A stretch of 64,000 nucleotides of DNA from Thiomicrorhabdus lithotrophica (GTDB taxonomy: Bacteria; Pseudomonadota; Gammaproteobacteria; Thiomicrospirales; Thiomicrospiraceae). Positions within the stretch are counted from its first letter, which is position 1, and the number at the start of each line of letters is the position of its first letter. Position numbers and translations under genes: made by a program. The notes beneath the pieces are model-generated. The model was not told where the DNA came from. It ran no database searches and saw only the letters and a list, made by a program, of their open reading frames with translations. This document shows positions 1 to 64,000 of this stretch, piece by piece. The DNA lies in contig NZ_CP102381.1 in the NCBI RefSeq assembly GCF_029201445.1, forward strand, positions 1,550,001-1,614,000, read 5' to 3'.

Positions 1-50
1 ACAACGCTCTATTGACCAGGTTATAATGTCGAAAATTTGGAGCGCTAACG

Positions 51-212
51 ATGAATCTAATCAAAAACTTAACAATATTCAGCCTATTAATTCTAATTTT
101 AACGCTTAGCGGTTGCTCCATTCCCGATCTTCCTGGCCCAATCGGTATACCTGGTATTGAAATACAACCTTTGTCTGCAGATCTTCAACAGGATTCCTTA
201 TTAGACTCTTAA
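51..212 (+). CDS. Small lipoprotein, 53 aa
   Basis: An ATG at 51 opens a 53-codon frame ending with TAA at 210-212. The first 20 residues are a hydrophobic signal, followed by a lipobox (LSGC, Cys at residue 22), so the product is probably a lipid-anchored envelope protein. The mature part is only about 32 residues and rich in Pro, Gly and Ile (IPDLPGPIGIPGIEI). A GGAG-like ribosome binding site lies at about 39-43, 7 bases before the start. It reads in the same direction as rbgA but is separated from it by 130 bases. I do not recognise a family. Short lipoproteins of this type are often missed in annotation. Confidence 0.6.
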   Translation: MNLIKNLTIFSLLILILTLSGCSIPDLPGPIGIPGIEIQPLSADLQQDSLLDS

Positions 213-342
213 ACTGTTAACTTACTCTTTATATCTAGTCGTAGTGGTGCGGTAGTTTGCCAAGACAAAGCAAAGAATAGAACTTAATCAAACACGTAAC
301 ACGCTATAATCCACACTATTAAGCGTATTTGAGGAATATACA

Positions 343-1287
343 ATGGGCATACAATGGTATCCAGGTCACATGCACAAAGCTCAAAAAGAAGTGCGTGAAA
401 TATTTAGCCAAGTAGATGTTTTTATAGAAGTCTTGGATGCTCGCATCCCATTTAGTAGCCAGAACCCATTGATTGAAGAGATTCGTCAAGACAAGCCGAC
501 TATTAAAATCCTCAGTAAAACCGATTTAGCTGACCCTGCTATCACTGAAGTATGGCAAGCTCATATGGAAAAAGAGTCTAGCGTTAAGACCCTAGCCTTT
601 AACACTCAAAATTCTGATAAACGTGAACAACTTCTTAGCCTTATCAAAAAAATGGTACCTGAAAAACTAGGAACCGTTAAAACGATTCACGCCTTGATTA
701 TAGGGATTCCAAATGTTGGGAAATCGACCTTAATCAATAGCATTACAGGCCGTACCATAGCAAAAACTGGTAATGAACCCGCTGTAACTAAAAACCAACA
801 GCGTATTAAGTTAGAAGACAATATTACTCTAATCGATACTCCTGGTATGTTGTGGCCAAACATTGAAAATGAAAATAGCGGTTATCGTTTAGCGATTACT
901 GGTGGAATCAAAGAGACGGCATTTGAGCTACCAGATATTGCCTCTTATGCAGCGGAATATATGCTTGAAGCCTATCCTGAAAAGCTTAAGGAGCGTTTTA
1001 ATCTTAAAGAACTGCCAGACACGGACATAGAGCTGTTAGAAGCAATTGGTCGCCAACGCGGTTGTTTAGTTGGTGGTGGTCGCGTCGATTTAGATAAAGT
1101 TTCTCGTATTTTCATTGTTGAGTTCCGTGACAACATCATTGGAAACCTCTCTTTAGAAACCCCTGAAATGATCGCAGAAGAACTGATTCAAGTTGAGATT
1201 CAACGCAAGCTTAAAGAAGAGAAAAGGCTGGCGCGTGAAGAGCTAAAGAAACAACGTCGCGCTCGTCATAAAAAGAATAAACGCTAA
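343..1287 (+). CDS. rbgA: Ribosome biogenesis GTPase RbgA/YlqF
   Basis: The 314-residue protein is a circularly permuted GTPase of the YlqF/RbgA type. The G4 motif SKTD (58-61) precedes the P-loop GIPNVGKS (121-128) and G3 motif DTPG (165-168), an order diagnostic of this family. The N-terminal IQWYPGHMHKA is the typical family start. RbgA acts in the cytoplasm in late assembly of the large ribosomal subunit. The C-terminal 25 residues are very basic (RARHKKNKR end), consistent with rRNA contact. A GAGG Shine-Dalgarno precedes the ATG. It is followed after 18 bases by rlmJ, another 50S-related gene, so the two are probably cotranscribed. Confidence 0.93.
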   Translation: MGIQWYPGHMHKAQKEVREIFSQVDVFIEVLDARIPFSSQNPLIEEIRQDKPTIKILSKTDLADPAITEVWQAHMEKESSVKTLAFNTQNSDKREQLLSLIKKMVPEKLGTVKTIHALIIGIPNVGKSTLINSITGRTIAKTGNEPAVTKNQQRIKLEDNITLIDTPGMLWPNIENENSGYRLAITGGIKETAFELPDIASYAAEYMLEAYPEKLKERFNLKELPDTDIELLEAIGRQRGCLVGGGRVDLDKVSRIFIVEFRDNIIGNLSLETPEMIAEELIQVEIQRKLKEEKRLAREELKKQRRARHKKNKR

Positions 1288-1305
1288 GGAATTGAGGTTG
1301 TAGAC

Positions 1306-2157
1306 ATGCTGAGTTATTTACACTCGTTTCACGCTGGAAACTTTGCAGATGTTCTAAAACATAGCATTAGCACGCATATTTTAGGCTACCTAACGGATAA
1401 ACCTAAGCCAGTATTTTACCTAGACACCCACTCAGGTACAGGCGCATTTTCATTACAAGATAACGAAGCTCAAAAAACGCAAGAGTACTTAAACGGCATT
1501 GCCAAACTTTGGGAATTGCCTAAATCTGAAATTAAAGAACTACCAGGCCTGGTTAAAGATTACCTAGAACTCATCAAAGATTTTAATTTAACAAACGATT
1601 TACAAACTTATCCTGGTTCACCCTGGTTTGCTAAGGCAATCTTGCGAGAGCATGACCGTATATCGCTTTTTGAGTTGCACCCAAGAGAATTTAAATCTTT
1701 ATTGCAAAACATTCGTGGTGACAGACGTATCAAGGCCTTTCAAAAAGATGGCTTTCACGCATGTATGAGTCAACTGCCACCAAAGGAGCGTAGAGGCTAT
1801 GTTTTGATGGACCCTCCTTACGAGGTTAAGCAAGACTATCAAACTGCTACAGACACCTTAATTAGGGCTCACGACAAGTTTGCAACAGGAACCTATGCGC
1901 TTTGGTACCCGGTTGTTGACCGTTACCGTATTGATAAAATTGAAAAAGATTTTATAAAAAGCGGTATTAAAAATATTCAGTTATTTGAATTGGGGATTGC
2001 TGAAGATAAAGAAAACGGCATGACATCAAGTGGCATGATCGTTATCAACCCTCCCTGGACTTTAATGAAACAAGCCCAAGAAGCTTTGCCTTATTTAGCT
2101 AAAAAACTAGCAGGCAAAAATGGACGTTATCGCTGCATTCAATTGGTTGAAGAATAA
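1306..2157 (+). CDS. rlmJ: 23S rRNA (adenine2030-N6)-methyltransferase RlmJ
   Basis: The 283-residue product is the RlmJ (YhiR) family SAM-dependent methyltransferase that modifies A2030 of 23S rRNA. The N-terminus LSYLHSFHAGNFADVLKH is family-typical. A SAM-binding segment YLDTHSGTG lies at 38-46 and the N6-adenine methyltransferase catalytic motif DPPY at 169-172. Length matches the family. A TGAGG-type ribosome binding site precedes the ATG. It lies 18 bases after rbgA, in an apparent ribosome-maturation operon. One copy of the CCAGGCCTGG palindrome is embedded in the gene (1543-1552) and encodes the Pro-Gly-Leu of LPGLV, which shows that the repeat is tolerated in coding sequence. Confidence 0.93.
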   Translation: MLSYLHSFHAGNFADVLKHSISTHILGYLTDKPKPVFYLDTHSGTGAFSLQDNEAQKTQEYLNGIAKLWELPKSEIKELPGLVKDYLELIKDFNLTNDLQTYPGSPWFAKAILREHDRISLFELHPREFKSLLQNIRGDRRIKAFQKDGFHACMSQLPPKERRGYVLMDPPYEVKQDYQTATDTLIRAHDKFATGTYALWYPVVDRYRIDKIEKDFIKSGIKNIQLFELGIAEDKENGMTSSGMIVINPPWTLMKQAQEALPYLAKKLAGKNGRYRCIQLVEE

Positions 2158-2172
2158 TTAGTTATGCCGTAA

Positions 2173-2994
2173 TTACTTCTCAGACAGATAAGATTCAGCC
2201 AGTTTGATTGCTTCTTCAGCGCTTAATCCTTGATGCATAAAATCGTAAGCAATTTGCTGTTCTTCAGTCAAAAAACGAGATTCAAAATCCGCCACTAGCG
2301 TCTTCCAGGCCTGTCTATCTTTTGGATCATTTGGGGTGTGAGCTAATAGTTTAGCTAACATACCTAAAGCAATAGTCGTGTCACTCATATGCTCATAATA
2401 CTTAGAAAACTGCTGAAACATTTTTTCAATTTCAGATACCTCTAACAAGCCATTTTGAGCGGTAGTTAACGTATCCGAAATATCTTTCAATAGAGCCAGC
2501 CCCCATTGTCGACTTGATTGAAGCTCCGATACAGCTAAGTTCAAGGCCATACTCGCTTCCTGATAATCTGCTTCGTCAGCGGATAGTTCTGAACCGTCTT
2601 CCACAAAGTCAAACTCATTCAAGTTGGTATGTTGCATTGAAACCACAGCAGTATTCGCATCCGTCATTACAATTCTATGATGAGCCAAAAGCTGTGAACT
2701 TGTCACTTGGGCAATATGACAACCACATAAAAATCGATCATCTTGTTGGCGCTGATGAACGACTTCAATACCTTCTAAACAATAGGTTTCTTGAGTCTCA
2801 GTGTTTTTGACACAAACGCTAATCACCTGGCCGGGTAAAAAATAATCTGCTTCATCTACCCAAAAACTCAACCCTGTAAGGTTGACATCAAATCCATCAA
2901 AAGGTGAGCTGAAATCAGTATCTTCATGATTAGTGACCTGAAAAGGCCTAGAGAAACGAGAAGATTGACGCTGTTCCAAATCCATTTGAATCAT
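2173..2994 (-). CDS. PilZ domain protein with helical C-terminus
   Basis: A 273-residue cytoplasmic protein. The N-terminal ~115 residues look like a PilZ domain: an arginine-rich RQSSRFSR stretch at about 9-16 (RxxxR type) and DVNLTGLSF near 36-44, resembling the D/NxSxxG signature. These are the usual c-di-GMP contacts. The remaining ~150 residues appear helical, with no recognised domain. A strong AAGGAGG Shine-Dalgarno sits 5-6 bases before the ATG at 2994, supporting this start. It is convergent with rlmJ. The PilZ call is moderate because the second motif is not exact. If right, this is a possible receptor for c-di-GMP made by enzymes such as the GGDEF/EAL protein at 35165-37882. Confidence 0.65.
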   Translation of the reverse strand: MIQMDLEQRQSSRFSRPFQVTNHEDTDFSSPFDGFDVNLTGLSFWVDEADYFLPGQVISVCVKNTETQETYCLEGIEVVHQRQQDDRFLCGCHIAQVTSSQLLAHHRIVMTDANTAVVSMQHTNLNEFDFVEDGSELSADEADYQEASMALNLAVSELQSSRQWGLALLKDISDTLTTAQNGLLEVSEIEKMFQQFSKYYEHMSDTTIALGMLAKLLAHTPNDPKDRQAWKTLVADFESRFLTEEQQIAYDFMHQGLSAEEAIKLAESYLSEK

Positions 2995-3039
2995 CTTAGC
3001 CTCCTTCTCGCTTTAATTGACGCATGATGCGTAATTTAT

Positions 3040-3303
3040 TTATGGTTGTGCTTTAAATCCAAGTGCCAAGCACTCTGCTTCAGGTAACCAACCCAAACAA
3101 CTACGAACTTTAAGAGATTGGTAGTTTCTTACAATTGGCATAATGGTAAGTACGCCAAACACTATCTGGTACCAATGCCAACCAATGGCAGAAGGTTGCT
3201 GAGACCACCACAAATTATTCACCCCAAAATGCTTGGTTTTAAAAATAAGGTGAATGGCCAGACGCCAATATTTAATGGCATAGCTTAGGCGTGTTTGAAA
3301 CAT
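3040..3303 (-). CDS. Small hypothetical protein, probable one-TM
   Basis: I place the start at the ATG at 3303 (87 aa), because GAGG lies 6 bases upstream of it. An in-frame TTG further upstream overlaps that Shine-Dalgarno and is unlikely. The product is basic and rich in Trp and Tyr, with a hydrophobic stretch around IVFGVLTIMPIV that could span the membrane once. It is 45 bases downstream of the PilZ gene's start region and reads in the same direction. No family is recognised. Size, ribosome binding site and isolation suggest a real but lineage-limited gene. Confidence 0.45.
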   Translation of the reverse strand: MFQTRLSYAIKYWRLAIHLIFKTKHFGVNNLWWSQQPSAIGWHWYQIVFGVLTIMPIVRNYQSLKVRSCLGWLPEAECLALGFKAQP

Positions 3304-3411
3304 GGTATTCCTCAATGTTTGTTATTTATATATTTTGATTTACTTAGCTTAACGAAAAGCTGACGTAACCATTAGAGAGTTATTAAACCTCAAACGGTTT
3401 TAACAGTCATT

Positions 3412-3951
3412 TTACTCAACCTCAATTTCAATCATGATTGTATTTTCTTTATAAACAGTTGTGCCAGTAGGGGCGAATATTTTAGCTATTTTACCGTTTA
3501 CAGGTGATTTTATATAAACATATTTCGACCAGGCCTGGTGAACAGCAACTTCCGCTTTTGCTTTTTCAAAGTTAGCTTTTGCTAGATCATATCTTAGCTG
3601 TGAAGCATCTCTAGTTCGCTTTGAAGTAACGGTTCTATCATACAAATCTAGAGCTTGATCTAGTTCAATTTTGGCATCATCCAAATCTAGCTTAGCAACC
3701 TTCTTTTGCGCATTCAGTAGCGCTAGCTTAGCTTGGTAACGTGAGCCATCTAAGTTAATTAGCTTTTGACCTTGCTTAACCGTTTGACCTTCTTCAATAA
3801 AGACTTTTGTCACCTGACCAGAAACCAAAGAGCCTATTTTTACTGAACTACTCTCAGCGGCTGCGTGACTAATTGATACAGCCATTAAACCAAGAACAAA
3901 CAAGGCACTTTTGACACTCTCTAAATTAGATTTTTTATTAAAATACGGCAT
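3412..3951 (-). CDS. HlyD-like periplasmic adaptor (membrane-fusion) protein
   Basis: A short (179 aa from the start chosen here) adaptor resembling membrane-fusion proteins. It has an N-terminal hydrophobic signal, a first lipoyl/biotinyl-like half (SGQVTKVFIEEGQTVKQGQ), a helical hairpin rich in Lys, Asp and Ala, then the second lipoyl half (YIKSPVNGKIAKIFAPTG). Full-length MFPs are about 350 residues, so the beta-barrel and membrane-proximal domains are missing. The upstream ATG at 3996 would overlap the TolC gene by 32 bases. The ATG at 3951 lies 14 bases past the TolC stop and is preferred. As last gene of an operon with a TolC-like channel it probably assists export, though no inner-membrane pump is seen nearby. 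Confidence 0.7.
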   Translation of the reverse strand: MPYFNKKSNLESVKSALFVLGLMAVSISHAAAESSSVKIGSLVSGQVTKVFIEEGQTVKQGQKLINLDGSRYQAKLALLNAQKKVAKLDLDDAKIELDQALDLYDRTVTSKRTRDASQLRYDLAKANFEKAKAEVAVHQAWSKYVYIKSPVNGKIAKIFAPTGTTVYKENTIMIEIEVE

Positions 3952-3964
3952 ATCCACTCTCAAT

Positions 3965-5371
3965 TTACTTTTTATTTTTGGCTGCAAAAGCAACATTTTT
4001 TGAATTTTCTAGACTGATTTTTTTACCTAATAAATAATCCAACTCTAGCCACAATAAGGCTTGTTTAAACTCCCAAGCCACCATATTGTAATTAGCTTCG
4101 GACAGGCGAACCATTGCATCACCCAAATCCGTAGAACTCTCATTCTCGTATAAGGCGCGACTATAATCCAAATACAAGTCAGCGTAATCACCAAATATTT
4201 GATGCTGTTTTTTCTCTGCCGCGAGTAGCTTTAACTGGAAATAAATATCCGAAACCTGAGTTCTTAGCGATTGCTCTAACTGCTGATATTCTGCCTTAAG
4301 CTTGGCCATTTGGGCTTGAGCTTTAGTCTTAGCTGCACTACCCGCACCACCGTCATACAGTGGAATATCTACGGACAAAGTTGCTTCCCAACTTCCCTCT
4401 CGAAGCTCAGGATAACTAGAAAGTTGCCCGACCCACGCATCTGCTCTAACGGTTGGACTAGAGATATTTTGTGCACTTTTTAATGCAAATAATTGAGCTT
4501 GCTGGGCCTGTTCAAGGGCTTTTAGCTGCTGGTTACTCTCTAAAACTTGTTTTTGGACAGCTTGTAAGCTTATGTCTTTTACTGAACGTGATTTAAAACT
4601 TTTAAGATTAGGAAAACGCAATTCATCCGGACGTTCACTTGGTAGGCCAATCACATTCGCTAACTCAATACGGGTTTTTAGCTGAAACTGTTCAGCTCTT
4701 ATTCGATTGACTAATGCTGTTTGATAAAGTTGCTCTGCCGCTAACAAATCCACATCAGAGACTTGACCGATTGCATGTTTATCTTGAACTTTGTCAAATC
4801 CAACATACTCAATCGCCATTGCTTCATCATCAATACGATATTGAAAGTCGGCAAGTAGTACATTTAAGTAGGCTTGAACAACATTTAACCGTTGTTTATT
4901 TTCAATCGTTTGTAAAAGAATTTTCTCTTGTTCTACACTTAACTCATCCGCCTGCAATTGACTGCTAGCTCGATTAAAATCATATAAAACTTTGCCCACA
5001 TGTAGCGCCAAAAGATTATGTGGTTGTGTCTCTTCTTTAAACTCTCTCTGCCCCAATCTACCGACAATATTAGCTTGCCAACTAGTATCAACTTGGTTTT
5101 CTCCTAACACTGAATCAGCTAAATTTATATTAGCAAGTTGCATCGATATTTCAGGCGATTGATTTGCATAATTTTCGAGTAATGTCTTAAGCGTCAAAGG
5201 ATTAGGAAGAGGTGTATTTGCAGGAGCTATTTCTGTTTGCTCAGGGGCACTCGTTTCTTGAGCGGGTTCTTCTGCATAACTATTAAATGCAAAGCCTTGG
5301 CTAATCAATAGAATTGAAAGCGGTAAGGCTTTTAACAAAAAAGAATTCGGTTTGCTAATCTGCTTAATCAA
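3965..5371 (-). CDS. TolC-family outer membrane efflux protein
   Basis: About 468 residues. After a signal peptide ending near SYAEE there is the duplicated helical-hairpin architecture of outer-membrane efflux proteins: long Gln/Ala/Leu-rich coiled-coil helices, with conserved turns such as DIPLYDGGAGSAAKTKAQAQ in the second half. It should form an outer-membrane/periplasmic channel. No in-frame ATG precedes the signal peptide. A TTG at 5371 with AAGAGG 8 bases upstream is the best start; a TTG at 5392 is possible. It sits between a thioredoxin-like protein and a short HlyD-like adaptor in a four-gene operon, an unusual association of efflux and thiol chemistry. Confidence 0.85.
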   Translation of the reverse strand: MIKQISKPNSFLLKALPLSILLISQGFAFNSYAEEPAQETSAPEQTEIAPANTPLPNPLTLKTLLENYANQSPEISMQLANINLADSVLGENQVDTSWQANIVGRLGQREFKEETQPHNLLALHVGKVLYDFNRASSQLQADELSVEQEKILLQTIENKQRLNVVQAYLNVLLADFQYRIDDEAMAIEYVGFDKVQDKHAIGQVSDVDLLAAEQLYQTALVNRIRAEQFQLKTRIELANVIGLPSERPDELRFPNLKSFKSRSVKDISLQAVQKQVLESNQQLKALEQAQQAQLFALKSAQNISSPTVRADAWVGQLSSYPELREGSWEATLSVDIPLYDGGAGSAAKTKAQAQMAKLKAEYQQLEQSLRTQVSDIYFQLKLLAAEKKQHQIFGDYADLYLDYSRALYENESSTDLGDAMVRLSEANYNMVAWEFKQALLWLELDYLLGKKISLENSKNVAFAAKNKK

Positions 5372-5398
5372 TTTCTTGGCCTCTTTTTCCAAAAACCA

Positions 5399-5950
5399 TT
5401 ATTCTCTGTTCGCTTTTTTTCGCGCACGTTTGTAAGCGGTAAACGACTGTGTTTTATAACTACCATCAATTACATAGTCCGCTAACCATTTAAACTCTTC
5501 TTTAGTACGAGTTGGCCCTGTATATTTCACAACAGGATTACCCTCTAAGTCAAAAATCATCATTACTGGTGTAGCGCGCACACGGTATTTCTTCTCAGCA
5601 ATGTCTTGCGCCGTTGCTTTTGTACCGTCAAAATCCACAATTTCATTACTGCCTTCAATGTCATGCATCACCGTCATAAAATTGCTTTTGTATAATTCAA
5701 CCACATCAGGCTCTGTCATAATAGTGGTACGCATACGATGGCAGAATGGACACTCTTCCATATGGTAAAAAATAAACATACCTTTTTTACCATCTTCTTT
5801 AGCGGCCTCTAGATCTTCTTGATAGTTACCAAAAGTTTCATCAAAAAATATGTCTTGCGCTGACCAGGCCTGCTGACTAGTAAACAAACTAGCGGAAGCC
5901 ATTAAAATAAATAGCGTTTTTAAGTAACTTTTAAGTATTCTGTTAAGCAT
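5399..5950 (-). CDS. Periplasmic thioredoxin-fold protein (SoxW-like)
   Basis: A 183-residue exported protein. The signal peptide ends around QQAWSA, then a thioredoxin fold with active site CPFCHRM and a cis-Pro region RATPVMMIFD. The family resembles SoxW / thioredoxin-like proteins found with sulfur-oxidation systems. The start is the ATG at 5950, preceded by AAAGGG. The in-frame TTG further upstream lacks a binding site. An ACCAGGCCTG palindrome copy lies inside the signal-peptide region (5863-5872), encoding the QAW of QQAW. Second gene of the TlpA-thioredoxin-TolC-adaptor operon. It probably reduces or isomerises periplasmic disulfides; the substrate is unknown. Confidence 0.8.
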   Translation of the reverse strand: MLNRILKSYLKTLFILMASASLFTSQQAWSAQDIFFDETFGNYQEDLEAAKEDGKKGMFIFYHMEECPFCHRMRTTIMTEPDVVELYKSNFMTVMHDIEGSNEIVDFDGTKATAQDIAEKKYRVRATPVMMIFDLEGNPVVKYTGPTRTKEEFKWLADYVIDGSYKTQSFTAYKRARKKANRE

Positions 5951-6009
5951 ATCTTTTACCCTTTTTATTCTCAATTATTTTAGCTGTTTGGCCTAAATAA
6001 TTATTTATA

Positions 6010-6540
6010 TTACTTCTTTTCTGCGTCTTTGCCATTTTGCATGGAACCATACCTTTCCATAAAAGTTTCAAGCATTTTTTGATCCACCATTCCCACTCTA
6101 GCAGCCACAACTGAACCTTCTGGAGTTACCATGTAAGTCGTTGGTAGACCTTTTAGAGGGCCAAATGGCGTGGTACGACCATCAACTCTACCTTTAAAGC
6201 GAACTACAGGAAAGTTAATCATTTGCGAGTCAGCAAATGCCTTAACTTTTTCAAGATCAACGGTTTCATAGTTCACACCAATAACAATCGCATCATTATC
6301 TTTGTGCTCTTCATGAAACAAGATTAAATCAGGAATTTCAACCAGGCAAGGTGGACACCAAGTTGCCCACAAATTGATAATCACCCACTTTCCTTTATAG
6401 TCAGAAAGAAACGTTGATTTACCATCTAAATCAATAAATTCAACATCTTCTTGTTTGTCATTCGCATAAGCCGTACTGATTGATCCAAACAGTGTAAATA
6501 CTGCCAATGTAATGCTTAAAGTCAATGTTTTGAGCTTCAT
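6010..6540 (-). CDS. TlpA-like periplasmic thiol-disulfide oxidoreductase
   Basis: A 176-residue protein with an N-terminal signal peptide (cleavage near STAYA) and an AhpC-TSA/redoxin-type thioredoxin fold. The active site is WATWCPPC, and the cis-proline loop is GLPTTYMV. This is typical of TlpA/ResA proteins that keep periplasmic thiols (for example apocytochrome c or copper-centre cysteines) reduced. An AAGGA ribosome binding site precedes the ATG. It is the first gene of the minus-strand operon running to 3412, so its promoter should lie in the short gap beside hda (6541-6582). Close to certain at the family level; the physiological partner is unknown. Confidence 0.87.
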   Translation of the reverse strand: MKLKTLTLSITLAVFTLFGSISTAYANDKQEDVEFIDLDGKSTFLSDYKGKWVIINLWATWCPPCLVEIPDLILFHEEHKDNDAIVIGVNYETVDLEKVKAFADSQMINFPVVRFKGRVDGRTTPFGPLKGLPTTYMVTPEGSVVAARVGMVDQKMLETFMERYGSMQNGKDAEKK

Positions 6541-6582
6541 TCCAATTCCTTGTGTTTTTTATATTTCGCAATAGTGTATTTG

Positions 6583-7290
6583 TTAGTCTTGCTTTAAAAC
6601 TTGTTTTACAAATGGTAAAGTCAAACGTCTTTTTTCAACCAAAGTTGCTTGTTCTAATAATTTGAGAACCGCCAACAGTTCCTGCAAGTCAGTTGAAAAC
6701 TTTTTGATTAAAAAATTCCCCACTTCACTTGGTAAGTCAAATCCCATTTTTGCACTGTGTCTTTGCAAGGCAACCACAACTTCAGCCTTATCTTCTAAAC
6801 CTTGCATTTCTATCGGCAATACGTTCATTAAAGCTTTAGCTAGTTCCTGAGTAGCGATACGCCAATCATTTATCGGTGTTTCGCCAGAGAGTAAAACCGT
6901 ATGGCCTTGTACACTCGATTTCGTTAGCAGATTAGCTAAAGCCAACTCCCATTTCTCATCACCCACTTTATCATCTATATCATCTAAACAGACCAATGGC
7001 ATTTGCTCTAAACCAATTAAAACATCGGGAATAAGAGGCAAATTATTATCACTAATCGGTAAAAAAACACTGGCCTGGTTCTGCTCTGTTACAAATCGAC
7101 AAGCGGCTTGTAAAAGGTGCGTTTTTCCAACCCCCCCAGAACCAAACAAGTAAAAAGCACTACCACTATCTTTTAATAGTGCGTTTTGCAGTGCGTTAAG
7201 AGCAACAGCCAGTGATTCTTTTTCAGTCACAAAGGTTTCAAAACAAGCATCGTCTCTAAGGCCAATCTTTAATGGCATTTGTACAAACAT
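6583..7290 (-). CDS. hda: DnaA regulatory inactivator Hda
   Basis: A 235-residue AAA+ protein homologous to DnaA domain III. It has an N-terminal clamp-binding-like motif QMPLKI at residues 4-9, Walker A GSGGVGKT at 50-57, Walker B CLDDID at 101-106, and no C-terminal DnaA DNA-binding domain. Hda bound to the beta clamp stimulates ATP hydrolysis by DnaA after replication starts. The length matches E. coli Hda. The ATG overlaps the stop of the DUF2066 gene by one base, so translation is probably coupled. This hda-DUF2066 pair beside a divergent purM is a recurrent gammaproteobacterial arrangement. Confidence 0.9.
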   Translation of the reverse strand: MFVQMPLKIGLRDDACFETFVTEKESLAVALNALQNALLKDSGSAFYLFGSGGVGKTHLLQAACRFVTEQNQASVFLPISDNNLPLIPDVLIGLEQMPLVCLDDIDDKVGDEKWELALANLLTKSSVQGHTVLLSGETPINDWRIATQELAKALMNVLPIEMQGLEDKAEVVVALQRHSAKMGFDLPSEVGNFLIKKFSTDLQELLAVLKLLEQATLVEKRRLTLPFVKQVLKQD

Positions 7291-8450
7291 TAATAAACCT
7301 TTTGGTTTTCAGGCTCGGTAACAGGCTGAGCTTTAAATTTTAATTGTGGTTCAAAAAATTCATATCGCACATTGACGTCAATTTCTTGTTGATTAGATAA
7401 GGTGCTAACAAACTGAACTGCTGACCACTGTTTCAACCAATTCACAACGGTTTGATAATCACCTTGATACTCAACATCAAACTGTACTTTACCTGCTTGT
7501 AAGCTCACTAAATTAACTTTACGAATCATCGGTTGTTGTTGTTTAAGCTCTTCTTCTAATTGATTAATTTGATCACCAAAAGCAACTTGATGAATATTTA
7601 AATATAGATGATTCTGACGAATATTCTGAACCGCAGAAAGTTTCACATACTGGTGCATAACGTTTTCAAACATGTTTCGCATCAATACTTGACGGTCAAA
7701 CCCGACGGATTCGTTCTGAGCCAGGATTGAACCATTCAACGCAAACAGATACCAACTTAATTCATATTTGCCATTTGCTACAGAAACCAATTTAAAACTC
7801 AGTAAATTCGGTTGATTCGCACTCACTAAAATTTCTTGAACCTTGGAATCTGACGGATTTGGTTCAACAGGAAAAACCCACTGCGCTCTTTCTTCTGGAA
7901 TAGCTATTGGTAGACCTAATTGTTTGGGTATATCTCTATAATCTACATCAACACGATAATCCAAAATCTCTTGGTTAAGCTTCTCTAAACGGCCTTGTTG
8001 AACAAATGTTCCCATCACCAAAGTTTTGGGGCGTTGGTTAACTGCCCACAATTTAATATGCTGTTCGCTAAAGGCTTTTTTAAGACGTTTAATATCAAAA
8101 TGTAACTCAATATTTTTTCCAACTGCAACGCCATCTTCTACTCTAGGCTTGATGTTATAGCTCGCTCGCCAGTTTTTAGCATTTTTTATATAGTCCCGAC
8201 CAATTTTAGATGTAATCAATTGGGTTCTGCCAGTCAAACGCATTAATAAAATTTTCATGCCTTTTTGTGTTTGCGTAGACAGCAGGTCATTTTTGCCAAG
8301 ACTGTTTCCCTGTTGTACTGGCTGTAATGCCGCATCATAAGGCAAGGTAACTGTAAAAAATGATTCTGGCATAACTGCAGAATCAGCCGATTGCACTTGC
8401 TGTACAACCAACAAACTCATAATTACAAATAATAGGTTAAAACTTCTCAT
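7290..8450 (-). CDS. DUF2066 domain exported protein
   Basis: A 386-residue protein with an N-terminal signal (hydrophobic 5-20, QVQSADSA). It matches the DUF2066 family in size, exported nature and position between purM and hda. Family function is unknown. The sequence is mostly beta/alpha mixed with no catalytic motif that I recognise. Its stop overlaps the hda start by one base. The 195 bases to purM carry divergent promoters and a 24-bp inverted repeat. The assignment rests on combined sequence style and synteny. Confidence 0.75.
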   Translation of the reverse strand: MRSFNLLFVIMSLLVVQQVQSADSAVMPESFFTVTLPYDAALQPVQQGNSLGKNDLLSTQTQKGMKILLMRLTGRTQLITSKIGRDYIKNAKNWRASYNIKPRVEDGVAVGKNIELHFDIKRLKKAFSEQHIKLWAVNQRPKTLVMGTFVQQGRLEKLNQEILDYRVDVDYRDIPKQLGLPIAIPEERAQWVFPVEPNPSDSKVQEILVSANQPNLLSFKLVSVANGKYELSWYLFALNGSILAQNESVGFDRQVLMRNMFENVMHQYVKLSAVQNIRQNHLYLNIHQVAFGDQINQLEEELKQQQPMIRKVNLVSLQAGKVQFDVEYQGDYQTVVNWLKQWSAVQFVSTLSNQQEIDVNVRYEFFEPQLKFKAQPVTEPENQKVY

Positions 8451-8584
8451 ATCCGACTCATAAAATTTCGTTACAATATCATAATATTTTTTCGTAAAGT
8501 CAGTACAGACTTTTGCCTTACAAGGTCAGCTTATTTCAAGGTTTTAAAGCTTTCAGAGCAATTCAAGCCAAAAAGTACGAAATA

Positions 8585-8608
8585 ATACTGAAAATAGAGT
8601 TTCAGTAT
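8585..8608. promoter_or_regulatory. Inverted repeat upstream of purM
   Basis: A 9-bp perfect inverted repeat (arm ATACTGAAA) with a 6-base spacer lies 38 bases before the purM start. It could be an operator or a 5'-leader hairpin. It does not match the E. coli PurR box. Function is not shown by sequence alone. Confidence 0.4.
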
Positions 8609-8645
8609 ACCAATCAATTTATTTTAAAAAGTTAGATTAGAGATT

Positions 8646-9695
8646 ATGACAACAAATACACAATCCATTAGTTATAAAGATTCCGGTGTTGATATCGATG
8701 CTGGTAATGCGTTAGTTCAAGCGATTAAACCTATTGCTAAAGCAACAACTCGTCCTGAAGTTCCTTCATCGCTAGGTGGTTTTGGTGCTTTGTTTGAATT
8801 GGATATGGCTAAATACAAAAATCCGATTTTAGTTTCTGGTACAGATGGTGTTGGGACAAAACTTCGTCTAGCAATCGACAGTGGCAAACACGATCAGGTC
8901 GGTATCGATTTAGTTGCGATGTGCGTTAATGACCTAATCGTTCAAGGTGCAGAGCCTCTGTTCTTTTTAGACTACTATGCTACTGGGAAATTAGACTTAG
9001 CTGTAGCAACAGATGTTGTAAAAGGTATTGGAGAAGGTTGTTTACAGTCTGGTTGTGCATTAATCGGTGGGGAAACCGCTGAAATGCCTGGCATGTATCC
9101 TAAAGGTGATTACGATCTAGCTGGTTTCTGTGTAGGTATTGTTGAAAAATCAGATTTAATCGATGGAACTAAAGTTAAATCAGGTGATGTTATGCTTGGC
9201 TTAGCGTCTACTGGACCTCACTCAAACGGTTACTCTCTAATTCGTAAAGTTTTAGAGGTTAGTAATGCTGATCTACAAATGGATATCGATGGACAACCGT
9301 TAATTGATGCCTTAATGGCGCCAACTAAAATCTATGTTAAATCTTTATTAGAACTCATGAAGTCAGTTGATATTCATGCCGTTTCTCACATTACTGGTGG
9401 TGGACTTTTAGAAAACCTTCCACGTGTTATGCCTGATAACACAATGGCTAACATTGATACCAACAGCTGGAACCGCCCTGCTGTGTTTGACTGGATTCAA
9501 GCAAATGGTAATGTCGAATATGAAGAAATGCACCGTACCTTAAACTGCGGTATTGGTCTTGTCGTTGTCGTTGACGCGTCTGAAAAAGATAAAGCGATTG
9601 AAATTTTAACTAATGCTGGTGAAACAGTTTCCGTTATTGGTCAAATCGAATCTTCTGATCAAGCAGAACCTACCGTTAAATTAGTTCAAGGTTAA
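8646..9695 (+). CDS. purM: Phosphoribosylformylglycinamidine cyclo-ligase PurM
   Basis: The 349-residue protein is AIR synthetase, the fifth step of de novo purine synthesis (FGAM + ATP to AIR). Family landmarks are the GFGALFELD segment, the ATP/phosphate-binding GTDGVGTKL (about 65-73), ETAEMPGMY, and [15 protein letters not shown]. Length is standard. It is cytoplasmic. It is followed after 89 bases by purN on the same strand, the conserved purMN arrangement, and is divergent from DUF2066-hda. A 24-bp inverted repeat lies in the upstream region. Confidence 0.96.
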
Positions 9696-9784
9696 AGCTT
9701 TTAACCCGATAGTTGCACATTCTGGATTCAAACCTTTATGTGCAACGATACATTCTTTAAATTTTCCATTAAAAACCTCTCACT

Positions 9785-10438
9785 ATGACAACACCTAAAC
9801 GTATTGCCATTCTTATTTCTGGCAGTGGCTCAAATCTTCAAGCAATTATTGATCACCAAAAATCGCACTCTGATTTATATGAAATAGCTTTAGTCATTTC
9901 TAATCGTCCGAATGCTTATGGTTTAGTACGTGCCCAAAATGCTGGAATTACGACTAAGGTTATTGACCATACAGAGTATGAAAGCAGAGAAAGTTTTGAC
10001 CTGCAATTGCAATCAGAAATTGATGCCGTAAACGCGGACTTAGTGGTTCTCGCTGGTTTTATGCGAATTTTGACCCCTACTTTTACAAAACATTATTTAG
10101 GTAAAATGTTGAATATCCATCCATCACTCCTACCTAAATACACAGGTTTGCATACTCATAAACGTGCGATTGAAGCTGGAGACTTAAAGCATGGGTTAAG
10201 CGTGCACTTTGTTACCCCTGAATTAGATGGTGGCCCAGTCATACTGCAAGCTGAAGTGGATATTGAACCAAAAGATAATGAAGCATCCTTGGCAGAAAAG
10301 GTACATATTCAAGAACACATAGCCTACCCACTCGTAGTGGAATGGTTTGTTAAAGGCAACCTGTCACTTAAAGATAACCAGGCCTGGTTAAATCAAAGCT
10401 GTCTTAATACTCCGGTATTGTTAAACAACCTCAATTAA
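9785..10438 (+). CDS. purN: Phosphoribosylglycinamide formyltransferase PurN
   Basis: The 217-residue protein transfers a formyl group from 10-formyl-THF to GAR. It has the phosphate-binding loop ISGSGSNLQA (11-20) and catalytic triad equivalents Asn110, His112 (LNIHPSLLPKYTG) and Asp148 (LDGGPV). Paired with purM. The C-terminal tail contains an ACCAGGCCTGGT palindrome (10377-10388) that encodes part of DNQAWL, just after the conserved fold, making this tail slightly longer and lineage-specific. Confidence 0.95.
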   Translation: MTTPKRIAILISGSGSNLQAIIDHQKSHSDLYEIALVISNRPNAYGLVRAQNAGITTKVIDHTEYESRESFDLQLQSEIDAVNADLVVLAGFMRILTPTFTKHYLGKMLNIHPSLLPKYTGLHTHKRAIEAGDLKHGLSVHFVTPELDGGPVILQAEVDIEPKDNEASLAEKVHIQEHIAYPLVVEWFVKGNLSLKDNQAWLNQSCLNTPVLLNNLN

Positions 10439-10486
10439 GGCTATGCTAATAGACATCCTCACTGGTTTCTGATTGGAGACAGTTAT

Positions 10487-11233
10487 ATGTTTAAATTCCC
10501 ACATTATTGCAAAAAAACATTAGGCTTAAACGCCGCTGTTTTTCTTTGTTTGTCATTTACTCAGCCTCTGTATGCTGCCAAGCTTCCTAACTTTAGCGCT
10601 GTATTTGATGTAGAAGCAGTCGGCTTAAACCTTGGACAAGCCAAACACTCTATGCGATGCAAAGATTCTATTTGCACCCTCAAAAGTGATGCTAAACCTT
10701 CAGGTCTTGCTGCAGTCTTTTTTAAAGACTCCTCGCATGAGACGATTACACTTCATCAAACCGAAAACACACTCAAGTGGCAAAGCTACCATAAGTTAGG
10801 TATTAGTTATAAGAATGATATCGCTAAAGAAAAAACTATGAATCTAAAGTGGGTTCCGGCAGAGAATAAAGTTATTTACCCTGAAAAGAAACGTGAATGG
10901 CCAATGCAGCCGCAATTGTTTGATGTTATGTCTATTGCTTATGCCATACAGCATGCCCAGTTAAACAACCTTCCAATGAAGGACTTCACTCTGCAAGACA
11001 GTAATTTTCAAGATAAATTAACCTTAAAGTCGACTAATAAAAGAGATTTTCTAGGATTCGAATTTGCAGATAATGATTTAGATGCCATTAAATATCGCTT
11101 CACCAGTAAGCATGCTGAAATTGAATTGTGGTTATTACCAAAATATAATTATTTTCCAGGTAAAATACGTGTCGTAAACAAAGATGAAAAAACGATAACC
11201 CTATCGCTTGCGGAGCCACCAAAAACATTATGA
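10487..11233 (+). CDS. DUF3108 domain periplasmic protein
   Basis: A 248-residue protein with a signal peptide (cleavage near LYAAK). Its body resembles the DUF3108 family: an N-terminal [19 protein letters not shown] segment and a C-terminal ending with beta strands. DUF3108 proteins commonly follow purN in gammaproteobacteria, as here (48 bases downstream). Function is unknown; the fold is probably a periplasmic beta-rich sheet. A GGAGA ribosome binding site precedes the ATG. It overlaps dcd by 4 bases (ATGA), indicating translational coupling. Confidence 0.75.
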
Positions 11234-11853
11234 AACTTAGTGATAAAGACATTATCCAACATTTAAAAGTTGGCAAAATTGCGGTTACCCCAGAACCAAG
11301 TCATGACAAGATTAAAGGGATTAGTGTTGATTTACGATTAGATAATCGCTTTAGAGTATTTAATGACCACACTGCGCCTTACATAGATTTAAGTGGTCCA
11401 AAAGACGAAGTTCAAAAAATTATGGACACTGTTATGGGTGAAGAAATCTTGATTCCTGAGAATGAGGCCTTTTTCTTACACCCTGGTGAGTTAGCTTTAG
11501 CTGCTACCTTAGAATCGGTGACGATTCCTGATGACTTAGTTGGTTGGTTGGATGGACGTTCAAGTTTGGCGCGATTAGGTTTAATGGTACACGTCACTGC
11601 ACATAGAATTGATCCGGGCTGGCATGGTCAAATTGTATTAGAGATATTCAATAGCGGTAAGCTACCTTTGGCTTTACGCCCTGGAATGGATATTTGTGCC
11701 ATCAACTTTGAAACGCTTTCAAGTGCAGCATCAAAGCCATACAACAAACGAGCGGATGCTAAGTATAAAAACCAAACTGGTCCAACTTCTAGCCGTATTA
11801 ATGAAGATGTAAAATTACACGACCGACAATTAGATCTCTTGAGCAGCTCTTAA
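11230..11853 (+). CDS. dcd: dCTP deaminase Dcd
   Basis: A 207-residue enzyme converting dCTP to dUTP on the way to dTTP. The signature [16 protein letters not shown] with following [19 protein letters not shown] contains the catalytic Arg/Glu environment, and the C-terminal [12 protein letters not shown] is the nucleotide-capping tail of E. coli-type Dcd. The start overlaps the DUF3108 stop by 4 bases. Cytoplasmic, with standard length for this subfamily. Confidence 0.95.
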
Positions 11854-11870
11854 CTTAGGCAACCATTCAA

Positions 11871-12272
11871 ATGAAAACGATACTACTCACGATACTTGCC
11901 TTCCCATTCCTTTTAACAAACACTTACGCTACAAACATGTCCAATCTTGAGGGCATGAATATGCAACAAATGATGCAACAGATGAAAACCATGCAAACGT
12001 GTCTTCTGCAAATTGATGAAAGTGAACTAAGACAATATGAGGCAGATATTGCAAAGCTAGAATCGAAATTACAGCAACTATGTAAAGATGGAAAACGAGA
12101 TTTGGCACAAGAAACAGCCATTTCTTTTGGTAAACGTGTCGCTCAATCTAAGGCAATACAAACTATTCATAGTTGTACAAAAAACATGCAAAAAAATGCA
12201 TTCATGCCAACACTACCTGACTATAGTGATATGAAGAATCAGCACATCTGTGATGAAATAACTAAAAACTAA
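11871..12272 (+). CDS. Hypothetical exported protein, Met/Gln-rich start
   Basis: A 133-residue protein with a clear signal peptide (hydrophobic 3-16, cleavage near TYAT). A short Met/Gln-rich stretch (MNMQQMMQQMKTMQ) follows and then a helical, charged domain with about five Cys that could form disulfides in the periplasm. It starts 18 bases after dcd on the same strand and could be cotranscribed. I do not recognise a family. Confidence 0.6.
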   Translation: MKTILLTILAFPFLLTNTYATNMSNLEGMNMQQMMQQMKTMQTCLLQIDESELRQYEADIAKLESKLQQLCKDGKRDLAQETAISFGKRVAQSKAIQTIHSCTKNMQKNAFMPTLPDYSDMKNQHICDEITKN

Positions 12273-12438
12273 AACACCTTAAGCTAATCCCTCCGCACTT
12301 CCAATACATTCCCCTTTAGAATTGTAGTAATTTTTATACAGTTTTAAAAAGCTTTAGTACCTAGCCCTTTATCAGATTTATTTTCTTTACATTTTTAAAA
12401 AAAAGAACATAATTCCGAATAGTATTATCTTACGAATT

Positions 12439-12450
12439 ACCAGGCCTGGT
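12439..12450. repeat. Intergenic ACCAGGCCTGGT palindrome
   Basis: A full 12-bp copy of the iterated palindrome in the 249-base gap between the exported protein and the ATP-grasp gene. The rest of this gap is AT-rich, and I see no hairpin with a T tract in it. Confidence 0.85.
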
Positions 12451-12521
12451 TATCTGTGCATTTTTTATAAAACAGCACTTTATTTGCGGCTATTAATCTT
12501 GCTTTAATGAGGAACAGAATT

Positions 12522-13565
12522 ATGCATATTGGTTTTATGATTTCTAATTGGGAAAGTATTGATCCAAGCAAAAACTCCACCGTTTTGATTATTCGCGAAT
12601 GCCTAAAACGAGGTCATAAAGTTTCGATTTTGTACCCTGAAAACCTGACTGTTCGTAACAATATTGCCTATGGTTTATTAAAAGTGATTGAACCGATGGA
12701 GAAAATTCCTGACAACATCATTCAGTTCCATAAAAAAGTGGCTTTTAAAAAGGTATTAACCCCTCTGCACGCACTTGATAGCTTTATGATTCGTAAAGAT
12801 CCACCGCTAGATCCAATCATCTATAACTTCTTGGATTCAATCAAAAACGAGTGCATCATCATTAATGATATCGATGGTATTCGTAAAGCAAACAACAAAC
12901 TTTACACCACAACCTTTAATGATCCTGGTAATAGTTTCTTACCCATCACTTATGTTTCTAAAAACAAAGAGTTCATTCGTCAAATGATTGAGGAAATGCC
13001 TGGGGATAAAGTCATCTTAAAACCTCTGGTAGGCTCGGGGGGTCACGGTGTTATTGTTCTTGAAAAAAATGCGCAATCTAATATCAACTCCATCTTAGAC
13101 TTTTACATTCATGGTTCAGGTGATGAAAACTACATTATTATTCAAGAATATATTGAAGGTGCCGAGAACGGCGATGTTCGTGTACTCATGCTAAATGGCA
13201 AGTTTCTTGGGGCTTATAACCGTAAACCACCAGAAGGGGATATTAGAGCCAATATTCAGATAGGTGGTACAGCACATAAATATAAAATGACTGAATCACA
13301 AATGGCAGTGTGTCGTAAAATTGGTCCTCGCCTAGCAGCTGATGGTCTTTTCTTTGTCGGTGTAGATATGATTGGCGACAAAATTTTAGAAGTTAACGTA
13401 CTAAACCCAGGTGGAATTAGTAATATCAATAAGTTAGATAAAGTTAAACTTCATTTAAATGTAGTGGACTTTATTGAAGAAAAAGTTCATGAAAAACATG
13501 AAAAACGTGCCGAACTGGAATATTTACTCAAACGTTTAAGTGATCTAAAACAGAATGATTTTTAA
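12522..13565 (+). CDS. Glutathione-synthetase-like ATP-grasp ligase
   Basis: A 347-residue ATP-grasp enzyme. The N-terminal domain begins MHIGFMISNWESI. The DPPLDPIIYNFLD segment mirrors the GshB motif DPPFD. The grasp module has ILKPLVGSGGHGV (nucleotide-lysine and glycine loop), QEYIEGAENGDVRVLML, and the Mg-binding EVNVLNPGGISNI. This is close to GshB, joining gamma-Glu-Cys and Gly, but the sequence diverges enough that a GshB paralogue making a related peptide is possible. The start at 12522 is preferred over the ATG at 12507, because GAGGAA sits between them, 9 bases upstream of 12522. Confidence 0.8.
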   Translation: MHIGFMISNWESIDPSKNSTVLIIRECLKRGHKVSILYPENLTVRNNIAYGLLKVIEPMEKIPDNIIQFHKKVAFKKVLTPLHALDSFMIRKDPPLDPIIYNFLDSIKNECIIINDIDGIRKANNKLYTTTFNDPGNSFLPITYVSKNKEFIRQMIEEMPGDKVILKPLVGSGGHGVIVLEKNAQSNINSILDFYIHGSGDENYIIIQEYIEGAENGDVRVLMLNGKFLGAYNRKPPEGDIRANIQIGGTAHKYKMTESQMAVCRKIGPRLAADGLFFVGVDMIGDKILEVNVLNPGGISNINKLDKVKLHLNVVDFIEEKVHEKHEKRAELEYLLKRLSDLKQNDF

Positions 13566-13591
13566 ATTCTAATAACGTAAACCTTTTATCA

Positions 13592-13616
13592 AGCCGCTCA
13601 AATTGCGGCTTTTTTT
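13592..13616 (+). terminator. Rho-independent terminator
   Basis: Six-pair stem AGCCGC/GCGGCT with a 7-base loop followed by a T run, 27 bases after the ATP-grasp gene. Confidence 0.85.
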
Positions 13617-13805
13617 GTACCTAAACCTTTTCGATTATTAACACTATATTAGAACTTTTCGATATTAGATAAATCTTATTTGATACCCGATTAAATTTAC
13701 TGAATTGACCGATAGTGAAATAAAACCGATACTTTGTGGTCTTAGTTATATAGCAAACGTTTTGCTTAGAACTTTGTTACTTCTACCTTAAATAAGGAGC
13801 TCTCA

Positions 13806-14546
13806 ATGCTCGATATCGTTAAAAACCTGTGGTTTAGGGATACTAAAGAACAAGCTATCTATATAAACGAAGTCGCTATGCGTATTCGTGCCGGTATATT
13901 GCTAATGATTCCACTTTATATGGGACTGACTTTATTTGATGTGGTCTACACAAGTAGTTGGGTTGTGGATGGCAATACTGCTGTAGACACCTACGATACC
14001 AATTGGGATGACCAGATTATCTATCAAGTTGAAGCGGTTAAACGTACTTATGACTATACCGTACAAACCTGGATACTCTTTTACGGTCTATTTGAAATGA
14101 TTGCTGGTATGTTTGTTAGAACTTCGCGCTTCTCCCCCACTATCTATTTAGCGACCTTTTTAGCGCGTAAAACGCCTCCTGTATGGAAGCCTCTGGTACC
14201 AAAACGTTTTGCCTGGGGAATCGGCGCAACCTTTATTACCGTCTGCTTAATGTTCTTTAACCCTGATACGGTGGCAGGCTGGGTAAATAGTATTGCCGGA
14301 ACTCCTTTGTTATCAGAGACTGAAAACTTTATTCCTTACTGGATTCCAGTTAACTTAGTTTGGGTTTGCATGGGCTTTATGTGGTTAGAAGCGATCTTAG
14401 GGTATTGCGTAGGCTGTAAAGTACACGCCATGTTGGTTTGGATGGGTGTATTCAAAGAAGAGTGCGAGGAATGTAATAATATCGACTGGGATGAAATTGC
14501 ACGTAAACATAAAGAAAAACAGCAAGCAGAAAACCCAGCAAACTAA
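13806..14546 (+). CDS. DUF4395-type integral membrane protein
   Basis: A 246-residue inner-membrane protein with about four hydrophobic spans (near 30-50, 88-105, 135-152 and 180-205). The motif YCVGCKVHAMLVWMG just after the last span is typical of DUF4395 proteins, which carry a CxGC signature near a membrane helix. Function is unknown; the paired Cys suggest redox or metal binding. A strong AAGGAG ribosome binding site precedes the ATG. Standing alone after a terminator, it is probably monocistronic and is convergent with arfB. Confidence 0.65.
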   Translation: MLDIVKNLWFRDTKEQAIYINEVAMRIRAGILLMIPLYMGLTLFDVVYTSSWVVDGNTAVDTYDTNWDDQIIYQVEAVKRTYDYTVQTWILFYGLFEMIAGMFVRTSRFSPTIYLATFLARKTPPVWKPLVPKRFAWGIGATFITVCLMFFNPDTVAGWVNSIAGTPLLSETENFIPYWIPVNLVWVCMGFMWLEAILGYCVGCKVHAMLVWMGVFKEECEECNNIDWDEIARKHKEKQQAENPAN

Positions 14547-14560
14547 TCCTTTCGTTTTGA

Positions 14561-14594
14561 TTTTAAAAGTTACCAGGCCTGGTAACTTTTAAAA
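14561..14594. repeat. 34-bp perfect palindrome centred on AGGCCT
   Basis: An extended copy of the iterated palindrome: the ACCAGGCCTGGT core is flanked symmetrically by GTT/AAC and AAAA/TTTT tracts, giving a perfect 34-bp palindrome. It lies between the convergent DUF4395 and arfB genes and, with A/T tracts on both sides, could act as a bidirectional terminator. Confidence 0.9.
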
Positions 14595-14617
14595 CCGACC
14601 AAATAAAATTCTACCGT

Positions 14618-15031
14618 TCAATAATCCACTTTACCTCTTAAGCTTTTTACCTGACTACGCTTGCTCTTACCTTCTAAACGCCTTTTTTGAGAACCTTTAG
14701 TTGGCTTTGTTGCAATACGCTTTCTCTGAACAACGGTTACCGATTTTATAAGCTCAACCAAACGCTCAAGTGCAGAATTTCGATTTAAAACTTGCTCTCT
14801 AAACTCTTGCGCCTTAATAACAATAACACCATCCTTGGTAATTCTTTTATCCTTCAATTCCAAGAGTCGGATTTTATAAAATTCAGGTAGGCTAGAAGCT
14901 TTAATATCAAAACGTAGATGAATGGCTGAAGAAACTTTATTGACGTTTTGGCCACCCGCCCCTTGAGATCGAACAGCACTAAACTCTAACTCTGAATCAG
15001 CCAGCCAAACATTGTGAGAAATTTTAATCAT
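14618..15031 (-). CDS. arfB: Alternative ribosome-rescue factor ArfB
   Basis: A 137-residue peptidyl-tRNA hydrolase of the ArfB (YaeJ) type that frees stalled ribosomes lacking a stop codon. It has the release-factor GGQ motif within GAGGQNVNKV near residues 24-33, and a long basic C-terminal tail (RKRIATKPTKGSQKRR, ending SLRGKVDY) that threads into the mRNA channel. Length and architecture match E. coli ArfB (140 aa), and it lacks codon-recognition domains of RF1/RF2. Monocistronic, convergent with the DUF4395 gene across the 34-bp palindrome. Confidence 0.92.
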   Translation of the reverse strand: MIKISHNVWLADSELEFSAVRSQGAGGQNVNKVSSAIHLRFDIKASSLPEFYKIRLLELKDKRITKDGVIVIKAQEFREQVLNRNSALERLVELIKSVTVVQRKRIATKPTKGSQKRRLEGKSKRSQVKSLRGKVDY

Positions 15032-15100
15032 AAAATACTCAGTTTAGAGAGTTTTGTAGATAATTCATAAGTGACTAACAAATTCTAATCGAAAGAATAA

Positions 15101-16627
15101 TTAGTTAGTCGGTCTTAGAAATAACTGATAACCTGGATTATCTTGTTCATTAACAAAAGGGTAACCCAAACGTTGTAAATAAGATTCAAAATCAGCATGT
15201 TGCTCTGGAGGAACTTGAACACCAACTAAAACACGACCATAAGCTGCTCCATGGTTTCGGTAGTGGAATAAACTAATATTCCACTCTTCACTCATATGCG
15301 TTAAGAACTTAAGTAATGCCCCAGGACGCTCGGGAAACTCAAATCTATATAATAGCTCGTTATGAACACCTTTAGCGTGACCTCCAACCATGAAACGCAA
15401 ATGAAGCTTTGCCATTTCATTATCCGTCATATCCTGAATTTGATAACCGTTATTCTCTAACTCAGAAACAATAGATTTGCGCTCTGCTGCGCCTCCTTCT
15501 GTTCGAACACCCACAAATACAACCGCACTACTCGAATCTGAAAAGCGGTAATTAAATTCAGTAATCGCGCGTCGACCACCCAAAAGGTCACAGAACTTTT
15601 TAAAACTGCCAGGTTTTTCTGGAATCGTTACAGCAAAAATTGCTTCACGCTTCTCACCAAGTTCCGTTCTTTCTGAAATATGACGTAAACGATCAAAGTT
15701 CATATTTGCGCCACTCACAATACAAGCCATCTCCAGGCCTGATACATTGTATTTTTCTACAAACTTTTTCATGCCTGCAACCGCTAAAGCTCCCGCCGGT
15801 TCTGCAATAGCACGCGTGTCTTCAAAAATATCTTTTACTGCCGCGCAAATCTCATCGGTTTTAACGGTAATCATTTCATCAACGCAGGTTTTCGAAATTC
15901 TAAAAGGAATTTCCCCTACTTGCGCGACAGCAACACCATCAGCAAAGATGCCAACCTGATCCAAAATCACGCGCTCACCTGCTTTCAAAGCTTCCGTTAG
16001 ACAGGCCGCATCTTCAGGTTCTACACCGATTATTCTCGTCTTAGGAGAAACCTGTTTAATAACCGCTGAAACCCCTGCAATCAAACCACCCCCACCAACA
16101 CAGACAAAAATCACATCAAAAAGCTTGCTGTGTTGGCGTAACATTTCTAAGGCTATGGTTCCCTGACCTGCAATGACATCTAAGTCGTCATATGGGTGAA
16201 TAAAAGCTAGATTCTTTTCTTGAGCTAAATTTTTAGCAAAAACAGATGCTTCATCATAAGAATCACCTTCGAGTACTACATTTCCACCTAAGTTTTTGAC
16301 TGCGTCAATTTTAATCGGTGGTGTGGTACGTGGCATAACAATAGTCGCCTCAACGCCCAATTTAGTCGCAGCTAACGCCACACCTTGTGCATGGTTTCCA
16401 GCTGATGCCGCTATAACTCCAACCTTTTTTTCTTCATCTGAAAGATGCACCATACGGTTGTATGCACCACGCAACTTAAATGAGAACACTGGCTGTAAAT
16501 CTTCACGTTTTAACCAAACCTTGTTTTGTAGACGCTTAGACAACAACGGCGCTAACTCTAAGGGTGTTTCTTTGGCAACATCATAAACAGGTGCGGTTAA
16601 CACTCTTCTTAAGATTTCTTCTGGCAT
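15101..16627 (-). CDS. ilvA: Biosynthetic threonine ammonia-lyase IlvA
   Basis: A 508-residue PLP enzyme deaminating threonine to 2-oxobutanoate for isoleucine synthesis. The PLP lysine is in FSFKLRGAYNRM, the glycine-rich phosphate loop in CVGGGGLIAGV, and the C-terminal ~170 residues form two ACT-like regulatory domains (AIFAVTIPEKPGSF and YRFEFPERPGALLKF), consistent with feedback control by isoleucine. The ATG at 16627 with AGGA 7 bases upstream is preferred over an in-frame ATG at 16648. A CCAGGCCTGA half-palindrome lies inside at 15733. Confidence 0.94.
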   Translation of the reverse strand: MPEEILRRVLTAPVYDVAKETPLELAPLLSKRLQNKVWLKREDLQPVFSFKLRGAYNRMVHLSDEEKKVGVIAASAGNHAQGVALAATKLGVEATIVMPRTTPPIKIDAVKNLGGNVVLEGDSYDEASVFAKNLAQEKNLAFIHPYDDLDVIAGQGTIALEMLRQHSKLFDVIFVCVGGGGLIAGVSAVIKQVSPKTRIIGVEPEDAACLTEALKAGERVILDQVGIFADGVAVAQVGEIPFRISKTCVDEMITVKTDEICAAVKDIFEDTRAIAEPAGALAVAGMKKFVEKYNVSGLEMACIVSGANMNFDRLRHISERTELGEKREAIFAVTIPEKPGSFKKFCDLLGGRRAITEFNYRFSDSSSAVVFVGVRTEGGAAERKSIVSELENNGYQIQDMTDNEMAKLHLRFMVGGHAKGVHNELLYRFEFPERPGALLKFLTHMSEEWNISLFHYRNHGAAYGRVLVGVQVPPEQHADFESYLQRLGYPFVNEQDNPGYQLFLRPTN

Positions 16628-16818
16628 TTTGATTCCTAAACCATGCAATAAACTGGGCTCATTATAGCATTCAACATTATTCAGATTTCTTTAAGTTTTT
16701 TCTACTTTACTTCTTGCAAGCTACTCTAAACTATCCATAAAACCATAATTTTAATAATGTTATCTTGCTGAACTTATACAGATTAATTTAAAAGTTCTAT
16801 AACACCTTTATATATTTA

Positions 16819-16832
16819 TTGATCTAAATCAA
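16819..16832. promoter_or_regulatory. FNR/Anr-type box upstream of copper receptor gene
   Basis: A perfect TTGAT-N4-ATCAA site (TTGATCTAAATCAA) lies 175 bases before the receptor start in the 380-base gap between ilvA and the receptor gene. FNR/Anr regulators bind this consensus and respond to low oxygen. The rest of the gap is AT-rich with no other clear element. Copper receptors of the OprC/NosA group are known to be induced anaerobically in pseudomonads, which fits. Confidence 0.65.
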
Positions 16833-17007
16833 GCCATCAATTCTTTCTCAACACTTTACACAGTATTTATCAATATTTTGGGCATAATACTCATAACTTT
16901 CGTAACTTTATTGAAGTCCTCAATACTTACAATACACCCAATTCAAATAACACTGCTTATTTAAGAAATTGAATAAGCTATATCTTTACCCATTTAGAGG
17001 TTTAACC

Positions 17008-19038
17008 ATGTTTTCACGCAATAAAATCACCCTTGCCATTCTTTCTGCCTGCTTAGTACCTAGTTATGCTTTTGCTACAGATCTTTCTACTGTAGAAGTA
17101 ACAGCAGTAACGGAAAATTCTCAAGAAGTTTCATCAGAGACTTCTGAACTTTTGCAGTCTGGTAATTCAGAAACGGGCACAACTTTACGTCAAATTTCTG
17201 GTGTAGATGCTTCACGCATGGGTGGGCATGGTGTTGATTTGGTTATTCGTGGTCAACAAGCTAGCCAATTAAATATCTTAATTGACGGCGCTAAAATCGA
17301 AGGTGGTTGTCCCAACCGTATGGACCCTCCAACAGCCTATGCAGAAATGAGTAGCTTTGACCAAGTAACCGTTGTAAAAGGCGTTAACTCAGTCACCTAC
17401 GGTTCTGGTGGTACTGGCGGAACCGTTCTATTTGAACGCAATGCACCCACTTTTGAAGAAGGTAAACCTTACAATGGTGAAATTAATATTGGTGGTACGA
17501 ATAATGGACTCACTAGAGATATGAACGCTACTATCTCTGCTGGCGGCGACCAAGGGTATATCGTGCTTCAAGGTTCAAAAAAATCAGCGGATAATTACAC
17601 GGATGGTAACGGAGATGAAGTTCGCTCAAGCTATGAAAGTCAACAAGGTCATGTTGATTTAGGTTGGACACCAAACGAAGATCACGAGCTTCGCCTTTCT
17701 TATGAAAACACTCGTACAGATGATGCCTTATTTGAAGATGCCAAAATGGATGCACCTTTATCAGATGGTACGACAGCAAGATTGCGCTATAGAGGTTCAA
17801 ACATTAGCGAAAACATCCAAAATATCGAGATGGATATTTACAATTCGGATGTTGATCATGTAATGGATAACTACTCTTTCCGTCCTGCAACGCCAGTCGG
17901 AATGCAAAGAGAAACGATTACTGACGTGCAAACAAAGGGTGCAAAAATCAAACTAACTAGCATGGTTGGTCACACCCAGTTAGATTATGGGCTTCAATTT
18001 GAAAGCATAGAGAAAATGGCAACTTTCTATAATGCAAACTCTGATACAGCATTATTTGAAATGTGGCCTGATGTAAACAGTGAAACTCGAAGCGCATTTA
18101 TTGAATCGACCTCTTTCTTTAAGGATAATCAAAAAGTTATTCTAGGTTTACGTTATGACAACGTAACAACTGAAGCTAAAAACGCGAACACGGCTTCTGA
18201 GGCTGGAAATATCCCAACCAATTTATACACAAGTACTTATTCTAGTAGCTACAACGGTGAAACCAAAAGTGATGAAAGTAACATAAACGCTTTATTACGA
18301 TATGAGCGTACTTACCAAGACAACTTAAACGTGTTCGCCAGTTTAAGCCGTACACACCGTTACCCTGATGCGACAGAGCTATACATTGCTAAAGGCGGAA
18401 GCGGAGCTTGGGTAGGAAACCCAAATCTAAAACCAGAGCAGCATAATCAATTCGATTTAGGGGTATCTCAAAACCTTAAAGCCTCTAACTGGACGGTATC
18501 CGCTTTTTATGACTCTGTAAATGATTACGTTCTTAAAGATTTAAGTCAAAATCAAGACTCTATAACACCAACAGGTAGAACAGTTTACCTAAACAAAGAT
18601 GCAACTATCGTTGGCCTAGAGTTCTCAGGTGACATGAAAGCAACATCAAACGTAACCTTGGGTGGAAACGCAAGTTTAACTCGTGGTACGAATGAAACCG
18701 ACAATCGTAACTTAACAGGCATGTCACCTTTTAACGGTAATGTGTATGCGGAATATGCAACCAGTTCATGGAATACAGGTGCACGCTTTAACTTTGCTAT
18801 GGCACAAGAAGAAGTCAACAGTGAATTTAATGAAGATGAGACAGCAGCTTGGAGCGCTGTAGACGTATTTGCAGGTTATCAAGTCAATAAAAACGTCAAA
18901 TTAACCGCTGGAGTAGACAATTTATTTGATCACGCTTACTTTACGCACGTTAACAGATATGACCCTACTCAAGGCGACATCTATAAAGTCTACGAACCAG
19001 GTCGTATCGTTTGGGCTAAATTAAATGCTAAATTTTAA
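17008..19038 (+). CDS. TonB-dependent copper receptor (OprC/NosA type)
   Basis: A 676-residue outer-membrane receptor: signal peptide (ending SYAFA), plug domain (about 25-150) and 22-strand barrel ending in the aromatic KLNAKF. The plug contains GGCPNRMDPPTAY, characteristic of the OprC/NosA copper-receptor subfamily with potential Cys/Met copper ligands, and the VVIRG-like VDLVIRGQQ. Downstream SCO1 and PCuAC copper chaperones support copper uptake or delivery. The start at 17008 has AGAGG upstream; the ATG at 16969 adds an unlikely pre-signal extension. An FNR-type box upstream suggests induction at low oxygen, when copper is needed for terminal oxidases or for denitrification enzymes. Confidence 0.9.
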   Translation: MFSRNKITLAILSACLVPSYAFATDLSTVEVTAVTENSQEVSSETSELLQSGNSETGTTLRQISGVDASRMGGHGVDLVIRGQQASQLNILIDGAKIEGGCPNRMDPPTAYAEMSSFDQVTVVKGVNSVTYGSGGTGGTVLFERNAPTFEEGKPYNGEINIGGTNNGLTRDMNATISAGGDQGYIVLQGSKKSADNYTDGNGDEVRSSYESQQGHVDLGWTPNEDHELRLSYENTRTDDALFEDAKMDAPLSDGTTARLRYRGSNISENIQNIEMDIYNSDVDHVMDNYSFRPATPVGMQRETITDVQTKGAKIKLTSMVGHTQLDYGLQFESIEKMATFYNANSDTALFEMWPDVNSETRSAFIESTSFFKDNQKVILGLRYDNVTTEAKNANTASEAGNIPTNLYTSTYSSSYNGETKSDESNINALLRYERTYQDNLNVFASLSRTHRYPDATELYIAKGGSGAWVGNPNLKPEQHNQFDLGVSQNLKASNWTVSAFYDSVNDYVLKDLSQNQDSITPTGRTVYLNKDATIVGLEFSGDMKATSNVTLGGNASLTRGTNETDNRNLTGMSPFNGNVYAEYATSSWNTGARFNFAMAQEEVNSEFNEDETAAWSAVDVFAGYQVNKNVKLTAGVDNLFDHAYFTHVNRYDPTQGDIYKVYEPGRIVWAKLNAKF

Positions 19039-19082
19039 TTTAGAAAACCATTAGTTATTTAACGGAGTAATCGTTATAAATC

Positions 19083-19122
19083 AAAGCCATTCATTCTTAA
19101 AAATGAATGGCTTTATTTTTTT
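19083..19122 (+). terminator. Rho-independent terminator after receptor gene
   Basis: A 13-pair stem (AAAGCCATTCATT with its complement), a short loop and a T-rich tail, 45 bases after the receptor stop. Confidence 0.9.
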
Positions 19123-19186
19123 AGTTAAAAATAACGTAAACTATCTAAAAAATTGTTTTAAGTTACTCAATAATTAAGAGTCTTTT

Positions 19187-19786
19187 ATGAATTCAAAAGT
19201 CATTATATTTATTTTTGTTTTGGGTGCTATTTTAGGCACTGCCTGGGTAATACAACCTTTTTCTTCACACAAAAATGCCACTCAAATAATTACCAACAAT
19301 CAACCCAAAGGCGGCAATTTCAGCTTAACGGGAATTGACGGTATTAAGCACCTTTCCGATTATAAAGGTAAGCTGGTTTTACTTTATTTTGGATACACCT
19401 ATTGTCCAGATATTTGCCCTACTAATTTAGGCAATTTGTCTATGGCTTACCAACAGTTAAGCGATAAAGAAAAAGCTGGCCTGCAAATTATCTTTATTTC
19501 TGTTGACCCTGAACGTGACACCCCTGCTCGCTTACAGGAGTACGCTAATTATTTTGATTCCAACATCATTGGCTTGACCAGCACAGCTGAAACGATTGCC
19601 AAGGTCTCGCAACAATATGGTGTGGTTTACGCAAAAGTGGATGATCCTAATAACGGCACCAACTATGCAGTTGACCATTCTGCTTTTACTTATGTAGTTG
19701 ACCCAGAAGGTAAGTTACAAAACCAATTACCTCATGCAACCACACCGGATATGTTTATCAAAACGATTAGACAGTACGTTAAATAA
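19187..19786 (+). CDS. SCO1/SenC copper chaperone
   Basis: A 199-residue membrane-anchored (single N-terminal helix 5-22) thioredoxin-fold protein. It has the copper-binding CPDIC (YCPDICPT) and the conserved distal His in VDHSAFTYVVD, the three ligands of SCO proteins. It delivers copper to the CuA centre of cytochrome c oxidase in the periplasm. Located between the copper receptor and PCuAC, but after a terminator, so it has its own promoter. Length and motif spacing match the family. Confidence 0.93.
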   Translation: MNSKVIIFIFVLGAILGTAWVIQPFSSHKNATQIITNNQPKGGNFSLTGIDGIKHLSDYKGKLVLLYFGYTYCPDICPTNLGNLSMAYQQLSDKEKAGLQIIFISVDPERDTPARLQEYANYFDSNIIGLTSTAETIAKVSQQYGVVYAKVDDPNNGTNYAVDHSAFTYVVDPEGKLQNQLPHATTPDMFIKTIRQYVK

Positions 19787-20001
19787 CATTATTTTCAGAC
19801 ACTAAAATTGTCTTATTTTTAATGAGAGCTTTGCACGAGTCATGGACGAAAGAAAAATGAACAAAAATTTTTATTGCTTGAGGCCTGAAATGCAGTTAAT
19901 AGTTAGCTATTGACAAGTTTTAGAACGAAAAGCAGTGAAATTTTAACCATTTTTACTCGTTTATGACCTCCTGTAACGCTCTCTTGCATAAAGGAAACAC
20001 T

Positions 20002-20544
20002 ATGAAAAAAGCATTAAGCATCTTATCTTTAAGCCTACTCACTTCAATTTCAAGCATGTCAGCTATGGCAAGTCAGGCAGATGACATTACCGTATCAGCA
20101 CCATTCGCTCGCGAAGTCCCTCCTGGCGCACCGGCTAGCGCAAGCTTTATGACTTTAGAGAATAGTTCTACTAGTGCAATCAAGCTAACATCCGCTGACT
20201 CTAGTGTTGCTAAAGTGGTGGAGCTTCATACACACACTAACGATAACGGCGTGATGCGTATGCGTAAGGTGCCATTTATTGAAGTACCTGCTTCAGGTAA
20301 AACTGAGTTAAAACCTGGTGGGTTACATATTATGTTAATTGGCCCACATAACCCTTTAAAAATGGGACAAGAAGTAACGGTTAAGTTAACGTTTGAAGAT
20401 GGCAGTACTAAGTCAGTTGCTATGCCTGTCAAATCAATGAAAGGTATGATGATGAAGCATAAAATGCCAATGAATAATGGTATGCATCAAGAAGAGCACA
20501 ATCATGAACATATGATGGAGCATAATCATCAGCATATGCATTAA
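20002..20544 (+). CDS. PCuAC-type periplasmic copper chaperone
   Basis: A 180-residue exported protein of the PCuAC (DUF461) family, which loads copper into oxidase CuA/CuB sites together with SCO. The copper ligands H(x10)M(x21)HxM are visible: LHTHTNDNGVMRM followed by GGLHIMLIGPH. The C-terminal ~35 residues are an extra Met/His-rich tail (KGMMMKHKMPM, HNHEHMMEHNHQHMH) that should bind additional Cu(I)/Cu(II). The start is the ATG at 20002 with AAAGGA upstream, giving a standard signal peptide. Confidence 0.92.
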   Translation: MKKALSILSLSLLTSISSMSAMASQADDITVSAPFAREVPPGAPASASFMTLENSSTSAIKLTSADSSVAKVVELHTHTNDNGVMRMRKVPFIEVPASGKTELKPGGLHIMLIGPHNPLKMGQEVTVKLTFEDGSTKSVAMPVKSMKGMMMKHKMPMNNGMHQEEHNHEHMMEHNHQHMH

Positions 20545-20640
20545 TTTTCTATTTCCTGTTAAAATCTTCCATCGATAGATTTAAACACAAAGGGATTTAT
20601 ATAAAATCCCGCAAATATATAGAAGAGTTAAAAGAGTTAT

Positions 20641-21138
20641 ATGAAAAATAATATTAAAAAAGCCTCTTTGGCTATCGGGCTGATCATTACTGCGGTTGCT
20701 ACAACAGCGGTTCAAGCGCAAACAGATGCGGCTAAACGTGTATTAGAACGTGATGGCACCCTTTCTAAGGCCGTCACTCTAGATCTATGTGTTGACTATT
20801 CAACCTTAAAAACAGACGAAGAACGTAAACTTTACATTAAAGAATTAGATTTACGCTCTCAGCTGAGTGAAGCCGATCATAAAAACATTGATTTACATAA
20901 AGTTGTTACCAGCATGACTATGTGCGGAATGTACATGTCTCTTGGTAAACCTATGGCAGAAAAATCTAGACAGATTCGTCCGCTTACATTTAAAACGGTG
21001 CACGTTTATCCTGACATGTATTATGTTTCACAATCAGGAATGATTGTAGAAGCTTATCCACGCAAAGAAGGTACTATGCCTCCTAAGTTAGTGCATGAAG
21101 CCCCTGAAGTACAAGAATCTCCTACCCTTAAAAAGTAA
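20641..21138 (+). CDS. Hypothetical exported protein beside copper genes
   Basis: A 165-residue protein with an N-terminal signal (cleavage near VQAQT). The mature part is charged and helical in its first half, with two Cys (TLDLCVDYS and MTMCGMYMS) and several Met. It starts 96 bases after the PCuAC gene on the same strand, and could share its function in copper handling, but no family is recognised. Its C-terminus is Pro/Glu/Lys-rich and probably disordered. Confidence 0.55.
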   Translation: MKNNIKKASLAIGLIITAVATTAVQAQTDAAKRVLERDGTLSKAVTLDLCVDYSTLKTDEERKLYIKELDLRSQLSEADHKNIDLHKVVTSMTMCGMYMSLGKPMAEKSRQIRPLTFKTVHVYPDMYYVSQSGMIVEAYPRKEGTMPPKLVHEAPEVQESPTLKK

Positions 21139-21167
21139 TCGAGATTCTGAATAATCAGGCCTTAATT

Positions 21168-21179
21168 ACCAGGCCTGGT
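21168..21179. repeat. Intergenic ACCAGGCCTGGT palindrome
   Basis: A full 12-bp copy, 30 bases after the exported protein gene and preceded by a partial copy CAGGCCTT at 21156. The remainder of this 243-base gap before rpiA shows nothing else I can name. Confidence 0.85.
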
Positions 21180-21381
21180 TATCTCCATTTTTATCAACTC
21201 TATCAACCTGTATTCTCTTTTTAAAGATTCACTCTATAAAATCGCATCCCTAGATGTGTGTACTGAGCTTTTCAACAAAGCAGTGCAATCCGTAATATCT
21301 CCTATACAATCAAAGCACAATTGATTAAAATTATGGGTTATTAAAAAATTAAATAACAAAAACAAACTAAGAGGTCGACTC

Positions 21382-22047
21382 ATGACACAAGATGAACTTA
21401 AACAAAAAGTGGCTCAAGCAGCCATTGAATATGTTGTTCCTGACACAATTATTGGTGTAGGTACAGGCTCAACAGCAAACTTCTTTATTGATGAGTTAGC
21501 CAAAATTAAGGGAACTATCGAAGGGGCTGTAGCAAGCTCTGAAGCAACGGCTGAGCGTCTAAAAGGTCACGGTATTCCTGTTTTTGACTTAAACAGCGTA
21601 GCCGAAATGTCTGTTTATATTGATGGTGCCGATGAAGCCGATCCTGGACTTCACCTTGTAAAAGGTGGTGGTGGTGCTCTAACGCGTGAAAAGATTGTAT
21701 TAGCTGTGGCAAAACAATTTGTTTGTATCGCTGATGATAGTAAAAAAGTAGACGTGTTAGGTAAGTTCCCACTTCCTGTAGAAGTTATTCCAATGTCTCG
21801 TAGCTATGTTGCGCGTGAAATTGTAAAACGTTTCGGTGGTGAGCCAGTTTTACGTGAAGGGTTTGTGACTGACAACGGTAACTTAATTTTGGATATCCAC
21901 GGACTAGAGATTGTTGATCCTGTTGCGATGGAAACTGAGTTAAACAGCATTGTTGGTGTGGTAACAAATGGTCTTTTTGCTGCTCGTAAAGCAGATATTT
22001 TCTTATGCGGAACAGCAAACGGTGTAGAAACCATCACGGCTGAATAA
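21382..22047 (+). CDS. rpiA: Ribose-5-phosphate isomerase A
   Basis: A 221-residue enzyme interconverting ribose-5-P and ribulose-5-P (pentose phosphate or Calvin cycle). Conserved segments are [15 protein letters not shown] (phosphate loop), YIDGADEAD with catalytic acids, and [12 protein letters not shown]. Length matches E. coli RpiA (219). GAGG precedes the ATG. Monocistronic with a terminator downstream. Confidence 0.96.
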
Positions 22048-22092
22048 TTAAGAAATCATGACACCCTAACATTAACGGTGTCATAAAATACC

Positions 22093-22126
22093 AAAAAGGG
22101 TCATAGTTATATATGACCCTTTTTTA
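22093..22126 (+). terminator. Rho-independent terminator after rpiA
   Basis: A 13-pair stem AAAAAGGGTCATA/TATGACCCTTTTT with T-rich tail, 46 bases after rpiA. The A-rich side makes it potentially bidirectional. Confidence 0.9.
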
Positions 22127-22224
22127 TTGAGCCTTTATCAAACTTGAGCTCAAAATAATGTCATAATTATTAGCAATAAATTATTAACAATCAATAATAA
22201 CAAATATGGTTTTAGAGAATTCTT

Positions 22225-22728
22225 ATGGAAAACATTGGTAGCAAAATTTTTGGTCTTTTTGTCATTGGTCTATTAGCCACATTACTCTATCTAACCGTCT
22301 TTTCAGATGGTTTAGGCAAAGCGCCTAACGTAACCGTAACAGGCACACAAGGTCAAAGTATCACCCTAAACAAGCCTATGAAACCCGTTTTAGTTAATTT
22401 TTGGGCAACCTCATGTCCAGGCTGTATTAAAGAGATGCCTGATCTAGCTAAAATGAAACAGAGCCTAGGTGACCGTTTTGAAATCGTCGCAATCTCTATG
22501 AATTACGATCCTACTGAACAGGTTGAAAAATTCATAAAAGCGAACCCTTATCCATTTACGTTTGTAATGGATACCGATGGCGCGCTAGCTAAAGCATTTG
22601 GTGATGTATTGCTTACCCCAACCAGCTTTTTAATCGCTCCCAACGGTAAGATTGTTTATCACCAAATTGGTGAAGTTCAATTTGAGATGGTCACAGAGCG
22701 TATCAAACAGTTGAGCCCTCAAATTTAA
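22225..22728 (+). CDS. TlpA-like membrane-anchored thioredoxin
   Basis: A 167-residue protein: single N-terminal membrane helix (8-26) and a periplasmic redoxin domain with active site WATSCPGC and cis-Pro loop LLTPTSFLIAP. This is the TlpA/ResA group that reduces periplasmic disulfides, for example in cytochrome c maturation. It is the second TlpA-type gene in the window (compare 6010-6540) but belongs to a different subgroup, being anchored rather than secreted. Flanked on both sides by terminators, hence monocistronic. Confidence 0.87.
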   Translation: MENIGSKIFGLFVIGLLATLLYLTVFSDGLGKAPNVTVTGTQGQSITLNKPMKPVLVNFWATSCPGCIKEMPDLAKMKQSLGDRFEIVAISMNYDPTEQVEKFIKANPYPFTFVMDTDGALAKAFGDVLLTPTSFLIAPNGKIVYHQIGEVQFEMVTERIKQLSPQI

Positions 22729-22748
22729 CCACTAAAAGCTATCTCCCT

Positions 22749-22790
22749 AAAGCCATCATCGATAAAAAAGCTCGCGATGATGGCTTTTTT
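22749..22790 (+). terminator. Rho-independent terminator
   Basis: A 13-pair stem (AAAGCCATCATCG and complement) followed by T6, directly after the thioredoxin gene. Confidence 0.92.
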
Positions 22791-22829
22791 ACATTCGCCC
22801 ATCACTCATTAACTAATTTAAGAACACTC

Positions 22830-23483
22830 ATGCCCTCTTCTGCCTCTCACCATACCAACAAATTTATCCATGGTTTATACGTGATTACCGATACCAAACT
22901 TATGAATGAAGAAAACATTATCGCCAAGGTTAGCCAAGCCTTAAAAGGTGGCGCAAAAATTGTTCAATACCGTGATAAGGTTAGTTCTGAGCAGACTAAA
23001 TTAAAGTTAGCCACTCAGTTGCAACAACTATGTAAAAGCTACCAGGCCTGGTTTATTGTGAATGATGACATTCACCTAGCTAAAGAAGTCAATGCAGATG
23101 GCGTGCATATTGGTAAAGACGATGACGACATTTATAAAGCGCGCCAACTCTTAGGCGACAATGCAATTATTGGTGTCTCTTGTTACAACGATTTAAACCG
23201 AGCTTTGCAAATGCAAGACCTAGGTGCGAACTATGTGGCTTTTGGACGTTTCTTCAATTCAAAAACCAAACCCAATGCTCCGCAAGCAGCCTTAACTACC
23301 TTACATCAAGCTAAACAAAGTTTACATATTCCCATTGTTGCCATTGGTGGCGTCACCGCTGAAAATGCGCAAAGCTTAATTGATTCTGGTGCAGATTCTG
23401 TCGCGGTGATTCAAGGCGTTTTTGCTGCCAAAGACATTCAAGCCGAATCTCAAAAAATACAACAGCTATTTCCAACAGCATGA
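22830..23483 (+). CDS. thiE: Thiamine-phosphate synthase ThiE
   Basis: A 217-residue TIM-barrel enzyme joining HMP-PP and HET-P to thiamine phosphate. Family motifs: GLYVITDTKL, IVQYRDK, FIVNDDIHLAKEVNADGVHIGKDD, VAFGRFFNSKTKP and VAIGGVTAENA. No TPP riboswitch is evident in the 40 bases upstream. An ACCAGGCCTGGT palindrome (23041-23052) is embedded in the core, encoding YQAW just before FIVNDD, so the repeat sits in a conserved helix-strand junction without disrupting the fold. Confidence 0.94.
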   Translation: MPSSASHHTNKFIHGLYVITDTKLMNEENIIAKVSQALKGGAKIVQYRDKVSSEQTKLKLATQLQQLCKSYQAWFIVNDDIHLAKEVNADGVHIGKDDDDIYKARQLLGDNAIIGVSCYNDLNRALQMQDLGANYVAFGRFFNSKTKPNAPQAALTTLHQAKQSLHIPIVAIGGVTAENAQSLIDSGADSVAVIQGVFAAKDIQAESQKIQQLFPTA

Positions 23484-23604
23484 TTTAAAGCTCTCTTAGC
23501 AAGAACTTATTTTTAACCGAAAATAACGCTATAATATCCCATCTAAAATTTTAGCTAACGGACTCGTTTCATTAGCGATTTATCGAACTTAAGAAGGAAT
23601 CTCC

Positions 23605-24885
23605 ATGAGTAAATCACATCTACTATTTGAAGCCGCCCAAAAACACATTCCAGGTGGCGTAAACTCGCCGGTAAGAGCGTTTAAAGGTGTAGGTGGAGAC
23701 CCTGTTTTTTTCAAGGCCGCTAAAGGCGCCTACCTAACCGATGCCGATGACAGACAGTACATTGACTATGTAGGGTCATGGGGGCCAGCCATTTTAGGTC
23801 ACGCACATCCAGAAGTGGTTAAAGTCGTTCAAGAAAAAGCCGAAGATGGTCTAAGCTTTGGTGCGCCAACCGAAATTGAAACTACTATGGCAGACCTAGT
23901 TTGTGACCTGATTCCATCTATGGATATGGTTCGCATGGTAAGTTCTGGAACAGAAGCGACTATGACAGCAATTCGTCTAGCACGTGGCTACACAGGGCGT
24001 GACAAAATTGTTAAATTTGAAGGTTGCTACCACGGTCATTCAGATTCTCTATTAGTTAAAGCAGGTTCTGGCGCACTTACATTAGGTGTACCGTCTTCTC
24101 CTGGTGTACCAGCGGCTTTAGCTGAAGAAACACTAACCCTAACCCATAACGATTCTGAAGAAGTACGTAAAGTATTCTCTGAAATCGGTGATCAAATCGC
24201 CTGTATTATTGTTGAGCCGGTTGCCGGCAACATGAACTGTATTCCTCCAGAAGAAGGCTTTTTAGAAACCCTTCGTGAAGTTTGTGATGAATCAGGTGCG
24301 GTACTGATTTTTGATGAAGTGATGTGTGGTTTCCGTGTCGGCTTACAAGGCGCACAAGGCGTTTACAATGTTCAGCCAGACTTAACCACTTACGGTAAAG
24401 TCATTGGTGGTGGTATGCCCGTTGGTGCGTTTGGTGGTAAACGTGCAGTAATGGAACACATCGCGCCATTAGGACCGGTTTATCAAGCAGGAACCTTATC
24501 GGGTAACCCGCTTGCTATGGCCGCTGGTTTAAAAACCCTTGAGCTTATTAGTGCACCTGGTTTCTTTGAATCACTATCTGAAAAAGCCGCTAAACTTTCT
24601 GCTGGCCTGCAAGCTGCTGCTGACGAAAACAATATCCCTTTCACTACAAATCAAGTGGGTGGAATGTTTGGTTTCTTCTTTACTGAAGAGAAAAACATCA
24701 GCCGTTTTGCCCAAGTCTGTAAAGGTGATATGGACCGCTTCAGAAAGTTCTATCACGGCATGTTAAACGAAGGTATTTATCTTGCGCCATCTGCGTTTGA
24801 AACCGGCTTTATCTCGTCAAAACATACCGATGAAGATATCGAAAAAACCATTGAAGCCGCTCGCAAAGTCATGGCGACTCTTTAA
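23605..24885 (+). CDS. hemL: Glutamate-1-semialdehyde 2,1-aminomutase HemL
   Basis: A 426-residue PLP enzyme making 5-aminolevulinate from glutamate semialdehyde (C5 haem pathway). Landmarks: [17 protein letters not shown] at the N-terminus, [32 protein letters not shown], and the PLP-lysine motif [22 protein letters not shown]-like promoter element at about 23531-23536 and AAGGA upstream support an independent transcript. It feeds the same pathway as hemH at 55095-56198. Confidence 0.96.
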
Positions 24886-24901
24886 GCAATCTTTTAAAAG
24901 C

Positions 24902-24938
24902 ACCAGGCCTGGTCGTTTTCATAACAACCAGGCCTGGT
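24902..24938. repeat. Two tandem ACCAGGCCTGGT palindromes
   Basis: Copies at 24902-24913 and 24927-24938, 13 bases apart, fill the gap between hemL and epmC. AT tracts (CTTTTAAAAG before, TTACTTTTAAA after) flank them as in the 34-bp copy at 14561. Each could form a hairpin; this is a candidate hemL terminator. Confidence 0.85.
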
Positions 24939-24965
24939 TACTTTTAAACTAACAAAATACCCATC

Positions 24966-25493
24966 ATGCAACACTCTCCAGAAACATTGGTTAAACTGTT
25001 TAACCAGACCTTTATTAACACCTACAATACCGAATTGATTTGCTGTGAAGAAGAGCCTATTTATCGCCCTACTGATAAACAGCACCCACACCACAGAATT
25101 ATTTTTGCCCACGGTTTTTTTGCCAGTGCTTTGCACGAGATTAGCCACTGGTGTGTAGCAGGCAAAGAGAGACGTTTATTAGAAGACTTTGGATACTGGT
25201 ACGAGCCAGATGGTCGATCAGAAGAACGCCAAGCAGAGTTTGAACAGGTAGAAGTTAAACCTCAAGCTTTAGAATGGATATTTTCACAATCCGCTAATTT
25301 TGAATTTCACTTTAGTGCCGACAATATCGCCCTAAACAACCAACCCTCTGAACCTTTCAAACAAGCAGTTTATCAACAAGTTAAACGCTACATTGAACAT
25401 GGCTTACCCAAACGAGCACAAATGTGGTCAAACACCTTAATCCATCACTACCGCCCTGGTAAAGTTCTGAGCTTAAAAGAGTTTAATTTGTAA
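24966..25493 (+). CDS. epmC: Elongation factor P hydroxylase EpmC
   Basis: A 175-residue protein of the EpmC (YfcM) family, which hydroxylates the lysine-modified EF-P. Conserved metal-ligand motif: FAHGFFASALHEISHWCVAG with His residues, then DFGYWYEPDGRSEERQAEFE. Length (E. coli 182) agrees. No strong Shine-Dalgarno precedes the ATG, only the palindrome pair. epmA, epmB and efp are not in the window. Confidence 0.9.
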   Translation: MQHSPETLVKLFNQTFINTYNTELICCEEEPIYRPTDKQHPHHRIIFAHGFFASALHEISHWCVAGKERRLLEDFGYWYEPDGRSEERQAEFEQVEVKPQALEWIFSQSANFEFHFSADNIALNNQPSEPFKQAVYQQVKRYIEHGLPKRAQMWSNTLIHHYRPGKVLSLKEFNL

Positions 25494-25584
25494 AAGCCAG
25501 TTTAGAGGTTACAAATTATCAAACAGGCTTAAAACTAGAATTAAATTAACACCGATTCTCTATCCAAAAATCCATAAAACTTCA

Positions 25585-25698
25585 TCAACGCTTAAGCCAA
25601 TCGCAATAACTATTCTCAGTAAAATACGCATACCCTTCACGGCGCAATTTAGTACGCATTTCATCTAGTAACGTTGGTTTTATTAATGTATTATTCAT
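25585..25698 (-). pseudogene. Truncated integron integrase (intI) remnant
   Basis: On the minus strand an ATG at 25698 opens 37 codons whose product contains LLDEMRTKLRREGYAYFTEN and SYCDWLKR. This matches the N-terminal SAM-like/core-binding start of integron integrases (pattern LLDQVRERIR, then RTEQAYVDWIKRFI). Tandem TGA codons end it, and a frame-shifted continuation (LMKFYGFLDR) gives out within about 15 codons. The catalytic domain (R-H-R-Y) is absent, so the gene is dead. Orientation, reading away from the cassette array that begins 140 bases to the right, is exactly that of a standard integron. It was too short to be found by length-based ORF calling. Confidence 0.72.
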
Positions 25699-25800
25699 AA
25701 AGATAAACCTTTCAGATGACAGGTTATTTAGATAATAAAGCATAACTTGTCATGCAAACACGTTCGCAAAATAGCTACCTAAATTGACAGGAAGATTGTT

Positions 25801-25846
25801 TAATAACCAATAAGCAGGCAATATTGCCTGATACTAAATGTTAGAG
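25801..25846 (+). other. Candidate attI site
   Basis: The core GTTAGAG at 25840-25846 fits GTTRRRY, apart from the last base. It lies between the intI remnant and the first cassette ORF. It is the exact reverse complement of the R-double-prime box CTCTAAC (26281-26287) of the first attC, as expected if cassette 1 begins at TTAGAG. A short inverted repeat (CAGGCAATATTGCCTG) lies just upstream at 25815-25830. Confidence 0.55.
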
Positions 25847-25854
25847 GAAAGAAA

Positions 25855-26247
25855 ATGACGGAACAAATGGCATTTACTTTATCGTCTGCATCAACAGGGT
25901 TTGTAGCAGCTATATGTTTTTGTATTGGTTCAGCTTTTCTGAATCGTAAAAAAATCATTGTTTTGTCATCTACATATTGGGGATACAATGAGGCTCAGGC
26001 AAAAGCATTAATTTCTCAATCAGTACAATACTTAATCGGTGCTTTCTTTCTTATCGTTGCATTTGCTCTGCAAATTGTGGCTACTCAAGCCTCACAAAAT
26101 GAACTTCATTTACCGCATCCAGCACTTGAGAGCCCCTACACATTTGTAGTAGTTATTTTTCTCTCATGCTCGCTACTAGCCTATGTAATTTTTCGTGGCT
26201 TGCTTTTACGTCAGCCATCAATATTAAAAGAACTACAAGAAAAGTAA
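25855..26247 (+). CDS. Integron cassette 1: small membrane protein
   Basis: A 130-residue protein with three predicted hydrophobic segments (about 10-30, 58-78 and 97-117). No family is recognised. Its Shine-Dalgarno AGAGGA is formed by the recombination core itself (GTTAGAGGAAAG), so insertion at attI supplied the start context. The ORF ends 33 bases before the first attC site. Cassette-borne small membrane proteins are common; a role in envelope stress, immunity to a toxin or phage defence is possible, but nothing in the sequence proves it. Confidence 0.7.
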   Translation: MTEQMAFTLSSASTGFVAAICFCIGSAFLNRKKIIVLSSTYWGYNEAQAKALISQSVQYLIGAFFLIVAFALQIVATQASQNELHLPHPALESPYTFVVVIFLSCSLLAYVIFRGLLLRQPSILKELQEK

Positions 26248-26280
26248 GGATATGAGCAAAATGCGCTTAATTAAACCACT

Positions 26281-26341
26281 CTCTAACAATACACTCAACC
26301 CGACCGCGCTAACGCGCGGCCGGTTAGCTTAAACATTATGC
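26281..26341 (+). repeat. attC site 1 (R' box degenerate)
   Basis: R-double-prime CTCTAAC at 26281-26287; a stem of imperfect complements (AACCCGACCGCGC and GCGCGGCCGGTT) around a short loop; then ATTATGC at 26335-26341 where GTTATGC is expected. The G to A change at the crossover base would cripple recombination. The 44 bases 26284-26327 are identical to attC 3 (27538-27581). Confidence 0.8.
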
Positions 26342-26356
26342 GATGAAACAAAGCCT

Positions 26357-26920
26357 ATGAAATACTCAAGCGAACATCATAATTGGGATATGACTGTTAT
26401 GGCCTCTTCAAGGCTGGTCACATTAGGTGAGAATATTGAGAAAAATGATTATTCTTTTTCTGCATTTACTGGATCGATGCTGCTTGCTGTCGCTGGATTA
26501 GAAAGCTTTTTAAACTCAATAGCCCACACTCTTTCTATTAATGACTCTGAGTTTCCTTATATTGAATTTGATAGAAAAGGAATCGTGGAAAAGCTAGATT
26601 TTCTATTAGATAAATTTAGCATCAGTCTTAACAAGGGCGAAAGGCCTTATCAAACCATTAAGAAGGCTGTGACTTGGAGAAACAGCGTAGTACATTCAAA
26701 ACCTTTTTATGTGGAAGAAACAATGATTGAGCCAAGACAAGATATAAGAAAATTGCCAAAGCAATATAAGTCAAACGATAACAAATATCCGCCTTATGAA
26801 AATCTTGTTTCTAAAGAAAATGCAGATCGATTCAATCGCGATATCATTAAAATAATAGAATCAATAAAGAGCATAAGCGGTTTAAATCCGCGTGCACAAT
26901 GTTCATACACAATCACATAA
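26357..26920 (+). CDS. Integron cassette 2: HEPN-like protein
   Basis: A 187-residue, mostly helical protein. Near residue 115 it has the motif TWRNSVVHSKPF, i.e. RN-x3-H, the Rx4-6H signature of HEPN-domain RNases and their relatives (many toxins, abortive-infection and CRISPR-linked effectors). The preceding helices (LLAVAGLESFLNSIAHTL) fit the HEPN helical bundle. The stop codon TAA lies inside the attC 2 site, typical of gene cassettes. The start has no clear Shine-Dalgarno. RNase activity is inference. The same Rx4H pattern in the next cassette strengthens the call. Confidence 0.65.
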   Translation: MKYSSEHHNWDMTVMASSRLVTLGENIEKNDYSFSAFTGSMLLAVAGLESFLNSIAHTLSINDSEFPYIEFDRKGIVEKLDFLLDKFSISLNKGERPYQTIKKAVTWRNSVVHSKPFYVEETMIEPRQDIRKLPKQYKSNDNKYPPYENLVSKENADRFNRDIIKIIESIKSISGLNPRAQCSYTIT

Positions 26921-26974
26921 CAATGCGCCCCAGCCTACGCCGCAAAGTGGCGCGGCTGAGCTTAAACGTTATGT
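26915..26974 (+). repeat. attC site 2
   Basis: 60 bp bounded by ACATAAC (26915-26921) and GTTATGT (26968-26974), exact reverse complements. Inner imperfect arms include CAGCCTACGCCGC and GCGCGGCTGAG. It overlaps the 3' end of cassette 2. The best-preserved site of the array. Confidence 0.85.
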
Positions 26975-26991
26975 GTAAAACTTAGGTAAAG

Positions 26992-27531
26992 ATGAAAACA
27001 AAACTAAAAGACTTTATTCAGCATCTTTATCATGAAATTGATGATGAAGATAAGGCAGAAGAATATTTAGACAACGCCCTCCCTTCTATTGGCTTAATCG
27101 TGATGTACTTTAACTCTCTAGAAAGCTCACTTGACTCAGTACTATGCGAAAATTTTACTGACAGAACCGACTCAACAGGCCTAATTGTTCTAAATAAAAT
27201 GAACTTTGCTTCCAAAGTAGATTTATTCAAGAGATTTTGTGATGACTTCCAAGTTGCAGTAAAAAAGCTTGATGGCTATGAACTTCTTATCAACGATTTA
27301 CAAGAATCCAGTAGGCTCAGAAATATGGTGGTACATGCCAACTGGGAAAGCACTGATGAGGAAGGCTATACATATATCAGGCTTAAAATATCCAAAAATG
27401 GAATGAAGCAAGAGTATGTGCAGTTTACACAAGAGTCATTACAAAAAATAATTGAACTAATTCTAAAGACGCGTTTTAGCTTGGAAGAATTCTGGGAATA
27501 TCGAAATGATGTCTTACATAACAGAGTATAG
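26992..27531 (+). CDS. Integron cassette 3: HEPN-like protein
   Basis: A 179-residue helical protein containing RLRNMVVHANW around residues 106-116, again the RN-x3-H HEPN signature, preceded by IVMYFNSLESSLDSVL and a KVDLFKRFCDDF helix. It shares this layout with cassette 2 but little other sequence. The motif suggests an RNase or nucleotidyltransferase-partner fold, as in MNT-HEPN or Abi systems. No nucleotidyltransferase partner is in the array. TAGGT upstream serves as a weak ribosome binding site. An acidic N-terminal stretch (EIDDEDKAEEYLD) is notable. Confidence 0.65.
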   Translation: MKTKLKDFIQHLYHEIDDEDKAEEYLDNALPSIGLIVMYFNSLESSLDSVLCENFTDRTDSTGLIVLNKMNFASKVDLFKRFCDDFQVAVKKLDGYELLINDLQESSRLRNMVVHANWESTDEEGYTYIRLKISKNGMKQEYVQFTQESLQKIIELILKTRFSLEEFWEYRNDVLHNRV

Positions 27532-27534
27532 AAC

Positions 27535-27595
27535 ACATAACAATACACTCAACCCGACCGCGCTAACGCGCGGCCGGTTAGTTTGATCGTTAGAA
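27535..27595 (+). repeat. attC site 3
   Basis: 61 bp bounded by ACATAAC (27535-27541) and GTTAGAA (27589-27595). Its core is 44 bases identical to attC 1. The box ACATAAC complements the GTTATGT that opens cassette 3, as expected. Just after it lies an imperfect inverted repeat GAAGCG...CGCTTC (27593-27616), possibly the start of a lost fourth cassette. Confidence 0.82.
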
Positions 27596-27645
27596 GCGCC
27601 CGCAAGCGGCCGCTTCTACCGGGGTGGCGATAAGGAGAGTTATGC

Positions 27646-28043
27646 AATAATTGGGGTCAGAGTAAAATTAAATAAACAACCTATTGATTTTATTAACAAA
27701 TAAAAAATAACTTTACTCTGACCCCAATTAAAATCTTAAAAATGAGTTACCAGGCCTTTATACCCTCTTGCGCGATGTAGTAACTTTCATTTTGGTTTTG
27801 GTGGCTTTATCATCCAAACAATCCACCCTACTACTAATAGCAAAAATAATTGGGGTCAGAGTAAAATTAAATAAGCAACTTATTGATTTTATTAACAAAT
27901 AAAAAATAACTTTACTCTGACCCCAATTAAAATCTTAAAAATGAGTTACCAGGCCTTTATACCCTCTTGCGCGATGTAGTGACTTTCATTTTGGTTTTGG
28001 TGGCTTTATCATCCAAATAATCCACCCTACTACTAATAGTAAG
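27646..28043. repeat. 199-bp tandem duplication with inverted repeats
   Basis: Two near-identical 199-base units, 27646-27844 and 27845-28043. Each contains a 16-bp inverted repeat TTGGGGTCAGAGTAAA / TTTACTCTGACCCCAA (27651-27666 with 27712-27727; 27850-27865 with 27911-27926), with an AT-rich interior. Each also holds a 37-bp element starting TTACCAGGCCT (27747-27783 and 27946-27982). No ORF. The TCAGAGTAAA hairpin resembles dispersed REP/MITE-like repeats of gammaproteobacteria, some linked to REP-associated transposases. This 551-base gap has no gene apart from the attC at its left edge. Confidence 0.85.
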
Positions 28044-28082
28044 ATGGCTATTTCAAGTAACGCCCACCACACAACGACAAAC

Positions 28083-29489
28083 CTATTTAGCTTGTAAAGC
28101 GGCAAACAGTTTTTGGTGTAGGCCGCCAAAACTGCCGTTACTCATCATAACAACGGTATCGCCTGGTTGTAATTCAGCAACAAGCTGTTTTAGCAGTGCA
28201 TCGTAGCTATTTTGAACGTGCACTGGCTGGCTAAACTCTTCGGTGGGTAAATTCCAATTCCAGTCGTTATCAATAAAGGCATAAACTGCATCGGCTTCTT
28301 TAAAGGCTAATGGCAAGGTAGCTTTGTGGATTCCCATTCTCATAGTATTTGAACGTGGTTCAAACACGGCAATTAATCTTCCAGACTTACCAGGCCTGGT
28401 AGCTTGATTTGAAACTTGGTTTGAGCCTTGTTTATTTAACTGGTTTTTAGCGCCTTTTAATGTGGTATCAATGGCGGTAGGATGGTGAGCAAAATCGTCA
28501 TAGATTTTGATTTCATTGACTTCGCCAATCAAGGTCATTCTACGGCGAATCCCTTTAAATTCAGATAAACCCTCAACTGCAATACTTGCAGGTACACCGC
28601 AATGCACTGCGGCCGCTACCGCACTCAATGCATTTCGTACATTGTGTAAACCCGTTAAAGACCATTTAACTCGCCCTACATCATTACCTTTATAACTCAC
28701 TTCAAATTCAGAACCGTCTTGCTCGTAAAGTTTAAAGCTCCACTCACCCTTTTCACCCTGCTTTTCAATGGGTGTCCAGCAACCTTGAGTAATGACTTCG
28801 TCTAAATTAGGTTCATCGGTTGGCATTACAATTAGGCCATTGCCTGGTACGGTTCGCACTAAGTGATGAAATTGCTTTTGAATATCTTTAACGGAATCAA
28901 AAATATCCGCATGATCAAACTCTAAATTATTTAATACACACGTTCTTGGGTGGTAATGCACAAACTTAGAGCGTTTATCAAAAAAGGCGGTGTCGTATTC
29001 GTCTGCTTCAACCACAAAAAACGGCGAATCACCTAAACGCGCCGAAACACCAAAGTTCTCAGGTACACCACCAATCAAGAAACCAGGATTGAGTTCTGCA
29101 TATTCTAAAATCCAGGCCACAATCGAAGCGGTTGAAGTTTTACCGTGTGTACCCGCAACCGCAACCACCCAGCGATCTTTTAAAATATGTTCAGCTAACC
29201 ATTGTGGGCCAGAGGTATAAACTTGCTGGGCATTTAAAGTGGCTTCTACCGCAACATGTCCACGACTTTTAGCATTACCCACCACAACCGCATCAGGTTC
29301 TTGTTTTAAAAACTCAGTCGAATCGTCATCTAGCACACCGATACCCGCTTGTTCTAACTGAGTACTCATAGGCGGATAAATCGCTTTATCAGAGCCGGTT
29401 ACCTCATGCCCCATGGCCTTTGCAATTTGAGCAATTCCGCCCATAAAGGTTCCGGCAATGCCTAAGATATGAATTTTTTGTGGTTTCAC
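28083..29489 (-). CDS. mpl: Murein tripeptide ligase Mpl
   Basis: A 468-residue Mur-family ligase that reattaches recycled L-Ala-D-Glu-mDap to UDP-MurNAc. N-terminal HILGIAGTFMGGIAQIA, ATP loop VAGTHGKTSTASI, NLEFDHADIF, DDFAHHPTAI and FEPRSNTMRMG are Mpl signatures. The start is GTG at 29489 with AAGGA upstream. It is about ten residues longer than usual because of a Gln/Asn-rich insertion (NKQGSNQVSNQATRPGKSG, around 28377-28445) that carries an ACCAGGCCTGGT palindrome. It diverges from rnd. Confidence 0.95.
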   Translation of the reverse strand: MKPQKIHILGIAGTFMGGIAQIAKAMGHEVTGSDKAIYPPMSTQLEQAGIGVLDDDSTEFLKQEPDAVVVGNAKSRGHVAVEATLNAQQVYTSGPQWLAEHILKDRWVVAVAGTHGKTSTASIVAWILEYAELNPGFLIGGVPENFGVSARLGDSPFFVVEADEYDTAFFDKRSKFVHYHPRTCVLNNLEFDHADIFDSVKDIQKQFHHLVRTVPGNGLIVMPTDEPNLDEVITQGCWTPIEKQGEKGEWSFKLYEQDGSEFEVSYKGNDVGRVKWSLTGLHNVRNALSAVAAAVHCGVPASIAVEGLSEFKGIRRRMTLIGEVNEIKIYDDFAHHPTAIDTTLKGAKNQLNKQGSNQVSNQATRPGKSGRLIAVFEPRSNTMRMGIHKATLPLAFKEADAVYAFIDNDWNWNLPTEEFSQPVHVQNSYDALLKQLVAELQPGDTVVMMSNGSFGGLHQKLFAALQAK

Positions 29490-29536
29490 TGATTTATCCT
29501 TGCTCTAAGTGGGACTTGCTCTTAAACTCTATGGTT

Positions 29537-30727
29537 ATGAGTAAACAAACCTATCTATCGATTCTGACTGAATCACAACTACATGACTACTGCCAACAGA
29601 TTCTAGCAAATTCCGCCATTGGATGGATTGCGATTGATACAGAATTTGTTCGAGTCGACACTTATTTTCCTGAATTGAGTCTGGTGCAAATCCAAGACAA
29701 CTTAGGTCAGGCAGTTATTATTGACCCTATTGCGATAAAAGAAAACGCCACAACGGATAAGCCACTGCACTCCTTGATTGAATTACTAAGTTCTGAAGCG
29801 GTTATTAAAGTATTTCATTCCGCACGACAAGATATTGAAGTACTGTATCAGTTAGAAGGTATTATGCCTGCCGCCATTTTTGATACTCAAATCGCTTCAG
29901 TATTTCGCAAGCATGGCGAAATTGCCGGTTTTGCACGCGTTATTGAAAATGAGTTAAATACCAAACTCGATAAAAGTCAGACACGCACTAACTGGCACAG
30001 TCGCCCTTTAACGGAAAAACAGATTAATTATGCTTTAGATGATGTGCGTTATTTGGCGCCTTTATATGAAAAATATCTACAGGATCTCACACCTCTTCAA
30101 CTTAAAGCGGTTCAAGAAGATTGTGATGCGCTACTCGATGAATCTCTATATAAACCTAATCCAGAAAAAGCCGGTGACAAAGTTAAAGGTACTAAAGGCC
30201 TTAAAGGTAAAGGCATTGCCATTATCAATACCTTGGCGCAATGGCGAGAAGTCTATGCGATTGAGCATAACCGTCCTAAAAAATGGGTGATGAGTGACGA
30301 GGTCATTGTGCATATTGCAAAACGCCCACCACAAACGGTTCAAGCACTCTATAAAGTCCCTAATATCAAAGCCTCTTCAGTTAAAGGGTATGGTGAAGAG
30401 TGGGTACAGTTAATCGATGAAGTTTTTGCGATGGAAAGTCATGAATTACCAAAGCCACCGAAGCTTGCCAGCAAAGAAACGCCACAAGAAGAAGCGGTAT
30501 TGCATTACCTACATTCCTATATCCATCAAATTGCTTTAAACTATAAACTCGTTGCCAGTAATCTCATTAACAAAACACTGTTGTTAGAGTTGATTAGGGA
30601 ACCAGAACAGCCTAAGTTAACTGGATGGCGACAAGAATTAATTGGTTCAGATTTACAAGCTCTTTTGTTAAGTCAGGCAGATTTAAGAATTGATCAAAAC
30701 AAAGTGGTTTTGGTCACAAAAAGTTAA
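29537..30727 (+). CDS. rnd: Ribonuclease D
   Basis: A 396-residue 3'-5' exoribonuclease for tRNA and small RNA maturation. DEDD residues are visible: AIDTEFVRVDTY (Asp, Glu), FHSARQDIEVL and YALDDVRYLAPLY. An HRDC domain follows (NRPKKWVMSDEVIVHIAKRPP), then a C-terminal helical region. The longer frame from 29480 would overlap mpl; the ATGs at 29531 or 29537 are more plausible. I use 29537, although no strong Shine-Dalgarno marks it. Confidence 0.93.
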   Translation: MSKQTYLSILTESQLHDYCQQILANSAIGWIAIDTEFVRVDTYFPELSLVQIQDNLGQAVIIDPIAIKENATTDKPLHSLIELLSSEAVIKVFHSARQDIEVLYQLEGIMPAAIFDTQIASVFRKHGEIAGFARVIENELNTKLDKSQTRTNWHSRPLTEKQINYALDDVRYLAPLYEKYLQDLTPLQLKAVQEDCDALLDESLYKPNPEKAGDKVKGTKGLKGKGIAIINTLAQWREVYAIEHNRPKKWVMSDEVIVHIAKRPPQTVQALYKVPNIKASSVKGYGEEWVQLIDEVFAMESHELPKPPKLASKETPQEEAVLHYLHSYIHQIALNYKLVASNLINKTLLLELIREPEQPKLTGWRQELIGSDLQALLLSQADLRIDQNKVVLVTKS

Positions 30728-30786
30728 AACAAGCAATGCCACTTTCATCTCATAATTTACAATTTATCTCTTAAGGAATTTCCTAC

Positions 30787-32094
30787 GTGAACGCTCATCA
30801 GCCCAAATCACCTGTGCAAACTCAACAAGCCAAAAACGTTCTTTATGCACAAGCAGGAGGCGTGACCGCTGTCATTAATGTCAGTGCTGCAGCCGTTATT
30901 GAAACCATTCAACAAAACTCCGAAGTATTTGACAAAACTTATGCTGCAGTAAATGGCATTAAAGGTGTTTTAGAAGAAGAGCTGATTGATTTAACCGATA
31001 TTAGAGACGAAACCTTAGCCCAGCTGAAATACCAGCCAGGCGCAGCTTTTAAAGCGTGCAGATTTGATTTAGATCCACTCGAGCATAACCCAGAACAATA
31101 TCAACGTGTGTTAGAAGTCTTTAAAACCTATGAGATTGGTTATTTCTTATATAACGGCGGTAATGGCTCAATGGTTACCGCTCAAAAAGTCGCCGAATAT
31201 TGTTGCCAACACGGTCACCCTGTTACCTGTGTAGGTGTAGCCAAAACAATTGATAATGACTTAGCACTTACTCATTGCAGCCCTGGCTTTGGAAGTGCTG
31301 CCAAATACATCGCAACCAGTTTTTTAAATGCCACTCTAGACATTATGTCGATGCATAATACCTCTACCAAATTCTTTGCATTAGAAGCGATGGGACGCAA
31401 TACTGGTTGGTTAACCATTGCCGCAGGCCTGGTAAAAGATGTGATTCCTGATGTACCCATTATTATTTTGCCAGCAGAGCGCCCTTTTAATGAAAAAGCC
31501 TTTTTTGACAAAGTAGATCAATTGATCGCCAGCAAAGGTTATTGCGTTTGCGCTGTATCCGAAGGGATTGTTAAAGAAAATGGTGAATACATTACCATTG
31601 CGGGGGTTGAGCATACTCACGAACGTGATTACGTGCAACTGGGTGGCGTCGCTTCCACTTTATCCCACTTGGTTGGCAAACACTTAAACAGCAAAACACA
31701 CTATGCCATTCCAGACTATTGCCAACGTTCGGCAAGTCACATGGTTTCAAAAATCGATTGGCAATTAGCCTATGATGCAGGCAAAGAAGCGGTTAAAGCG
31801 GCTGTTAGAGGTGAACATGGTGTTTTACCCATTGTGAAGCTTACCTCTTCGACTCCGTTTAGCTATGAATTTGAAACAGTAGAATTGAATGCCGTTGCGG
31901 ATTTAGAAAAACATGTACCAGAAGAATTTTTAGCCGAAGATGGCATGGATATTACCGAGGCGGCTTTAGACTATCTTCGCCCATTAATTCAAGGCGAACA
32001 TAGCGCACCTTTTAAAAACGGATTACCGAATATTCCACCCATTCAATTTACCCCCGTTGAGAAACAGCTTGCGCCTTTTGCGGTGATAAAATAA
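30787..32094 (+). CDS. Phosphofructokinase, PPi-type family with mixed donor signature
   Basis: A 435-residue member of the PPi-dependent PFK family. It has AQAGGVTAVINVSA, FLYNGGNGSM (124-129), AKTIDND (Lys153, the PPi-type lysine in place of Gly124 of E. coli PFK), and MGRNTGWL. At the second donor-determining position, Gly127 replaces the Asp normal for PPi enzymes (usual GGNDSM or GGDDT). Gly there with Lys at the other site is the pattern of some ATP-using members of this family, so phosphoryl donor is uncertain. The start is GTG at 30787 with AAGGA upstream. A CAGGCCTGGT copy encodes AGLV at 31424. Confidence 0.88.
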   Translation: MNAHQPKSPVQTQQAKNVLYAQAGGVTAVINVSAAAVIETIQQNSEVFDKTYAAVNGIKGVLEEELIDLTDIRDETLAQLKYQPGAAFKACRFDLDPLEHNPEQYQRVLEVFKTYEIGYFLYNGGNGSMVTAQKVAEYCCQHGHPVTCVGVAKTIDNDLALTHCSPGFGSAAKYIATSFLNATLDIMSMHNTSTKFFALEAMGRNTGWLTIAAGLVKDVIPDVPIIILPAERPFNEKAFFDKVDQLIASKGYCVCAVSEGIVKENGEYITIAGVEHTHERDYVQLGGVASTLSHLVGKHLNSKTHYAIPDYCQRSASHMVSKIDWQLAYDAGKEAVKAAVRGEHGVLPIVKLTSSTPFSYEFETVELNAVADLEKHVPEEFLAEDGMDITEAALDYLRPLIQGEHSAPFKNGLPNIPPIQFTPVEKQLAPFAVIK

Positions 32095-32144
32095 CCACCC
32101 AAAATAACAATTCGATAAACTAATTAGCCAAAATACCTTACTTT

Positions 32145-32156
32145 ACCAGGCCTGGT
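32145..32156. repeat. Intergenic ACCAGGCCTGGT palindrome
   Basis: A full copy with TTT/AGTTT flanks, in the gap between the convergent pfk and lipoprotein genes. Confidence 0.85.
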
Positions 32157-32183
32157 AGTTTGTAGGAACCACAGCTTAACAAA

Positions 32184-32208
32184 CAAAAAAGCCCGCATTA
32201 AGCGGGCT
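32184..32208 (-). terminator. Terminator for the lipoprotein gene
   Basis: Read on the minus strand: stem AGCCCGC/GCGGGCT with a 5-base loop followed by a T run, 28 bases after the lipoprotein stop. On the plus strand it lacks the T run. Confidence 0.88.
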
Positions 32209-32235
32209 ATTAAACAGTTAGAAACAAACTAACGT

Positions 32236-32802
32236 TTAGTGGAAGCTTTTGAACTTAGCAATTAAGTCAGTAGGCTTTTTCTTTTTGTTTTGCTTATTAA
32301 GAACATAAACCACGGTTTCACCTTTAGGGCCAGAACCAATCTCTGTAAACATGTAAGATGGCTCACCGATTTTACGTACAAAATCCATATCTGCTTTTTC
32401 ACTAAAAACATAGATGCGGTTATGCTTGTGCATTTCACCATAAAAAGCACCTACTTCAGACTTGCCATCCCAAAGCATTGCGGCTGGTGTGTTAGACCCT
32501 TTCTTTTTATCCGCTTTTGGTAAACCAAAAACTACAGTCTCACCATTTGGACCGGCACCAATGCGCGTTAAACGGTAAGCTGTTTCACCAACAGACTTAT
32601 AAGAATCAAATGTTTTTTGATCATAAAACTGGTGAATACGACCATGGTCATGTGATTCAAAAATAGTAATATCAGAAGCCGCTTGAGCCACTTTAGTTGG
32701 CGCTGGCGATGCTTCAACCGTTTTAGTTTCAGTTGAATTACAACCCGTTAATACAACCGTTGCAGAAACCGCTGCCGCAGCAAAAAGAGAGATTAAACGC
32801 AT
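32236..32802 (-). CDS. Lipoprotein with two internal repeats
   Basis: A 188-residue lipoprotein: lipobox VLTGC with Cys at residue 21, a low-complexity linker, then a domain with two ~60-residue repeats. Each contains a YVF/FD-type strand followed by (V/I)GE-x-Y and the signature IG(A/S)GP-x-GETVV (VGETAYRLTRIGAGPNGET and IGEPSYMFTEIGSGPKGET). The C-terminus is Lys-rich. No known family is recognised. AGGA precedes the ATG. It has its own terminator. Confidence 0.65.
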   Translation of the reverse strand: MRLISLFAAAAVSATVVLTGCNSTETKTVEASPAPTKVAQAASDITIFESHDHGRIHQFYDQKTFDSYKSVGETAYRLTRIGAGPNGETVVFGLPKADKKKGSNTPAAMLWDGKSEVGAFYGEMHKHNRIYVFSEKADMDFVRKIGEPSYMFTEIGSGPKGETVVYVLNKQNKKKKPTDLIAKFKSFH

Positions 32803-32921
32803 AATATATCCTAGTATCTTAAAATTTAAATTTCCTGCTTAGCCTACTGACTAAACTTGATGGAGCTATTCTAAAATTCAAATTTAAAAATTAGATAACA
32901 GAAAAATGACATTTTTATGAC

Positions 32922-32961
32922 TTACCACACCCCGCAAGGAATATGCAGGCCTGGTAACTTA
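32922..32961 (-). repeat. 40-bp interspersed element, inverted copy
   Basis: Reverse-complement copy (one mismatch) of the element at 34017-34056. Ends are TTACCA/TGGTAA inverted, with CCAGGCCTG at one end. With the downstream copy it flanks the MYG1 gene in opposite orientation. The remainder of the 359-base gap 32803-33161 shows only AT-rich sequence and the MYG1 promoter region. Confidence 0.85.
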
Positions 32962-33161
32962 TCTGCATACAAACATAACAATTCTTATTCACCTAAAAAA
33001 ACCATGGTAAGACAATTTTTTAATGACAACATCAATGCTATCTCTGCCAACAACAAGGTAAATAAGCTACTATAGTGCACATATACAAGACTAACCATTC
33101 AAGCTTGAGTAAAGTTGAAAACTTAAACTCTTAAACAAGCTTATCAAACAAGGAATCTTAC

Positions 33162-34001
33162 ATGCTCGTTACACATTCAGGTCGCTTTCACGCTGACGAA
33201 GTTTTTGCCACCTCTATGGTTCTTATGGTGGAAGACCGTCAAATCACTCGTAGTCGTGACGAGGAAGTCATTAAACAAGCGGATATCGTATTAGATGTAG
33301 GAGCTGAATATGACCCAGAAACTCTGCGTTTTGATCATCATCAAAATAGCTTCACTGAAGAACGCGAAGACGGCACACCTTACGCCACAGCAGGCTTAAT
33401 TTGGCGCCACTATGCTAAACGCATTTTTACCGCTAAAGGGCTAAAAGGCGATTATGAAATCAACTTTGCGACTCAATGGGTAGATGACAAACTGATTAAA
33501 GACATTGATGCTGTAGACAATGGTATGTATCAAGAAGATCCTCGCCCTTCTGTCTCTCTATTAATTGCGATGATGAACGAATCTTCTGACGAGAAAGAAA
33601 AACAAGAGATTGCCTTTAACAAAGCGCTTGAACTGACTAACGATATTTTAGAAAACTTTATAAAAGCCGCCATGAAAGAAGCCGAAGTGGTGGTTGAACT
33701 GGAAGCCTATGCAAAAACCGTTGAAGAAGGGATTTTAGTTTTAGATAAAAACCTGCCTTTTAAAGACTTCATCCGCTCTCACCCTGAAATTACCCGAGTG
33801 GTTTATCCAAGAAGTGAAGAGCAATATGGCGTTTACTGCAACAGCCAAGAAAACCATCTACCAAAAAGATTTCGTGGTTTGAGAGACACTGAGCTAAACG
33901 AAGTAACAGGATTAACCGATACAATTTTCTGTCATAAGTCTGGCTTTATGGCAGTGACATTAAGCTTAGAAAGCGCCCTTTTCATGGCCAAAAGCCATTA
34001 A
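33162..34001 (+). CDS. MYG1-family (UPF0160) metal-dependent hydrolase
   Basis: A 279-residue DHH-type protein: N-terminal THSGRFHADEVFATSMV and FDHHQNSF motifs supply metal-binding His/Asp, and the C-terminal CHKSGFMAVT is family-specific. Eukaryotic MYG1 is a 3'-5' exonuclease; the bacterial role is not established. A strong AAGGA precedes the ATG. Its last 19 codons plus stop are duplicated 4 kb downstream, at the far side of a two-gene islet. Confidence 0.9.
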   Translation: MLVTHSGRFHADEVFATSMVLMVEDRQITRSRDEEVIKQADIVLDVGAEYDPETLRFDHHQNSFTEEREDGTPYATAGLIWRHYAKRIFTAKGLKGDYEINFATQWVDDKLIKDIDAVDNGMYQEDPRPSVSLLIAMMNESSDEKEKQEIAFNKALELTNDILENFIKAAMKEAEVVVELEAYAKTVEEGILVLDKNLPFKDFIRSHPEITRVVYPRSEEQYGVYCNSQENHLPKRFRGLRDTELNEVTGLTDTIFCHKSGFMAVTLSLESALFMAKSH

Positions 34002-34056
34002 AGGCTGTAAATTTCATAAGTTACCAGGCCTGCATATTCCTTGTGGGGTGTGGTAA
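33942..34056 (+). repeat. 115-bp direct repeat, left copy
   Basis: Covers the 3' end of MYG1 (33942-34001) plus 55 bases downstream, including the 40-bp palindromic element (34017-34056). It matches 37913-38027 with two mismatches. The two copies bound the TupA/GGDEF-EAL islet. The gap from here to the TupA gene (about 300 bases) holds no convincing gene. Confidence 0.93.
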
Positions 34057-34361
34057 TTAACCAACAATCCAACAGAATCGAGAAGACTACTTTTTACCTA
34101 TGTTTGATGATTAGAATCGTTAACATAAAGGTGTTTAATCCCAAAAAAAAAGATGGCAGTGCTCCCATATTAAAAAGGAAGCAACTTATCTGCTTGTTTA
34201 CGATAGCGACTCTATTGCCATAACTATTTTAATAATTGAGTTGAATCAGTTTTAAAAAAAACCCGAAATCACTACGTAATCTTGACCTTGCGGTTTGACT
34301 TTTAAAGCTCACTAAACTATATTCGACCTATATCATATATAGTCTAAAGAGCGAGAGTTAA

Positions 34362-35153
34362 ATGATCCGCGCATTACTTATAAGCTTTTTACTTCTACCC
34401 ACTATCGTCCTCGCTGACCAACATACTATCCGGCTTGCTATTGCAACTTCGATTGAAAACTCAGGCTTACTAAAGCATCTATTAAACTCTTTTAATAGTG
34501 ATAAAAAATACAATATAGATTTACAAGTTGTTGGCAGTGGTAAAGCTTTACGCTTAGGAAGATCCGGCGATGTTGACCTAATATGGGTGCATTCCCCTCA
34601 AGCTGAACAAAAGTTTATCAATGATGGTCATTCCCTAGAATATCAAACCGTGATGAAGAATAATTTTGTTATTATCGGCCCCAAAAATGACCCTGCCAAA
34701 ATCACTCAAGCAAAAAATGTCATTGAAGCTTTTAAACGAATTGCAAAACAAGAATCAACCTTTTTTTCTAGGGGAGATGATTCGGGTACACACAAAAAAG
34801 AAATTGCACTATGGTCCAAGACCAACATAAACCCTATCGGGGAGGACTGGTATATTGAAACGGGTTCAGGAATGGCACAAACAATCCAGGATGCCCAATC
34901 AGAAAACGCATACATGCTATGTGACCAAGCTACTTTTTTAGTTAAAGAAAACAACAAGTTAACAACACTATTAAAGGACAGTGTTAACCTATTTAACCCT
35001 TATAGCATCATTCTGATAAAAAATAAAAGCACACAAAACCAAAAAGCATCGAGATTACTATATGAATGGTTAACATCTGAAAAAGGCAGAGCTGAAATTG
35101 AGAACTTTAAATATAATGGGCATCAATTGTTTAGCCCTATAACAATAAATTAA
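34362..35153 (+). CDS. TupA-like tungstate/oxyanion-binding periplasmic protein
   Basis: A 263-residue protein with a signal peptide (ends VLADQ). The body matches the tungstate-binding TupA family: IRLAIATSIENSGLLKHLL, VGSGKALRLGRSGDVDLIWVHSP, NNFVIIGPKNDPAKI and SRGDDSGTHKKE, the last being oxyanion-binding loops. No TupB permease or TupC ATPase lies nearby. Instead it is followed after 11 bases by a membrane GGDEF/EAL protein, so it may act as a ligand-sensing subunit rather than in transport. It lies in an islet bounded by direct repeats, suggesting acquisition. Confidence 0.85.
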   Translation: MIRALLISFLLLPTIVLADQHTIRLAIATSIENSGLLKHLLNSFNSDKKYNIDLQVVGSGKALRLGRSGDVDLIWVHSPQAEQKFINDGHSLEYQTVMKNNFVIIGPKNDPAKITQAKNVIEAFKRIAKQESTFFSRGDDSGTHKKEIALWSKTNINPIGEDWYIETGSGMAQTIQDAQSENAYMLCDQATFLVKENNKLTTLLKDSVNLFNPYSIILIKNKSTQNQKASRLLYEWLTSEKGRAEIENFKYNGHQLFSPITIN

Positions 35154-35164
35154 CGCTTGAAATC

Positions 35165-37882
35165 ATGCCTAAACTTTTGACATCCATTCGCTTAAAACTA
35201 TTACTTTTCTTAAGCGTTCTTTTATTTACACTAGGTTTATTTGTATTTAACTATTTCTCTGTTAATGAGTCTGCATGGTTGCATGAAAAAAAGGTCTTAC
35301 AGCAGACTAACCTAGCCATTGAACTTTCTTATAAAACTAAATCTTCTTTTGCTTCCCAGCTTCATGCATGGAAAAATATTCTATTACGTGGTCACATTGC
35401 CAAAACCTATCACTCTCATTTGAAAGACTTCTACCAATTAGAAAGAGAAACTCGATCATCTATTAAAGCATTAAAAGTCTTCTCTAAAGAGTTTCCTCAA
35501 ATTACTCCACCCCTTAACAAACTTCAGGCAAGTCATAAAGAACTAGGACAACAATTTCGTAATGCTCTCCGTACATTTAATGAAACTGATATCGATCCAG
35601 GACCTGCTACAGACAAATTTTTACAAGGGTATGAAGAAATTCCTATAACACTATTAAATGATTTAGTGACCATTTTACAAATCGAAAGAAACGAATTTAT
35701 AAAAGAAATTGAGTTAAATAAAGCTGAGCAACAAGAACGCCTCTTAATAAGCAGTACAATATTATTATTATTATTATCTGCAGCTTACTATTGGTTATTA
35801 GATCGCCGTATTGCAAAACCTGCAGAGCAGGCTACGCAACTTTCAAGCATCATTAATCACGCCGAAAAAGTCGCTAAATTTGGAACCTGGGACTGGGATT
35901 CATCCACTCAAAAACACCATTGGTCTGAAGGTTTTTTACAGATATTAAATCTAGAAAAGCGAGCAGAACAATCTTTTGCTATATTTCTAGATAAACTACT
36001 CCCAAGCGAACGTAAGCAAGTTGAGGTTATTTTAAGTCAAGCTCGTCACAATATGAATCCATTCAGGGTTTCTGCTCGCTTAAACATTTTTCACGATGGT
36101 AAGCCACGCTATATAGAATTGAGAGGGCAAGTCACTAAACTCAAAGCTTCATCTAACCATGTACGTATTACCAGTATCATTTATGACATTACTGATAGAG
36201 TTGAAATACAAGATCAGCTTGAACTTTACTTGCGCCTCTTTGAACACACTGGAGAACCAGTACTTATTTCAAATAGTAAAAATGAAATTATAAAAGTAAA
36301 CCGAGCATTTGAAGAGGCCCTTGGTTATAAACAGTCTGATTTAATCGGTAAAGATCCTAAGGTTCTGGCTTCTGGCAAAACCGACCCACAAACTTATGAA
36401 AGTTTATGGCGACTTTTAAAGAACAACATTAGCTGGCATGGTGAACTATGGAATCGACATGAAAATGGCAAAATCATACCTTTTTGGGCCACGATTTCCC
36501 CAATCAGAAATAATCAAAACGAAATTGAAAACTACATTGCCAACTATTCTGATATTAGCCAAATCAAAGATGTAGAGGCTCGTATCCATAAATTAGCGCA
36601 CCAGGATTCTTTAACAGGGTTATTAAACCGTTTGAGCTTAGAAGACAGGCTCAAGCAGTCAATTTCAGAAGCAAAACGTAATCAGCACAATCTAGCTGTA
36701 CTATTTCTAGACATGGATCGTTTTAAAATTATTAATGACACCATTGGACATCACGCTGGTGATGAAATATTAATACAAATTGCCCATCGCCTAAAAAGCA
36801 TTCTTAGAGAAAGTGACATTATCTCTCGAATAGGTGGAGATGAATTCGTTATAGCCCTTCCAAATTATGGTGAAATTTATTCATTAAAGAATCTAATCGA
36901 TAAAATCATTAACGAACTAAGAGTTCCTTATATGGTTGACGGTAATAAACTTGTTTCTACTCCTAGCTTAGGTATTAGCCTTTACCCTGAAGACGGAACT
37001 GATAGTGAAAGCCTAATGAAAAATGCTGATACAGCGATGTATTCAGTTAAAGAGCATGGACGTAATAGTTATCAATTTTTCAAACAAGAAATGAATGATG
37101 TTATTCAAATGAAACTCATTCTTGAACAGGAGCTCTTAAATGCGATTGAACAGAATGAATTTTGTCTGTATTACCAACCTCAAATTTGTGGTAAAGAGCA
37201 CAAAATCATTGGATTAGAAGCCTTAATTCGCTGGCAACATCCCGAAAAAGGTTTAATTTCTCCTGATTTTTTTATTCCTATTGCAGAGGAGTCAGGGTTG
37301 ATCATCCCAATAAGTCAATGGGTCCTTCATGAAGCAATCAAGACAATTGCCAACTTTAAAGAATTTGGTTTTTCAAATATTACCATGGCTATAAATATTT
37401 CACAGCAACAGTTCAAATCCGAAAGCTTCCATGACGAAATTGCACGCACACTCAAGACATTTAATATACCAGGGCGTTTTCTTGAACTGGAGATCACTGA
37501 AAGTCAAGCAATGGAAAATGCTGAACAAACCATCGAGATACTGCATGGATTAAAAAAATTAAATGTCTCTATTGCTTTAGATGATTTTGGAACAGGTTAT
37601 TCATCATTAGCTTATTTAAAACGCTTACCTATTGATATTGTGAAAGTAGATCGTTCCTTTATACAAGACATAGAACATGACTCAAATGATGCTGAAATAA
37701 GCTCTGCAGCGATATCATTGTCACACAACTTAGGATTAAAGGTCATAGCAGAAGGTGTTGAGACTGAAACTCAACTCGCTTTTTTGAAGAGTCACAATTG
37801 TGATGTTATGCAAGGATACTTTTTTAGCCGTCCACTCCCAGAAAATGAACTACTGGCATGGATGAAATCCTTCGCTAGTTAA
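35165..37882 (+). CDS. Membrane PAS-PAS-GGDEF-EAL c-di-GMP enzyme
   Basis: 905 residues: TM1 (about 11-31), periplasmic helical sensor (about 32-187), TM2 (about 190-210), PAS 1 (225-345), PAS 2 (350-465), GGDEF domain with intact GGDEF (557-561) and an RxxD inhibitory site (RESD) five residues before the preceding strand, then EAL domain with EALIRW (about 684-689) and DDFGTGYSSLAYL (about 805). Both activities could be intact, so it may make and break c-di-GMP. The periplasmic domain is a good candidate to read the TupA-like protein encoded immediately upstream. The pair would couple an oxyanion or similar signal to lifestyle control. PilZ protein 2173-2994 is a possible receptor. Confidence 0.93.
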   Translation: MPKLLTSIRLKLLLFLSVLLFTLGLFVFNYFSVNESAWLHEKKVLQQTNLAIELSYKTKSSFASQLHAWKNILLRGHIAKTYHSHLKDFYQLERETRSSIKALKVFSKEFPQITPPLNKLQASHKELGQQFRNALRTFNETDIDPGPATDKFLQGYEEIPITLLNDLVTILQIERNEFIKEIELNKAEQQERLLISSTILLLLLSAAYYWLLDRRIAKPAEQATQLSSIINHAEKVAKFGTWDWDSSTQKHHWSEGFLQILNLEKRAEQSFAIFLDKLLPSERKQVEVILSQARHNMNPFRVSARLNIFHDGKPRYIELRGQVTKLKASSNHVRITSIIYDITDRVEIQDQLELYLRLFEHTGEPVLISNSKNEIIKVNRAFEEALGYKQSDLIGKDPKVLASGKTDPQTYESLWRLLKNNISWHGELWNRHENGKIIPFWATISPIRNNQNEIENYIANYSDISQIKDVEARIHKLAHQDSLTGLLNRLSLEDRLKQSISEAKRNQHNLAVLFLDMDRFKIINDTIGHHAGDEILIQIAHRLKSILRESDIISRIGGDEFVIALPNYGEIYSLKNLIDKIINELRVPYMVDGNKLVSTPSLGISLYPEDGTDSESLMKNADTAMYSVKEHGRNSYQFFKQEMNDVIQMKLILEQELLNAIEQNEFCLYYQPQICGKEHKIIGLEALIRWQHPEKGLISPDFFIPIAEESGLIIPISQWVLHEAIKTIANFKEFGFSNITMAINISQQQFKSESFHDEIARTLKTFNIPGRFLELEITESQAMENAEQTIEILHGLKKLNVSIALDDFGTGYSSLAYLKRLPIDIVKVDRSFIQDIEHDSNDAEISSAAISLSHNLGLKVIAEGVETETQLAFLKSHNCDVMQGYFFSRPLPENELLAWMKSFAS

Positions 37883-37912
37883 TCATTTTAAAATCATTAA
37901 AAATACAAATAA

Positions 37913-38027
37913 GGCTTTATGGCAGTGACATTAAGCTTAGAAAGCGCCCTTTTCATGGCCAAAAGCCATTAAAGGCTGTAAATTTCATAAGTTACCAGGC
38001 CTGCATATTCCTTGTGTCGTGTGGTAA
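37913..38027 (+). repeat. 115-bp direct repeat, right copy
   Basis: Second copy of 33942-34056 (two mismatches), containing a pseudo 3' end of MYG1 with the same stop codon but no gene in front. It marks the right boundary of the islet 34057-37912. Confidence 0.93.
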
Positions 38028-38086
38028 CTTTGTTTAAATGATAAGAGTAAAATAACCCGTTATAAACTTTATGTAAGTTGATACTT

Positions 38087-38458
38087 TTACCCTAAATGCT
38101 CCCTAATTTTACCTAAAAGATGTGCCGGACTAAAAGGCTTGACTAAATAATCCGTCGCGCCAGCGTATATACCTTCTTCTTTGTCCACGGTCTGTGTTTT
38201 AGCTGAAAGCATAAGTATCGTAGCCTCTTTGGTAACTGGAATTCTACGCAATTGTTTACAAACATCTATTCCATTCAACTCTCCAGGCATCATTACATCT
38301 AGAATGATTACATCAGGTATCTTTTTTTGAGCGATAGCTAGCGCCTCTACACCATTCTTTGCCTCTAGCACCTCAAAATCTTCTGCGGCAAGTGTCATTT
38401 TCACTAGCTTTCTTATCATTTCCTGATCATCAACAATCAGTATTTTTTTGATACTCAT
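38087..38458 (-). CDS. Single-domain response regulator
   Basis: A 123-residue CheY-like receiver: acidic pocket VDDQE near residue 10, phospho-acceptor Asp in VIILDVMMPG, Thr/Ser in ILMLSAKT and Lys in YLVKPFSP. No output domain. It lies 15 bases after the histidine kinase gene on the same strand, so it is its likely phosphorylation partner. AGAGGCG upstream is the ribosome binding site. Output must come by protein interaction, for example with the HTH-receiver protein or a downstream enzyme. Confidence 0.93.
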   Translation of the reverse strand: MSIKKILIVDDQEMIRKLVKMTLAAEDFEVLEAKNGVEALAIAQKKIPDVIILDVMMPGELNGIDVCKQLRRIPVTKEATILMLSAKTQTVDKEEGIYAGATDYLVKPFSPAHLLGKIREHLG

Positions 38459-38473
38459 AATAACGCCTCTACT

Positions 38474-40249
38474 CTATCTATAGAACTTAACAACAACTTC
38501 TGTTCCTCTACCTAATTCACTATTGACTTCAATAGTACCAGAATGCAATTCAATAATATCTTTAACGATTGACATCCCTAAGCCTGTTCCTGGAATTTCA
38601 CCACTCATATCGGCACGCCAAAACTTATCAAAAACATGTGAAACTTGCTCTTCTGTCATTCCAATACCTGAATCAACAACTCTAATCTCAACACCAGTAT
38701 TATTCTCAACTTCAGTTTCAAAATGTTCCACAAAAACATTCACACCGCCAATAGATGAATACTTATAAGCGTTAGAAACTAGGTTCAGTAATACTTGGTA
38801 AATACGATTAAAATCAACATTTACAGTCCCTAAGTCATTCGAATATTTAACCGAGATTGTTTCTCTACCCTCAGGAATTGCAAACGCCCTAATGACTTTA
38901 TCAACAATATCCACCACTAAAACTTGTTGGAAATCGAAATTTTGTGCCCCTTCGGTTTCAATTTTAGACACATCTAATAAGTCTCCAACTAAAGCAACAA
39001 CCCGCTGTGATTGAGTGTTAATAATCGTTGCTAATTCAACACGCATATCATCAGATACAGTTGGCGCTATGAGTAACTCACTAAAGCCCTGAACACTACT
39101 TAATGGTGTTCTTAACTCATGAGCGGCATGTGCTAAGAATTCAGATTTAAGTCGCTCGACCTCTTCTGTTTTGGTTAAATCCGTAAAGAAGAAGATACTA
39201 TGAATTTGAGTTTCGGTATCGTTGATAATCTTTTGACTAACATTAAGTAAACGTGTATTTGGTTTGGCAAAACGTATTTTCCAGTTATCATTTGAAACAT
39301 CTTCAATACCCTTAAACGTATCAATTAACCTCAACCATTTAACACTTTCATAATCATCAAAGTCGATCTCTTTCCTAATCATTTCAACAAAGGATTCATA
39401 GGTAGCGCCTTCAACAGATTTGTAACAATTAACCAAGTTCATGAAAGCAGGGTTAACCGTTAGTATGGTTCCATCTAATGAAAAAACAATCATTCCATCT
39501 TTAGTGTTATTAAAGATTTCTTCCAATTTCATTGAATTGGATTTCAATTTAATTTGTGTCTTAATTAAGGAAGCCGACATCTGATCAAATGCTTGTGAAA
39601 CCATCCCGATTTCATCATTAGCGTGATCGCCAATTTTTACTAGGTTTCCAGTATTCTTTACCTTAATTGCCACTTCTTTTAATTGCCCTAACCTGCGTGT
39701 TAGAACCCAACCTAAGAAAAATGAAAATAACGCTGACAAAAAAACCTCAACGATGGCAATCACTTTAATTCTGTGAGAAACATCATCTATAAAGGTTGAG
39801 AGCTTCTCAACCGAAAGCCCAAGCTCAACTTGCCCTATTTCAATATCATCAACCATTACAGGCTTAACCGTATCAAACACCCCGTCACGGTTTGCTTGTT
39901 CCAATGTATAATCTTGCTCAACTGACGTTGTTAGATACTTTTTATCACCCGCGAATGCGAATGTTTTACCTTCATCATTCTTGATATGCACATACACCAA
40001 ACCATCACTCTGTACCAGGCTGTCAATAAAGTGTTCTGTATTCCCTACATCGTAAGTCAAAAGTCCATTTCTGACCCATAATGCAATCAGTGAAGAGGTT
40101 TCATTTGAACGCGACTTGATCTGATTTTCATTGGTTTCATTCAATGAGTTAATACTCGTAAAATATATGATCGCTAACAGGATAGATTCAATAAACGCCA
40201 CACCCAAAATAGTTTTGATTTTAAAAGACATGTCTTTGAATTTGATCAT
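38474..40249 (-). CDS. Membrane sensor histidine kinase (HAMP-PAS-HisKA-HATPase)
   Basis: 591 residues: TM1 (12-30), periplasmic sensor with double-Cache-like character (about 31-165), TM2 (166-185), HAMP (187-238), PAS (245-365), HisKA with phospho-acceptor His in HAAHELRTPLSSVQGF (about 374-390), then HATPase with NLVSNAYKYS, DSGIGMT and GTGLGMSIV. It follows a PhnD-like binding-protein gene and precedes a CheY-like regulator. Such SBP-HK-RR triplets, like those with TorT or LuxP, use the SBP as the ligand detector for the kinase. AGGA precedes the ATG. Confidence 0.93.
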   Translation of the reverse strand: MIKFKDMSFKIKTILGVAFIESILLAIIYFTSINSLNETNENQIKSRSNETSSLIALWVRNGLLTYDVGNTEHFIDSLVQSDGLVYVHIKNDEGKTFAFAGDKKYLTTSVEQDYTLEQANRDGVFDTVKPVMVDDIEIGQVELGLSVEKLSTFIDDVSHRIKVIAIVEVFLSALFSFFLGWVLTRRLGQLKEVAIKVKNTGNLVKIGDHANDEIGMVSQAFDQMSASLIKTQIKLKSNSMKLEEIFNNTKDGMIVFSLDGTILTVNPAFMNLVNCYKSVEGATYESFVEMIRKEIDFDDYESVKWLRLIDTFKGIEDVSNDNWKIRFAKPNTRLLNVSQKIINDTETQIHSIFFFTDLTKTEEVERLKSEFLAHAAHELRTPLSSVQGFSELLIAPTVSDDMRVELATIINTQSQRVVALVGDLLDVSKIETEGAQNFDFQQVLVVDIVDKVIRAFAIPEGRETISVKYSNDLGTVNVDFNRIYQVLLNLVSNAYKYSSIGGVNVFVEHFETEVENNTGVEIRVVDSGIGMTEEQVSHVFDKFWRADMSGEIPGTGLGMSIVKDIIELHSGTIEVNSELGRGTEVVVKFYR

Positions 40250-40289
40250 GATAATCTATCCTGATTTATGTAAATCTATGAAGAAATCT

Positions 40290-41204
40290 TTAAGGTTGTG
40301 AAGATACTGATTTTAAATTATTGAGAATTTGGATATCTAACGCACGCACGTCATTCCAGTCGGAATTTTGTGCCGTCACAATACTTTTAAAATTAATACC
40401 CTTTAAAAGTATTTTCCCTTCTGCCGTGTTGGATAAATTCATCAATGCTTTTTGAACCTTCATTGAGACCTCTTTAGGTATTTTTGACGAAGATGCAAAT
40501 GCGTGAGGCGTATAGCCTTCTGTTGTCCAAATAATAGTCAACGGTTGTGTTATATCCTTACTCGCATTATTAAAGGTTCTTTCTATACCCCCACCTGCTT
40601 CAAAGTTTTGGTAATTCACATTTTTATACACCGACTCATGAGAAGAAACATATTTCGATTTAAACTTAATTCCACGTTTATTCAATATCGCTTGGGGAAC
40701 AACCGTTGCAGCAAATGCCGCTGGTGCTGGAAAAGCAATGGTTTTACCTTCTAAATCCTCTAGCGATTTAACCGTTGAATCCTTACGTGCAATAATAATA
40801 CCTTTTAGTTTCTTTTGTCCTTGCTTAGCAAAAGCACTATAACCAGAAACATCATGAAAAACGGTGTAGTGGTATGGGTTCATATAAGCAAAATCATAAG
40901 CCTGTTTAGACAACTGATGTTCAAACTTAGGAATTGTTTGGTTAGTTTTAAACACAAATTTATAACCCGTTTCTTTTTCTAAATATTTGAAAATTGGAAT
41001 CCACTTCTTCGCTAAAACCATGGCTGATTGCTGGGGAACCACACCAAAACTGTACGTTTTTTTGGCATCCATGTCATTATCAGTATCTGCATAAACAATA
41101 GCAGTGAACAGTAAAATATTAAGAAAGAATAAAATAATTAAAAAGTTTGAAATTGAATTACCGCTTAGAGCATTACCCAAGACTAAAACTATTATTTTTT
41201 TCAT
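40290..41204 (-). CDS. PhnD-like periplasmic substrate-binding protein
   Basis: A ~304-residue phosphonate/phosphite-type SBP: a long N-terminal membrane/signal segment, then YSFGVVPQQSAMVLAKKWIPI, the FAYMNPYHYTVF ligand-binding region, and DLEGKTIAFPAPAAFAATVVP. No permease or ATPase genes accompany it. Placed between a PAS protein and the histidine kinase, it is more likely a sensor subunit. The start at 41204 has AAGGG 8 bases upstream and is better than the ATG at 41225. Ligand unknown; PhnD-like SBPs also bind sulfur- or arsenic-oxyanions in other systems. Confidence 0.85.
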   Translation of the reverse strand: MKKIIVLVLGNALSGNSISNFLIILFFLNILLFTAIVYADTDNDMDAKKTYSFGVVPQQSAMVLAKKWIPIFKYLEKETGYKFVFKTNQTIPKFEHQLSKQAYDFAYMNPYHYTVFHDVSGYSAFAKQGQKKLKGIIIARKDSTVKSLEDLEGKTIAFPAPAAFAATVVPQAILNKRGIKFKSKYVSSHESVYKNVNYQNFEAGGGIERTFNNASKDITQPLTIIWTTEGYTPHAFASSSKIPKEVSMKVQKALMNLSNTAEGKILLKGINFKSIVTAQNSDWNDVRALDIQILNNLKSVSSQP

Positions 41205-41242
41205 TTTACTACCCTTAAAAATCATTACGTTGCCTGCAAGCT

Positions 41243-41668
41243 TTAGTTGAACTCATAATAAACATCTAAATCGTTGGAGGCCATTTCCCTATGATCCTTC
41301 TGTTCAACTTGAGAGAGCGGTTCAAAGTTCATTAATGCATACATCTCCTTGGCATTACGAACAGATAACTTATCCAATTGGAAAAATCTTACTTCAAAAG
41401 TATGCCCTAAAGATGGGGTGTCTAGCACTTGAAAGTTTACGTTTAACCAACAAACCTTCTGATTTAAGCTTATATGTAAAATATAGCAGTTACTTAATCC
41501 ATTGTGGCAGTGCTCTTTTAACTCATCAATCACATTGCTTGGAACAGTATTGGGAACCATATCCAAAAAATTAGTGCCTAATAAATCCTCTTCAAGTAAA
41601 TCAAATTTCTTTAAAAAGTTTTTACTGACCTCAATTAATTCCAAGTTTTGATTAAGCTTTAAATTCAT
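41243..41668 (-). CDS. Stand-alone PAS-like protein, paralogue 1
   Basis: A 141-residue protein that is essentially one PAS fold: LNQNLELIEVSKNFLKKFDL (the beta-A/B entry), LGTNFLDMVPNTVPSNVIDELKEHC helices and WLNVNFQVLDTP strand, plus a short acidic tail. It resembles the protein at 44680-45120 (shared VSKNF, FL-x-MV, VP, and a Trp in the beta-sheet), so the two are paralogues bracketing the cluster. First gene of the PAS-PhnD-HK-RR operon. Cofactor binding is not evident. It may bind a partner of the kinase or report redox state. Confidence 0.72.
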   Translation of the reverse strand: MNLKLNQNLELIEVSKNFLKKFDLLEEDLLGTNFLDMVPNTVPSNVIDELKEHCHNGLSNCYILHISLNQKVCWLNVNFQVLDTPSLGHTFEVRFFQLDKLSVRNAKEMYALMNFEPLSQVEQKDHREMASNDLDVYYEFN

Positions 41669-41770
41669 ATTACATATTGGCCTTTTGAATTTATCAAACC
41701 ATGCATTTTGTAGGATTATTTAATTACAGGTAAATAATACCTCAAACCAACATCTGCTTCAATCACTTTA

Positions 41771-41788
41771 TTCGTTTTGTTCGTTTTA
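41771..41788 (+). promoter_or_regulatory. Tandem TTCGTTTTR repeats, site A
   Basis: Two head-to-tail 9-bp units, TTCGTTTTG and TTCGTTTTA, between the divergent PAS and rhodanese genes. They sit 3 bases upstream of a TATAAT at 41792-41797, so they overlap the expected -35 region of the rhodanese promoter. Confidence 0.7.
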
Positions 41789-41826
41789 ATGTATAATGGC
41801 ACTTCATTCATTAATACACGATTAAC

Positions 41827-42246
41827 ATGCTTATGAAACACATTACTTTTTTTATTCTCTTTTTTGTATTTACAAACCTTTATGCCAATTCAGAAGAATC
41901 CATTATTCACTCAAACATTCATGACTATTTAGATTTTGCAAGCTATGCGGATGGGGACATAACCCCTGAACAATTAAATGCAGAAAAGAAAGCCTTTATT
42001 ATCGACACAAGAAAAAACAAAGATTTTATTAAAGGAAATATACCAAACTCGGTCAATATTGAATGGCGTAACACATTGAATAATATTAACAAAATACCAA
42101 AAGATGAATTAATTGTTGTTTATTGTGATACAGGGATACTTTCATCAAAATCGCATTTAATCCTCAAGCTTTTGGGCTGGAATAACGTACATGTTTTATT
42201 TGGTGGATATCAAAATTGGTTAAAGTTTGAGGAGACTTTAAAATAA
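41827..42246 (+). CDS. Exported rhodanese-domain protein
   Basis: A 139-residue protein: signal peptide (ends near LYANS), then a rhodanese domain with FIIDTRKNKDFIKGNIPNSVNI and the active-site loop VYCDTGILSSKSHLIL, with Cys as the likely sulfur acceptor, and a C-terminal GGYQNW. It could act on thiosulfate, persulfides or selenium/arsenic species in the periplasm, or serve as a sulfur-carrier sensor. Transcribed divergently from the sensor operon and preceded by site A. Two starts, 41827 and 41833, are possible. Confidence 0.85.
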   Translation: MLMKHITFFILFFVFTNLYANSEESIIHSNIHDYLDFASYADGDITPEQLNAEKKAFIIDTRKNKDFIKGNIPNSVNIEWRNTLNNINKIPKDELIVVYCDTGILSSKSHLILKLLGWNNVHVLFGGYQNWLKFEETLK

Positions 42247-42344
42247 TAAAAAAATAACCAAGTTCGATTCCAATCAAAACTATTTTTGTTTCTTTTTTAA
42301 TAGCTTTGTTTTTTACCAATCTGCACAAGCAAAAAAATCTTTAA

Positions 42345-42362
42345 TTCGTTTTATTCGTATAA
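42345..42362 (+). promoter_or_regulatory. Tandem TTCGTTTTR repeats, site B
   Basis: TTCGTTTTA followed by TTCGTATAA, 48 bases before the orphan gene at 42410; the same 9-bp period as sites A, C and D. Confidence 0.65.
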
Positions 42363-42409
42363 ACTTATTTTTTCTTAGAATCCAAATAAAGACGACCATA
42401 CTTAACACT

Positions 42410-42898
42410 ATGAAAAACCCACTATTAAGACAACGTATTGACATTAATACCCTAAACAATGATGTGATTAACGCCTGCGTCAGTGATTTTCTTATTCAAA
42501 GCCAGGATGTTTACATTCAAAACAAACCAATCAATATTGAACGTTTTTTAAATCCTGCTATTTTTCAATATTATGCTGCTTACAGTGCTTTTCTAAATCT
42601 AGGTAAAAACACCCTAGCGCCACCTGAAATGATTGAAGTAAATAAGGAGGTTTATATGGTGGAGGCGAGTTCTAGCTATCTTTATAAAGAATCGAGCATG
42701 CACGACACCATTCTTACAATTGAGTTCAACTGCATCAAAATTGAAGATTCCATTCTTCACCATTTAGACAGTGAACAAATTTTTAAGCGGAGAGCGAATC
42801 AAATTCAGTTGAAAGCCGCCTATGAACAGGTTCAACTTTTACTCGATGAAAAATCAAAAAAAGTACATAGCGATATTGATTATTTAAATTACTTATAA
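42410..42898 (+). CDS. Orphan cytoplasmic protein, paralogue A
   Basis: A 162-residue soluble protein with no recognised domain. Its C-terminal third (IQLKAAYEQVQLLLDEKSKK) is a predicted helix that resembles the end of the following gene's product (MQLAAAFEELNRLSSQSE), so the two look like diverged tandem paralogues. The middle has a beta-rich segment (EVYMVEASSSYLY). The first gene of a three-gene run (42410-43672) under repeat site B. A partner of the PAS/receiver proteins is possible. Confidence 0.6.
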   Translation: MKNPLLRQRIDINTLNNDVINACVSDFLIQSQDVYIQNKPINIERFLNPAIFQYYAAYSAFLNLGKNTLAPPEMIEVNKEVYMVEASSSYLYKESSMHDTILTIEFNCIKIEDSILHHLDSEQIFKRRANQIQLKAAYEQVQLLLDEKSKKVHSDIDYLNYL

Positions 42899-42908
42899 AA
42901 GGAAAATT

Positions 42909-43391
42909 ATGCCTTCTGATAATCAAATTCTTACTTTAAAACTTAACTCTGAAAATAAAATAATACATGCTCAACCCGAAAAGCATTACTTTCTTGTTAA
43001 TAAAGAGTCGCTAAAGCTTTGCAATAGTGAACTACATAAAACCATCAAAACAGAATTGTATGAGTACTTCTTAAATCACTCATACACAATACAAAGCAAT
43101 AAACAATTCGGTTCTTATCCTGCAGAGATAATTTTCATGGATGGAGTTAAATACCTTGTGCAACTTCATTATGAAAACAAGGTAATTAATCTTGATAATT
43201 TAAAAACCATTTTATATTTCAACTTTATTAATATTGAAAGCTATTCCAAAGGAAGAAATTTGGTGGGCAGCTATCTTGAAGATAAGGCTATAGAAATGCA
43301 ATTAGCCGCCGCTTTTGAAGAATTAAACCGATTATCTTCACAAAGTGAATACTGGAACACAGAAGACACCAATCTTTTTAAAAAACTATAA
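42909..43391 (+). CDS. Orphan cytoplasmic protein, paralogue B
   Basis: A 160-residue protein starting 10 bases after paralogue A, with an AAGGA ribosome binding site. Its first segment (QILTLKLNSENKIIHAQPEKHYFLVN) is PAS-like in pattern: a strand, Asn, Ile turn, then a helix (LCNSELHKTIKTELYEYF). Together with the middle strands (VKYLVQLHYENKV) it may be another diverged PAS protein. The C-terminal helix MQLAAAFEELNRLS matches paralogue A. Otherwise unrecognised. Confidence 0.6.
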   Translation: MPSDNQILTLKLNSENKIIHAQPEKHYFLVNKESLKLCNSELHKTIKTELYEYFLNHSYTIQSNKQFGSYPAEIIFMDGVKYLVQLHYENKVINLDNLKTILYFNFINIESYSKGRNLVGSYLEDKAIEMQLAAAFEELNRLSSQSEYWNTEDTNLFKKL

Positions 43392-43405
43392 GATGGAACC
43401 TAACC

Positions 43406-43672
43406 ATGACAAGTTTTCTAACTGAAGCAGAACTAAGCATATTATTGATGGATAATACTAAGTTCCAAAAAACTACCGACTACCAACTAGAAGAACTGTT
43501 CATGATTGGCCAGACACCGATATATTCATTAATAAACCAGGTTAATTTTACCTTTACAAACAATGTAACAATCCCACTATGCCAAGACTTATTAACCTAT
43601 TTGGATGTCCAGGTATCGGCCACTGGAACCCTTTACCCTAATGAATTGAAAAAAATGAAAAGCACTCTGTAA
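43406..43672 (+). CDS. Short orphan protein, 88 aa
   Basis: An 88-residue protein 14 bases after paralogue B, with GGAA upstream. It is acidic and helical at its N-terminus (FLTEAELSILLMDNTKFQ) and has no recognised domain. Close spacing argues for one operon with the two preceding genes. Confidence 0.5.
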   Translation: MTSFLTEAELSILLMDNTKFQKTTDYQLEELFMIGQTPIYSLINQVNFTFTNNVTIPLCQDLLTYLDVQVSATGTLYPNELKKMKSTL

Positions 43673-43993
43673 TAGATAATCTTAATTCTAAGCCAGAATA
43701 GGATGCCGGTAAAACTCCAAGAACTATAAAAATAAGCATATCCTCACTATCAAGATTAAATACTTACGGCTTACGCTCACAAAAGCGCTTTATTCTTTAT
43801 TGATGAGATGATCAAATCTCTGTAAAAACATTATTTTTACTGAAGTTCATAAGGTTTATAAACATTAGTATCTTATTGAGTGGCTATGCACAATAGTAAT
43901 TTCAGGATAGGTGTAGAGAAAGGTTGACTAGAGTCATTATATTAAAACAGCAATACCTTTAACCTTTGAGAATGGTTATTGACTAAAAAATAG
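43673..43993. other. Gene-free gap between convergent operons
   Basis: 321 bases of AT-rich sequence without a convincing ORF, hairpin terminator or repeat. A short inverted motif near 43787 (AAAGCGCTTT) is the only local symmetry. Confidence 0.6.
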
Positions 43994-44578
43994 TTATACT
44001 TTTTTTAACGCATATTCATACTGCATAAACTGTTTTACAACATCTAAATTTAGTGGTTTATTCATTAAAACAACATCATAGGGTAATCTCTCCCTATCAA
44101 TCTCGTTTAATCCGTCTGCCGTAATGACAATAATTGTACTGGATTTCGTATTTTCATATTCTCTCAGAACTTTTATTGCTTCATAACCATCCATTAATGG
44201 CATATTCAGATCAACAAAAATCATATCAAATACGCCTTGACCGGCTTTAATCAGACCTTCATAGCCATTAACCGCTGAAACAATATCTATAGCCGGGAGT
44301 GAAGGATCTTTAACAAGGCTGGTAAAAATGCTCTGGATAACAGCATCATCATCGACAACCATAACCTTTAAAGAACGCGTTTCTGCTTGAGCTTTAATCA
44401 CACCCTGCTCTTGGTGTTTTTGCTCTATCGAACTTCGCTTTATTCTTCGGTGTCCGCCAGGCGTTTTCCAAGTCTCTAATTCACCACTATCAGCCATTCT
44501 TTTGATAATGGTTTTAGAAACTTGCAAAATTTCACAGGCTTCGGACGTCGTTATAAATTCATCATCTTTATCAAGCAA
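43994..44578 (-). CDS. Excisionase/MerR-like HTH fused to a receiver domain
   Basis: 194 residues. An N-terminal winged helix of the excisionase type ([20 protein letters not shown] and [16 protein letters not shown], residues 7-52) is followed by a linker and a receiver domain ([14 protein letters not shown], phospho-Asp in [13 protein letters not shown], Lys in MNKPLNL). Response regulators usually have the receiver first; this reversed order is unusual. No ATG fits; TTG at 44578 after GAGAG is the likely start. It is a strong candidate for the protein that binds the TTCGTTTTR repeats, one copy of which lies just upstream. Confidence 0.85.
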
Positions 44579-44614
44579 CAGTCATTCTCTCTATATTAAA
44601 CATTAAAACACGCT

Positions 44615-44632
44615 TAAAACGAATCAAACGAA
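44615..44632 (-). promoter_or_regulatory. Tandem TTCGTTTTR repeats, site C
   Basis: On the minus strand: TTCGTTTGA followed directly by TTCGTTTTA, 37 bases upstream of the HTH-receiver gene. Confidence 0.68.
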
Positions 44633-44679
44633 CGTGAATTATAGTTCAATTCTGGAAAAATTAACAAACCTATCAACTT

Positions 44680-45120
44680 CTATTTAACTCTACAATCCCA
44701 ACGCTCCATTGAAACCGCTTGATTAGAGTGATTATTTTGAACAGGCCAACCTTGTTTCATAGACATTTCTCCTTGAGAAATCTTACTATATACTGAAGCT
44801 GTCGTATCAATATCACTCGCTGTTATATGTTGTAATACGGCCTGATAGCCGACGTTATTACCACCTTCAAATCTAGGGCTAATACTGACATCGAACCAGT
44901 CTGGATTAGCTAATACATTGACCTTAAGAGTAACGTTATAAACCAAACCTTTTTTGAGACTATCATATAAGTCTTCTGCAAGCTGATCTGGCACTTCACA
45001 ATCAACCATACTTAAGAAAAAACAACTTTTAAGAGACCTAGCCTGATCTCTCATTAAAACCTTAAAGTTTTTAGATACAGCATCAATTGTTAAATCTTTA
45101 TTGAGATTTATAAGCAGCAT
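44680..45120 (-). CDS. Stand-alone PAS-like protein, paralogue 2
   Basis: A 146-residue protein with a PAS core: LNKDLTIDAVSKNFKVLM, CFFLSMVDCEVPDQLAEDL, a beta-sheet WFDVSISPRFEG and VGYQAVLQHIT, plus a Ser/Gln-rich C-terminal tail. It shares the VSKNF entry and Trp-containing strand with the 41243-41668 protein. AAAAGGG precedes the ATG. Three TTCGTTTTR-type units lie immediately upstream, between promoter region and start. Confidence 0.72.
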   Translation of the reverse strand: MLLINLNKDLTIDAVSKNFKVLMRDQARSLKSCFFLSMVDCEVPDQLAEDLYDSLKKGLVYNVTLKVNVLANPDWFDVSISPRFEGGNNVGYQAVLQHITASDIDTTASVYSKISQGEMSMKQGWPVQNNHSNQAVSMERWDCRVK

Positions 45121-45138
45121 AATAAAGCCCTTTTACAA

Positions 45139-45165
45139 AAAAACGAACACAAAGAACAAAACGAA
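45139..45165 (-). promoter_or_regulatory. Triple TTCGTTTTR repeats, site D
   Basis: On the minus strand: TTCGTTTTG, TTCTTTGTG and TTCGTTTTT head to tail with a 9-bp period, ending 18 bases before the ATG of PAS paralogue 2. This position downstream of a plausible promoter suggests repression. Confidence 0.68.
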
Positions 45166-45242
45166 CTATATCATATTAAATACAAATTCACAAAAAGGTT
45201 AATTCAAAACAAATTAAACTTACTAAAGCAGAAATTTTGTGT

Positions 45243-45294
45243 ACATACTTTAGTATGTTCACACTTTTGTACACATCAGTAATTGATATTACTG
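45243..45294. other. Two short inverted repeats
   Basis: ACATACT-TT-AGTATGT (45243-45258) and CAGTAAT-TGAT-ATTACTG (45277-45294) lie just downstream of the SDR gene and upstream of the PAS gene. The second could be a transcript-end hairpin for the SDR gene but lacks a T tract. Confidence 0.4.
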
Positions 45295-45300
45295 TGTTTA

Positions 45301-46155
45301 CTATTCCACTATATTCTTCAACGCGGTTGCCACTTCTGGGTATTTAAAGTCAAAGCCTGACTCTATTAACTTGGTTGGAACTATTGCTGATGAATGCGTT
45401 AGCACTTGCGCACCTTCTCCAAACATAAGCTTTAATTGAAACTCCGGCAATGGCAACCAAAATGGGCGATGGATAGCCTTAGCTAACGCTTTACCAAAGA
45501 CATTACTTGTTACTGGATTTAGGGAGGTTAAATTAAATACTCCCTTTAATTCTGACTTTTCAATAAAGAAACTGACTGCGCGCGCTAAATCTTCTATATG
45601 AATCCAACTAAAGCACTGCTGGCCACCCGCCACAGGGCCACCTAATCCCATCTTAAAAGGCGGTAACATTTTTTGAAGCGCGCCGCCATTTTTACCTAAT
45701 ACCACGCCAAAACGCATAATCAGTGGTTTAGGAGTAAGCTCTAAGCTTGTCTCTTCCCACTGTTTACCTAATTGACCTAAGAATCCTTTTCCTGGTTCTG
45801 TATGACTTTCATCCAGAATGTTTTCACAAGTGTTTTCAGGATAAAATCCAATAGCCGATGCTGAGAATATCCGCTTAGGTGGGTTTTGACAGGCCTGTAG
45901 CTTAAGTTTAAGTAATTTATTTGTTAAGGTACGACTCTCTAATAATGCCTTTTTGTAAGCTGCACCCCAACGTTTGCCGATGCTTTCGCCAGTCAATACT
46001 ATTAATAGATCCTGGTTTTCTAACTTAGCCGTTAAATCGAACTCTTTACTATATGCCTTTCGACCCAATGCCACTACGTCATGGCTTTGTGCTTCTAGAT
46101 ACGCTTTTAAGTAAGAACCAACAAAGCCTGTTCCTCCCAAAATAATGATTTTCAT
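45301..46155 (-). CDS. TIGR01777-family NAD(P)-dependent epimerase
   Basis: A 284-residue extended short-chain dehydrogenase: nucleotide loop IILGGTGFVGSYLKAYL, FSASAIGFYP in place of a canonical YxxxK region, and family-typical FSWIHIEDLARAV with HRPFWLPLPEF. TIGR01777 (YfcH-like) proteins are often found beside photolyase and CFA-like genes in light-responsive clusters. It lies at the left edge of such a region here, divergent from trpB. AAGGA precedes the ATG. Confidence 0.85.
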   Translation of the reverse strand: MKIIILGGTGFVGSYLKAYLEAQSHDVVALGRKAYSKEFDLTAKLENQDLLIVLTGESIGKRWGAAYKKALLESRTLTNKLLKLKLQACQNPPKRIFSASAIGFYPENTCENILDESHTEPGKGFLGQLGKQWEETSLELTPKPLIMRFGVVLGKNGGALQKMLPPFKMGLGGPVAGGQQCFSWIHIEDLARAVSFFIEKSELKGVFNLTSLNPVTSNVFGKALAKAIHRPFWLPLPEFQLKLMFGEGAQVLTHSSAIVPTKLIESGFDFKYPEVATALKNIVE

Positions 46156-46263
46156 TTTAAATTCCTTAGTTAATTTGTATAACTTTATAAAAATATCTAT
46201 ACATTAATAATACATTATTTGAATTATATGTATAATATTTATTAGAAATAAGGAAATGATTAG

Positions 46264-47469
46264 ATGTCTACTAAGTATGCAAATTATCCAGATAAAGATG
46301 GCCACTTCGGAATTCACGGTGGTATTTTCGCCCCAGAAACACTTATATCTGCACTGGAGGATTTAAACCATCAGTATGAGAGTGTTAAAACGGATGAAGC
46401 GTTTATTGCACAGCTGACAGCAGATTACCAAGACTATATAGGAAGGCCCTCGCCTTTGTATTACGCAAAACGTTGGTCAGATGCTTTAGGTGGCGCCAAA
46501 ATTTATTTAAAACGTGAAGACTTAAACCACACGGGAGCTCACAAAATCAATAACACCATTGGCCAAGCACTTTTAGCCAAACGCCTAGGTAAAACTCGAA
46601 TTATTGCTGAAACAGGGGCAGGTCAACACGGGGTTGCCAGTGCCACGGTAGCGGCTCGCTTAGGATTAGAGTGTGTTGTTTATATGGGCGCCGATGATGT
46701 CGTTCGACAATCACCTAATGTCGCCCGCATGCGCATGCTCGGTGCAGAGGTAGTTGCCGTCACTTCTGGAACACGCACCTTAAAAGATGCTTTAAATGAA
46801 GCGATGCGTGACTGGGTAACGAATGTAGATGATACCTTTTACATTATTGGTACGGTTGCTGGCCCTCATCCTTACCCTGCAATGGTAAGAGATTTTCAGG
46901 CCATTATTGGCCGAGAAGCCCGTCAGCAGATGTTAGAGAAAGAGGGAAAACTTCCTGATGCATTAGTTGCTTGCGTAGGTGGAGGTTCTAATGCAATAGG
47001 CCTATTTTATGACTTTTTACCCGATGAAGACGTAGCCATTTACGGCGTAGAAGCGGGCGGCAGAGGTTTAGAAACTGGTGAGCATGCTGCACCACTATGC
47101 AAAGGCACACCTGGTGTATTACACGGTAACCGCACCTATTTAATGCAAGATGATAATGGTCAAATTTTGGGTACACACTCAATTTCAGCAGGCTTAGATT
47201 ACCCTGGTGTTGGTCCTGAACATTCTTGGTTAAAAGACATTGGTCGGGCCAATTATGTTGCCATTAATGATGATGAAGCTTTACAAGGTTTTAGAGACTT
47301 AACGCGGTATGAAGGCATTATCCCTGCTCTAGAAACCAGTCACGCTTTAGCTTATGCAACAAAGCTGGCTCCAACTCTGCGTAAAGATCAAACCATCATC
47401 ATTAATTTAAGTGGTCGTGGTGATAAAGATATGAATACCATTGCTGCTATTGAAGGTTTTGAGGCTTAA
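46264..47469 (+). CDS. trpB: Tryptophan synthase beta chain
   Basis: A 401-residue TrpB making tryptophan from indole and serine. The PLP lysine lies in the HTGAHKINN motif, with [10 protein letters not shown] and the phosphate loop GGGSNAIG. No trpA, trpF or other trp gene is adjacent. Instead it is followed after 2 bases by a CIA30-like gene and then the two cryptochrome-like genes, an unusual context. A TATAAT at 46231 and AAGGA precede it. Confidence 0.94.
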
Positions 47470-47471
47470 TC

Positions 47472-47984
47472 ATGAACACATCGCCGATTGAAATGCATGA
47501 ACTATACAACCCTGCTATGAAAAACAGTCCAGAGTGGAGGTTTGTCAGCGACCAGGTTATGGGCGGAGTATCGGAAGGCCAGGTGTTTTTTAACATAGAA
47601 GAAGAATCGCCCTGTCATTGCTTAACAGGCCTGGTAAGTTTAGAAAACAACGGTGGATTTTTGCAAATGCAATTGGTGAATTTAGATCAAATTGGTATTA
47701 ATTATGCCGATTACAAAGGTTTATATATTGAGGTCAAGGGTAACAATCATGAATACAATCTACACCTACGCACCTCTCAGCTATGGCTTCCTTGGCAGTC
47801 ATTTAGACAGCGTTTTTTTGCGGTCGAGCAATGGCAGCGGTTGTTTTTTCCCTTTGAAGAGTTTGAATCTTATAAAACTTTTTCAGAGCTTAATACCAAA
47901 AAAATACGCCGTTTAGGCATTTTGGCTATTGGAGAAGCATTTGAATCCAATATCTGTATTCGCAACTTAGGCTTATACCGCTAA
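47472..47984 (+). CDS. CIA30-family (NDUFAF1-like) protein
   Basis: A 170-residue protein of the complex I intermediate-associated protein 30 type: EWRFVSDQVMGGVSEGQVFF at the start, GFLQMQL, IEVKGN and YNLHLRTSQLW strands of a galactose-binding-like jelly roll. In bacteria the function is unclear; carbohydrate or flavoprotein interaction is possible. It starts 2 bases after trpB and precedes the cryptochrome-like pair by 60 bases. A CAGGCCTGGT copy is embedded (47626, encoding TGLV). Confidence 0.85.
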   Translation: MNTSPIEMHELYNPAMKNSPEWRFVSDQVMGGVSEGQVFFNIEEESPCHCLTGLVSLENNGGFLQMQLVNLDQIGINYADYKGLYIEVKGNNHEYNLHLRTSQLWLPWQSFRQRFFAVEQWQRLFFPFEEFESYKTFSELNTKKIRRLGILAIGEAFESNICIRNLGLYR

Positions 47985-48043
47985 CAAACAGAAGTCATAA
48001 ACCAGACGTTTAAAAACCAATATCGGTTTTAAGGAAGTAGAAA

Positions 48044-48874
48044 ATGCTATTTTATGAGACATTACTTAACGGAAAATTCGTACCAGTAACGCTTGAAGGC
48101 AAAAATCCCCGTGAGCGTTTTACCGACTGGATGCTACTTGAACAACCGTTCATTTCTTCACCTATTGAAGGCGGCATGAAACAGGCTCAGGAGAAACTTA
48201 AAGCTTTAGATTTCTCTGCTTACCACAAAACCCGTAATTATTTAGATGGCGCAGTGAGTGGTTTGTCGCCCTATATTGAGCATGGGTTAATTCAACCTGA
48301 TGAAGTTCTCAAGTTTATTGATACCAATAACGCTCGCATAGAAGCTTATCATTTTCTTCAGCAATTGAGTTGGCGTGCTTTTTTTGAGCAAAAGTATTTA
48401 GAAGATCCAAGCTTAATTTGGAAAGATGCCGGTGAATACAAAACCGGATTTACTGCAGCCGATTATGCTGACGTGATGCCAGATGACATTATCAAAGGGC
48501 AAACACCCGTAGCCGTTATTAACCAGTTTATTGAAGAACTCTATCAGACAGGTTATTTACATAATCATGCACGCCTCTACCTGGCAGCTTATGTTGTCCA
48601 TTGGCGAAGAGTCAAATGGCAAGCTGGTGCCAAATGGATGCTGAGTCACTTATTAGATGGCAATTTAGCCTCAAATAACTACTCGTGGCAATGGGTAGCT
48701 AGCACAGGCAGCACAAAGCCTTATATCTTTAATTTAGACAACGTTATTGAATTTGCTAACCAAAAATATAAAACCCAAAGAACGTTGAATGTTGATATTG
48801 ATAAATCTTACGAAACGTTAAAGCAACAACTCTTTCCTCAAATAGTGGAGTCGCAAAATGAAAAAGGACATTGA
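48044..48874 (+). CDS. Cryptochrome/photolyase FAD-binding domain, stand-alone
   Basis: 276 residues corresponding to only the C-terminal FAD-binding half of the photolyase/cryptochrome family. It has GGMKQAQEKLKALDFSAY, SGLSPYIEHGLIQP (cofactor-binding TSxLSPYLHFG), FLQQLSWRAFFEQKY, TGYLHNHARLYLAAYV (the MHNRxRM region) and ANNYSWQWVASTGS, which retains the flavin-proximal Trp of the electron chain; VKWQAG keeps the middle Trp. The surface Trp position appears not to be Trp. The N-terminal antenna/alpha-beta domain is absent but seems to be encoded by the next, overlapping gene. AAGGAAG precedes the ATG. Confidence 0.87.
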   Translation: MLFYETLLNGKFVPVTLEGKNPRERFTDWMLLEQPFISSPIEGGMKQAQEKLKALDFSAYHKTRNYLDGAVSGLSPYIEHGLIQPDEVLKFIDTNNARIEAYHFLQQLSWRAFFEQKYLEDPSLIWKDAGEYKTGFTAADYADVMPDDIIKGQTPVAVINQFIEELYQTGYLHNHARLYLAAYVVHWRRVKWQAGAKWMLSHLLDGNLASNNYSWQWVASTGSTKPYIFNLDNVIEFANQKYKTQRTLNVDIDKSYETLKQQLFPQIVESQNEKGH

Positions 48875-49358
48875 TACGCTAATCTGGTTACCTCCAACTC
48901 AGCTTAATGCTAATCATTCGGTTTATGATACGGTTAATGACCGGGTTGGCACTTTATTTATTTGGGATGACGCCTACTTTAGTAGCATGGGATTCTCTAC
49001 CAAACGTCTGTATTTTATTTGGCAGTGTTTGCAAGATTTCAGAAAGCAGAACCTAATGGTTATTAAAGGCGACACAGATCACGTTTTAAAATCCATTTAT
49101 GAAAAAACACCTAATATCAAAATTGTGACGCCAGATGATAAACGTTTGGATTATAGTAATTGGGACTTCATTAAACGTATTCCACAATCACAGTTTTTCA
49201 TCTACCAGGGCAAGATGCCATTTGGATTTTTTAAATTTTGGAAACAAGCTGAACAATCGCTTTACCCAAATGTCAAAAAGAATGCGAACGCTTCTAACAG
49301 TATAATCGCTAATAAGTTAACCCATAAGAGTGAGCACAACAGTATACAATCCGCATAA
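48858..49358 (+). CDS. Photolyase N-terminal (Rossmann-like) domain protein
   Basis: A 166-residue protein overlapping the previous gene by 17 bases, with GGAG before its ATG. Its pattern mirrors the photolyase alpha/beta domain: TLIWLPPTQLNANHSVYDTV (compare LVWFRxDLRxxDNxAL), VGTLFIWDDAY, STKRLYFIWQCLQDF, QNLMVIKGDTDHVLKSIYE (compare LLVLxGDPxxVLPEL) and IKIVTPDD. So the two genes together rebuild a cryptochrome in swapped order, C-domain gene first. The likeness is by pattern, not by alignment, hence moderate confidence. The C-terminal ~30 residues are Asn/Ser-rich. Confidence 0.65.
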   Translation: MKKDIDTLIWLPPTQLNANHSVYDTVNDRVGTLFIWDDAYFSSMGFSTKRLYFIWQCLQDFRKQNLMVIKGDTDHVLKSIYEKTPNIKIVTPDDKRLDYSNWDFIKRIPQSQFFIYQGKMPFGFFKFWKQAEQSLYPNVKKNANASNSIIANKLTHKSEHNSIQSA

Positions 49359-49400
49359 AACTTTGCTTGTATAAGGTGATGAACATAAACGTTATATATA

Positions 49401-49436
49401 ACCAGGCCTGGTAAGTTTTAAACTTTACCAGGCCTG
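49401..49436. repeat. Two CAGGCCTG palindromes after the split cryptochrome genes
   Basis: A full ACCAGGCCTGGT at 49401-49412 and ACCAGGCCTG at 49427-49436, separated by TTTTAAAC-type AT tracts, similar to the hemL-epmC pair. Confidence 0.85.
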
Positions 49437-49461
49437 CTTGGTTTTAAATGCACCATACATA

Positions 49462-49482
49462 AAAAAAGGGGCCGAAGCCCCA
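49462..49482 (-). terminator. Terminator for small exported protein gene
   Basis: On the minus strand: GGGGC-TTCG-GCCCC stem-tetraloop followed by T7. Confidence 0.88.
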
Positions 49483-49528
49483 ATGTTAAAAGTTTATTTT
49501 TCATTTTTCTTTATCGTTTAATCCAACC

Positions 49529-49765
49529 TTATAAACCCCTCACCATTTTACGACAGGGTTTTGTTGCTTCAACTGCTACCGATTCATAAGCAATTTCATA
49601 AGCCAAAGCAGCATAAGCATCTTTATAGGATTTACCATTTTCAACATGCACACTATATTGATTTTGAACTACTCTAATATTGTCAGACGGGGTTTGACTA
49701 GCCCAAGCCGAAGTGCTCAAAACCATAGTTAGACCAGCAACGACTACTTTATTTTTAAGCTTCAT
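49529..49765 (-). CDS. Small exported protein, 78 aa
   Basis: A 78-residue protein with a signal peptide (ends SAWAS) and a ~55-residue mature part with one Cys near the C-terminus and an Ala/Tyr-rich amphipathic stretch (YKDAYAALAYEIAYESVAVEA). GGAGAAG precedes the ATG, and a terminator follows. No family is recognised. Confidence 0.6.
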   Translation of the reverse strand: MKLKNKVVVAGLTMVLSTSAWASQTPSDNIRVVQNQYSVHVENGKSYKDAYAALAYEIAYESVAVEATKPCRKMVRGL

Positions 49766-49873
49766 TTTACTTCTCCAAATTTACAGTTTGTTAGCCTAAT
49801 CGGCTTAAGTGTTAAAAAAGATACGGATTTTTTAAGCCCAGTTTTTATCTCCATCCAGACCTGATAAACCTAT

Positions 49874-50704
49874 CTATAAAGGGAGTTCTTTAACGTTGTC
49901 ATCCACTTCAATTAGGTCATTAAATGCATGCCAACTCGCGTAACCCAACAGTGGCATAACAATTACCATCGCTAAACCGATCGTTAAAATACCTACTGAA
50001 ATTAAAGCCGCAATAGTTAACGCCCATACCGCCATCACTTTCTTGTTTTCCATTGTGACTTGAAAACTCAGTACCATCGCAGAAATGACACCTATTTTTG
50101 TATCTCTTAATAGCAATGGTATTGTCACCACACTAATCATAAAAACGAAGGCTGCAACAATCGATGCCGTGAAAAAGAAATAGATCATAAACGTCTGCCC
50201 TACTTCAGAGCCCAATACACCTGCAACACCTGCGCTTGGATCAACAATAAGTAGACTATTCGATTTAACGACTGCAGCAATCAGCGGCACAATACGTGAC
50301 CAAATAGCGATGATAATACCCAGAGCCAATGCAAATAACGCAAATTCCGTCGGATTACGCTTCCAAGCAAACATCGACTTAATTAAATTCGGACGCTGCC
50401 CTTTAGATAATTGATAAGAAACAGCATACAAACCGATTGCTAAAAATGGGGATAAAATCACAAAGAAGGTGGCAATTTTAAACATCATTAAAGGTTCATT
50501 ACTGTACGCAAAATACACCAGCATTACAGACAGTGTCATTACAAGACCGTAGAAAACTGATTCGACAGGCGCATTCGCCATATCGATCCAACCTTTTTTC
50601 AGCCAAGTACCAATACTTGCCACTTTGGCGTCTTTAGAAACAATATGTTCACCACTTTCTGTGTAGTGATTATGGGTAGTTTGATGAAATGTAGATTGAG
50701 ACAT
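49874..50704 (-). CDS. DUF2189 integral membrane protein
   Basis: A 276-residue protein with a ~35-residue soluble N-terminus, then about six membrane helices, matching DUF2189 (GWIDMANAPVESVFYGL, GLYAVSYQLSKGQRP, FLLIL-like helices). Function unknown. The start is the ATG at 50704 with GGAGG 7 bases upstream; an upstream TTG is inside that site. A perfect 10-bp inverted repeat lies 28 bases before the start. Confidence 0.82.
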   Translation of the reverse strand: MSQSTFHQTTHNHYTESGEHIVSKDAKVASIGTWLKKGWIDMANAPVESVFYGLVMTLSVMLVYFAYSNEPLMMFKIATFFVILSPFLAIGLYAVSYQLSKGQRPNLIKSMFAWKRNPTEFALFALALGIIIAIWSRIVPLIAAVVKSNSLLIVDPSAGVAGVLGSEVGQTFMIYFFFTASIVAAFVFMISVVTIPLLLRDTKIGVISAMVLSFQVTMENKKVMAVWALTIAALISVGILTIGLAMVIVMPLLGYASWHAFNDLIEVDDNVKELPL

Positions 50705-50731
50705 GATAACCTCCAAGAATTATACAATTCA

Positions 50732-50758
50732 AATACCCTAGTTGTTTACTAGGGTATT
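50732..50758. promoter_or_regulatory. Inverted repeat operator candidate
   Basis: AATACCCTAG and CTAGGGTATT separated by 7 bases, placed in the leader of the DUF2189 gene. The 354-base gap (50705-51058) has otherwise only AT-rich sequence with no gene. Confidence 0.55.
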
Positions 50759-51058
50759 GACTATATTTATACACAGGTTATACAGAAATTTCTAATTGAT
50801 TCTTTTTATCAGAGTGATAGTGACCATTAATATAAGGATCGAGTAATATTTTTTTAAGTTATAGAAACGTATATTTATAAAGAAATCAATTAGTTTGTTA
50901 TTTTCAAATTAAAAACACGCTAGTCTTTTAGATAAAGACCAAGAGGTTTAGTGTCATACAAGTCATTAAACAAGCACTTTCATAATAGACATTAACCTAT
51001 ACAGAAATAAGCAATACCCCCTTCTTTGATTCTAAAAAAAGTTTAATTCAAAATTTAT

Positions 51059-51715
51059 TTATAAATGTCCCGTTTTGACATAAATCAGCGTATCTTCTTC
51101 CACATACGGAAAATGCTCACTTAAATGGGGACTTCTCAGCCAACATCCCTTCGGATAACTGCCATGTTCATCTTTTAGTTCACCATCAATCACTAAAATC
51201 TCCTCACCGCCCCAATGTCTATGTGCCTGAAACTTTTCACCTGCTGGCCAAAACACTAATGCACTGCCCTCTGTTCCAAGACTATGCAGAGAGAGTACTT
51301 TAAGGTTACCAATGCCTGGTTGCATCTGTTTGGCTTTGGTATCAATCAATACAGGTTCTATATCCAATGGATTAAACTGATCAAGCTTTACAAACAAAGT
51401 ACAACCTTCTTTAGAAAAGGGGGAATGTTTAGAGCCTGGAGGGTTTCTTATATAGGTACCAGCCGGGTAATCACCACGCTCATCAGAGAATACGCCTTCT
51501 AGTACAAAAATCTCTTCCCCTAGAGGATGGTTGTGTTCTGGAAAACTCGAACCAGGCATAAATTGAACGATACTGGTCGTTCGTCCATGCTCAGCAAATT
51601 CTTTTTCTAAAGGCTTACGCAGCACACCATCTGCTGGACTTCCCAGCCATTCGATTGTATTGGTATCAATACAAATGCGTTCATCTAGATTCATATTAAG
51701 CGCTTGATCTAACAC
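51059..51715 (-). CDS. ChrR-like double-cupin protein
   Basis: A 218-residue protein with two tandem cupin domains, each with a metal-type motif: FPEHNHPLGEEIFVLEGVF and FQAHRHWGGEEILVIDGEL, and repeated YP(A/K)G-x-(Y/W)-R-x-P-x-x-S-x-H. This is the cupin type found in ChrR, the zinc anti-sigma factor that senses singlet oxygen; the N-terminal anti-sigma part is missing here. The start is a GTG at 51715 with GGAG 5 bases before it. Cotranscription with pdxH (45 bases upstream) is likely. In a light-stress region it may be a singlet-oxygen or peroxide responsive protein. Confidence 0.82.
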   Translation of the reverse strand: MLDQALNMNLDERICIDTNTIEWLGSPADGVLRKPLEKEFAEHGRTTSIVQFMPGSSFPEHNHPLGEEIFVLEGVFSDERGDYPAGTYIRNPPGSKHSPFSKEGCTLFVKLDQFNPLDIEPVLIDTKAKQMQPGIGNLKVLSLHSLGTEGSALVFWPAGEKFQAHRHWGGEEILVIDGELKDEHGSYPKGCWLRSPHLSEHFPYVEEDTLIYVKTGHL

Positions 51716-51760
51716 ACGGTCTCCTTTACCAGGCCTGATTCATTTTATTAAGGGGATTAA

Positions 51761-52441
51761 TTAAGGCGATAATCGTTTCATTTGCCAGTTATTTTCACTG
51801 CGTTCAAAAACCAAGCGGTCATGTAAACGATCATCACCACCTTGCCAAAACTCGAAGTAATCTGCTTCAACACGATAGCCTCCCCAAAAATCAGGAAATG
51901 GAATCTCACCATTTACAAATTTTTGTTTTATTTTTTGATACTCATTCACCAGCAAGGCTTTTGAAGAAATCACCTGACTTTGGTGACTCACCCAAGCCCC
52001 AAGCTGACTACCTGCGGGTCTTGAAAAAAAGTAATGCATTGATTCTTTCAAAGGAATTTTTTTAGCGGTTCCTCTAATTTTGACTTGTCGCTCCAAACCC
52101 AGCCATAAAAACTGAATACTGACATTTGGATTCTGTTCAATTTCTTTGGATTTTTGGCTTTTGTAATTGGTAAAAAACACAAAGCCCTTCTCATCAAACG
52201 ACTTTAACAATACCGTACGAGTATTTGGCCGACCTTGCTCATCTACAGTCGCTATTACCATCGCATTAGGCTCTTCTAACCCGCTTTTTTCAGCCTCTTC
52301 ATACCATTTTTTGAATTGGGCAAACGGATTATTGGCAACCGTATCTTCGTTTAAATAGGCTTTCTTGTAGGACTTACGAGCATCATAGAGCTGTTTTTGT
52401 AAATCACTGTCCAAAGATTCTAGTTCTGTGTCCGAGCTCAT
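51761..52441 (-). CDS. pdxH: Pyridoxamine/pyridoxine 5'-phosphate oxidase PdxH
   Basis: A 226-residue FMN enzyme making PLP. Motifs: NAMVIATVDEQGRPNTRTVLLKSF (FMN), GFVFFTNYKSQKSKEI, WLGLERQVKIRG, SRPAGSQLGAWVSHQSQ and the C-terminal FEFWQGGDDRLHDRLVF with RLSP. Length and motifs are canonical. GGAGA precedes the ATG. It supplies PLP to enzymes such as HemL, TrpB and IlvA. The location in this region, next to a cupin gene, is unusual. Confidence 0.96.
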   Translation of the reverse strand: MSSDTELESLDSDLQKQLYDARKSYKKAYLNEDTVANNPFAQFKKWYEEAEKSGLEEPNAMVIATVDEQGRPNTRTVLLKSFDEKGFVFFTNYKSQKSKEIEQNPNVSIQFLWLGLERQVKIRGTAKKIPLKESMHYFFSRPAGSQLGAWVSHQSQVISSKALLVNEYQKIKQKFVNGEIPFPDFWGGYRVEADYFEFWQGGDDRLHDRLVFERSENNWQMKRLSP

Positions 52442-52463
52442 TAAGATTCTCCCATTAACTGTT

Positions 52464-53489
52464 TCAGTTTACGCTCAAGTCACTTGTCGACTTTTCATTC
52501 TCAACTAAAACGGCATTGTTTTCAGGCTCTGAGAAGCCACTCATTAATTGTTGTTTTAATTCACTGTAGAATATTTTAGGCTTTTCAATCCAAGGAAAAT
52601 GACCACATTGATCAATTAAACTCACTTCAGAAAATTCTATATGTTTTTGCATGGCGTTGAGATTGTAGGGCATCAGATAATCTTGATTACAATCTATAAA
52701 GCTTATTGGCAGCTGAAAACGATTAATCTCATCAAACTTAATTGGATTAAGATCGTACTCTTTCCAGGCCTGGATATTAAGTTCAATATCAAAATCTTTA
52801 ACCGTGAATTGTTTGGCGTATTTTGTGCCTAATTGGTAATCCATAAAGTAAGTGGGCAATACCTGTTGAATTTGTCTTAAGGTTAAATACTCTATATTTT
52901 GGTTGGAGTTATCCACTTCATTTGACCAGGCCTCATCCTTACTCCAATCCGTCTCAGTAAATTTTTCATTACGACTTTGAATCTCTTCTGTTAAATGCTG
53001 CATAGCAGCTTTTTCAGGGTCAACAGGATTTAATAAGATTAACTTAGAGACTTTATCATTATGGGCTCTTGCATATAACATGGCCATAAGCCCACCCCAA
53101 GAATGTCCAACTAAAATAACCGATTCATTCTCCGCTTTTTCATTTGCTACTATGCGATCGACTTGCTGAATCCACGATGACAAAATGCTTTTAGGATTGA
53201 TATGACTATTTTCACCAATACCTAACATATCGGTCAAAAGAACACGGTAACCCATTTTAGATATTTGAGTTTGAATCGGTTCTAAGTTCCAGCTTGAAAA
53301 ACCAGGACCGCCACCTAACAAAATGACTTTAGGTAAATTTCCATCTCCTTGAGCATGATAATAAAACGCCTGAGGCTGCTCATCAGGAACATAGATTTTT
53401 AAAGATATAGCTTGCGTTTGGTAACTAGCTTGAAGATTAAAACTTAATGAAAAAAGAGCTCCAAGAACCATTGTTTTGATTAAAAACAC
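52464..53489 (-). CDS. Exported alpha/beta-hydrolase (proline iminopeptidase-like)
   Basis: 341 residues: signal peptide, then an alpha/beta-hydrolase fold with LLGGGPGFSSWNLEP (oxyanion region), nucleophile elbow VGHSWGGLMAM, Asp in FIDCNQDYL and catalytic His in DQCGHFPWIEKP. It resembles prolyl aminopeptidase or lactone hydrolases; the substrate is unknown. The start is GTG at 53489 with GGAG 7 bases upstream. A ~175-base leader with predicted structure precedes it. CCAGGCCTGG copies are embedded at 52764 and 52925 (partial). Confidence 0.82.
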   Translation of the reverse strand: MFLIKTMVLGALFSLSFNLQASYQTQAISLKIYVPDEQPQAFYYHAQGDGNLPKVILLGGGPGFSSWNLEPIQTQISKMGYRVLLTDMLGIGENSHINPKSILSSWIQQVDRIVANEKAENESVILVGHSWGGLMAMLYARAHNDKVSKLILLNPVDPEKAAMQHLTEEIQSRNEKFTETDWSKDEAWSNEVDNSNQNIEYLTLRQIQQVLPTYFMDYQLGTKYAKQFTVKDFDIELNIQAWKEYDLNPIKFDEINRFQLPISFIDCNQDYLMPYNLNAMQKHIEFSEVSLIDQCGHFPWIEKPKIFYSELKQQLMSGFSEPENNAVLVENEKSTSDLSVN

Positions 53490-53525
53490 AATAACTCCAG
53501 AGTGTAAAAGCTATGAAATGAACTA

Positions 53526-53628
53526 CTTGGCGTGCCAATGACTGTAAATCATTGACCAAGTTACGGATGTAAAGCGAAACCTTCTTTTCGCGAAGTAGTC
53601 AGAAGTACCGAATCTAAAAATTTAGATT
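53526..53628 (-). ncRNA. Candidate structured leader of the hydrolase gene
   Basis: On the minus-strand transcript several stems are possible: CTTGG/CCAAG enclosing CAATGA/TCATTG (53526-53560), GCGAAA/TTTCGC (53574-53591), a closing helix between 53523-53532 and 53589-53598 (one mismatch), and AATCTAAA/TTTAGATT (53611-53628). A promoter with TTTACA-N16-TACAAT and a TATAAT further upstream could give a ~130-175 nt leader. I cannot match it to a known riboswitch. Confidence 0.35.
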
Positions 53629-53710
53629 ACGATTTAATTGTACACGCTGTATAGCTTTTGTAAAGCCATTCTTGTATTAATTATACAAAAATTTTTGTAG
53701 CTGAACTTAT

Positions 53711-54229
53711 CTACCAAGATTCTTCACGAATTAAACACAAATAGTTGTGAAAACCTTCGCGCCAGGCTTCTTGAACATCAGGATTGTAATCCTCTAAAAT
53801 ACTTCCGATAATATTTTCCTCTCGATATGGATTTTCTGAGAACTGCAATTGCTGTCCTTGTTCAGCCAATAAAGAAGGATCCATGGATCGGGCAAAATCC
53901 ACCCCTTCCAATCGAGCTTTTTCAATACGAAACTCAGCCCAACCTTGCGATGCGAATTGATTAAGTAACGCATTTATCTCTTTTGCCTTAGGTTCGGAAG
54001 ACTTTTTTGAATAAACAAAAAACTCCTCAAGCCTTTGCCAAAGTTCACGCTGTGAATCATTAGACTGCAATAAAACTTCAGCCAACATCCATGGCAATCG
54101 ATAGCCTTGCAAAGCCGCTAACAAATAACGCATTCTTACAGCAAGAAGGTCTTTACTGGTTAAAAATTCAATTTCATTCTTAGTGAACCCATCAATAGAC
54201 TCACCTAGAAGCTTTGAATTTAATTGCAT
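53711..54229 (-). CDS. Hypothetical cytoplasmic protein after lipocalin gene
   Basis: A 172-residue soluble, mostly helical protein. The start is the ATG at 54229, which overlaps the lipocalin stop by 10 bases and has GGGG 7 bases upstream. The in-frame TTG at 54247 is unlikely. Sequence features: several Trp, an acidic Asn/Glu-rich C-terminus (EDYNPDVQEAWREGF). No family is recognised. Translational coupling with blc suggests a linked role. Confidence 0.55.
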   Translation of the reverse strand: MQLNSKLLGESIDGFTKNEIEFLTSKDLLAVRMRYLLAALQGYRLPWMLAEVLLQSNDSQRELWQRLEEFFVYSKKSSEPKAKEINALLNQFASQGWAEFRIEKARLEGVDFARSMDPSLLAEQGQQLQFSENPYREENIIGSILEDYNPDVQEAWREGFHNYLCLIREESW

Positions 54230-54795
54230 GAATACCCCACAATCCAATCACTGCGTTTGATACCTAACCTTTCCGCTTCTTGATAATACGCTTCGCATTC
54301 TGCCAGGCCTGGTTGTTTGCTTCTGGCTAAAATCCAAGCGTAATCGGTGTTTGGCCCTATTACCAACGCCATCTGGTAATCAGAATCTAACTTAGCCACA
54401 TGATAACCGCCATAAAAAGGGCCAAAAAATGAAACCTTTAAACTCGCTACATCCTTAGAACCTAAAAAGTACGCCTTACCTTCTGCCTGCTTAGGTTCTT
54501 TGGTTTCAGTATTGACTCCTGAATTTATAACCCTAACACCACCATCTTCTCGCATAGAATACACAGCCGTTACGTTTTCCAATCCACGTTCAAAACTGTG
54601 GTCTAAACGTGCAATCTCATGCCATGTTCCCAAGTAACGCTCCAGCTCAAAGTTTTGAACTGGCTGTACATTTTTTGGTGCCTGGGTACAACCGCTTAAT
54701 AATGCAAACAAACCAACAGATACTAATAACACCTTCATTAAATTCAATAAATTAGAATATCGTTTTTCGCTTTCGTTGAAATCGCTAGTATTCAT
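54220..54795 (-). CDS. blc: Outer-membrane lipocalin Blc
   Basis: A 191-residue lipocalin: lipobox LLSGC, then NFELERYLGTWHEIARLDHSFERGLENVTAVYS (the GxW motif of lipocalins), FFGPFYGGYHVAKL and YAWILARS. Anchored in the outer membrane; it binds lipids or lyso-phospholipids. Members of this family recur in photolyase-CFA light clusters, and this one lies among such genes. Start may be 54795 (GAGA upstream) or 54738. Confidence 0.9.
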   Translation of the reverse strand: MNTSDFNESEKRYSNLLNLMKVLLVSVGLFALLSGCTQAPKNVQPVQNFELERYLGTWHEIARLDHSFERGLENVTAVYSMREDGGVRVINSGVNTETKEPKQAEGKAYFLGSKDVASLKVSFFGPFYGGYHVAKLDSDYQMALVIGPNTDYAWILARSKQPGLAECEAYYQEAERLGIKRSDWIVGYSCN

Positions 54796-54820
54796 AAATC
54801 TCTCACTTTGAGTAATGTCT

Positions 54821-55084
54821 TCATTTCCAACCCTGCTGCCAGGCTGAACTATCCTTTAAATCTGAACAGGCTATTTCGTAATCCGTTTTGTGCATAACAG
54901 ATTGTAATAAACACCCTTCTATCTTGCCTTCTTGTTCTTCGCTTTCAATAAGCTTAACAACGATAAAATGCAATTCTTTGTTTTGCGGATTTAATGCCGT
55001 CCATTTCGAGTTCAAAAGCTTTTTCGGGTTAAGCTTATTAACCTGATGTTCATATCCTGTTGAGGTATGTGGTAACTGACTCAT
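54821..55084 (-). CDS. TIGR02450-family small protein
   Basis: An 87-residue protein: LNPKKLLNSKWTALNPQNKELHFIVVKLIES is the characteristic opening of TIGR02450, whose members often lie next to photolyase or cryptochrome genes. The ATG at 55084 follows the hemH stop; a longer frame from 55126 would overlap hemH and lacks support. The function is unknown. It ends with a Trp-rich DSSAWQQGWK. Confidence 0.8.
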   Translation of the reverse strand: MSQLPHTSTGYEHQVNKLNPKKLLNSKWTALNPQNKELHFIVVKLIESEEQEGKIEGCLLQSVMHKTDYEIACSDLKDSSAWQQGWK

Positions 55085-55094
55085 CACATTCACA

Positions 55095-56198
55095 CTAAGC
55101 GTTTTCAGCACCAAGTGCTTTAGCATTTACTTTTACTTTGGCTAAATCTTCGTCATCAACAATCACATCCCATCCTTGTAAATGCTGCAAAACCAAATCG
55201 GCTAAAGCTGAAGTATGATCCGCACGATCATTCAAGCATTTGATGTACCCAAACTTCTCGCCGCCAGCCTCTTCAAAATACTCATAATTTTCTTCACCAA
55301 TTTCTTCAATCGTTTCTAAGCAATCGGCAGAAAAACCTGGACAAATCACTTGAATATTTTTAATACCTTGTTTAGGCAGACTCATCATAGTTTCATCTGT
55401 GTAAGGCTGAACCCATGGTTCTTTACCAAAACGCGATTGAAAGGTGACTTTGTATTCGTCTTTACTTAAACCGAGTTTTTCAGCCACCAAGCGAGAGGTT
55501 AAGTGACAGTTACACGGGTAAGAGTCTCCATTATCCCAATAACGTTGTGGAATACCGTGATAAGACATAACTAACAAGTCTGGCTTGCCGTGCTCTGCCT
55601 GATACTCAGTAATTGAGTTGGCCAATGCATCAATGTAACCAGGATGACGATAATACTGGTTGATGGTTCGCATCTCAGGAACCCAACGCCATTTCATTAG
55701 TTCAGCATTCACCGCATCAAAAGTAGAGGCCGTTGTTGCACCCGCATATTGTGGGTAAAGCGGTAGTACTAATATTTTTTGACAACCTTTAGCCTGCAAC
55801 TTTTGAAGTGCTGAAGCAATAGACGGGTTGCCGTAACGCATACCTAATTCAAATTCGACTCTTGTCTTTAAGTGCGGTTTAACATTATCGGCAATCGCAT
55901 CTACTTGACGTTGTGAAATATTCAACAATGGCGCACCCGGGCCTTCAGAATCCCATACCGTTTTATAAGCCTCGGCAGACTTAGCAGGCCTGGTATTTAA
56001 TATGATGCCATTCAAAATCAAACGCCATAACCAACGCGCTGGAGGCGGCTCTACAACACGAGGATCAGACAAGAACTCTTTTAAGTAAGGCTTTAAAGCT
56101 TGCTTAGTTGGCGCATCCGGCGTACCCAAGTTAGTAATTAAGACACCAATAACTGAAGCGTCACCGTGTTGATATTGAGTGTATGATTGATAATGCAT
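55095..56198 (-). CDS. hemH: Ferrochelatase
   Basis: A 367-residue ferrochelatase inserting Fe(II) into protoporphyrin IX. Motifs: VLITNLGTPDAPTKQALKPYL, LLVMSYHGIPQRYWDNGDSY (active-site His), CHLTSRLVAEKLGL, FQSRFGKEPWVQPYTDETM and the C-terminal VICPGFSADCLETIEEI. Expressed with photoprotection genes this is sensible, since free protoporphyrin is a photosensitiser that makes singlet oxygen. A nested symmetric element and a TATAAT lie in the 89 bases shared with the divergent DUF523 gene. Confidence 0.96.
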   Translation of the reverse strand: MHYQSYTQYQHGDASVIGVLITNLGTPDAPTKQALKPYLKEFLSDPRVVEPPPARWLWRLILNGIILNTRPAKSAEAYKTVWDSEGPGAPLLNISQRQVDAIADNVKPHLKTRVEFELGMRYGNPSIASALQKLQAKGCQKILVLPLYPQYAGATTASTFDAVNAELMKWRWVPEMRTINQYYRHPGYIDALANSITEYQAEHGKPDLLVMSYHGIPQRYWDNGDSYPCNCHLTSRLVAEKLGLSKDEYKVTFQSRFGKEPWVQPYTDETMMSLPKQGIKNIQVICPGFSADCLETIEEIGEENYEYFEEAGGEKFGYIKCLNDRADHTSALADLVLQHLQGWDVIVDDEDLAKVKVNAKALGAENA

Positions 56199-56287
56199 GT
56201 AATCCCTTTTTTATACAAACTTAAATGTACAACTATTGTATAATAATTAATCAAACCTGTATCAGTTTATTTAAATGAGGAATAAAA
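56199..56287. promoter_or_regulatory. Divergent promoter region with TTGTATA symmetry
   Basis: TATACAA (56212-56218), TGTACA (56226-56231) and TTGTATA (56236-56242) form a nested, roughly symmetric element between hemH and the DUF523 gene. TATAAT (56239-56244) is a -10 for the plus strand. AGTTGTACAT on the minus strand fits the AnnTnnACAn operator pattern described for CarH/CarA. A plausible target of the LitR-type regulator nearby. Confidence 0.45.
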
Positions 56288-57262
56288 ATGAATTTTCCAC
56301 GCTTGAAAATCGCCGTTTCAGATTGCTTAAGAGGGACTGAATGCCGCTATAACGGTGGTCATGCACAAGATGATTTTGTGAACCATCATCTTGCCAAATA
56401 TGCGGACTTTTATCCTTTTTGCCCAGAAGCGGCTGTTATTGGTACGCCTAGAGAAACGATTCGTTTGGTGGGCATTGACACTGAAGTACGTGTCATTGGA
56501 CCTAAATCTAACACGGACTTCACAGAAGATTTACAAGCATACAATGATTTAATTATCCCTAAATTAGTGGATAAAAAAATGGATGGTGCTGTTGTAAAAT
56601 CACGCTCCCCTAGCTGCGGTTTAGAGCGAATTAAAGTTTACCAACCAAGTGGTGAATGGCATGGTTCTAAAGACCCAATGCAGGCAGGTTTATTTACAGG
56701 CGACCTACAAAAAGCGATGCCGCATTTAGCGATTGAAGAAGAAGGCCGCTTAAATGATGCCTGGTTAAGAGAAACCTTTATGGTTCAAGCTTTTACCTCC
56801 GCACGCTGGCGTGACTTTATGGAAAATGATCCAACTGTTGGTAAATTTCAGGCTTTCCATCGTGATCACAAATACCTATTTCTTTCAAAAAATGAAGAGA
56901 TATATCGTGAGCTTGGAGCCCTTGTCGCTACTACACGCAAACATAATTTGGCAGAAAGCATGTTGGGCTATGAAGAAAAAATGTACCAACTATTAGCTTG
57001 TCGTTCTAAAAAAGGTCATGTAAAAAACGTACTCGATCATATTTATGGTTACTTTAAACATGATATTACTCAATCTGAAAAAGAGCATTATCACGAAACC
57101 GTAACTGAGTTTATGGGGGATGTGATTCCGCTAATTGCAGTAATCAAGATTCTAGAGCAGTTTTTAAAACATTACGGCTCTGAATACTTATCTTCACAAG
57201 TATTTTTTCACCCCTATCCAGCTGATTTAGCGTTAAGGTCAAAGACGACTGCTTATCGTTAA
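56288..57262 (+). CDS. DUF523-DUF1722 protein (YbgA-like)
   Basis: 324 residues. The N-terminal DUF523 domain begins KIAVSDCLRGTECRYNGGHA and keeps Cys residues (CPEA, SPSCGL); the C-terminal DUF1722 (YbgA) domain contains DHKYLFLSKNEEIYRELG, YEEKMYQLL and KKGHVKNVLDHIYGYFK. This two-domain form is a typical companion of photolyase phrB and MerR genes. Function unknown; it is proposed to be part of light or DNA damage responses. A GAGGAA ribosome binding site precedes the ATG. Confidence 0.92.
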   Translation: MNFPRLKIAVSDCLRGTECRYNGGHAQDDFVNHHLAKYADFYPFCPEAAVIGTPRETIRLVGIDTEVRVIGPKSNTDFTEDLQAYNDLIIPKLVDKKMDGAVVKSRSPSCGLERIKVYQPSGEWHGSKDPMQAGLFTGDLQKAMPHLAIEEEGRLNDAWLRETFMVQAFTSARWRDFMENDPTVGKFQAFHRDHKYLFLSKNEEIYRELGALVATTRKHNLAESMLGYEEKMYQLLACRSKKGHVKNVLDHIYGYFKHDITQSEKEHYHETVTEFMGDVIPLIAVIKILEQFLKHYGSEYLSSQVFFHPYPADLALRSKTTAYR

Positions 57263-57339
57263 CTTTTAGCGTTCAAACGGTGAGTCCAACTAGATAGACA
57301 TAACGGGACAAGTAATAAAAATTTATCCCTTTTCATCAC

Positions 57340-57367
57340 TTGACCCGGCTTTATATACAGGCATAAT
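57340..57367 (+). promoter_or_regulatory. Sigma70-type promoter of the LOV gene
   Basis: TTGACC (57340-57345), 16-base spacer, CATAAT (57362-57367), ending 33 bases before the LOV start codon. Confidence 0.6.
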
Positions 57368-57399
57368 AGAGTTCAAGTTCAATCCATTTGACGGGTGTT

Positions 57400-57858
57400 A
57401 TGAAAGATCCAAAATTAAGAACAAATTTACTACTTCAACTTGTTGAAAATGCGCAAGATGGGATTGTAGTGGCCGAAAAAGAAGGCCATGACACCATTTT
57501 GATTTATGTTAACCCTGCCTTTGAACGTTTAACAGGTTATAAATCGGAAGAGATTTTGTATCAAGATTGCCGTTTTTTACAAGGTGAAGACACTCAACAA
57601 GAGTCTATTAAAGTGATTCGCAAAGCAATTGATGGCGCTGACCCTGTACGCACAATCTTAAAAAACTATCGTAAAGACGGCAGCGTGTTTTGGAACGAGT
57701 TGAGCGTAACGCCGTACTTTGATGAAATTGATGAACTCACCTACTACATAGGTATTCAAAAAGATGTTACTGAAGAAGTGGTTTTACAAGAAGCTTTAGA
57801 TAAAGCTAATGAAGAAATTGCGAAGTTACAAGCTGAATTAAAATCCCTTAAAAAATAA
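57400..57858 (+). CDS. Short LOV blue-light photoreceptor
   Basis: A 152-residue protein consisting of one LOV domain plus a C-terminal coiled helix. The flavin-binding cysteine motif is YQDCRFLQGEDTQ (canonical GxNCRFLQ, with Gln-Asp in place of Gly-x-Asn), followed by NYRKDGSVFWNELSVTPYFDE with the FMN-contacting Asn residues and the YYIGIQKDVTEE strand with its Gln. The C-terminal KANEEIAKLQAELKSLKK should dimerise. The start at 57400 is favoured over a TTG at 57388. Convergent with a LitR-type MerR gene, whose partner it may be. Confidence 0.92.
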   Translation: MKDPKLRTNLLLQLVENAQDGIVVAEKEGHDTILIYVNPAFERLTGYKSEEILYQDCRFLQGEDTQQESIKVIRKAIDGADPVRTILKNYRKDGSVFWNELSVTPYFDEIDELTYYIGIQKDVTEEVVLQEALDKANEEIAKLQAELKSLKK

Positions 57859-57921
57859 TCTCCTAGTTAGATTTTTTGATTATAGAATTGATTATAAAAA
57901 TTGAACTAGAAATGCAAAACC

Positions 57922-57950
57922 AAAAAAGCGGAGTTTATCTCCGCTTTTTT
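57922..57950. terminator. Bidirectional terminator between LOV and MerR genes
   Basis: A 12-pair stem AAAAAAGCGGAG/CTCCGCTTTTTT with a 5-base loop; A and T tracts on both sides serve the convergent genes. Confidence 0.92.
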
Positions 57951-57985
57951 GTTTCTTCAGAGCTTAAACAAGCGCCATTAATCTG

Positions 57986-58816
57986 TTATAAATTATAACC
58001 GTGGCATTGCAGTACATTTCCCATATCAAACGAATCAGCACGTTCTGTAAAAAAGTGAAACTCTAAACTTGGATGATCAGTCACCCAGCCTTGCCAATGC
58101 GTTTTATCTAGTTTTTGATTTTCATCAACCACCACTAGACCTTGACAGTGAGAACTCTTGATACTGTTCAATAAAAGCTCATTATTTTTTTGTGGATTAG
58201 GGCTAATTACACAATAAAAACCTTTATCTGCTAAACGAATAGCCGCCAAAACCAGTACGACGATAGAGCCATTTATGTCTTCTGCTTGTAACCACAATTT
58301 TTTGCTTGCATGCAAACTTACATGGCGGGTCGAGAAACGTAAACGAGTGTAGAGTCGAGGCAGCACCTGCGATTCCCAAAAAGTATTAATGGTTTCTGAA
58401 GAGTGCACCGCTAAAAGCTGAGAGGCATTTTTTAAGATTTCAAATAAAGCCTTATCACTCACATCTTGAAAGAGCTGATCTAGTTCACTACTTAAACTGT
58501 CTAAATCAAATTGAAGGGTTGCATCAACGATTTTTGATAAATAATCATAATCTCCTTGATGAATTTCTTCTTTAACTTGCGGCACAGCTTGGCTGAGCCT
58601 GGCTTTAACTTGGCTAATGGGAATTCCTTCTTCCGTTAGCTTAACTGCGGCTTTTATCTGCTCAATGTGCTCCAAGGTATAAAGACGGTGTCCACCTTCG
58701 GTACGAACTGGCTCTATCAAACCATAACGGCGCTCCCATGCTCTAAGCGTAATAGAGTTTACTCCCGTTAAATTGGAGACTTCTCTAATTGGATATAATG
58801 CATCGTTAGTTTTCAT
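57986..58816 (-). CDS. MerR/LitR-type regulator without B12 motif (class II LitR-like)
   Basis: A 276-residue protein: N-terminal MerR winged helix (YPIREVSNLTGVNSITLRAW through GGHRLYT, residues 7-47), a helical middle domain (about 75-165) and a C-terminal alpha/beta domain (IVVLVLAAIRLADKGFYCVI) that resembles the B12-binding fold of CarH/LitR. I cannot find the cobalamin-ligand histidine motif (DxHxxG or similar), so it probably does not bind B12. This matches 'class II' LitR proteins of Pseudomonas, which work with a short LOV protein. It is the last gene of the photolyase-CFA operon (97 bases after phrB) and convergent with the LOV gene. Confidence 0.85.
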   Translation of the reverse strand: MKTNDALYPIREVSNLTGVNSITLRAWERRYGLIEPVRTEGGHRLYTLEHIEQIKAAVKLTEEGIPISQVKARLSQAVPQVKEEIHQGDYDYLSKIVDATLQFDLDSLSSELDQLFQDVSDKALFEILKNASQLLAVHSSETINTFWESQVLPRLYTRLRFSTRHVSLHASKKLWLQAEDINGSIVVLVLAAIRLADKGFYCVISPNPQKNNELLLNSIKSSHCQGLVVVDENQKLDKTHWQGWVTDHPSLEFHFFTERADSFDMGNVLQCHGYNL

Positions 58817-58913
58817 AGTGTTTCAGTTCTTTGTTTGGGGTACATGGGCCTTAAAGCCTAATAGTTATGCATATGTTAGACAAAAAGTTGTACTAAAGCA
58901 ATTATAGCGAGTT

Positions 58914-60383
58914 TTAGACGGCTACTTTCATAGCGGCTACTCGTTCTAAATGTGTACTTCTACTCTGTTTTAAATCCACCAAAGGTAAAGGATAGTCACT
59001 ACCCAAAACGACTCCCTTTAACTGGCACTCATTTTGATTCTCCCAAGGTGCATGAATCGCTTTACTTGAAAGATTTTTTAACTCTGGCAACCATTGACGA
59101 ATATAGTCGCCATTTGAATCAAATTTAATACTTTGGGTAACAGGATTAAATAAACGATAGTAAGGTGAAGCATCTACTCCGCAACCAGCCACCCATTGCC
59201 ATCCCATAACGTTGTTCGCTGGATCAGCATCAAACAAGGTATTATCAAACCATGCCTTACCCTGCAACCAGTGCTGGTTAAGGTTTTTTGTTAAAAAAGA
59301 AGCGACTAGCATTCTTACTCGGTTATGCATGGTTCCGGTTTCCCATAATTCACGCATACCAGCATCAATAATCGGAATGCCCGTTAACCCTTTCTGCCAG
59401 GCCTGGTAACTATTTAAATCCTCTTGCCATGACATAGTCTTATATTTGGTTTGAAATGGTTCACTCTCGGTTTGCGGGAAATGAACGAGTAAATGACGGG
59501 CAAACTCTTTCCAAACAAGCTGTCTTATCCACGGCATAGCGTGCTCGGCTTTTAAAGCGCCGTCAGCCATTAAACTTTGTAGATAAAAATAGATGGCTCT
59601 AGGGTTTATTTCTCCAAAATGCAAATACGGAGAAAGACCACTGGTTGCGTTTAGAATTGGAAAATCTCTATCTGTGTCATAATCCACCACACCATTTTCA
59701 ATAAACTCGTTTAGCTTTTGCCAAGCGGCCTGCTCTCCTACCTGCCAATAAGCCATCATTTTTTTAGCCCAAGGCTTTTTCATTAAATCTTGCAAATCTA
59801 AAGGGAGCTCTAACCAGGCCTGGTCAACTGGCTGCAACTGACCGCAACGCTCAAGCCCTTCTAGCTCTTCTTGTAAAGGCATAATCAGTGTTTGTTTAGC
59901 TAATAGCGCTTTATAAAAAGGGGTAAAAACCAAATAGGGTTTATTTTGCTGGTTATGAATATTTTCTGGTTCGATTAAGAACTCCGAATAGTTTGGCTGC
60001 AAAGCCACTTTATGCTTTTTACAAATTTCTAATGCCTTATCTTGCAGGCTATTAAAGGGGTAACCGACTTGAAAACTGTATAAAACTTCTTGGATTGTAT
60101 ATTTCGTTAGTAGTGATTCAAACTGCGTTTCAAAGTCCCCCGAAACAATCCAAAGAAACCCGCCTTTCTCTTTAATATCAGCTTGCAACTGCTTTAGACT
60201 ATGCGCCATCCAAAGTGAATTGGCTTCACCTATCACGTATTTTGGATCATGAAAGTAGACCACAATGACCAGGCCTGGTGATTCTAAAGCCGCCTGCAAA
60301 GTCGGCAAAGCACTCAGTCTAAACTCACGTTGTAACCAAACTAATTTGGTGGTTTTATCATCATTTTTAGTACTATTGACCAT
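58914..60383 (-). CDS. phrB: Deoxyribodipyrimidine photolyase (class I CPD)
   Basis: 489 residues. The N-terminal antenna domain opens LVWLQREFRLSALPTL. The FAD domain has GLSPYLHFGEINPRAI, QLVWKEFARHLL, TMHNRVRMLVASFLTKN and NVMGWQWVAGCG. All three electron-transfer tryptophans are in place (MSWQED, HWLQG, GWQWVAG). It repairs UV-made cyclobutane dimers using blue light. The N-terminal motif differs from the usual FRxDLR. Two full palindromes (59813 and 60268) and one partial (59397) are embedded in the gene. It lies 25 bases after the CHI-like gene, in one operon. Confidence 0.94.
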   Translation of the reverse strand: MVNSTKNDDKTTKLVWLQREFRLSALPTLQAALESPGLVIVVYFHDPKYVIGEANSLWMAHSLKQLQADIKEKGGFLWIVSGDFETQFESLLTKYTIQEVLYSFQVGYPFNSLQDKALEICKKHKVALQPNYSEFLIEPENIHNQQNKPYLVFTPFYKALLAKQTLIMPLQEELEGLERCGQLQPVDQAWLELPLDLQDLMKKPWAKKMMAYWQVGEQAAWQKLNEFIENGVVDYDTDRDFPILNATSGLSPYLHFGEINPRAIYFYLQSLMADGALKAEHAMPWIRQLVWKEFARHLLVHFPQTESEPFQTKYKTMSWQEDLNSYQAWQKGLTGIPIIDAGMRELWETGTMHNRVRMLVASFLTKNLNQHWLQGKAWFDNTLFDADPANNVMGWQWVAGCGVDASPYYRLFNPVTQSIKFDSNGDYIRQWLPELKNLSSKAIHAPWENQNECQLKGVVLGSDYPLPLVDLKQSRSTHLERVAAMKVAV

Positions 60384-60408
60384 TCTTTAACTACCTAATA
60401 AATGAGAA

Positions 60409-60954
60409 CTAATAAGCGGGAACTAATAAACTGGATTTTAAAGATTCAGACAACGGGTTTTCACCCAACCAAACCCCAAAATAAACCGCTTTAAATCCAT
60501 CGACGTGACTACTGAAAACAGTTTGGTTATTTAATTTCAATTGAGTACCTGTTTGCGGAGCGTACTCTAAAACATAGCAATCGTCAGGCTCAACGGACTG
60601 ATAAGATTGATGCAACCGATTCACTTCATTTTGCAGCGTTGTGGTCAATGTTTTGGGTAAAACTTTATTTGCACCTTCAATAAAAATATCGGTGCTAATC
60701 GCTTTTAAATAACAAAGCTCTAACTTCAAAGGCTCAGCATCACTCAAAAAGTCTTGTGGTAAGACCGACTTGTTGGCAAATAGACGTGCATTATAGACAT
60801 CAAAAAACATCCACGTCGCTGTACCACTGGAGACTTGAGTCCAGTTTTCATCTTCCACACCCTTGTCATTTGACACAGCAGCAGTGCTAAAAGACATAGA
60901 GATAACAGCCACTATGGTAAAGACACTCTTAGAATAGTTATTAAAAAAACTCAT
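60409..60954 (-). CDS. Exported chalcone-isomerase-like protein
   Basis: A 181-residue protein with a signal peptide (ends TAAVS) and a chalcone-isomerase-like body (GTATWMFFDVYNARLFANKS, LELCYLKAISTDIFIEGANK, GFKAVYFGVWLGENPLSESL). Bacterial CHI-like proteins bind fatty acids rather than chalcones. It lies between the DUF3833 lipoprotein gene and phrB in the light operon, a placement repeated in other gammaproteobacterial photolyase clusters. A role in fatty-acid delivery to the CFA-like methyltransferase is plausible. Confidence 0.8.
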   Translation of the reverse strand: MSFFNNYSKSVFTIVAVISMSFSTAAVSNDKGVEDENWTQVSSGTATWMFFDVYNARLFANKSVLPQDFLSDAEPLKLELCYLKAISTDIFIEGANKVLPKTLTTTLQNEVNRLHQSYQSVEPDDCYVLEYAPQTGTQLKLNNQTVFSSHVDGFKAVYFGVWLGENPLSESLKSSLLVPAY

Positions 60955-60982
60955 AATGAACGGTTGACCTTAAAAGCTAAAA

Positions 60983-61528
60983 TCATAGTGGATTTTTACT
61001 GAAGAACAATGTGACTTCACCGACATTGAAACCCCATTTGGTTACACTAGCACGGTTTAGCATTGTTTTATCGCTATGCAAAAACATCCAATCATTAAAC
61101 TGCACATGTATCGTGCTGTCTTTATAAGGTAAATCTAAGGTATAACGCCAATTTAATGCATTACCTGCTGATTCACCAATCGCTTCACCAATCACATCAT
61201 CCGCTTTACCAGTGTATGTTCCTTCAGCAATTTTAGTAATACGCCAAATTCTCTGTTGTTTCTCACCGTCGTTATATACAAAACGTTCATCTAAGGTCAA
61301 TTGATTGCCTTCAACCTCACCCGTAATATCTACTGTAAATCGACGAATCACCAAACCAGATCTATCTTGAAACTGACCTTGAGCGTAAGTTTTTCCCTTG
61401 AAATAATCAAACAAATCTAGTTTTGGTTCTGCATTTTTATAGTCTTGAATTTTCACCGAACTACACCCTGAAATCATAGATATTAATAGTAGGCTAATCA
61501 GTACGCCTGTATACTTAATCGCTTTCAT
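60983..61528 (-). CDS. DUF3833 lipoprotein
   Basis: A 181-residue lipoprotein: lipobox ISGC (Cys about residue 22), then the DUF3833 body with LDLFDYFKGKTYAQGQFQDRSGLVIRRF, TGKADDVIGEAIGESAGNALNWRY and a C-terminal beta-rich GEVTLFFSK. It resembles lipocalin-like folds. DUF3833 genes almost always neighbour CFA-like and amine-oxidase-like genes. It lies 8 bases after the methyltransferase gene; probably involved in lipid handling at the outer membrane. Confidence 0.88.
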   Translation of the reverse strand: MKAIKYTGVLISLLLISMISGCSSVKIQDYKNAEPKLDLFDYFKGKTYAQGQFQDRSGLVIRRFTVDITGEVEGNQLTLDERFVYNDGEKQQRIWRITKIAEGTYTGKADDVIGEAIGESAGNALNWRYTLDLPYKDSTIHVQFNDWMFLHSDKTMLNRASVTKWGFNVGEVTLFFSKNPL

Positions 61529-61536
61529 ATCGCCCC

Positions 61537-62769
61537 CTAAATCTGTTCAAGCTTGGTAAGGGTTAATTGCACGACACTACTGTGCTTAGTTTCAAAACCA
61601 ACTGTGCAATAATCCAAGTAGTAGTTCCACATTCTTTGGAACTTAGCATCATAGCCTTGCTCTAATAATGTCTGGCTGTGCTTGTTGAAATCTTGCTTCC
61701 ATAACTGACACGTTTTGGCGTAATCTTGCCCAAAATCAAAGACATTATCGACCTTAAAGCCGTGTTTTGCTGCCAATTGTTTTAATTGAGTTAAGCTCGG
61801 TAATAAACCACCAGGGAAAATATAGGTTTGAATAAAGTCGACATTAGACTGATAGTGTTCAGCAAATTCTTCATTAATGGTAATGACCTGCAACGCAACT
61901 TTACCGTCGTCTTTTAAGCATTCGTTCAACTTTTCAAAATAGACATCCCAATACTCTTTACCCACCGCCTCAAACATCTCAATGCTGACAATGTGATCAT
62001 ATTGTTGCGTTTCATGTCGATAGTCTTGTAACGCAACTTGATATTGCGGTTCTTTTGCCTGGCTTTGTAAACGGTTAATTGCAAAATCTCGCTGCTCTGT
62101 AGATAAAGTCAAACCTTTAACCATTGCCCCTTTACTAACCGCGGCTTCCATAAACCCGCCCCAACCACAGCCAATTTCAAGCACACTTTGACCTGCTTTT
62201 AAATCAATTTCATCAATCAATCTTTGGTATTTATTATGCTGAGCAGATGCTAAATCTTGTTCCGAATCGGTAAAAATAGCACTCGAATAAGACATCGTTT
62301 GATCTAACCACTTTTGGTAAAAGTCGTTACCTAAATCATAATGATAAGAGATATTTTTACGGCTATTTTCTACCGAGTTATGACGCTTACGATGTTGCCA
62401 AAGGTGCCATAAATTGAATTTTTTATTCGCCAGCAAGTCATCTAATACCGTTTGGTTTTGATAGACCAATTGCATCAGGCTGTATAGCGAATTCGTTTCT
62501 ACTGCATGTTCAAAATAAGCTTGCGCAAAGCCAAGCTCACCTTGGGTTTTCATTAACCAATAAGCTCTAAAAGGATTTTTTAGAATTAACTCAGCATGTG
62601 GCCCAAACTCTGCCCCTTGAAAACGGTGTGTTTCACCAAATAACTCTAACGTTAAGCTCCCCTTAACCAACTTATTAAAAGGGAGTTTTAGTATCATTTT
62701 TTGAACAAAGGATGGTGTCACCATTTTTTCTAATAAGGTGAATCCACTATTTGAAATAGCCTTTAACAT
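61537..62769 (-). CDS. CFA-type fatty-acid methyltransferase (UfaM/CfaB-like)
   Basis: A 410-residue SAM-dependent methyltransferase of the cyclopropane-fatty-acid synthase family: NISYHYDLGNDFYQKWLDQT (substrate entry), SAM loop SVLEIGCGWGGFMEAA (195-210), EMFEAVGKEYWDVYF and IFPGGLLPSLTQL. N-terminal ~130 residues are the CFA-specific domain. In light clusters this enzyme is linked with membrane-lipid methylation and furan-fatty-acid formation, so UfaM is the better analogue than housekeeping Cfa. It overlaps the DUF1365 gene by 7 bases. Confidence 0.9.
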   Translation of the reverse strand: MLKAISNSGFTLLEKMVTPSFVQKMILKLPFNKLVKGSLTLELFGETHRFQGAEFGPHAELILKNPFRAYWLMKTQGELGFAQAYFEHAVETNSLYSLMQLVYQNQTVLDDLLANKKFNLWHLWQHRKRHNSVENSRKNISYHYDLGNDFYQKWLDQTMSYSSAIFTDSEQDLASAQHNKYQRLIDEIDLKAGQSVLEIGCGWGGFMEAAVSKGAMVKGLTLSTEQRDFAINRLQSQAKEPQYQVALQDYRHETQQYDHIVSIEMFEAVGKEYWDVYFEKLNECLKDDGKVALQVITINEEFAEHYQSNVDFIQTYIFPGGLLPSLTQLKQLAAKHGFKVDNVFDFGQDYAKTCQLWKQDFNKHSQTLLEQGYDAKFQRMWNYYLDYCTVGFETKHSSVVQLTLTKLEQI

Positions 62770-63548
62770 AGGTTCATCTCCGTGTGACTGTAATCAATTT
62801 TTTCTAACTGTTTTGGCGTGCTATGGAATTTACCGCCTTTTACCCAAATCTTGATTGCCCACCAATGAATCATCCATAAAACTTTTAATGTATTAAAAGG
62901 ATGTTTGATAGCGGCTTTAATCAAATTTTTGTTGGTTAATTCCTGTGCTTGTCCCACCTGCGTAGAGGTCAAAACCGATTGGTTATTTTCGGTCTGATAT
63001 ATGCCAATTTTGTAGAGTTCACCTGGCTTGCTAAAACGAAACTGATACTGGCAATCCATGCCAATAAAAGGCGAAACATGAAAGACTTTTTTAGCTTGTG
63101 CCTTAACGTTATCCGCTAAGGGCTCACCCTGATTAGTTAACACATAGTGATGCCACTGCCCAAAGGTATTACTGACTTCACCAATAATGGCAATCATCTC
63201 GCCTTGTGCATTGTAGGCATACCACATTGCCAACGGGTTAAATGTAATGTTCATAAACCTTGGGAAACACACCAATTCAATTTTGTGTGCAACTTCTGGC
63301 AAACCATATTGTGCTAATAAGTCATCTGCCCAAATACGCCAGGCCTGGTCTTTTTTACGTGCGCCATAATCTTTAAAGTGCAGACTAAAAAGGTTAAAAC
63401 GGTTTAAAGAAAACCACGTCAAAGATTTTGCTTCATGCTCAATTTGGTCAATGTCCACTTTTAAACTCATTACGCCATAGCGAAACTGATATTGCATAGG
63501 AAAAAACCGTTGATGCATTACCTGACCAAGATAGATTTGACTAGCCAT
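62763..63548 (-). CDS. DUF1365 protein
   Basis: A 261-residue protein of DUF1365: IYLGQVMHQRFFPMQYQFRYGV, FPRFMNITFNPLAMWYAYN, YVLTNQGEPLADNVKAQAKKVFHVSPFIGMD and HPFNTLKVLWMIHWWAIKIW. A conserved companion of the CFA-like methyltransferase and of the FAD oxidoreductase. The start at 63548 with GGAGA 9 bases upstream is preferred over a TTG at 63563. It overlaps both neighbours (8 bases upstream, 7 bases downstream), so translation is coupled. Confidence 0.88.
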   Translation of the reverse strand: MASQIYLGQVMHQRFFPMQYQFRYGVMSLKVDIDQIEHEAKSLTWFSLNRFNLFSLHFKDYGARKKDQAWRIWADDLLAQYGLPEVAHKIELVCFPRFMNITFNPLAMWYAYNAQGEMIAIIGEVSNTFGQWHHYVLTNQGEPLADNVKAQAKKVFHVSPFIGMDCQYQFRFSKPGELYKIGIYQTENNQSVLTSTQVGQAQELTNKNLIKAAIKHPFNTLKVLWMIHWWAIKIWVKGGKFHSTPKQLEKIDYSHTEMNLC

Positions 63549-64000
63549 TTTTAACTTCTCCAAGCTCGTTTAAAGCTTGTTTTTCAGCAATACCATTTAA
63601 CTCATTCGAAACCTGTTCACTCGGCTCCTTTTCCCATGGCAAATCAATATTCCATAATTTCGCTAAATTGACCGAACTGGTTAAACCATCTTCATGAAAA
63701 CCATAACCGAAGTAACTTCCGCAGAACCATAGGTTATGATTACCTTGTAAGCTGCCTAACTTAGATTGAGATGACATAGCGGCTGCATCAAACACTGGAT
63801 GTTCATAGACAATACGTTGATGCGTCAGGGATTTTAAAGGTGGATGACTAGGGTTTAAAGTGACGAGTAAAGGTGTTTTGATTTTAATGTTTTGTAATAA
63901 GTTCATCCAGTATGTAACAGCAACAGGACTCTCTTTGGATTGAGTATCTCGTAAGTAATTCCAAGCAGCCCAGGCTAATTTTCGTTTCGGCATTAAACTT
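63541..64000 (-). CDS. FAD-dependent oxidoreductase, C-terminal part (runs off window)
   Basis: The last ~150 residues of a flavin-containing amine-oxidase-type enzyme (COG2907-like): VTYWMNLLQNIK, PLLVTLNPSHPPL, VYEHPVFDAAAM and the FAD-tail motif NLWFCGSYFGYGFHEDGLTSSV. The reading frame continues past base 64000, so no start is visible. It precedes DUF1365 and the methyltransferase, completing the conserved FAD enzyme-DUF1365-CFA triad linked with fatty-acid desaturation or methylation. Confidence 0.88.
   Translation of the reverse strand, partial: SLMPKRKLAWAAWNYLRDTQSKESPVAVTYWMNLLQNIKIKTPLLVTLNPSHPPLKSLTHQRIVYEHPVFDAAAMSSQSKLGSLQGNHNLWFCGSYFGYGFHEDGLTSSVNLAKLWNIDLPWEKEPSEQVSNELNGIAEKQALNELGEVKNG

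Follow-up and report, generated by a model that had tools for sequence, protein, structure and literature searches.

A 115-bp direct repeat bounds a TupA-like and GGDEF/EAL operon at the 3′ end of MYG1 in Thiomicrorhabdus lithotrophica: a candidate recent insertion

How a two-gene sensing operon came to lie just beyond MYG1, between two nearly identical copies of that gene's own end, is the question raised by one locus in the genome of Thiomicrorhabdus lithotrophica. The window, meaning the whole stretch of DNA that was analysed, comprises 64,000 nucleotides (positions 1,550,001 to 1,614,000 of contig NZ_CP102381.1), and its numbering is used for the features of the locus:

33162 to 34001, plus strand: MYG1 (UPF0160), intact, whose 3′ end anchors the repeat (Pfam PF03690 MYG1_exonuc, 1.8e-63)
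33942 to 34056, plus strand: copy 1 of the direct repeat, 60 bp from the end of MYG1 and 55 bp past it, with a hairpin element at its end
34362 to 35153, plus strand: TupA-like periplasmic binding protein (Pfam PBP_like_2, 4.5e-26; signal peptide assigned by eye)
35165 to 37882, plus strand: membrane-anchored PAS-GGDEF-EAL sensor (Pfam; GGDEF and EAL domains full length; membrane segments assigned by eye)
37913 to 38027, plus strand: copy 2 of the direct repeat, MYG1 fragment plus hairpin element, 113/115 identical to copy 1
38087 to 38458, minus strand: response-regulator (RR) gene beyond the islet, convergent (Pfam), the C-terminal part of which adjoins MYG1 in the relative G009
38474 to 45120, no strand assigned: further low-GC accessory stretch without CAGGCCTG, carrying histidine kinase, PhnD-like, rhodanese, RR and unassigned genes

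The repeat had been described in a sequence-only reading of the window, and its coordinates, its length of 115 bp, the start-to-start spacing of 3971, the two mismatches and the presence of only two genes between the copies (TupA-like, then GGDEF/EAL) all proved exact. The self-match has an E value of 8.9e-54 and hence lies far beyond chance. MYG1 contributes its last 19 codons and stop codon (60 bases), which are identical in both copies, and 55 bases lie past the gene. The two mismatches are adjacent (repeat positions 105-106, GG versus TC), and the match extends leftward by two more bases (GG at 33940-33941 and at 37911-37912). Since the copies differ by a single adjacent pair in 115 bases, against a base difference of around 20% for MYG1 between species, the duplication is young.

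The repeat is a composite, joining the MYG1 end to a dispersed hairpin element that occupies the last ~45 bp. Of the repeat, 41 bp are present again, inverted and 98% identical, at 32922-32962, just upstream of MYG1. The three local copies of the element are:

32917 to 32963, minus strand: third copy of the same local hairpin subfamily, just upstream of MYG1 (64.5 bits)
34015 to 34061, plus strand: R1-family hairpin element, end of repeat copy 1 (62.9 bits)
37986 to 38032, plus strand: R1-family hairpin element, end of repeat copy 2 (56 bits)

The consensus from 12 copies is TAAGTTACCAGGCCTTTATACCCCCTTGCGGGGTGTGGTAACTTAT. A 119-bp BLAST query found 13 places in the genome, and a covariance model built from the 12 copies gave 55 matches in the same genome among the scored candidates and matches in 10/32 genus genomes (best 150 candidates per genome scored); these counts are rough, as the 12 seed copies match by construction and plain 27-nt palindromes are counted twice, once per strand. 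The version containing GCATATTCCTTG (pattern search, up to three mismatches) occurs only three times in the genome, at both repeat copies and at 32922-32962, and the hairpin part of the repeat is a local subfamily of the dispersed ~45-bp element. The inverted third copy, the dispersed nature of the repeat end and a 198-bp tandem repeat elsewhere in the window had been overlooked in the sequence-only reading.

The palindrome CCAGGCCTGG occurs 531 times in the genome, and the palindrome CAGGCCTG 30 times in the window. Within 34057-45300, an interval picked after inspection of the data, CAGGCCTG is found only inside repeat copy 2 (one occurrence, where the frequency in the remaining window predicts 6.2; P of one or fewer = 0.015). 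The literature listed on palindromes in Thiomicrorhabdus was judged unrelated, as were the top matches for CAGGCCTG, and a literature search on uptake sequences in Hydrogenovibrio or natural transformation in Thiomicrorhabdus found nothing. A simple terminator scan detected none at either repeat copy (four found, 3.9 expected); compared with shuffled sequence, copy 2 folds better (z −2.9), whereas copy 1 does not (z −0.3). A MITE-like insertion was considered for the inverted upstream copy by aligning five genomes upstream of MYG1, and was set aside: the flanks are too divergent for insertion ends or a target duplication to be defined. At this upstream position G015 has a plain palindrome, CTTACCAGGCCTGGTAGG, in place of the hairpin element.

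The islet genes themselves appear to form a sensing pair. The binding protein scores 186.2 bits against the NCBIfam TupA model, under its 400-bit cut-off, and matches a solved tungstate-binding protein (PDB 3lr1, 1.4e-51); for these reasons it is called TupA-like, short of TupA proper, for which a score over the cut-off and adjacent transporter genes would be expected. The ORF and Pfam scan found no transporter genes beside it in the islet. The GGDEF/EAL gene starts 11 bp past its stop codon. The NCBIfam matches of the encoded sensor are best to phosphodiesterases, with every equivalog match under cut-off, and the EAL domain is full length, so that its predicted net activity leans towards breakdown of c-di-GMP. 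Being without a transporter and beside a membrane GGDEF/EAL protein, the binding protein most likely serves in signalling, reporting an oxyanion-like ligand to c-di-GMP turnover; the ligand is guessed to be a tungstate-like oxyanion. In Vibrio, the gene for the periplasmic binding protein NspS lies beside that for the membrane GGDEF-EAL protein MbaA, to which NspS reports. The gene pairing is the same as in the islet; however, NspS comes from another binding-protein family.

Evident orthologues of either islet gene are lacking in the other 31 genus genomes, apart from one partial TupA-like match. TupA matches occur in 3/32 genus genomes, the own genome counted: the others are G007 (26-29% identity) and G016, in which the partial match (53% over 78 aa) stands at a contig end, away from MYG1. 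The sensor part of the GGDEF/EAL protein finds matches elsewhere in the genus only beyond about residue 165, and none of these exceeds 32% identity. A class-wide search found a TupA-like protein in 97 of 369 genomes (best 49%, own genome excluded), and among 29 class loci tested (L069-L097) two have a GGDEF/EAL gene directly downstream of the TupA-like gene, a lower bound because the loci extend only ~1.5 kb past each match. The two genomes (G079 and G316, both of other families; loci L069 and L074) encode a GGDEF/EAL protein that is alike from residue 7 onward, including the sensor part. As the same two genes stand together there, the pair is a pre-existing unit that travels, acquired probably in one piece. 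In G007, too, a GGDEF domain is encoded close to a TupA-like gene, though a distant one (L053, 27%). A TupA scan of named genomes for the origin of the operon confirmed nothing, and no donor with the MYG1–TupA order was found. The GC content of the islet is 0.351 and that of 38028-45300 is 0.335, against 0.387 on either side, and the whole 34-45 kb stretch has the look of accessory DNA, the islet forming its left end.

Comparison with relatives provides the islet-free state. MYG1 orthologues are 87-89% identical in G009, G014, G015 and G021, and the order RNase D, phosphofructokinase, 188-aa protein, MYG1 is common to these four and to G002. A comparison of the MYG1–RR spacing, as proposed in the sequence-only reading, was informative in G009 (WV30_bin5), where MYG1 is followed by a spacer of ~105 bp and then by the same RR gene in the same convergent orientation, with no islet. 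The RR part there (78% at the nucleotide level over 95 bp; 56% over 62 aa against the RR beyond the islet) is a C-terminal portion interrupted by an IS3-like end; other response regulators of the genus, among the matches listed, are 34-44% identical to the RR beyond the islet. Such a junction in a relative is the mark of a repeat-flanked variable segment, albeit on a contig that stops ~380 bp past MYG1 in a single incomplete genome (86%), and the comparison, with one genome per species, draws the islet-free state from a different species. The MYG1–RR stretch of G009 aligns in one piece with copy 2 and its right flank (score 163), as against a score of 48 with copy 1 and its flank. This weakly suggests copy 2 as the resident side: the score favours it, yet the non-coding spacer has no detectable homology to the T. 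lithotrophica spacer (115/300 shuffles equally good). The hairpin element is absent from the G009 junction.

Beyond MYG1, the DNA of relatives varies, with an IS110 transposase, a cadherin-domain ORF preceded by an unknown one, HTH-cupin, GGDEF-EAL and PAS-GGDEF genes and, at the two loci L101 and L103, Bfd-like genes (10 proteins from 9 loci scanned, 3 of them without a Pfam match). A duplicated MYG1 end was seen at none of 24 relative MYG1 loci, 20 of which have at least 4 kb of downstream sequence and 4 less. These comprise 20 from one 24-locus set plus four others, the loci dropped being L116, which stops inside MYG1, and L119-L121, which encode distant archaeal and Lachnospiraceae proteins. 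The short self-matches present consist of inverted palindromes, except in L107, where a dispersed match of 35 nt is seen. The idea that the MYG1 end is a recurrent attachment site was rejected on this count. Had the duplication been old, all relatives should carry both genes between repeats that have diverged to an equal degree; this was looked for and not found.

We consider it modestly probable that the two-gene operon was recently inserted by way of homology in the MYG1 3′ end and without a dedicated recombinase. The G009 junction and the lack of evident orthologues in the 31 genus genomes argue for insertion at this 3′ end, and this route is preferred because a single event accounts for operon, scar and G009 junction together. 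The incoming DNA would have derived from a close strain in which the MYG1 3′ end was followed by the TupA-like and GGDEF/EAL genes, and joining would have been homologous at the MYG1 end and illegitimate at the opposite end. The fragment may have formed a circle and gone in through one crossover within the MYG1 end, or it may have entered in linear form by homology-facilitated illegitimate recombination; either route would keep MYG1 whole, bring in the operon and leave behind a 115-bp remnant of the MYG1 end. On this account the operon was gained within the present lineage and placed between MYG1 and the RR gene that converges on it. RecA-dependent loss of a 3,971-bp circle between the repeats, leaving MYG1 whole, is possible.

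The main rival is a templated local duplication, to which we assign an appreciably lower probability. A replication fork would have changed template, returned to the end of MYG1, duplicated 115 bp as far as the hairpin and then carried on downstream; on the same less likely account the operon was already past MYG1, having arrived otherwise, and the repeat is a small duplication. The copy does stop at a hairpin element, where a fork could plausibly stall, and a third subfamily copy lies inverted ~1 kb upstream of copy 1. This explanation is kept in play because element-bearing local duplications recur: the 198-bp tandem repeat lies at 27646-28042 in the window, and G015 has a 222-bp direct repeat and a ~300-bp tandem repeat (L132, L134). 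However, a separate event is needed for the operon, and duplication by itself leaves the adjacency of MYG1 and RR in G009 unexplained. The multi-element loci had, moreover, been chosen for clustering, and all ten single-element T. lithotrophica loci examined (L138-L147) are without an element-bearing duplication; hairpin elements are thus not the usual cause of duplications, and the recurrent cases are only a hint. A bolder version makes the element an active agent, and it seems improbable that copies of the element drive switching of template, or duplication, in their vicinity. It is similarly doubtful that gene ends are thereby copied along with new neighbours, giving islets between element-bearing repeats, and there is slight reason to regard the two sites in the window and the two in G015 as snapshots of such a process.

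It is unlikely that the operon is an old resident which G009 and other relatives have lost while gene conversion kept the repeats alike. Repeat-mediated loss is a known route, with repeats flanking 10-18% of the variable segments of three species (PMC2884548), but many independent losses would be required, loss between the repeats would leave the hairpin in G009, and the islet has the lower GC noted above with no palindrome inside. Less probable still, to the point of being very doubtful, is site-specific integration of a small mobile element with an integrase since lost or supplied elsewhere. The position at a gene 3′ end kept intact, with direct repeats holding 60 bp of MYG1, is what an integrative element would leave, and an integron integrase is encoded ~0.45 Mb away (C1:1131388-1132332, 474.8 bits, over cut-off). 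Against this, the 24 relative loci give no sign that related elements reuse the site, and no tyrosine or serine recombinase was found in the two islet genes or the other ORFs scanned in 34-46 kb, which bears out the sequence-only reading that an integrase is missing. The repeat beyond the gene is mostly dispersed hairpin element and is not attC-like by eye. The attC core is GTTRRRY, which the hairpin arm GTTACCA does not fit, and a general repeat listing reported no attC-like repeat in the islet. The earlier suggestion that a circular molecule had inserted and regenerated the MYG1 end therefore stands in part: insertion at the 3′ end agrees with the G009 junction and the lack of evident orthologues, whereas a site-specific, end-regenerating mechanism is not supported, since none of the 24 relative loci has a duplicated end and the part beyond the gene is mostly hairpin element, not an att core.

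The locus has parallels elsewhere. A precedent for the preferred insertion comes from E. coli, in which re-circularised molecules that went in by single crossover gave a duplication in 56/60 unusual integrants by PCR, of 109-950 bp in the 14 clones sequenced (PMC3240628). These single-crossover and illegitimate insertions resemble the present case in a short flanking duplication (115 bp here) and in having no dedicated recombinase; they concern an engineered plasmid, whereas here a single natural locus is interpreted and the donor was not found. The repeat-flanked variable segments of PMC2884548 are alike in being short gene blocks with an islet-free state elsewhere, but most of their repeats (66-94%) are under 30 bp, and the present comparison is between species. 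In Vibrio T6SS clusters, a 3′ gene remnant is likewise pushed downstream of an added module, for which homology-facilitated illegitimate recombination has been proposed (PMC5361080); those clusters are effector/immunity arrays, whereas this is a sensing operon and MYG1 is intact.

The islet is an ordinary kind of genome variation. It offers a small, clean case in which accessory sensing genes would have been gained beside a housekeeping gene without mobile-element machinery, and its scar, a 115-bp gene-end leftover, is readable, while a related species shows the junction free of the islet. If hairpins do provoke such duplications, they would provide a testable route of islet gain in this group of sulfur-oxidising bacteria.

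Recurrence of the hairpin element, the dispersed sequence of about 45 bp that forms the last part of each 115-bp repeat copy around the islet, extends to local duplications. Clusters of it lie in two such duplications in a compared genome, G015, and each unit of a tandem duplication within the window combines one hairpin element with an inverted pair around TTGGGGTCAGAGTAAA.

27646-28042: 198-bp tandem duplication, units 97% identical
G015, contig C2, 86500-97500 (locus L132): hairpin-element cluster in a 222-bp direct duplication
G015, contig C1, 1933500-1951500 (locus L134): hairpin-element cluster in a tandem duplication of about 300 bp
26284-27592: three attC-like sites enclosing two ORFs

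The last of these features is a small cassette array without an integrase. Two of its three attC-like sites form strong hairpins on folding, and the two enclosed ORFs are without a Pfam match; the integron integrase of the genome lies approximately 0.44 Mb away (C1:1131388-1132332).

Beyond the islet, a histidine kinase adjoins a PhnD-like binding protein (38474-41225), so that two modules of binding protein plus sensor lie side by side here, this pair and the TupA-GGDEF/EAL pair. Within the genus the kinase lacks close relatives, its best match being 9.8e-34. In G009 (WV30_bin5), the response-regulator gene beside MYG1 is interrupted at the contig edge by a transposase end (locus L030, 8980-9213), judged by eye to be IS3-like.

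CCAGGCCTGG is a highly iterated palindrome, with 531 copies in the 2.5-Mb genome versus none of the reversed control. The window holds 18 sites, 287-fold above third-order Markov expectation (36 with both strands counted, versus 0.13); CAGGCCTG occurs there at 30 sites. Judged by eye, many of the CCAGGCCTGG sites fall within coding sequence. Nine of the 32 genus genomes, the window's own included, carry 234-856 copies of CCAGGCCTGG each, and the remaining 23 carry at most 106 each. One stretch of G023, another compared genome, is enriched in CCGGCCGG instead, resembling the alternate HIPs of cyanobacteria (PMC4390886). No published account of the CCAGGCCTGG palindrome was found among the papers listed on highly iterated palindromes and methyltransferases, on palindromes in Thiomicrorhabdus, on uptake sequences in Hydrogenovibrio, or under a sequence string. 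The palindrome may be the mark of a methyltransferase or an uptake signal.

Follow-up and report, generated by a model that had tools for sequence, protein, structure and literature searches.

In BldC of Streptomyces, a stand-alone protein of 68 residues, protomers are arranged head to tail on the DNA, and each takes one 9-bp direct repeat (PMC5859096). Its Arg30 sits on a YpG step, and its His46 enters the minor groove where the sequence is AT-rich (PMC5859096). To the knowledge of the authors of that paper, BldC is the sole MerR-like regulator that binds direct repeats (PMC5859096). Response regulators of the OmpR/PhoP type, which combine a receiver with a DNA-binding domain, include some that act on direct repeats (PMC5859096). 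Classical MerR regulators (SoxR, CueR, CarH) are symmetric dimers, each with its own dimerisation domain, on palindromes. Head-to-tail chains are formed by RdfS (8dgl) and other wHTH proteins (PMC11963761). RdfS, which has no consensus motif, and Xis (Pukovnik, 4j2n) are recombination factors without a receiver domain.

The 64-kb window, that is, the whole stretch of Thiomicrorhabdus lithotrophica DNA that was analysed, encodes a 194-aa response regulator in which an HTH is followed by a receiver (the HTH-receiver protein). It also contains four tandem arrays of 9-bp units, which the first-pass annotation took for a local regulon with this protein as the predicted binder. That proposal is supported: the motif follows the protein, 9-bp arrays occur family-wide, and their letters covary with the recognition helix. 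With a probability of about 0.78, the repeats are operators of the HTH-receiver protein, which would assemble on them head to tail, tuned by phosphorylation, in an autoregulated local circuit.

The protein resembles BldC in its winged HTH with a GGHRR wing, for which BldC is the best Foldseek match. The sites of both consist of 9-bp direct repeats with an AT-rich element and a YpG step, and the number of repeats is variable in both; occupancy by one subunit per repeat would be a further likeness. Unlike BldC, the HTH-receiver protein has a receiver and lies with a kinase operon, and the letters of the units differ. With Xis and RdfS it shares the HTH_17-type fold, although its family has clear phased units where RdfS lacks a consensus motif. 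The winged HTH is also related to that of classical MerR regulators, but neither a dimerisation domain nor a palindrome is seen in the window's system; direct repeats are present at all sites. In contrast to OmpR/PhoP-type proteins, the receiver is C-terminal, the N-terminal HTH is MerR/BldC-like, and the arrays are 9-bp-phased and sometimes long.

The HTH-Receiver Protein

The gene of the predicted binder (43994..44578, minus strand) has a TTG start, and its product matches Pfam HTH_17 (6.7e-11) and Response_reg (1e-13). The two domains are connected by a modelled helix, residues 48-66. In the receiver, whose fold match reaches a Z of about 18, the phospho-acceptor D123 and K174 are invariant among 39 homologues, and D77 is nearly so. 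Since searches with the full-length protein were swamped by receiver domains, a model of the HTH only (pLDDT 82.9) was built and used for the fold search. In Foldseek, BldC chains (6amk, 6ama) take ranks 1-7 (E 2.5e-3 to 6.4e-3, TM about 0.6-0.77); by Z, Xis (8.9) and BldC (8.1; 6ama_A, 2.4 Å, 54 residues) come out on top.

Residues E16, R30, G44 and H46 of BldC are kept as E13, R27, G41 and H43. The hydrophobic head-to-tail core is partly kept (F21 to L18, W31 to M28, L43 to P40), and R22 and K26 are replaced by Q19 and T23. Against the curated BldC HMM (NF033787) the HTH scores 30.7 bits (E 2.1e-7), below the 77-bit cut-off, and with its C-terminal receiver the protein differs from the small stand-alone proteins of which that family consists. 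The HTH_17-receiver protein lies outside the BldC family as curated, and it is BldC-like in all that a sequence can reveal.

The Tandem Sites

TTCGTTTTR tandems are present at all four positions named in the first-pass annotation, one of them exact and the others degenerate. The exact one (41771-41788, plus strand) has 0 mismatches to the 18-mer and reads TTCGTTTTG-TTCGTTTTA on the plus strand. The two-unit array at 42345-42362 (plus strand), upstream of the three-gene orphan operon, has 2 mismatches, and its second unit is TTCGTATAA. At 44615-44632 (minus strand) two units with 1 mismatch lie directly downstream of the -10 element of the HTH-receiver gene, as a putative autoregulatory site; a copy upstream of the regulator's own gene, as originally described, is thus confirmed. 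The array at 45139-45165 (minus strand), over the predicted PAS2 transcription start, has 2-3 mismatches per pair. It had been counted as three units, of which two are good and one poor, because the middle unit, TTCTTTGTG, is degenerate. The register of the family favours AAYAAAACG (= CGTTTTRTT) as the form of the unit, and a third, weaker unit is then present at the 41771 site, so that the minus strand of the divergent regulatory region (41734..41788) carries the array ATTAAAACG-AACAAAACG-AATAAAGTG.

At up to 3 mismatches, the window contains 7 matches, whereas 100 shuffled versions gave 0.82 on average and never more than 4. The sole match outside the cluster, at 35678, sits within a GGDEF-EAL gene, in agreement with the earlier statement that no comparable tandem occurs elsewhere in the window. 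A scan of all 2.5 Mb of the genome gives 7 sites at up to 2 mismatches, 4 of which fall in the 3.4-kb cluster; by a rough estimate, the probability of such clustering of good sites is ~3e-6. The other three, and the extra sites found with looser patterns, are all within ORFs; the sites at 151264, 185195 and 2505975 were dropped because they fall in genes. At up to 3 mismatches, 47 sites genome-wide compare with 54 for a reversed-pattern control, with no excess. As this looser count is at background, we propose no regulon members at a distance, of which the genome-wide scan gives no sign, and only the local cluster, which is real, is meaningful. In an Rfam scan of 38-47 kb no family was matched.

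Genes and Predicted Promoters next to the Arrays

The 41771-41788 array lies between divergent genes. On the plus strand it is upstream of a TATAAT and of the rhodanese gene (41827..42246); on the minus strand it precedes an operon that begins with PAS1 (41243..41668), a PAS-only protein of 141 aa with a weak PAS_9 match and a resemblance to PAS2. The same operon encodes a PhnD-type periplasmic binding protein (40290..41225; Phosphonate-bd 1.7e-59), a presumed sensor accessory with PtxB and ArrX among its PDB relatives, a HAMP-PAS sensor histidine kinase identified by domain search (38474..40249), and a stand-alone receiver protein, REC (38087..38458), all on the minus strand. PAS2 (44680..45120, minus strand), 146 aa long and likewise PAS-only, is similar to portions of large signalling proteins. 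It also matches a PAS-only protein in another genome, G033, whose operon encodes a REC protein with 49% identity to that of the window. In G033, the genes for PhnD, kinase, PAS, REC and HTH-REC form a single gene run, which makes the local genes of the window look like one sensing module.

The arrays had been assigned to one transcript each. The four transcripts named (the rhodanese gene, the orphan operon, the HTH-receiver gene and PAS2) stand, and the 41771-41788 array would in addition serve a fifth, that of the PAS1-PhnD-HK-REC operon. The predicted promoters are consensus matches, the number of which scarcely exceeds that in shuffles: TTGAAG-17-TATTAT for the PAS1 operon (41762-41734, minus strand), with the array adjoining the -35 element TTGAAG; TTGTTA-18-TATAAT for the HTH-receiver gene (44667-44638, minus strand); and TTGTGA-17-TATAGT with a preceding TG for PAS2 (45193-45165, minus strand). 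The arrangement ACGAATAAA-N4-TTGA, with unchanged spacing, is common to the window and to the promoter of the G023 orthologue, which has a second array downstream of the promoter.

Conservation of the Motif and of the 9-bp Period

Orthologues in G023, G064, G068 and L073 are ~45 to 52% identical to the window protein, and the motif is kept in the promoter of each, with different neighbouring genes; in two of these genomes, the promoter copy is the best match anywhere in the genome. Their promoters contain ACGAAYAAAAYGAAYAAA or a near copy; the exact sequence occurs once each in the T. lithotrophica genome (in the cluster), in G023 and in G068, in the latter two in the promoter of the orthologue. 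In G064 and L073 the orthologue has it in exact or degenerate form, and a second, weaker site precedes the next operon (PAS-MCP + CheW). The motif therefore follows the HTH-receiver protein and not the gene neighbourhood. Some close orthologues (G036, G062 and the Thiomicrospira group) show no clear array in the upstream region, and similar pairs also occur outside ORFs, at a low rate, in L189 and L199, which lack the regulator.

In a further homologue (G038), (TCGGAAATA)x5 lies directly downstream of TTGACA-16-TATGAT, which suggested that the period rather than the letters is conserved. The upstream intergenic regions of ~130 homologues in all were surveyed by counting, for each period, direct repeats above a threshold. 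In the discovery set, 21 of 73 regions have a period-9 direct repeat, as against 1 to 6 for other periods and 8 for the harmonic 18; among other genes at the same loci, period 9 occurs in 12 of 138 (Fisher p 2.5e-4). In a second sample, drawn from other genomes with period and threshold fixed beforehand, the figures are 39 of 57 for period 9, 1 to 8 for other periods and 18 for period 18. With an order-1 Markov null and a stricter threshold, the homologues give 34 vs 1.1 and 13 vs 1.1, and the controls 8 vs 2.0. Arrays in 9-bp phase thus precede the genes of homologues across Pseudomonadota. The unit of the family is an AT-rich stretch followed by a YG step, which the window's AAYAAAACG fits, and its letters differ among clades.

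If the HTH-receiver protein reads the units, their letters are expected to covary with its recognition helix. Such covariation is seen among 46 arrays, counted as raw sequences uncorrected for phylogeny: at the position of the window's R27 (Arg30 in BldC), Tyr goes with TTGC units (9/11 vs 1/35) and Leu with TGAT units (12/17 vs 0/29), and Lys one position before goes with CG (7/7 vs 9/39). The Q-Y combination of L093 is apparently a separate case.

Relative to the predicted promoter, 16 of 31 homologue arrays overlap the core promoter, 6 are upstream and 9 downstream; a family-wide promoter geometry is only suggestive. A fixed orientation of the arrays relative to the gene was considered and dropped, as 20 point one way and 19 the other, with both strands allowed. 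The family-wide 9-bp rule and the divergent fifth transcript had both been missed in the first-pass annotation.

Proposed Mode of Action

We infer that each subunit of the HTH-receiver protein takes one 9-bp unit, of which the YpG step and the A-tract would be the recognised elements. Along an array, subunits would follow one another head to tail, with two or three at each site of the window and as many as about nine in relatives. D123 would be phosphorylated, presumably by the kinase encoded in the divergent PAS1-PhnD-HK-REC operon, and this may tune the assembly on DNA through the receiver domain. At the regulator's own gene and at PAS2 the sites cover the start region, which suggests repression; at the PAS1-PhnD-HK-REC operon the site adjoins the -35 element, which suggests activation. 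The outcome would be a self-contained, autoregulated sensing circuit.

Response regulators usually dimerise via the receiver. Receiver-mediated dimers on pairs of units are accordingly one example of another geometry by which the HTH-receiver protein might occupy its arrays, instead of a BldC-type chain. Sites of two units are frequent in the window, and the hydrophobic core residues of BldC are conserved only in part, as such an arrangement would allow; contiguous arrays of about 3 or more units, up to about nine, in 39 of 46 cases among the homologues, together with the BldC-matching fold and the 9-bp spacing, make it rather improbable. Less probable still is that the arrays are operators of another DNA-binding protein, for example one of the OmpR/PhoP type or a nucleoid protein, with the HTH-receiver gene merely as one of its targets. 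Direct-repeat binding is known for some other response regulators (PMC5859096), and AT-rich tracts would suit nucleoid proteins, but the motif accompanies the HTH-REC gene in differing neighbourhoods, the 9-bp phasing is specific to HTH-REC upstream regions when compared with other genes of the same loci, and the letters of the units covary with the recognition helix of this very protein. A chance origin as TTCGTTTT pairs in AT-rich intergenic sequence, with which the background-level genome counts at up to 3 mismatches would agree, is very improbable given the excess in the window, the clustering of the good sites, their conservation in orthologue promoters and the replication of the 9-bp period in the second sample of homologues.

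Beyond the local operators of the HTH-receiver protein, the comparison suggests, with odds slightly better than even, that HTH_17-receiver proteins form a widespread class that has gone undescribed, whose members build BldC-like filaments in their own promoters on arrays of between 2 and about 9 units of 9 bp, with letters set by the recognition helix and filament growth controlled by phosphorylation. In the open-access papers searched on HTH_17/MerR/BldC-type response regulators no prior description was found; earlier work may exist. If this view is right, many response regulators under the control of phosphorylation, a large class, share the direct-repeat mode of BldC; their target sites could be predicted from the 9-bp periodicity, and a kinase could switch their filament growth on DNA. 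Proteins seen in this analysis only as a generic excisionase-type HTH plus receiver would gain operators and a first specificity code.

Other Genes in the Cluster

The rhodanese-like protein (Rhodanese 4e-16) has an N-terminal signal-like segment; as a guess, a sulfur-related oxyanion signal would fit its gene. The three proteins of the orphan operon (42410..43672, plus strand; 162, 160 and 88 aa) match no confident Pfam family. When 62 genomes of the order were compared, the 160-aa protein turned up in one, that of T. lithotrophica itself.

Predicted operators at homologous loci

The longest regular predicted operator among those seen lies upstream of the HTH-receiver homologue at locus L291, where about 7.5 copies of TTTGCAAGA form an almost perfect array, spanning 177 to 109 bases 5' of the start of the gene; this array is suited as a substrate for structural work. 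In Hydrogenovibrio sp. (L073) and genome G064, a second 9-bp array is found upstream of a PAS-MCP plus CheW operon that adjoins the HTH-receiver gene (L073:5067-7621 and L220:5439-8000).

The HTH-receiver frame and neighbouring operons

The HTH-receiver frame starts with a TTG codon and is overlapped by a four-codon ATG ORF (ATGACTGTTGCTTGA; 44574-44588), which is possibly a translational leader. In genome G033, an open frame of 1824 aa (L065:9084-14558) carries the HTH-receiver sequence at its N-terminal end; a Pfam search of this frame returns HTH_17 and a partial receiver, and no further domain in the remaining ~1680 residues.

None of the three proteins of the orphan operon (42410-43672) has a confident Pfam match. 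The first two are weakly similar to each other, and a search of 62 genomes of the order detected the 160-aa protein in this one alone. The genes of the PAS1-PhnD-kinase-REC operon (38087-41668) have counterparts in G033 that form a contiguous run (L065:5535-9046), with 56% identity between the PhnD proteins. The operon may encode an oxyanion-sensing system, related to ArrX/PtxB-type proteins.

Follow-up and report, generated by a model that had tools for sequence, protein, structure and literature searches.

The closest described systems are those of marine picocyanobacteria. In marine Synechococcus, two adjacent ORFs, Phr4 and Phr5, carry the FAD domain and the photolyase domain in an order opposite to the usual one (PMC9426592). 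Split, reversed photolyases of this type have been reported in marine Synechococcus and Cyanobium, and Phr6 of Cyanobium is a fused version of Phr4/Phr5 (PMC9426592). Disruption of Phr4/Phr5 lowered UV-C survival, and E. coli cells expressing them gained UV-C protection, to the same extent in light and dark (PMC9426592). A 6-4 activity has been proposed for Phr4, and a programmed +1 frameshift has been suggested for Phr4/Phr5. Another related group is formed by short photolyase-like (SPL) proteins, which are said to be without an alpha/beta domain (PMC9649867) and which have been proposed to represent the ancestral, antenna-less state of the photolyase family. Thus, the original prediction for the locus described here was mistaken in one respect, as it knew of no description of such a reversed, split form, and both Phr4/Phr5 and the fused Phr6 had been published (PMC9426592).

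The window, a stretch of 64,000 nucleotides from Thiomicrorhabdus lithotrophica (genome size 2.5 Mb; the named relatives are Thiomicrorhabdus, Thiomicrospira and Hydrogenovibrio), contains two overlapping genes that both start with ATG. P1 (48044..48874, + strand) encodes a Phr4/SPL-like protein of 276 aa, assigned as the FAD-binding catalytic half by its PF03441 match, clade placement and residue mapping. P2 (48858..49358, + strand) encodes, as a protein of its own, a Phr5-like alpha/beta (antenna-type) half of 166 aa, assigned by a profile search against PDB, AlphaFold and Foldseek. The genes share 17 nt (48858..48874, + strand), with P2 in the +1 frame relative to P1, and the originally given overlap and gene boundaries were exact. 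Putative ribosome-binding sites were found for P1 (AAGGAAG, 48031..48037, + strand) and, inside P1 and 7 nt before the ATG of P2, for P2 (GGAG, 48847..48850, + strand). A 13-pair hairpin with a T-rich tail lies 3' of P2 (49403..49436, + strand; -23.3 kcal/mol, z -3.5) and is likely the end of the P1-P2 transcription unit. A CIA30-family gene (PF08547, E 1.6e-23; 47472..47984, + strand) is located 59 nt upstream of P1. CIA30 genes were also observed beside split pairs, on either side, in many relatives (L028, L030, L031, L033, L034, L038, L041, L042, L057, L058, L059 and L062).

With Pfam profiles, P1 matched PF03441 (FAD_binding_7; E 4.2e-22, 79 bits versus a cut-off of 27) and had no match to PF00875. 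It is thus a short FAD protein without the N-terminal alpha/beta domain, as originally claimed. Its best PDB matches were the photolyases of A. nidulans, Agrobacterium and E. coli, over their catalytic halves. Residue mapping showed that the FAD residues Y60, S72, L74, S75, R111, N174, D205 and N211 are retained, together with both substrate-contact Trp residues (W110 and W217), the FAD-N5 Asn and the inner two Trp residues of the electron-path triad (W192 and W215). In place of the surface Trp of this triad, P1 has Tyr141, and this position is Tyr without exception across the split family, including the Phr4 group. Asn174 and Leu178 are CPD-type residues at what we take to be the positions of two His residues in 6-4 enzymes, which favors CPDs as the substrate. 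Substrate and efficiency are made less certain by Gln107, which is Glu in CPD photolyases such as the A. nidulans enzyme and is also Gln in class I enzymes of the host genus, and by Asn207, which replaces a near-invariant Asp in a change special to the window's clade. No Cys is present in the 276 aa of P1; the Fe-S site is therefore absent, and an Fe-S cluster in this protein was rejected.

When P2 alone was compared with PF00875, the match (E 0.005, 17.2 bits) was under the cut-off of 26.6; of 52 P2 relatives, 13 matched this family singly, with a best E of 3.5e-5. A profile of 20 relatives hit full-length DASH-like proteins from other genomes in their N-terminal domains (E 2.4e-6 and 7.2e-6). 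When a profile of all 52 was run against 177,635 PDB sequences, photolyase/cryptochrome N-terminal domains ranked first (best E 0.00096). In hhalign comparisons, the similarity of P2 to class I photolyases was weak (E 0.039), and that to the other photolyase-like protein of the host genome had an E of 4.6e-6. The AlphaFold model of P2 (mean pLDDT 88.6, pTM 0.72) has five strands. Foldseek matched it to photolyases and cryptochromes with probability up to 1.00, every E-value being above 0.001. After re-alignment, 49 of the 50 best chains were photolyases or cryptochromes, mainly aligned at the N-terminal domain, and the top match was residues 1-165 of the E. coli photolyase chain 1dnp (Z 10.6 over 134 residues). 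Universal stress proteins also resemble the P2 fold, but photolyase domains match it more closely. By family profile and predicted fold, P2 is a photolyase alpha/beta domain, in agreement with the original prediction. Both genes are under purifying selection, with pN/pS of 0.11-0.17 for P1 and about 0.16-0.22 for P2 among the close species compared, and a P2 dN/dS of 0.05-0.10 in the two pairs with measurable dS.

The pairing of the two genes is conserved. Among 63 genomes of the host's order, P2 was immediately downstream of P1 in all 21 that have a P1-type gene. We also surveyed the best 80 relatives in the genome collection, and 75 of them were followed on the same strand by a P2 relative; 64 of these pairs were tightly spaced and 56 of the 64 overlapped. 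A further relative, from a Planctomycetes MAG (L116), had both domains in a single ORF. In the remaining four cases, P2 was elsewhere in the genome (two Calothrix) or on other contigs (one), or the contig stopped at the P1 gene (one). The FAD gene thus precedes the alpha/beta gene in relatives as in the window, and the reversed, split domain order that had been predicted is a shared feature. The two-gene unit is present in Proteobacteria, Acidobacteria, Chloroflexi and Cyanobacteria, and fused forms occur in Planctomycetes and in Deinococcus, whose plasmids encode natural fusions of the FAD half followed by the alpha/beta half. A predicted model of the L116 fusion had a pTM of 0.81 despite about 70 disordered residues; this value, which was obtained for L116 and not for the window pair, is compatible with the two domains being arranged in a defined way. 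A structural search with the fused model reported matches for the FAD domain only.

Among 244 cyanobacterial genomes, 47 had both genes, 196 had neither, none had P2 alone and one had P1 alone, and the latter was itself a fused protein of 451 aa with a diverged P2-like end. The association (Fisher's test, about 1e-49) is inflated by shared ancestry. In 16 of the 47 genomes with both genes, the pair was unlinked, with its two members on different contigs or separated by hundreds of kilobases. Such near-perfect co-occurrence despite unlinked copies indicates that the alpha/beta part works with the FAD part in trans. Single-chain FAD proteins whose C-terminal parts match P2 solely at the last motif were seen on a Persicobacter plasmid (L207, 404 aa) and in a cyanobacterium (G740; L212, 451 aa), and it is possible that these are intermediates towards NewPHL.

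The FAD half P1 belongs with the SPL proteins. S. elongatus has been reported to have an SPL gene, SephrC. One S. elongatus-like genome encodes a class I photolyase that shares 96% identity over 183 residues with the A. nidulans / S. elongatus enzyme; in this genome, an SPL-type gene is directly followed, after 3 nt, by a P2 relative. The alpha/beta domain of SPLs thus seems not to be missing but encoded by a separate gene, and SPLs would usually carry it in this form. Two papers that cite the SPL work of Xu (2021) (PMC9178010, PMC9649867) do not mention a separate alpha/beta gene, and the primary SPL and NewPHL papers might already state this link. We consider it somewhat better than an even bet that SPLs are the catalytic subunits of two-subunit photolyases, with the alpha/beta subunit gene adjacent or unlinked. 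If so, the argument for a single-domain ancestor loses its main support.

We propose that P1 and P2 are two subunits of one DNA photolyase with split domains and reversed gene order, a reading to which we assign a probability of about 0.8. It is supported by the predicted folds, pairing, co-occurrence, fusions, active-site residues and purifying selection; what we infer is that the two proteins assemble physically, bind FAD and an antenna pigment, prefer CPDs and carry out light-dependent repair. The earlier suggestion of a two-subunit flavoprotein is thereby supported indirectly. P2 would be made from its own start codon, and its translation is probably coupled to that of P1 via the overlap. 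P1 would bind FAD and the UV lesion, and P2 would most likely dock on P1, closing the FAD side and completing the enzyme; it may also carry an antenna pigment. Reduced FAD, once excited by light, would then split a pyrimidine dimer, in all likelihood a CPD, by donating an electron to it, and would be recharged via W215, W192 and perhaps Y141. The substrate of the pair is probably CPDs, as far as sequence can tell. The altered UV survival seen when Phr4/Phr5, the nearest characterised relatives, are disrupted or expressed also speaks for the proposal. It should be noted that the equal protection by Phr4/Phr5 against UV-C in light and dark counts against a light-driven repair reading.

Originally, the missing surface Trp had been taken as a hint of signalling rather than repair, with the pair viewed as a cryptochrome. 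A two-subunit blue-light signalling flavoprotein with no repair role would fit the absence of the surface triad Trp, the change of Asp to Asn at position 207 that is special to the window's clade, and the fact that a further photolyase, of class I, is encoded 10 kb from the pair and would already cover repair. However, several photolyases per genome are common, no output domain or dedicated signalling partner was seen, and Trp110, Trp217 and the FAD-N5 Asn, like most repair residues, are kept. Moreover, the Tyr corresponding to Tyr141 is present in every split member, the Phr4 group with its UV-survival phenotypes among them. A Tyr at such a triad position can serve electron transfer in other photolyases, and an E. 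coli enzyme without the surface Trp remains functional in vivo, since FAD is in its reduced form inside the cell. Thus, the surface Trp is indeed absent, as had been noted, but the never-varying Tyr in its place is no argument for signalling, and we regard a true cryptochrome as unlikely. It is also improbable that P1 works by itself, the situation implied by papers on SPLs, while P2 serves separately as a protein that binds a pigment or nucleotide. SPLs are described as being without an alpha/beta domain (PMC9649867), and universal stress proteins have a fold similar to that of P2. On the other hand, P2 is closer to photolyase domains than to stress proteins, natural P1-P2 fusions exist, and the two genes co-occur almost perfectly even if unlinked. 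Xu is said to have found, in 2021, one SPL that was active by itself, which would be in line with P1 acting alone.

Programmed +1 frameshifting within the overlap, giving a single fused polypeptide, would agree with the +1 frame of P2 and with the known natural fusions. However, P2 has its own ATG with GGAG seven bases before it, and the junctions differ widely among relatives: overlaps of 4 nt account for 30 of the 64 closely spaced pairs, and gaps, other frames and unlinked copies also occur. A conserved slip site is therefore absent, and we consider frameshifting very improbable. Split genes with a 17-nt overlap might also be expected of a normal photolyase that was broken, rearranged and is now decaying, but this explanation, to which we give practically no weight, is refuted by purifying selection on both genes and by the identical architecture across several phyla.

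Besides P1, two more proteins of the host genome carry the FAD-binding domain, the class I photolyase (58914-60383) located 10 kb from the split pair and a divergent 529-aa protein. The former lies, at 57986-62769, together with a MerR regulator, a chalcone isomerase-like protein, DUF3833 and cyclopropane fatty acid synthase, an arrangement that resembles light-response clusters known from other bacteria. The 529-aa photolyase-like protein (L002, about 998.7-1000.0 kb of the same genome) has neither the FAD-N5 Asn nor the innermost Trp of the triad, and a similar protein occurs on the Persicobacter plasmid mentioned above (L207).

The split, reversed form was already known, and what appears to be new here is its wide spread and the nearly constant retention of P2 even when unlinked. 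A photolyase described as a peculiarity of marine picocyanobacteria is widespread across phyla. An alpha/beta gene acting in trans bears on the view of SPLs as one-domain ancestors, and an alpha/beta domain that can be removed as a gene would provide a natural test of the role of this domain.

In a phylogenetic tree, the window protein, all split pairs, the Phr4 group, SPL-type, fused and NewPHL-like proteins formed one clade (support 100/98). Class I enzymes fell outside this clade and the NewPHL-like group was a sister branch within it, in an analysis for which the program gave long-branch warnings. In the window pair as in Phr4/Phr5, the FAD gene comes first and the alpha/beta half has its own gene behind it, and both halves are homologous. 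Three cyanobacterial loci (L183, L184 and L187) have Cys169/254/257/263, the positions given for RS9916 Phr4, and an adjoining P2 relative, which makes the window pair a homologue of Phr4/Phr5. It differs from Phr4/Phr5 in that P1 is without the four Fe-S Cys residues, and by the 17-nt overlap, Asn207 and Gln107. SPLs, which occur with or without the Fe-S Cys residues, share with P1 a FAD half alone in a short bacterial protein. Phr6, the Deinococcus plasmid fusions and L116 have the same domains in the same reversed order, but in one polypeptide instead of two.

NewPHL (Emmerich 2020; Phr7 in PMC9426592) likewise has the FAD domain N-terminal and the other domain C-terminal, but this inverted topology is in a single chain, whereas the window has two ORFs. 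Its placement was judged on NewPHL-like proteins of Ruegeria, Peteryoungia and Asticcacaulis; Phr7 from Prochlorococcus was not recovered. The similarity between the NewPHL C-terminal domain and P2 (hhalign E 0.089) was within the range of shuffled controls. NewPHL-like genes directly adjoin AarF/ABC1/UbiB kinase genes in Ruegeria and Peteryoungia (L204 and L209), and one is near such a gene in Asticcacaulis (L208). Finally, the class I CPD photolyases, such as E. coli PhrB and the enzyme encoded in the window itself, share both folds and most active-site residues with the P1/P2 pair; they are, however, a separate clade of single-chain proteins in which the alpha/beta domain comes first, whereas the window pair consists of two ORFs in the reversed order.
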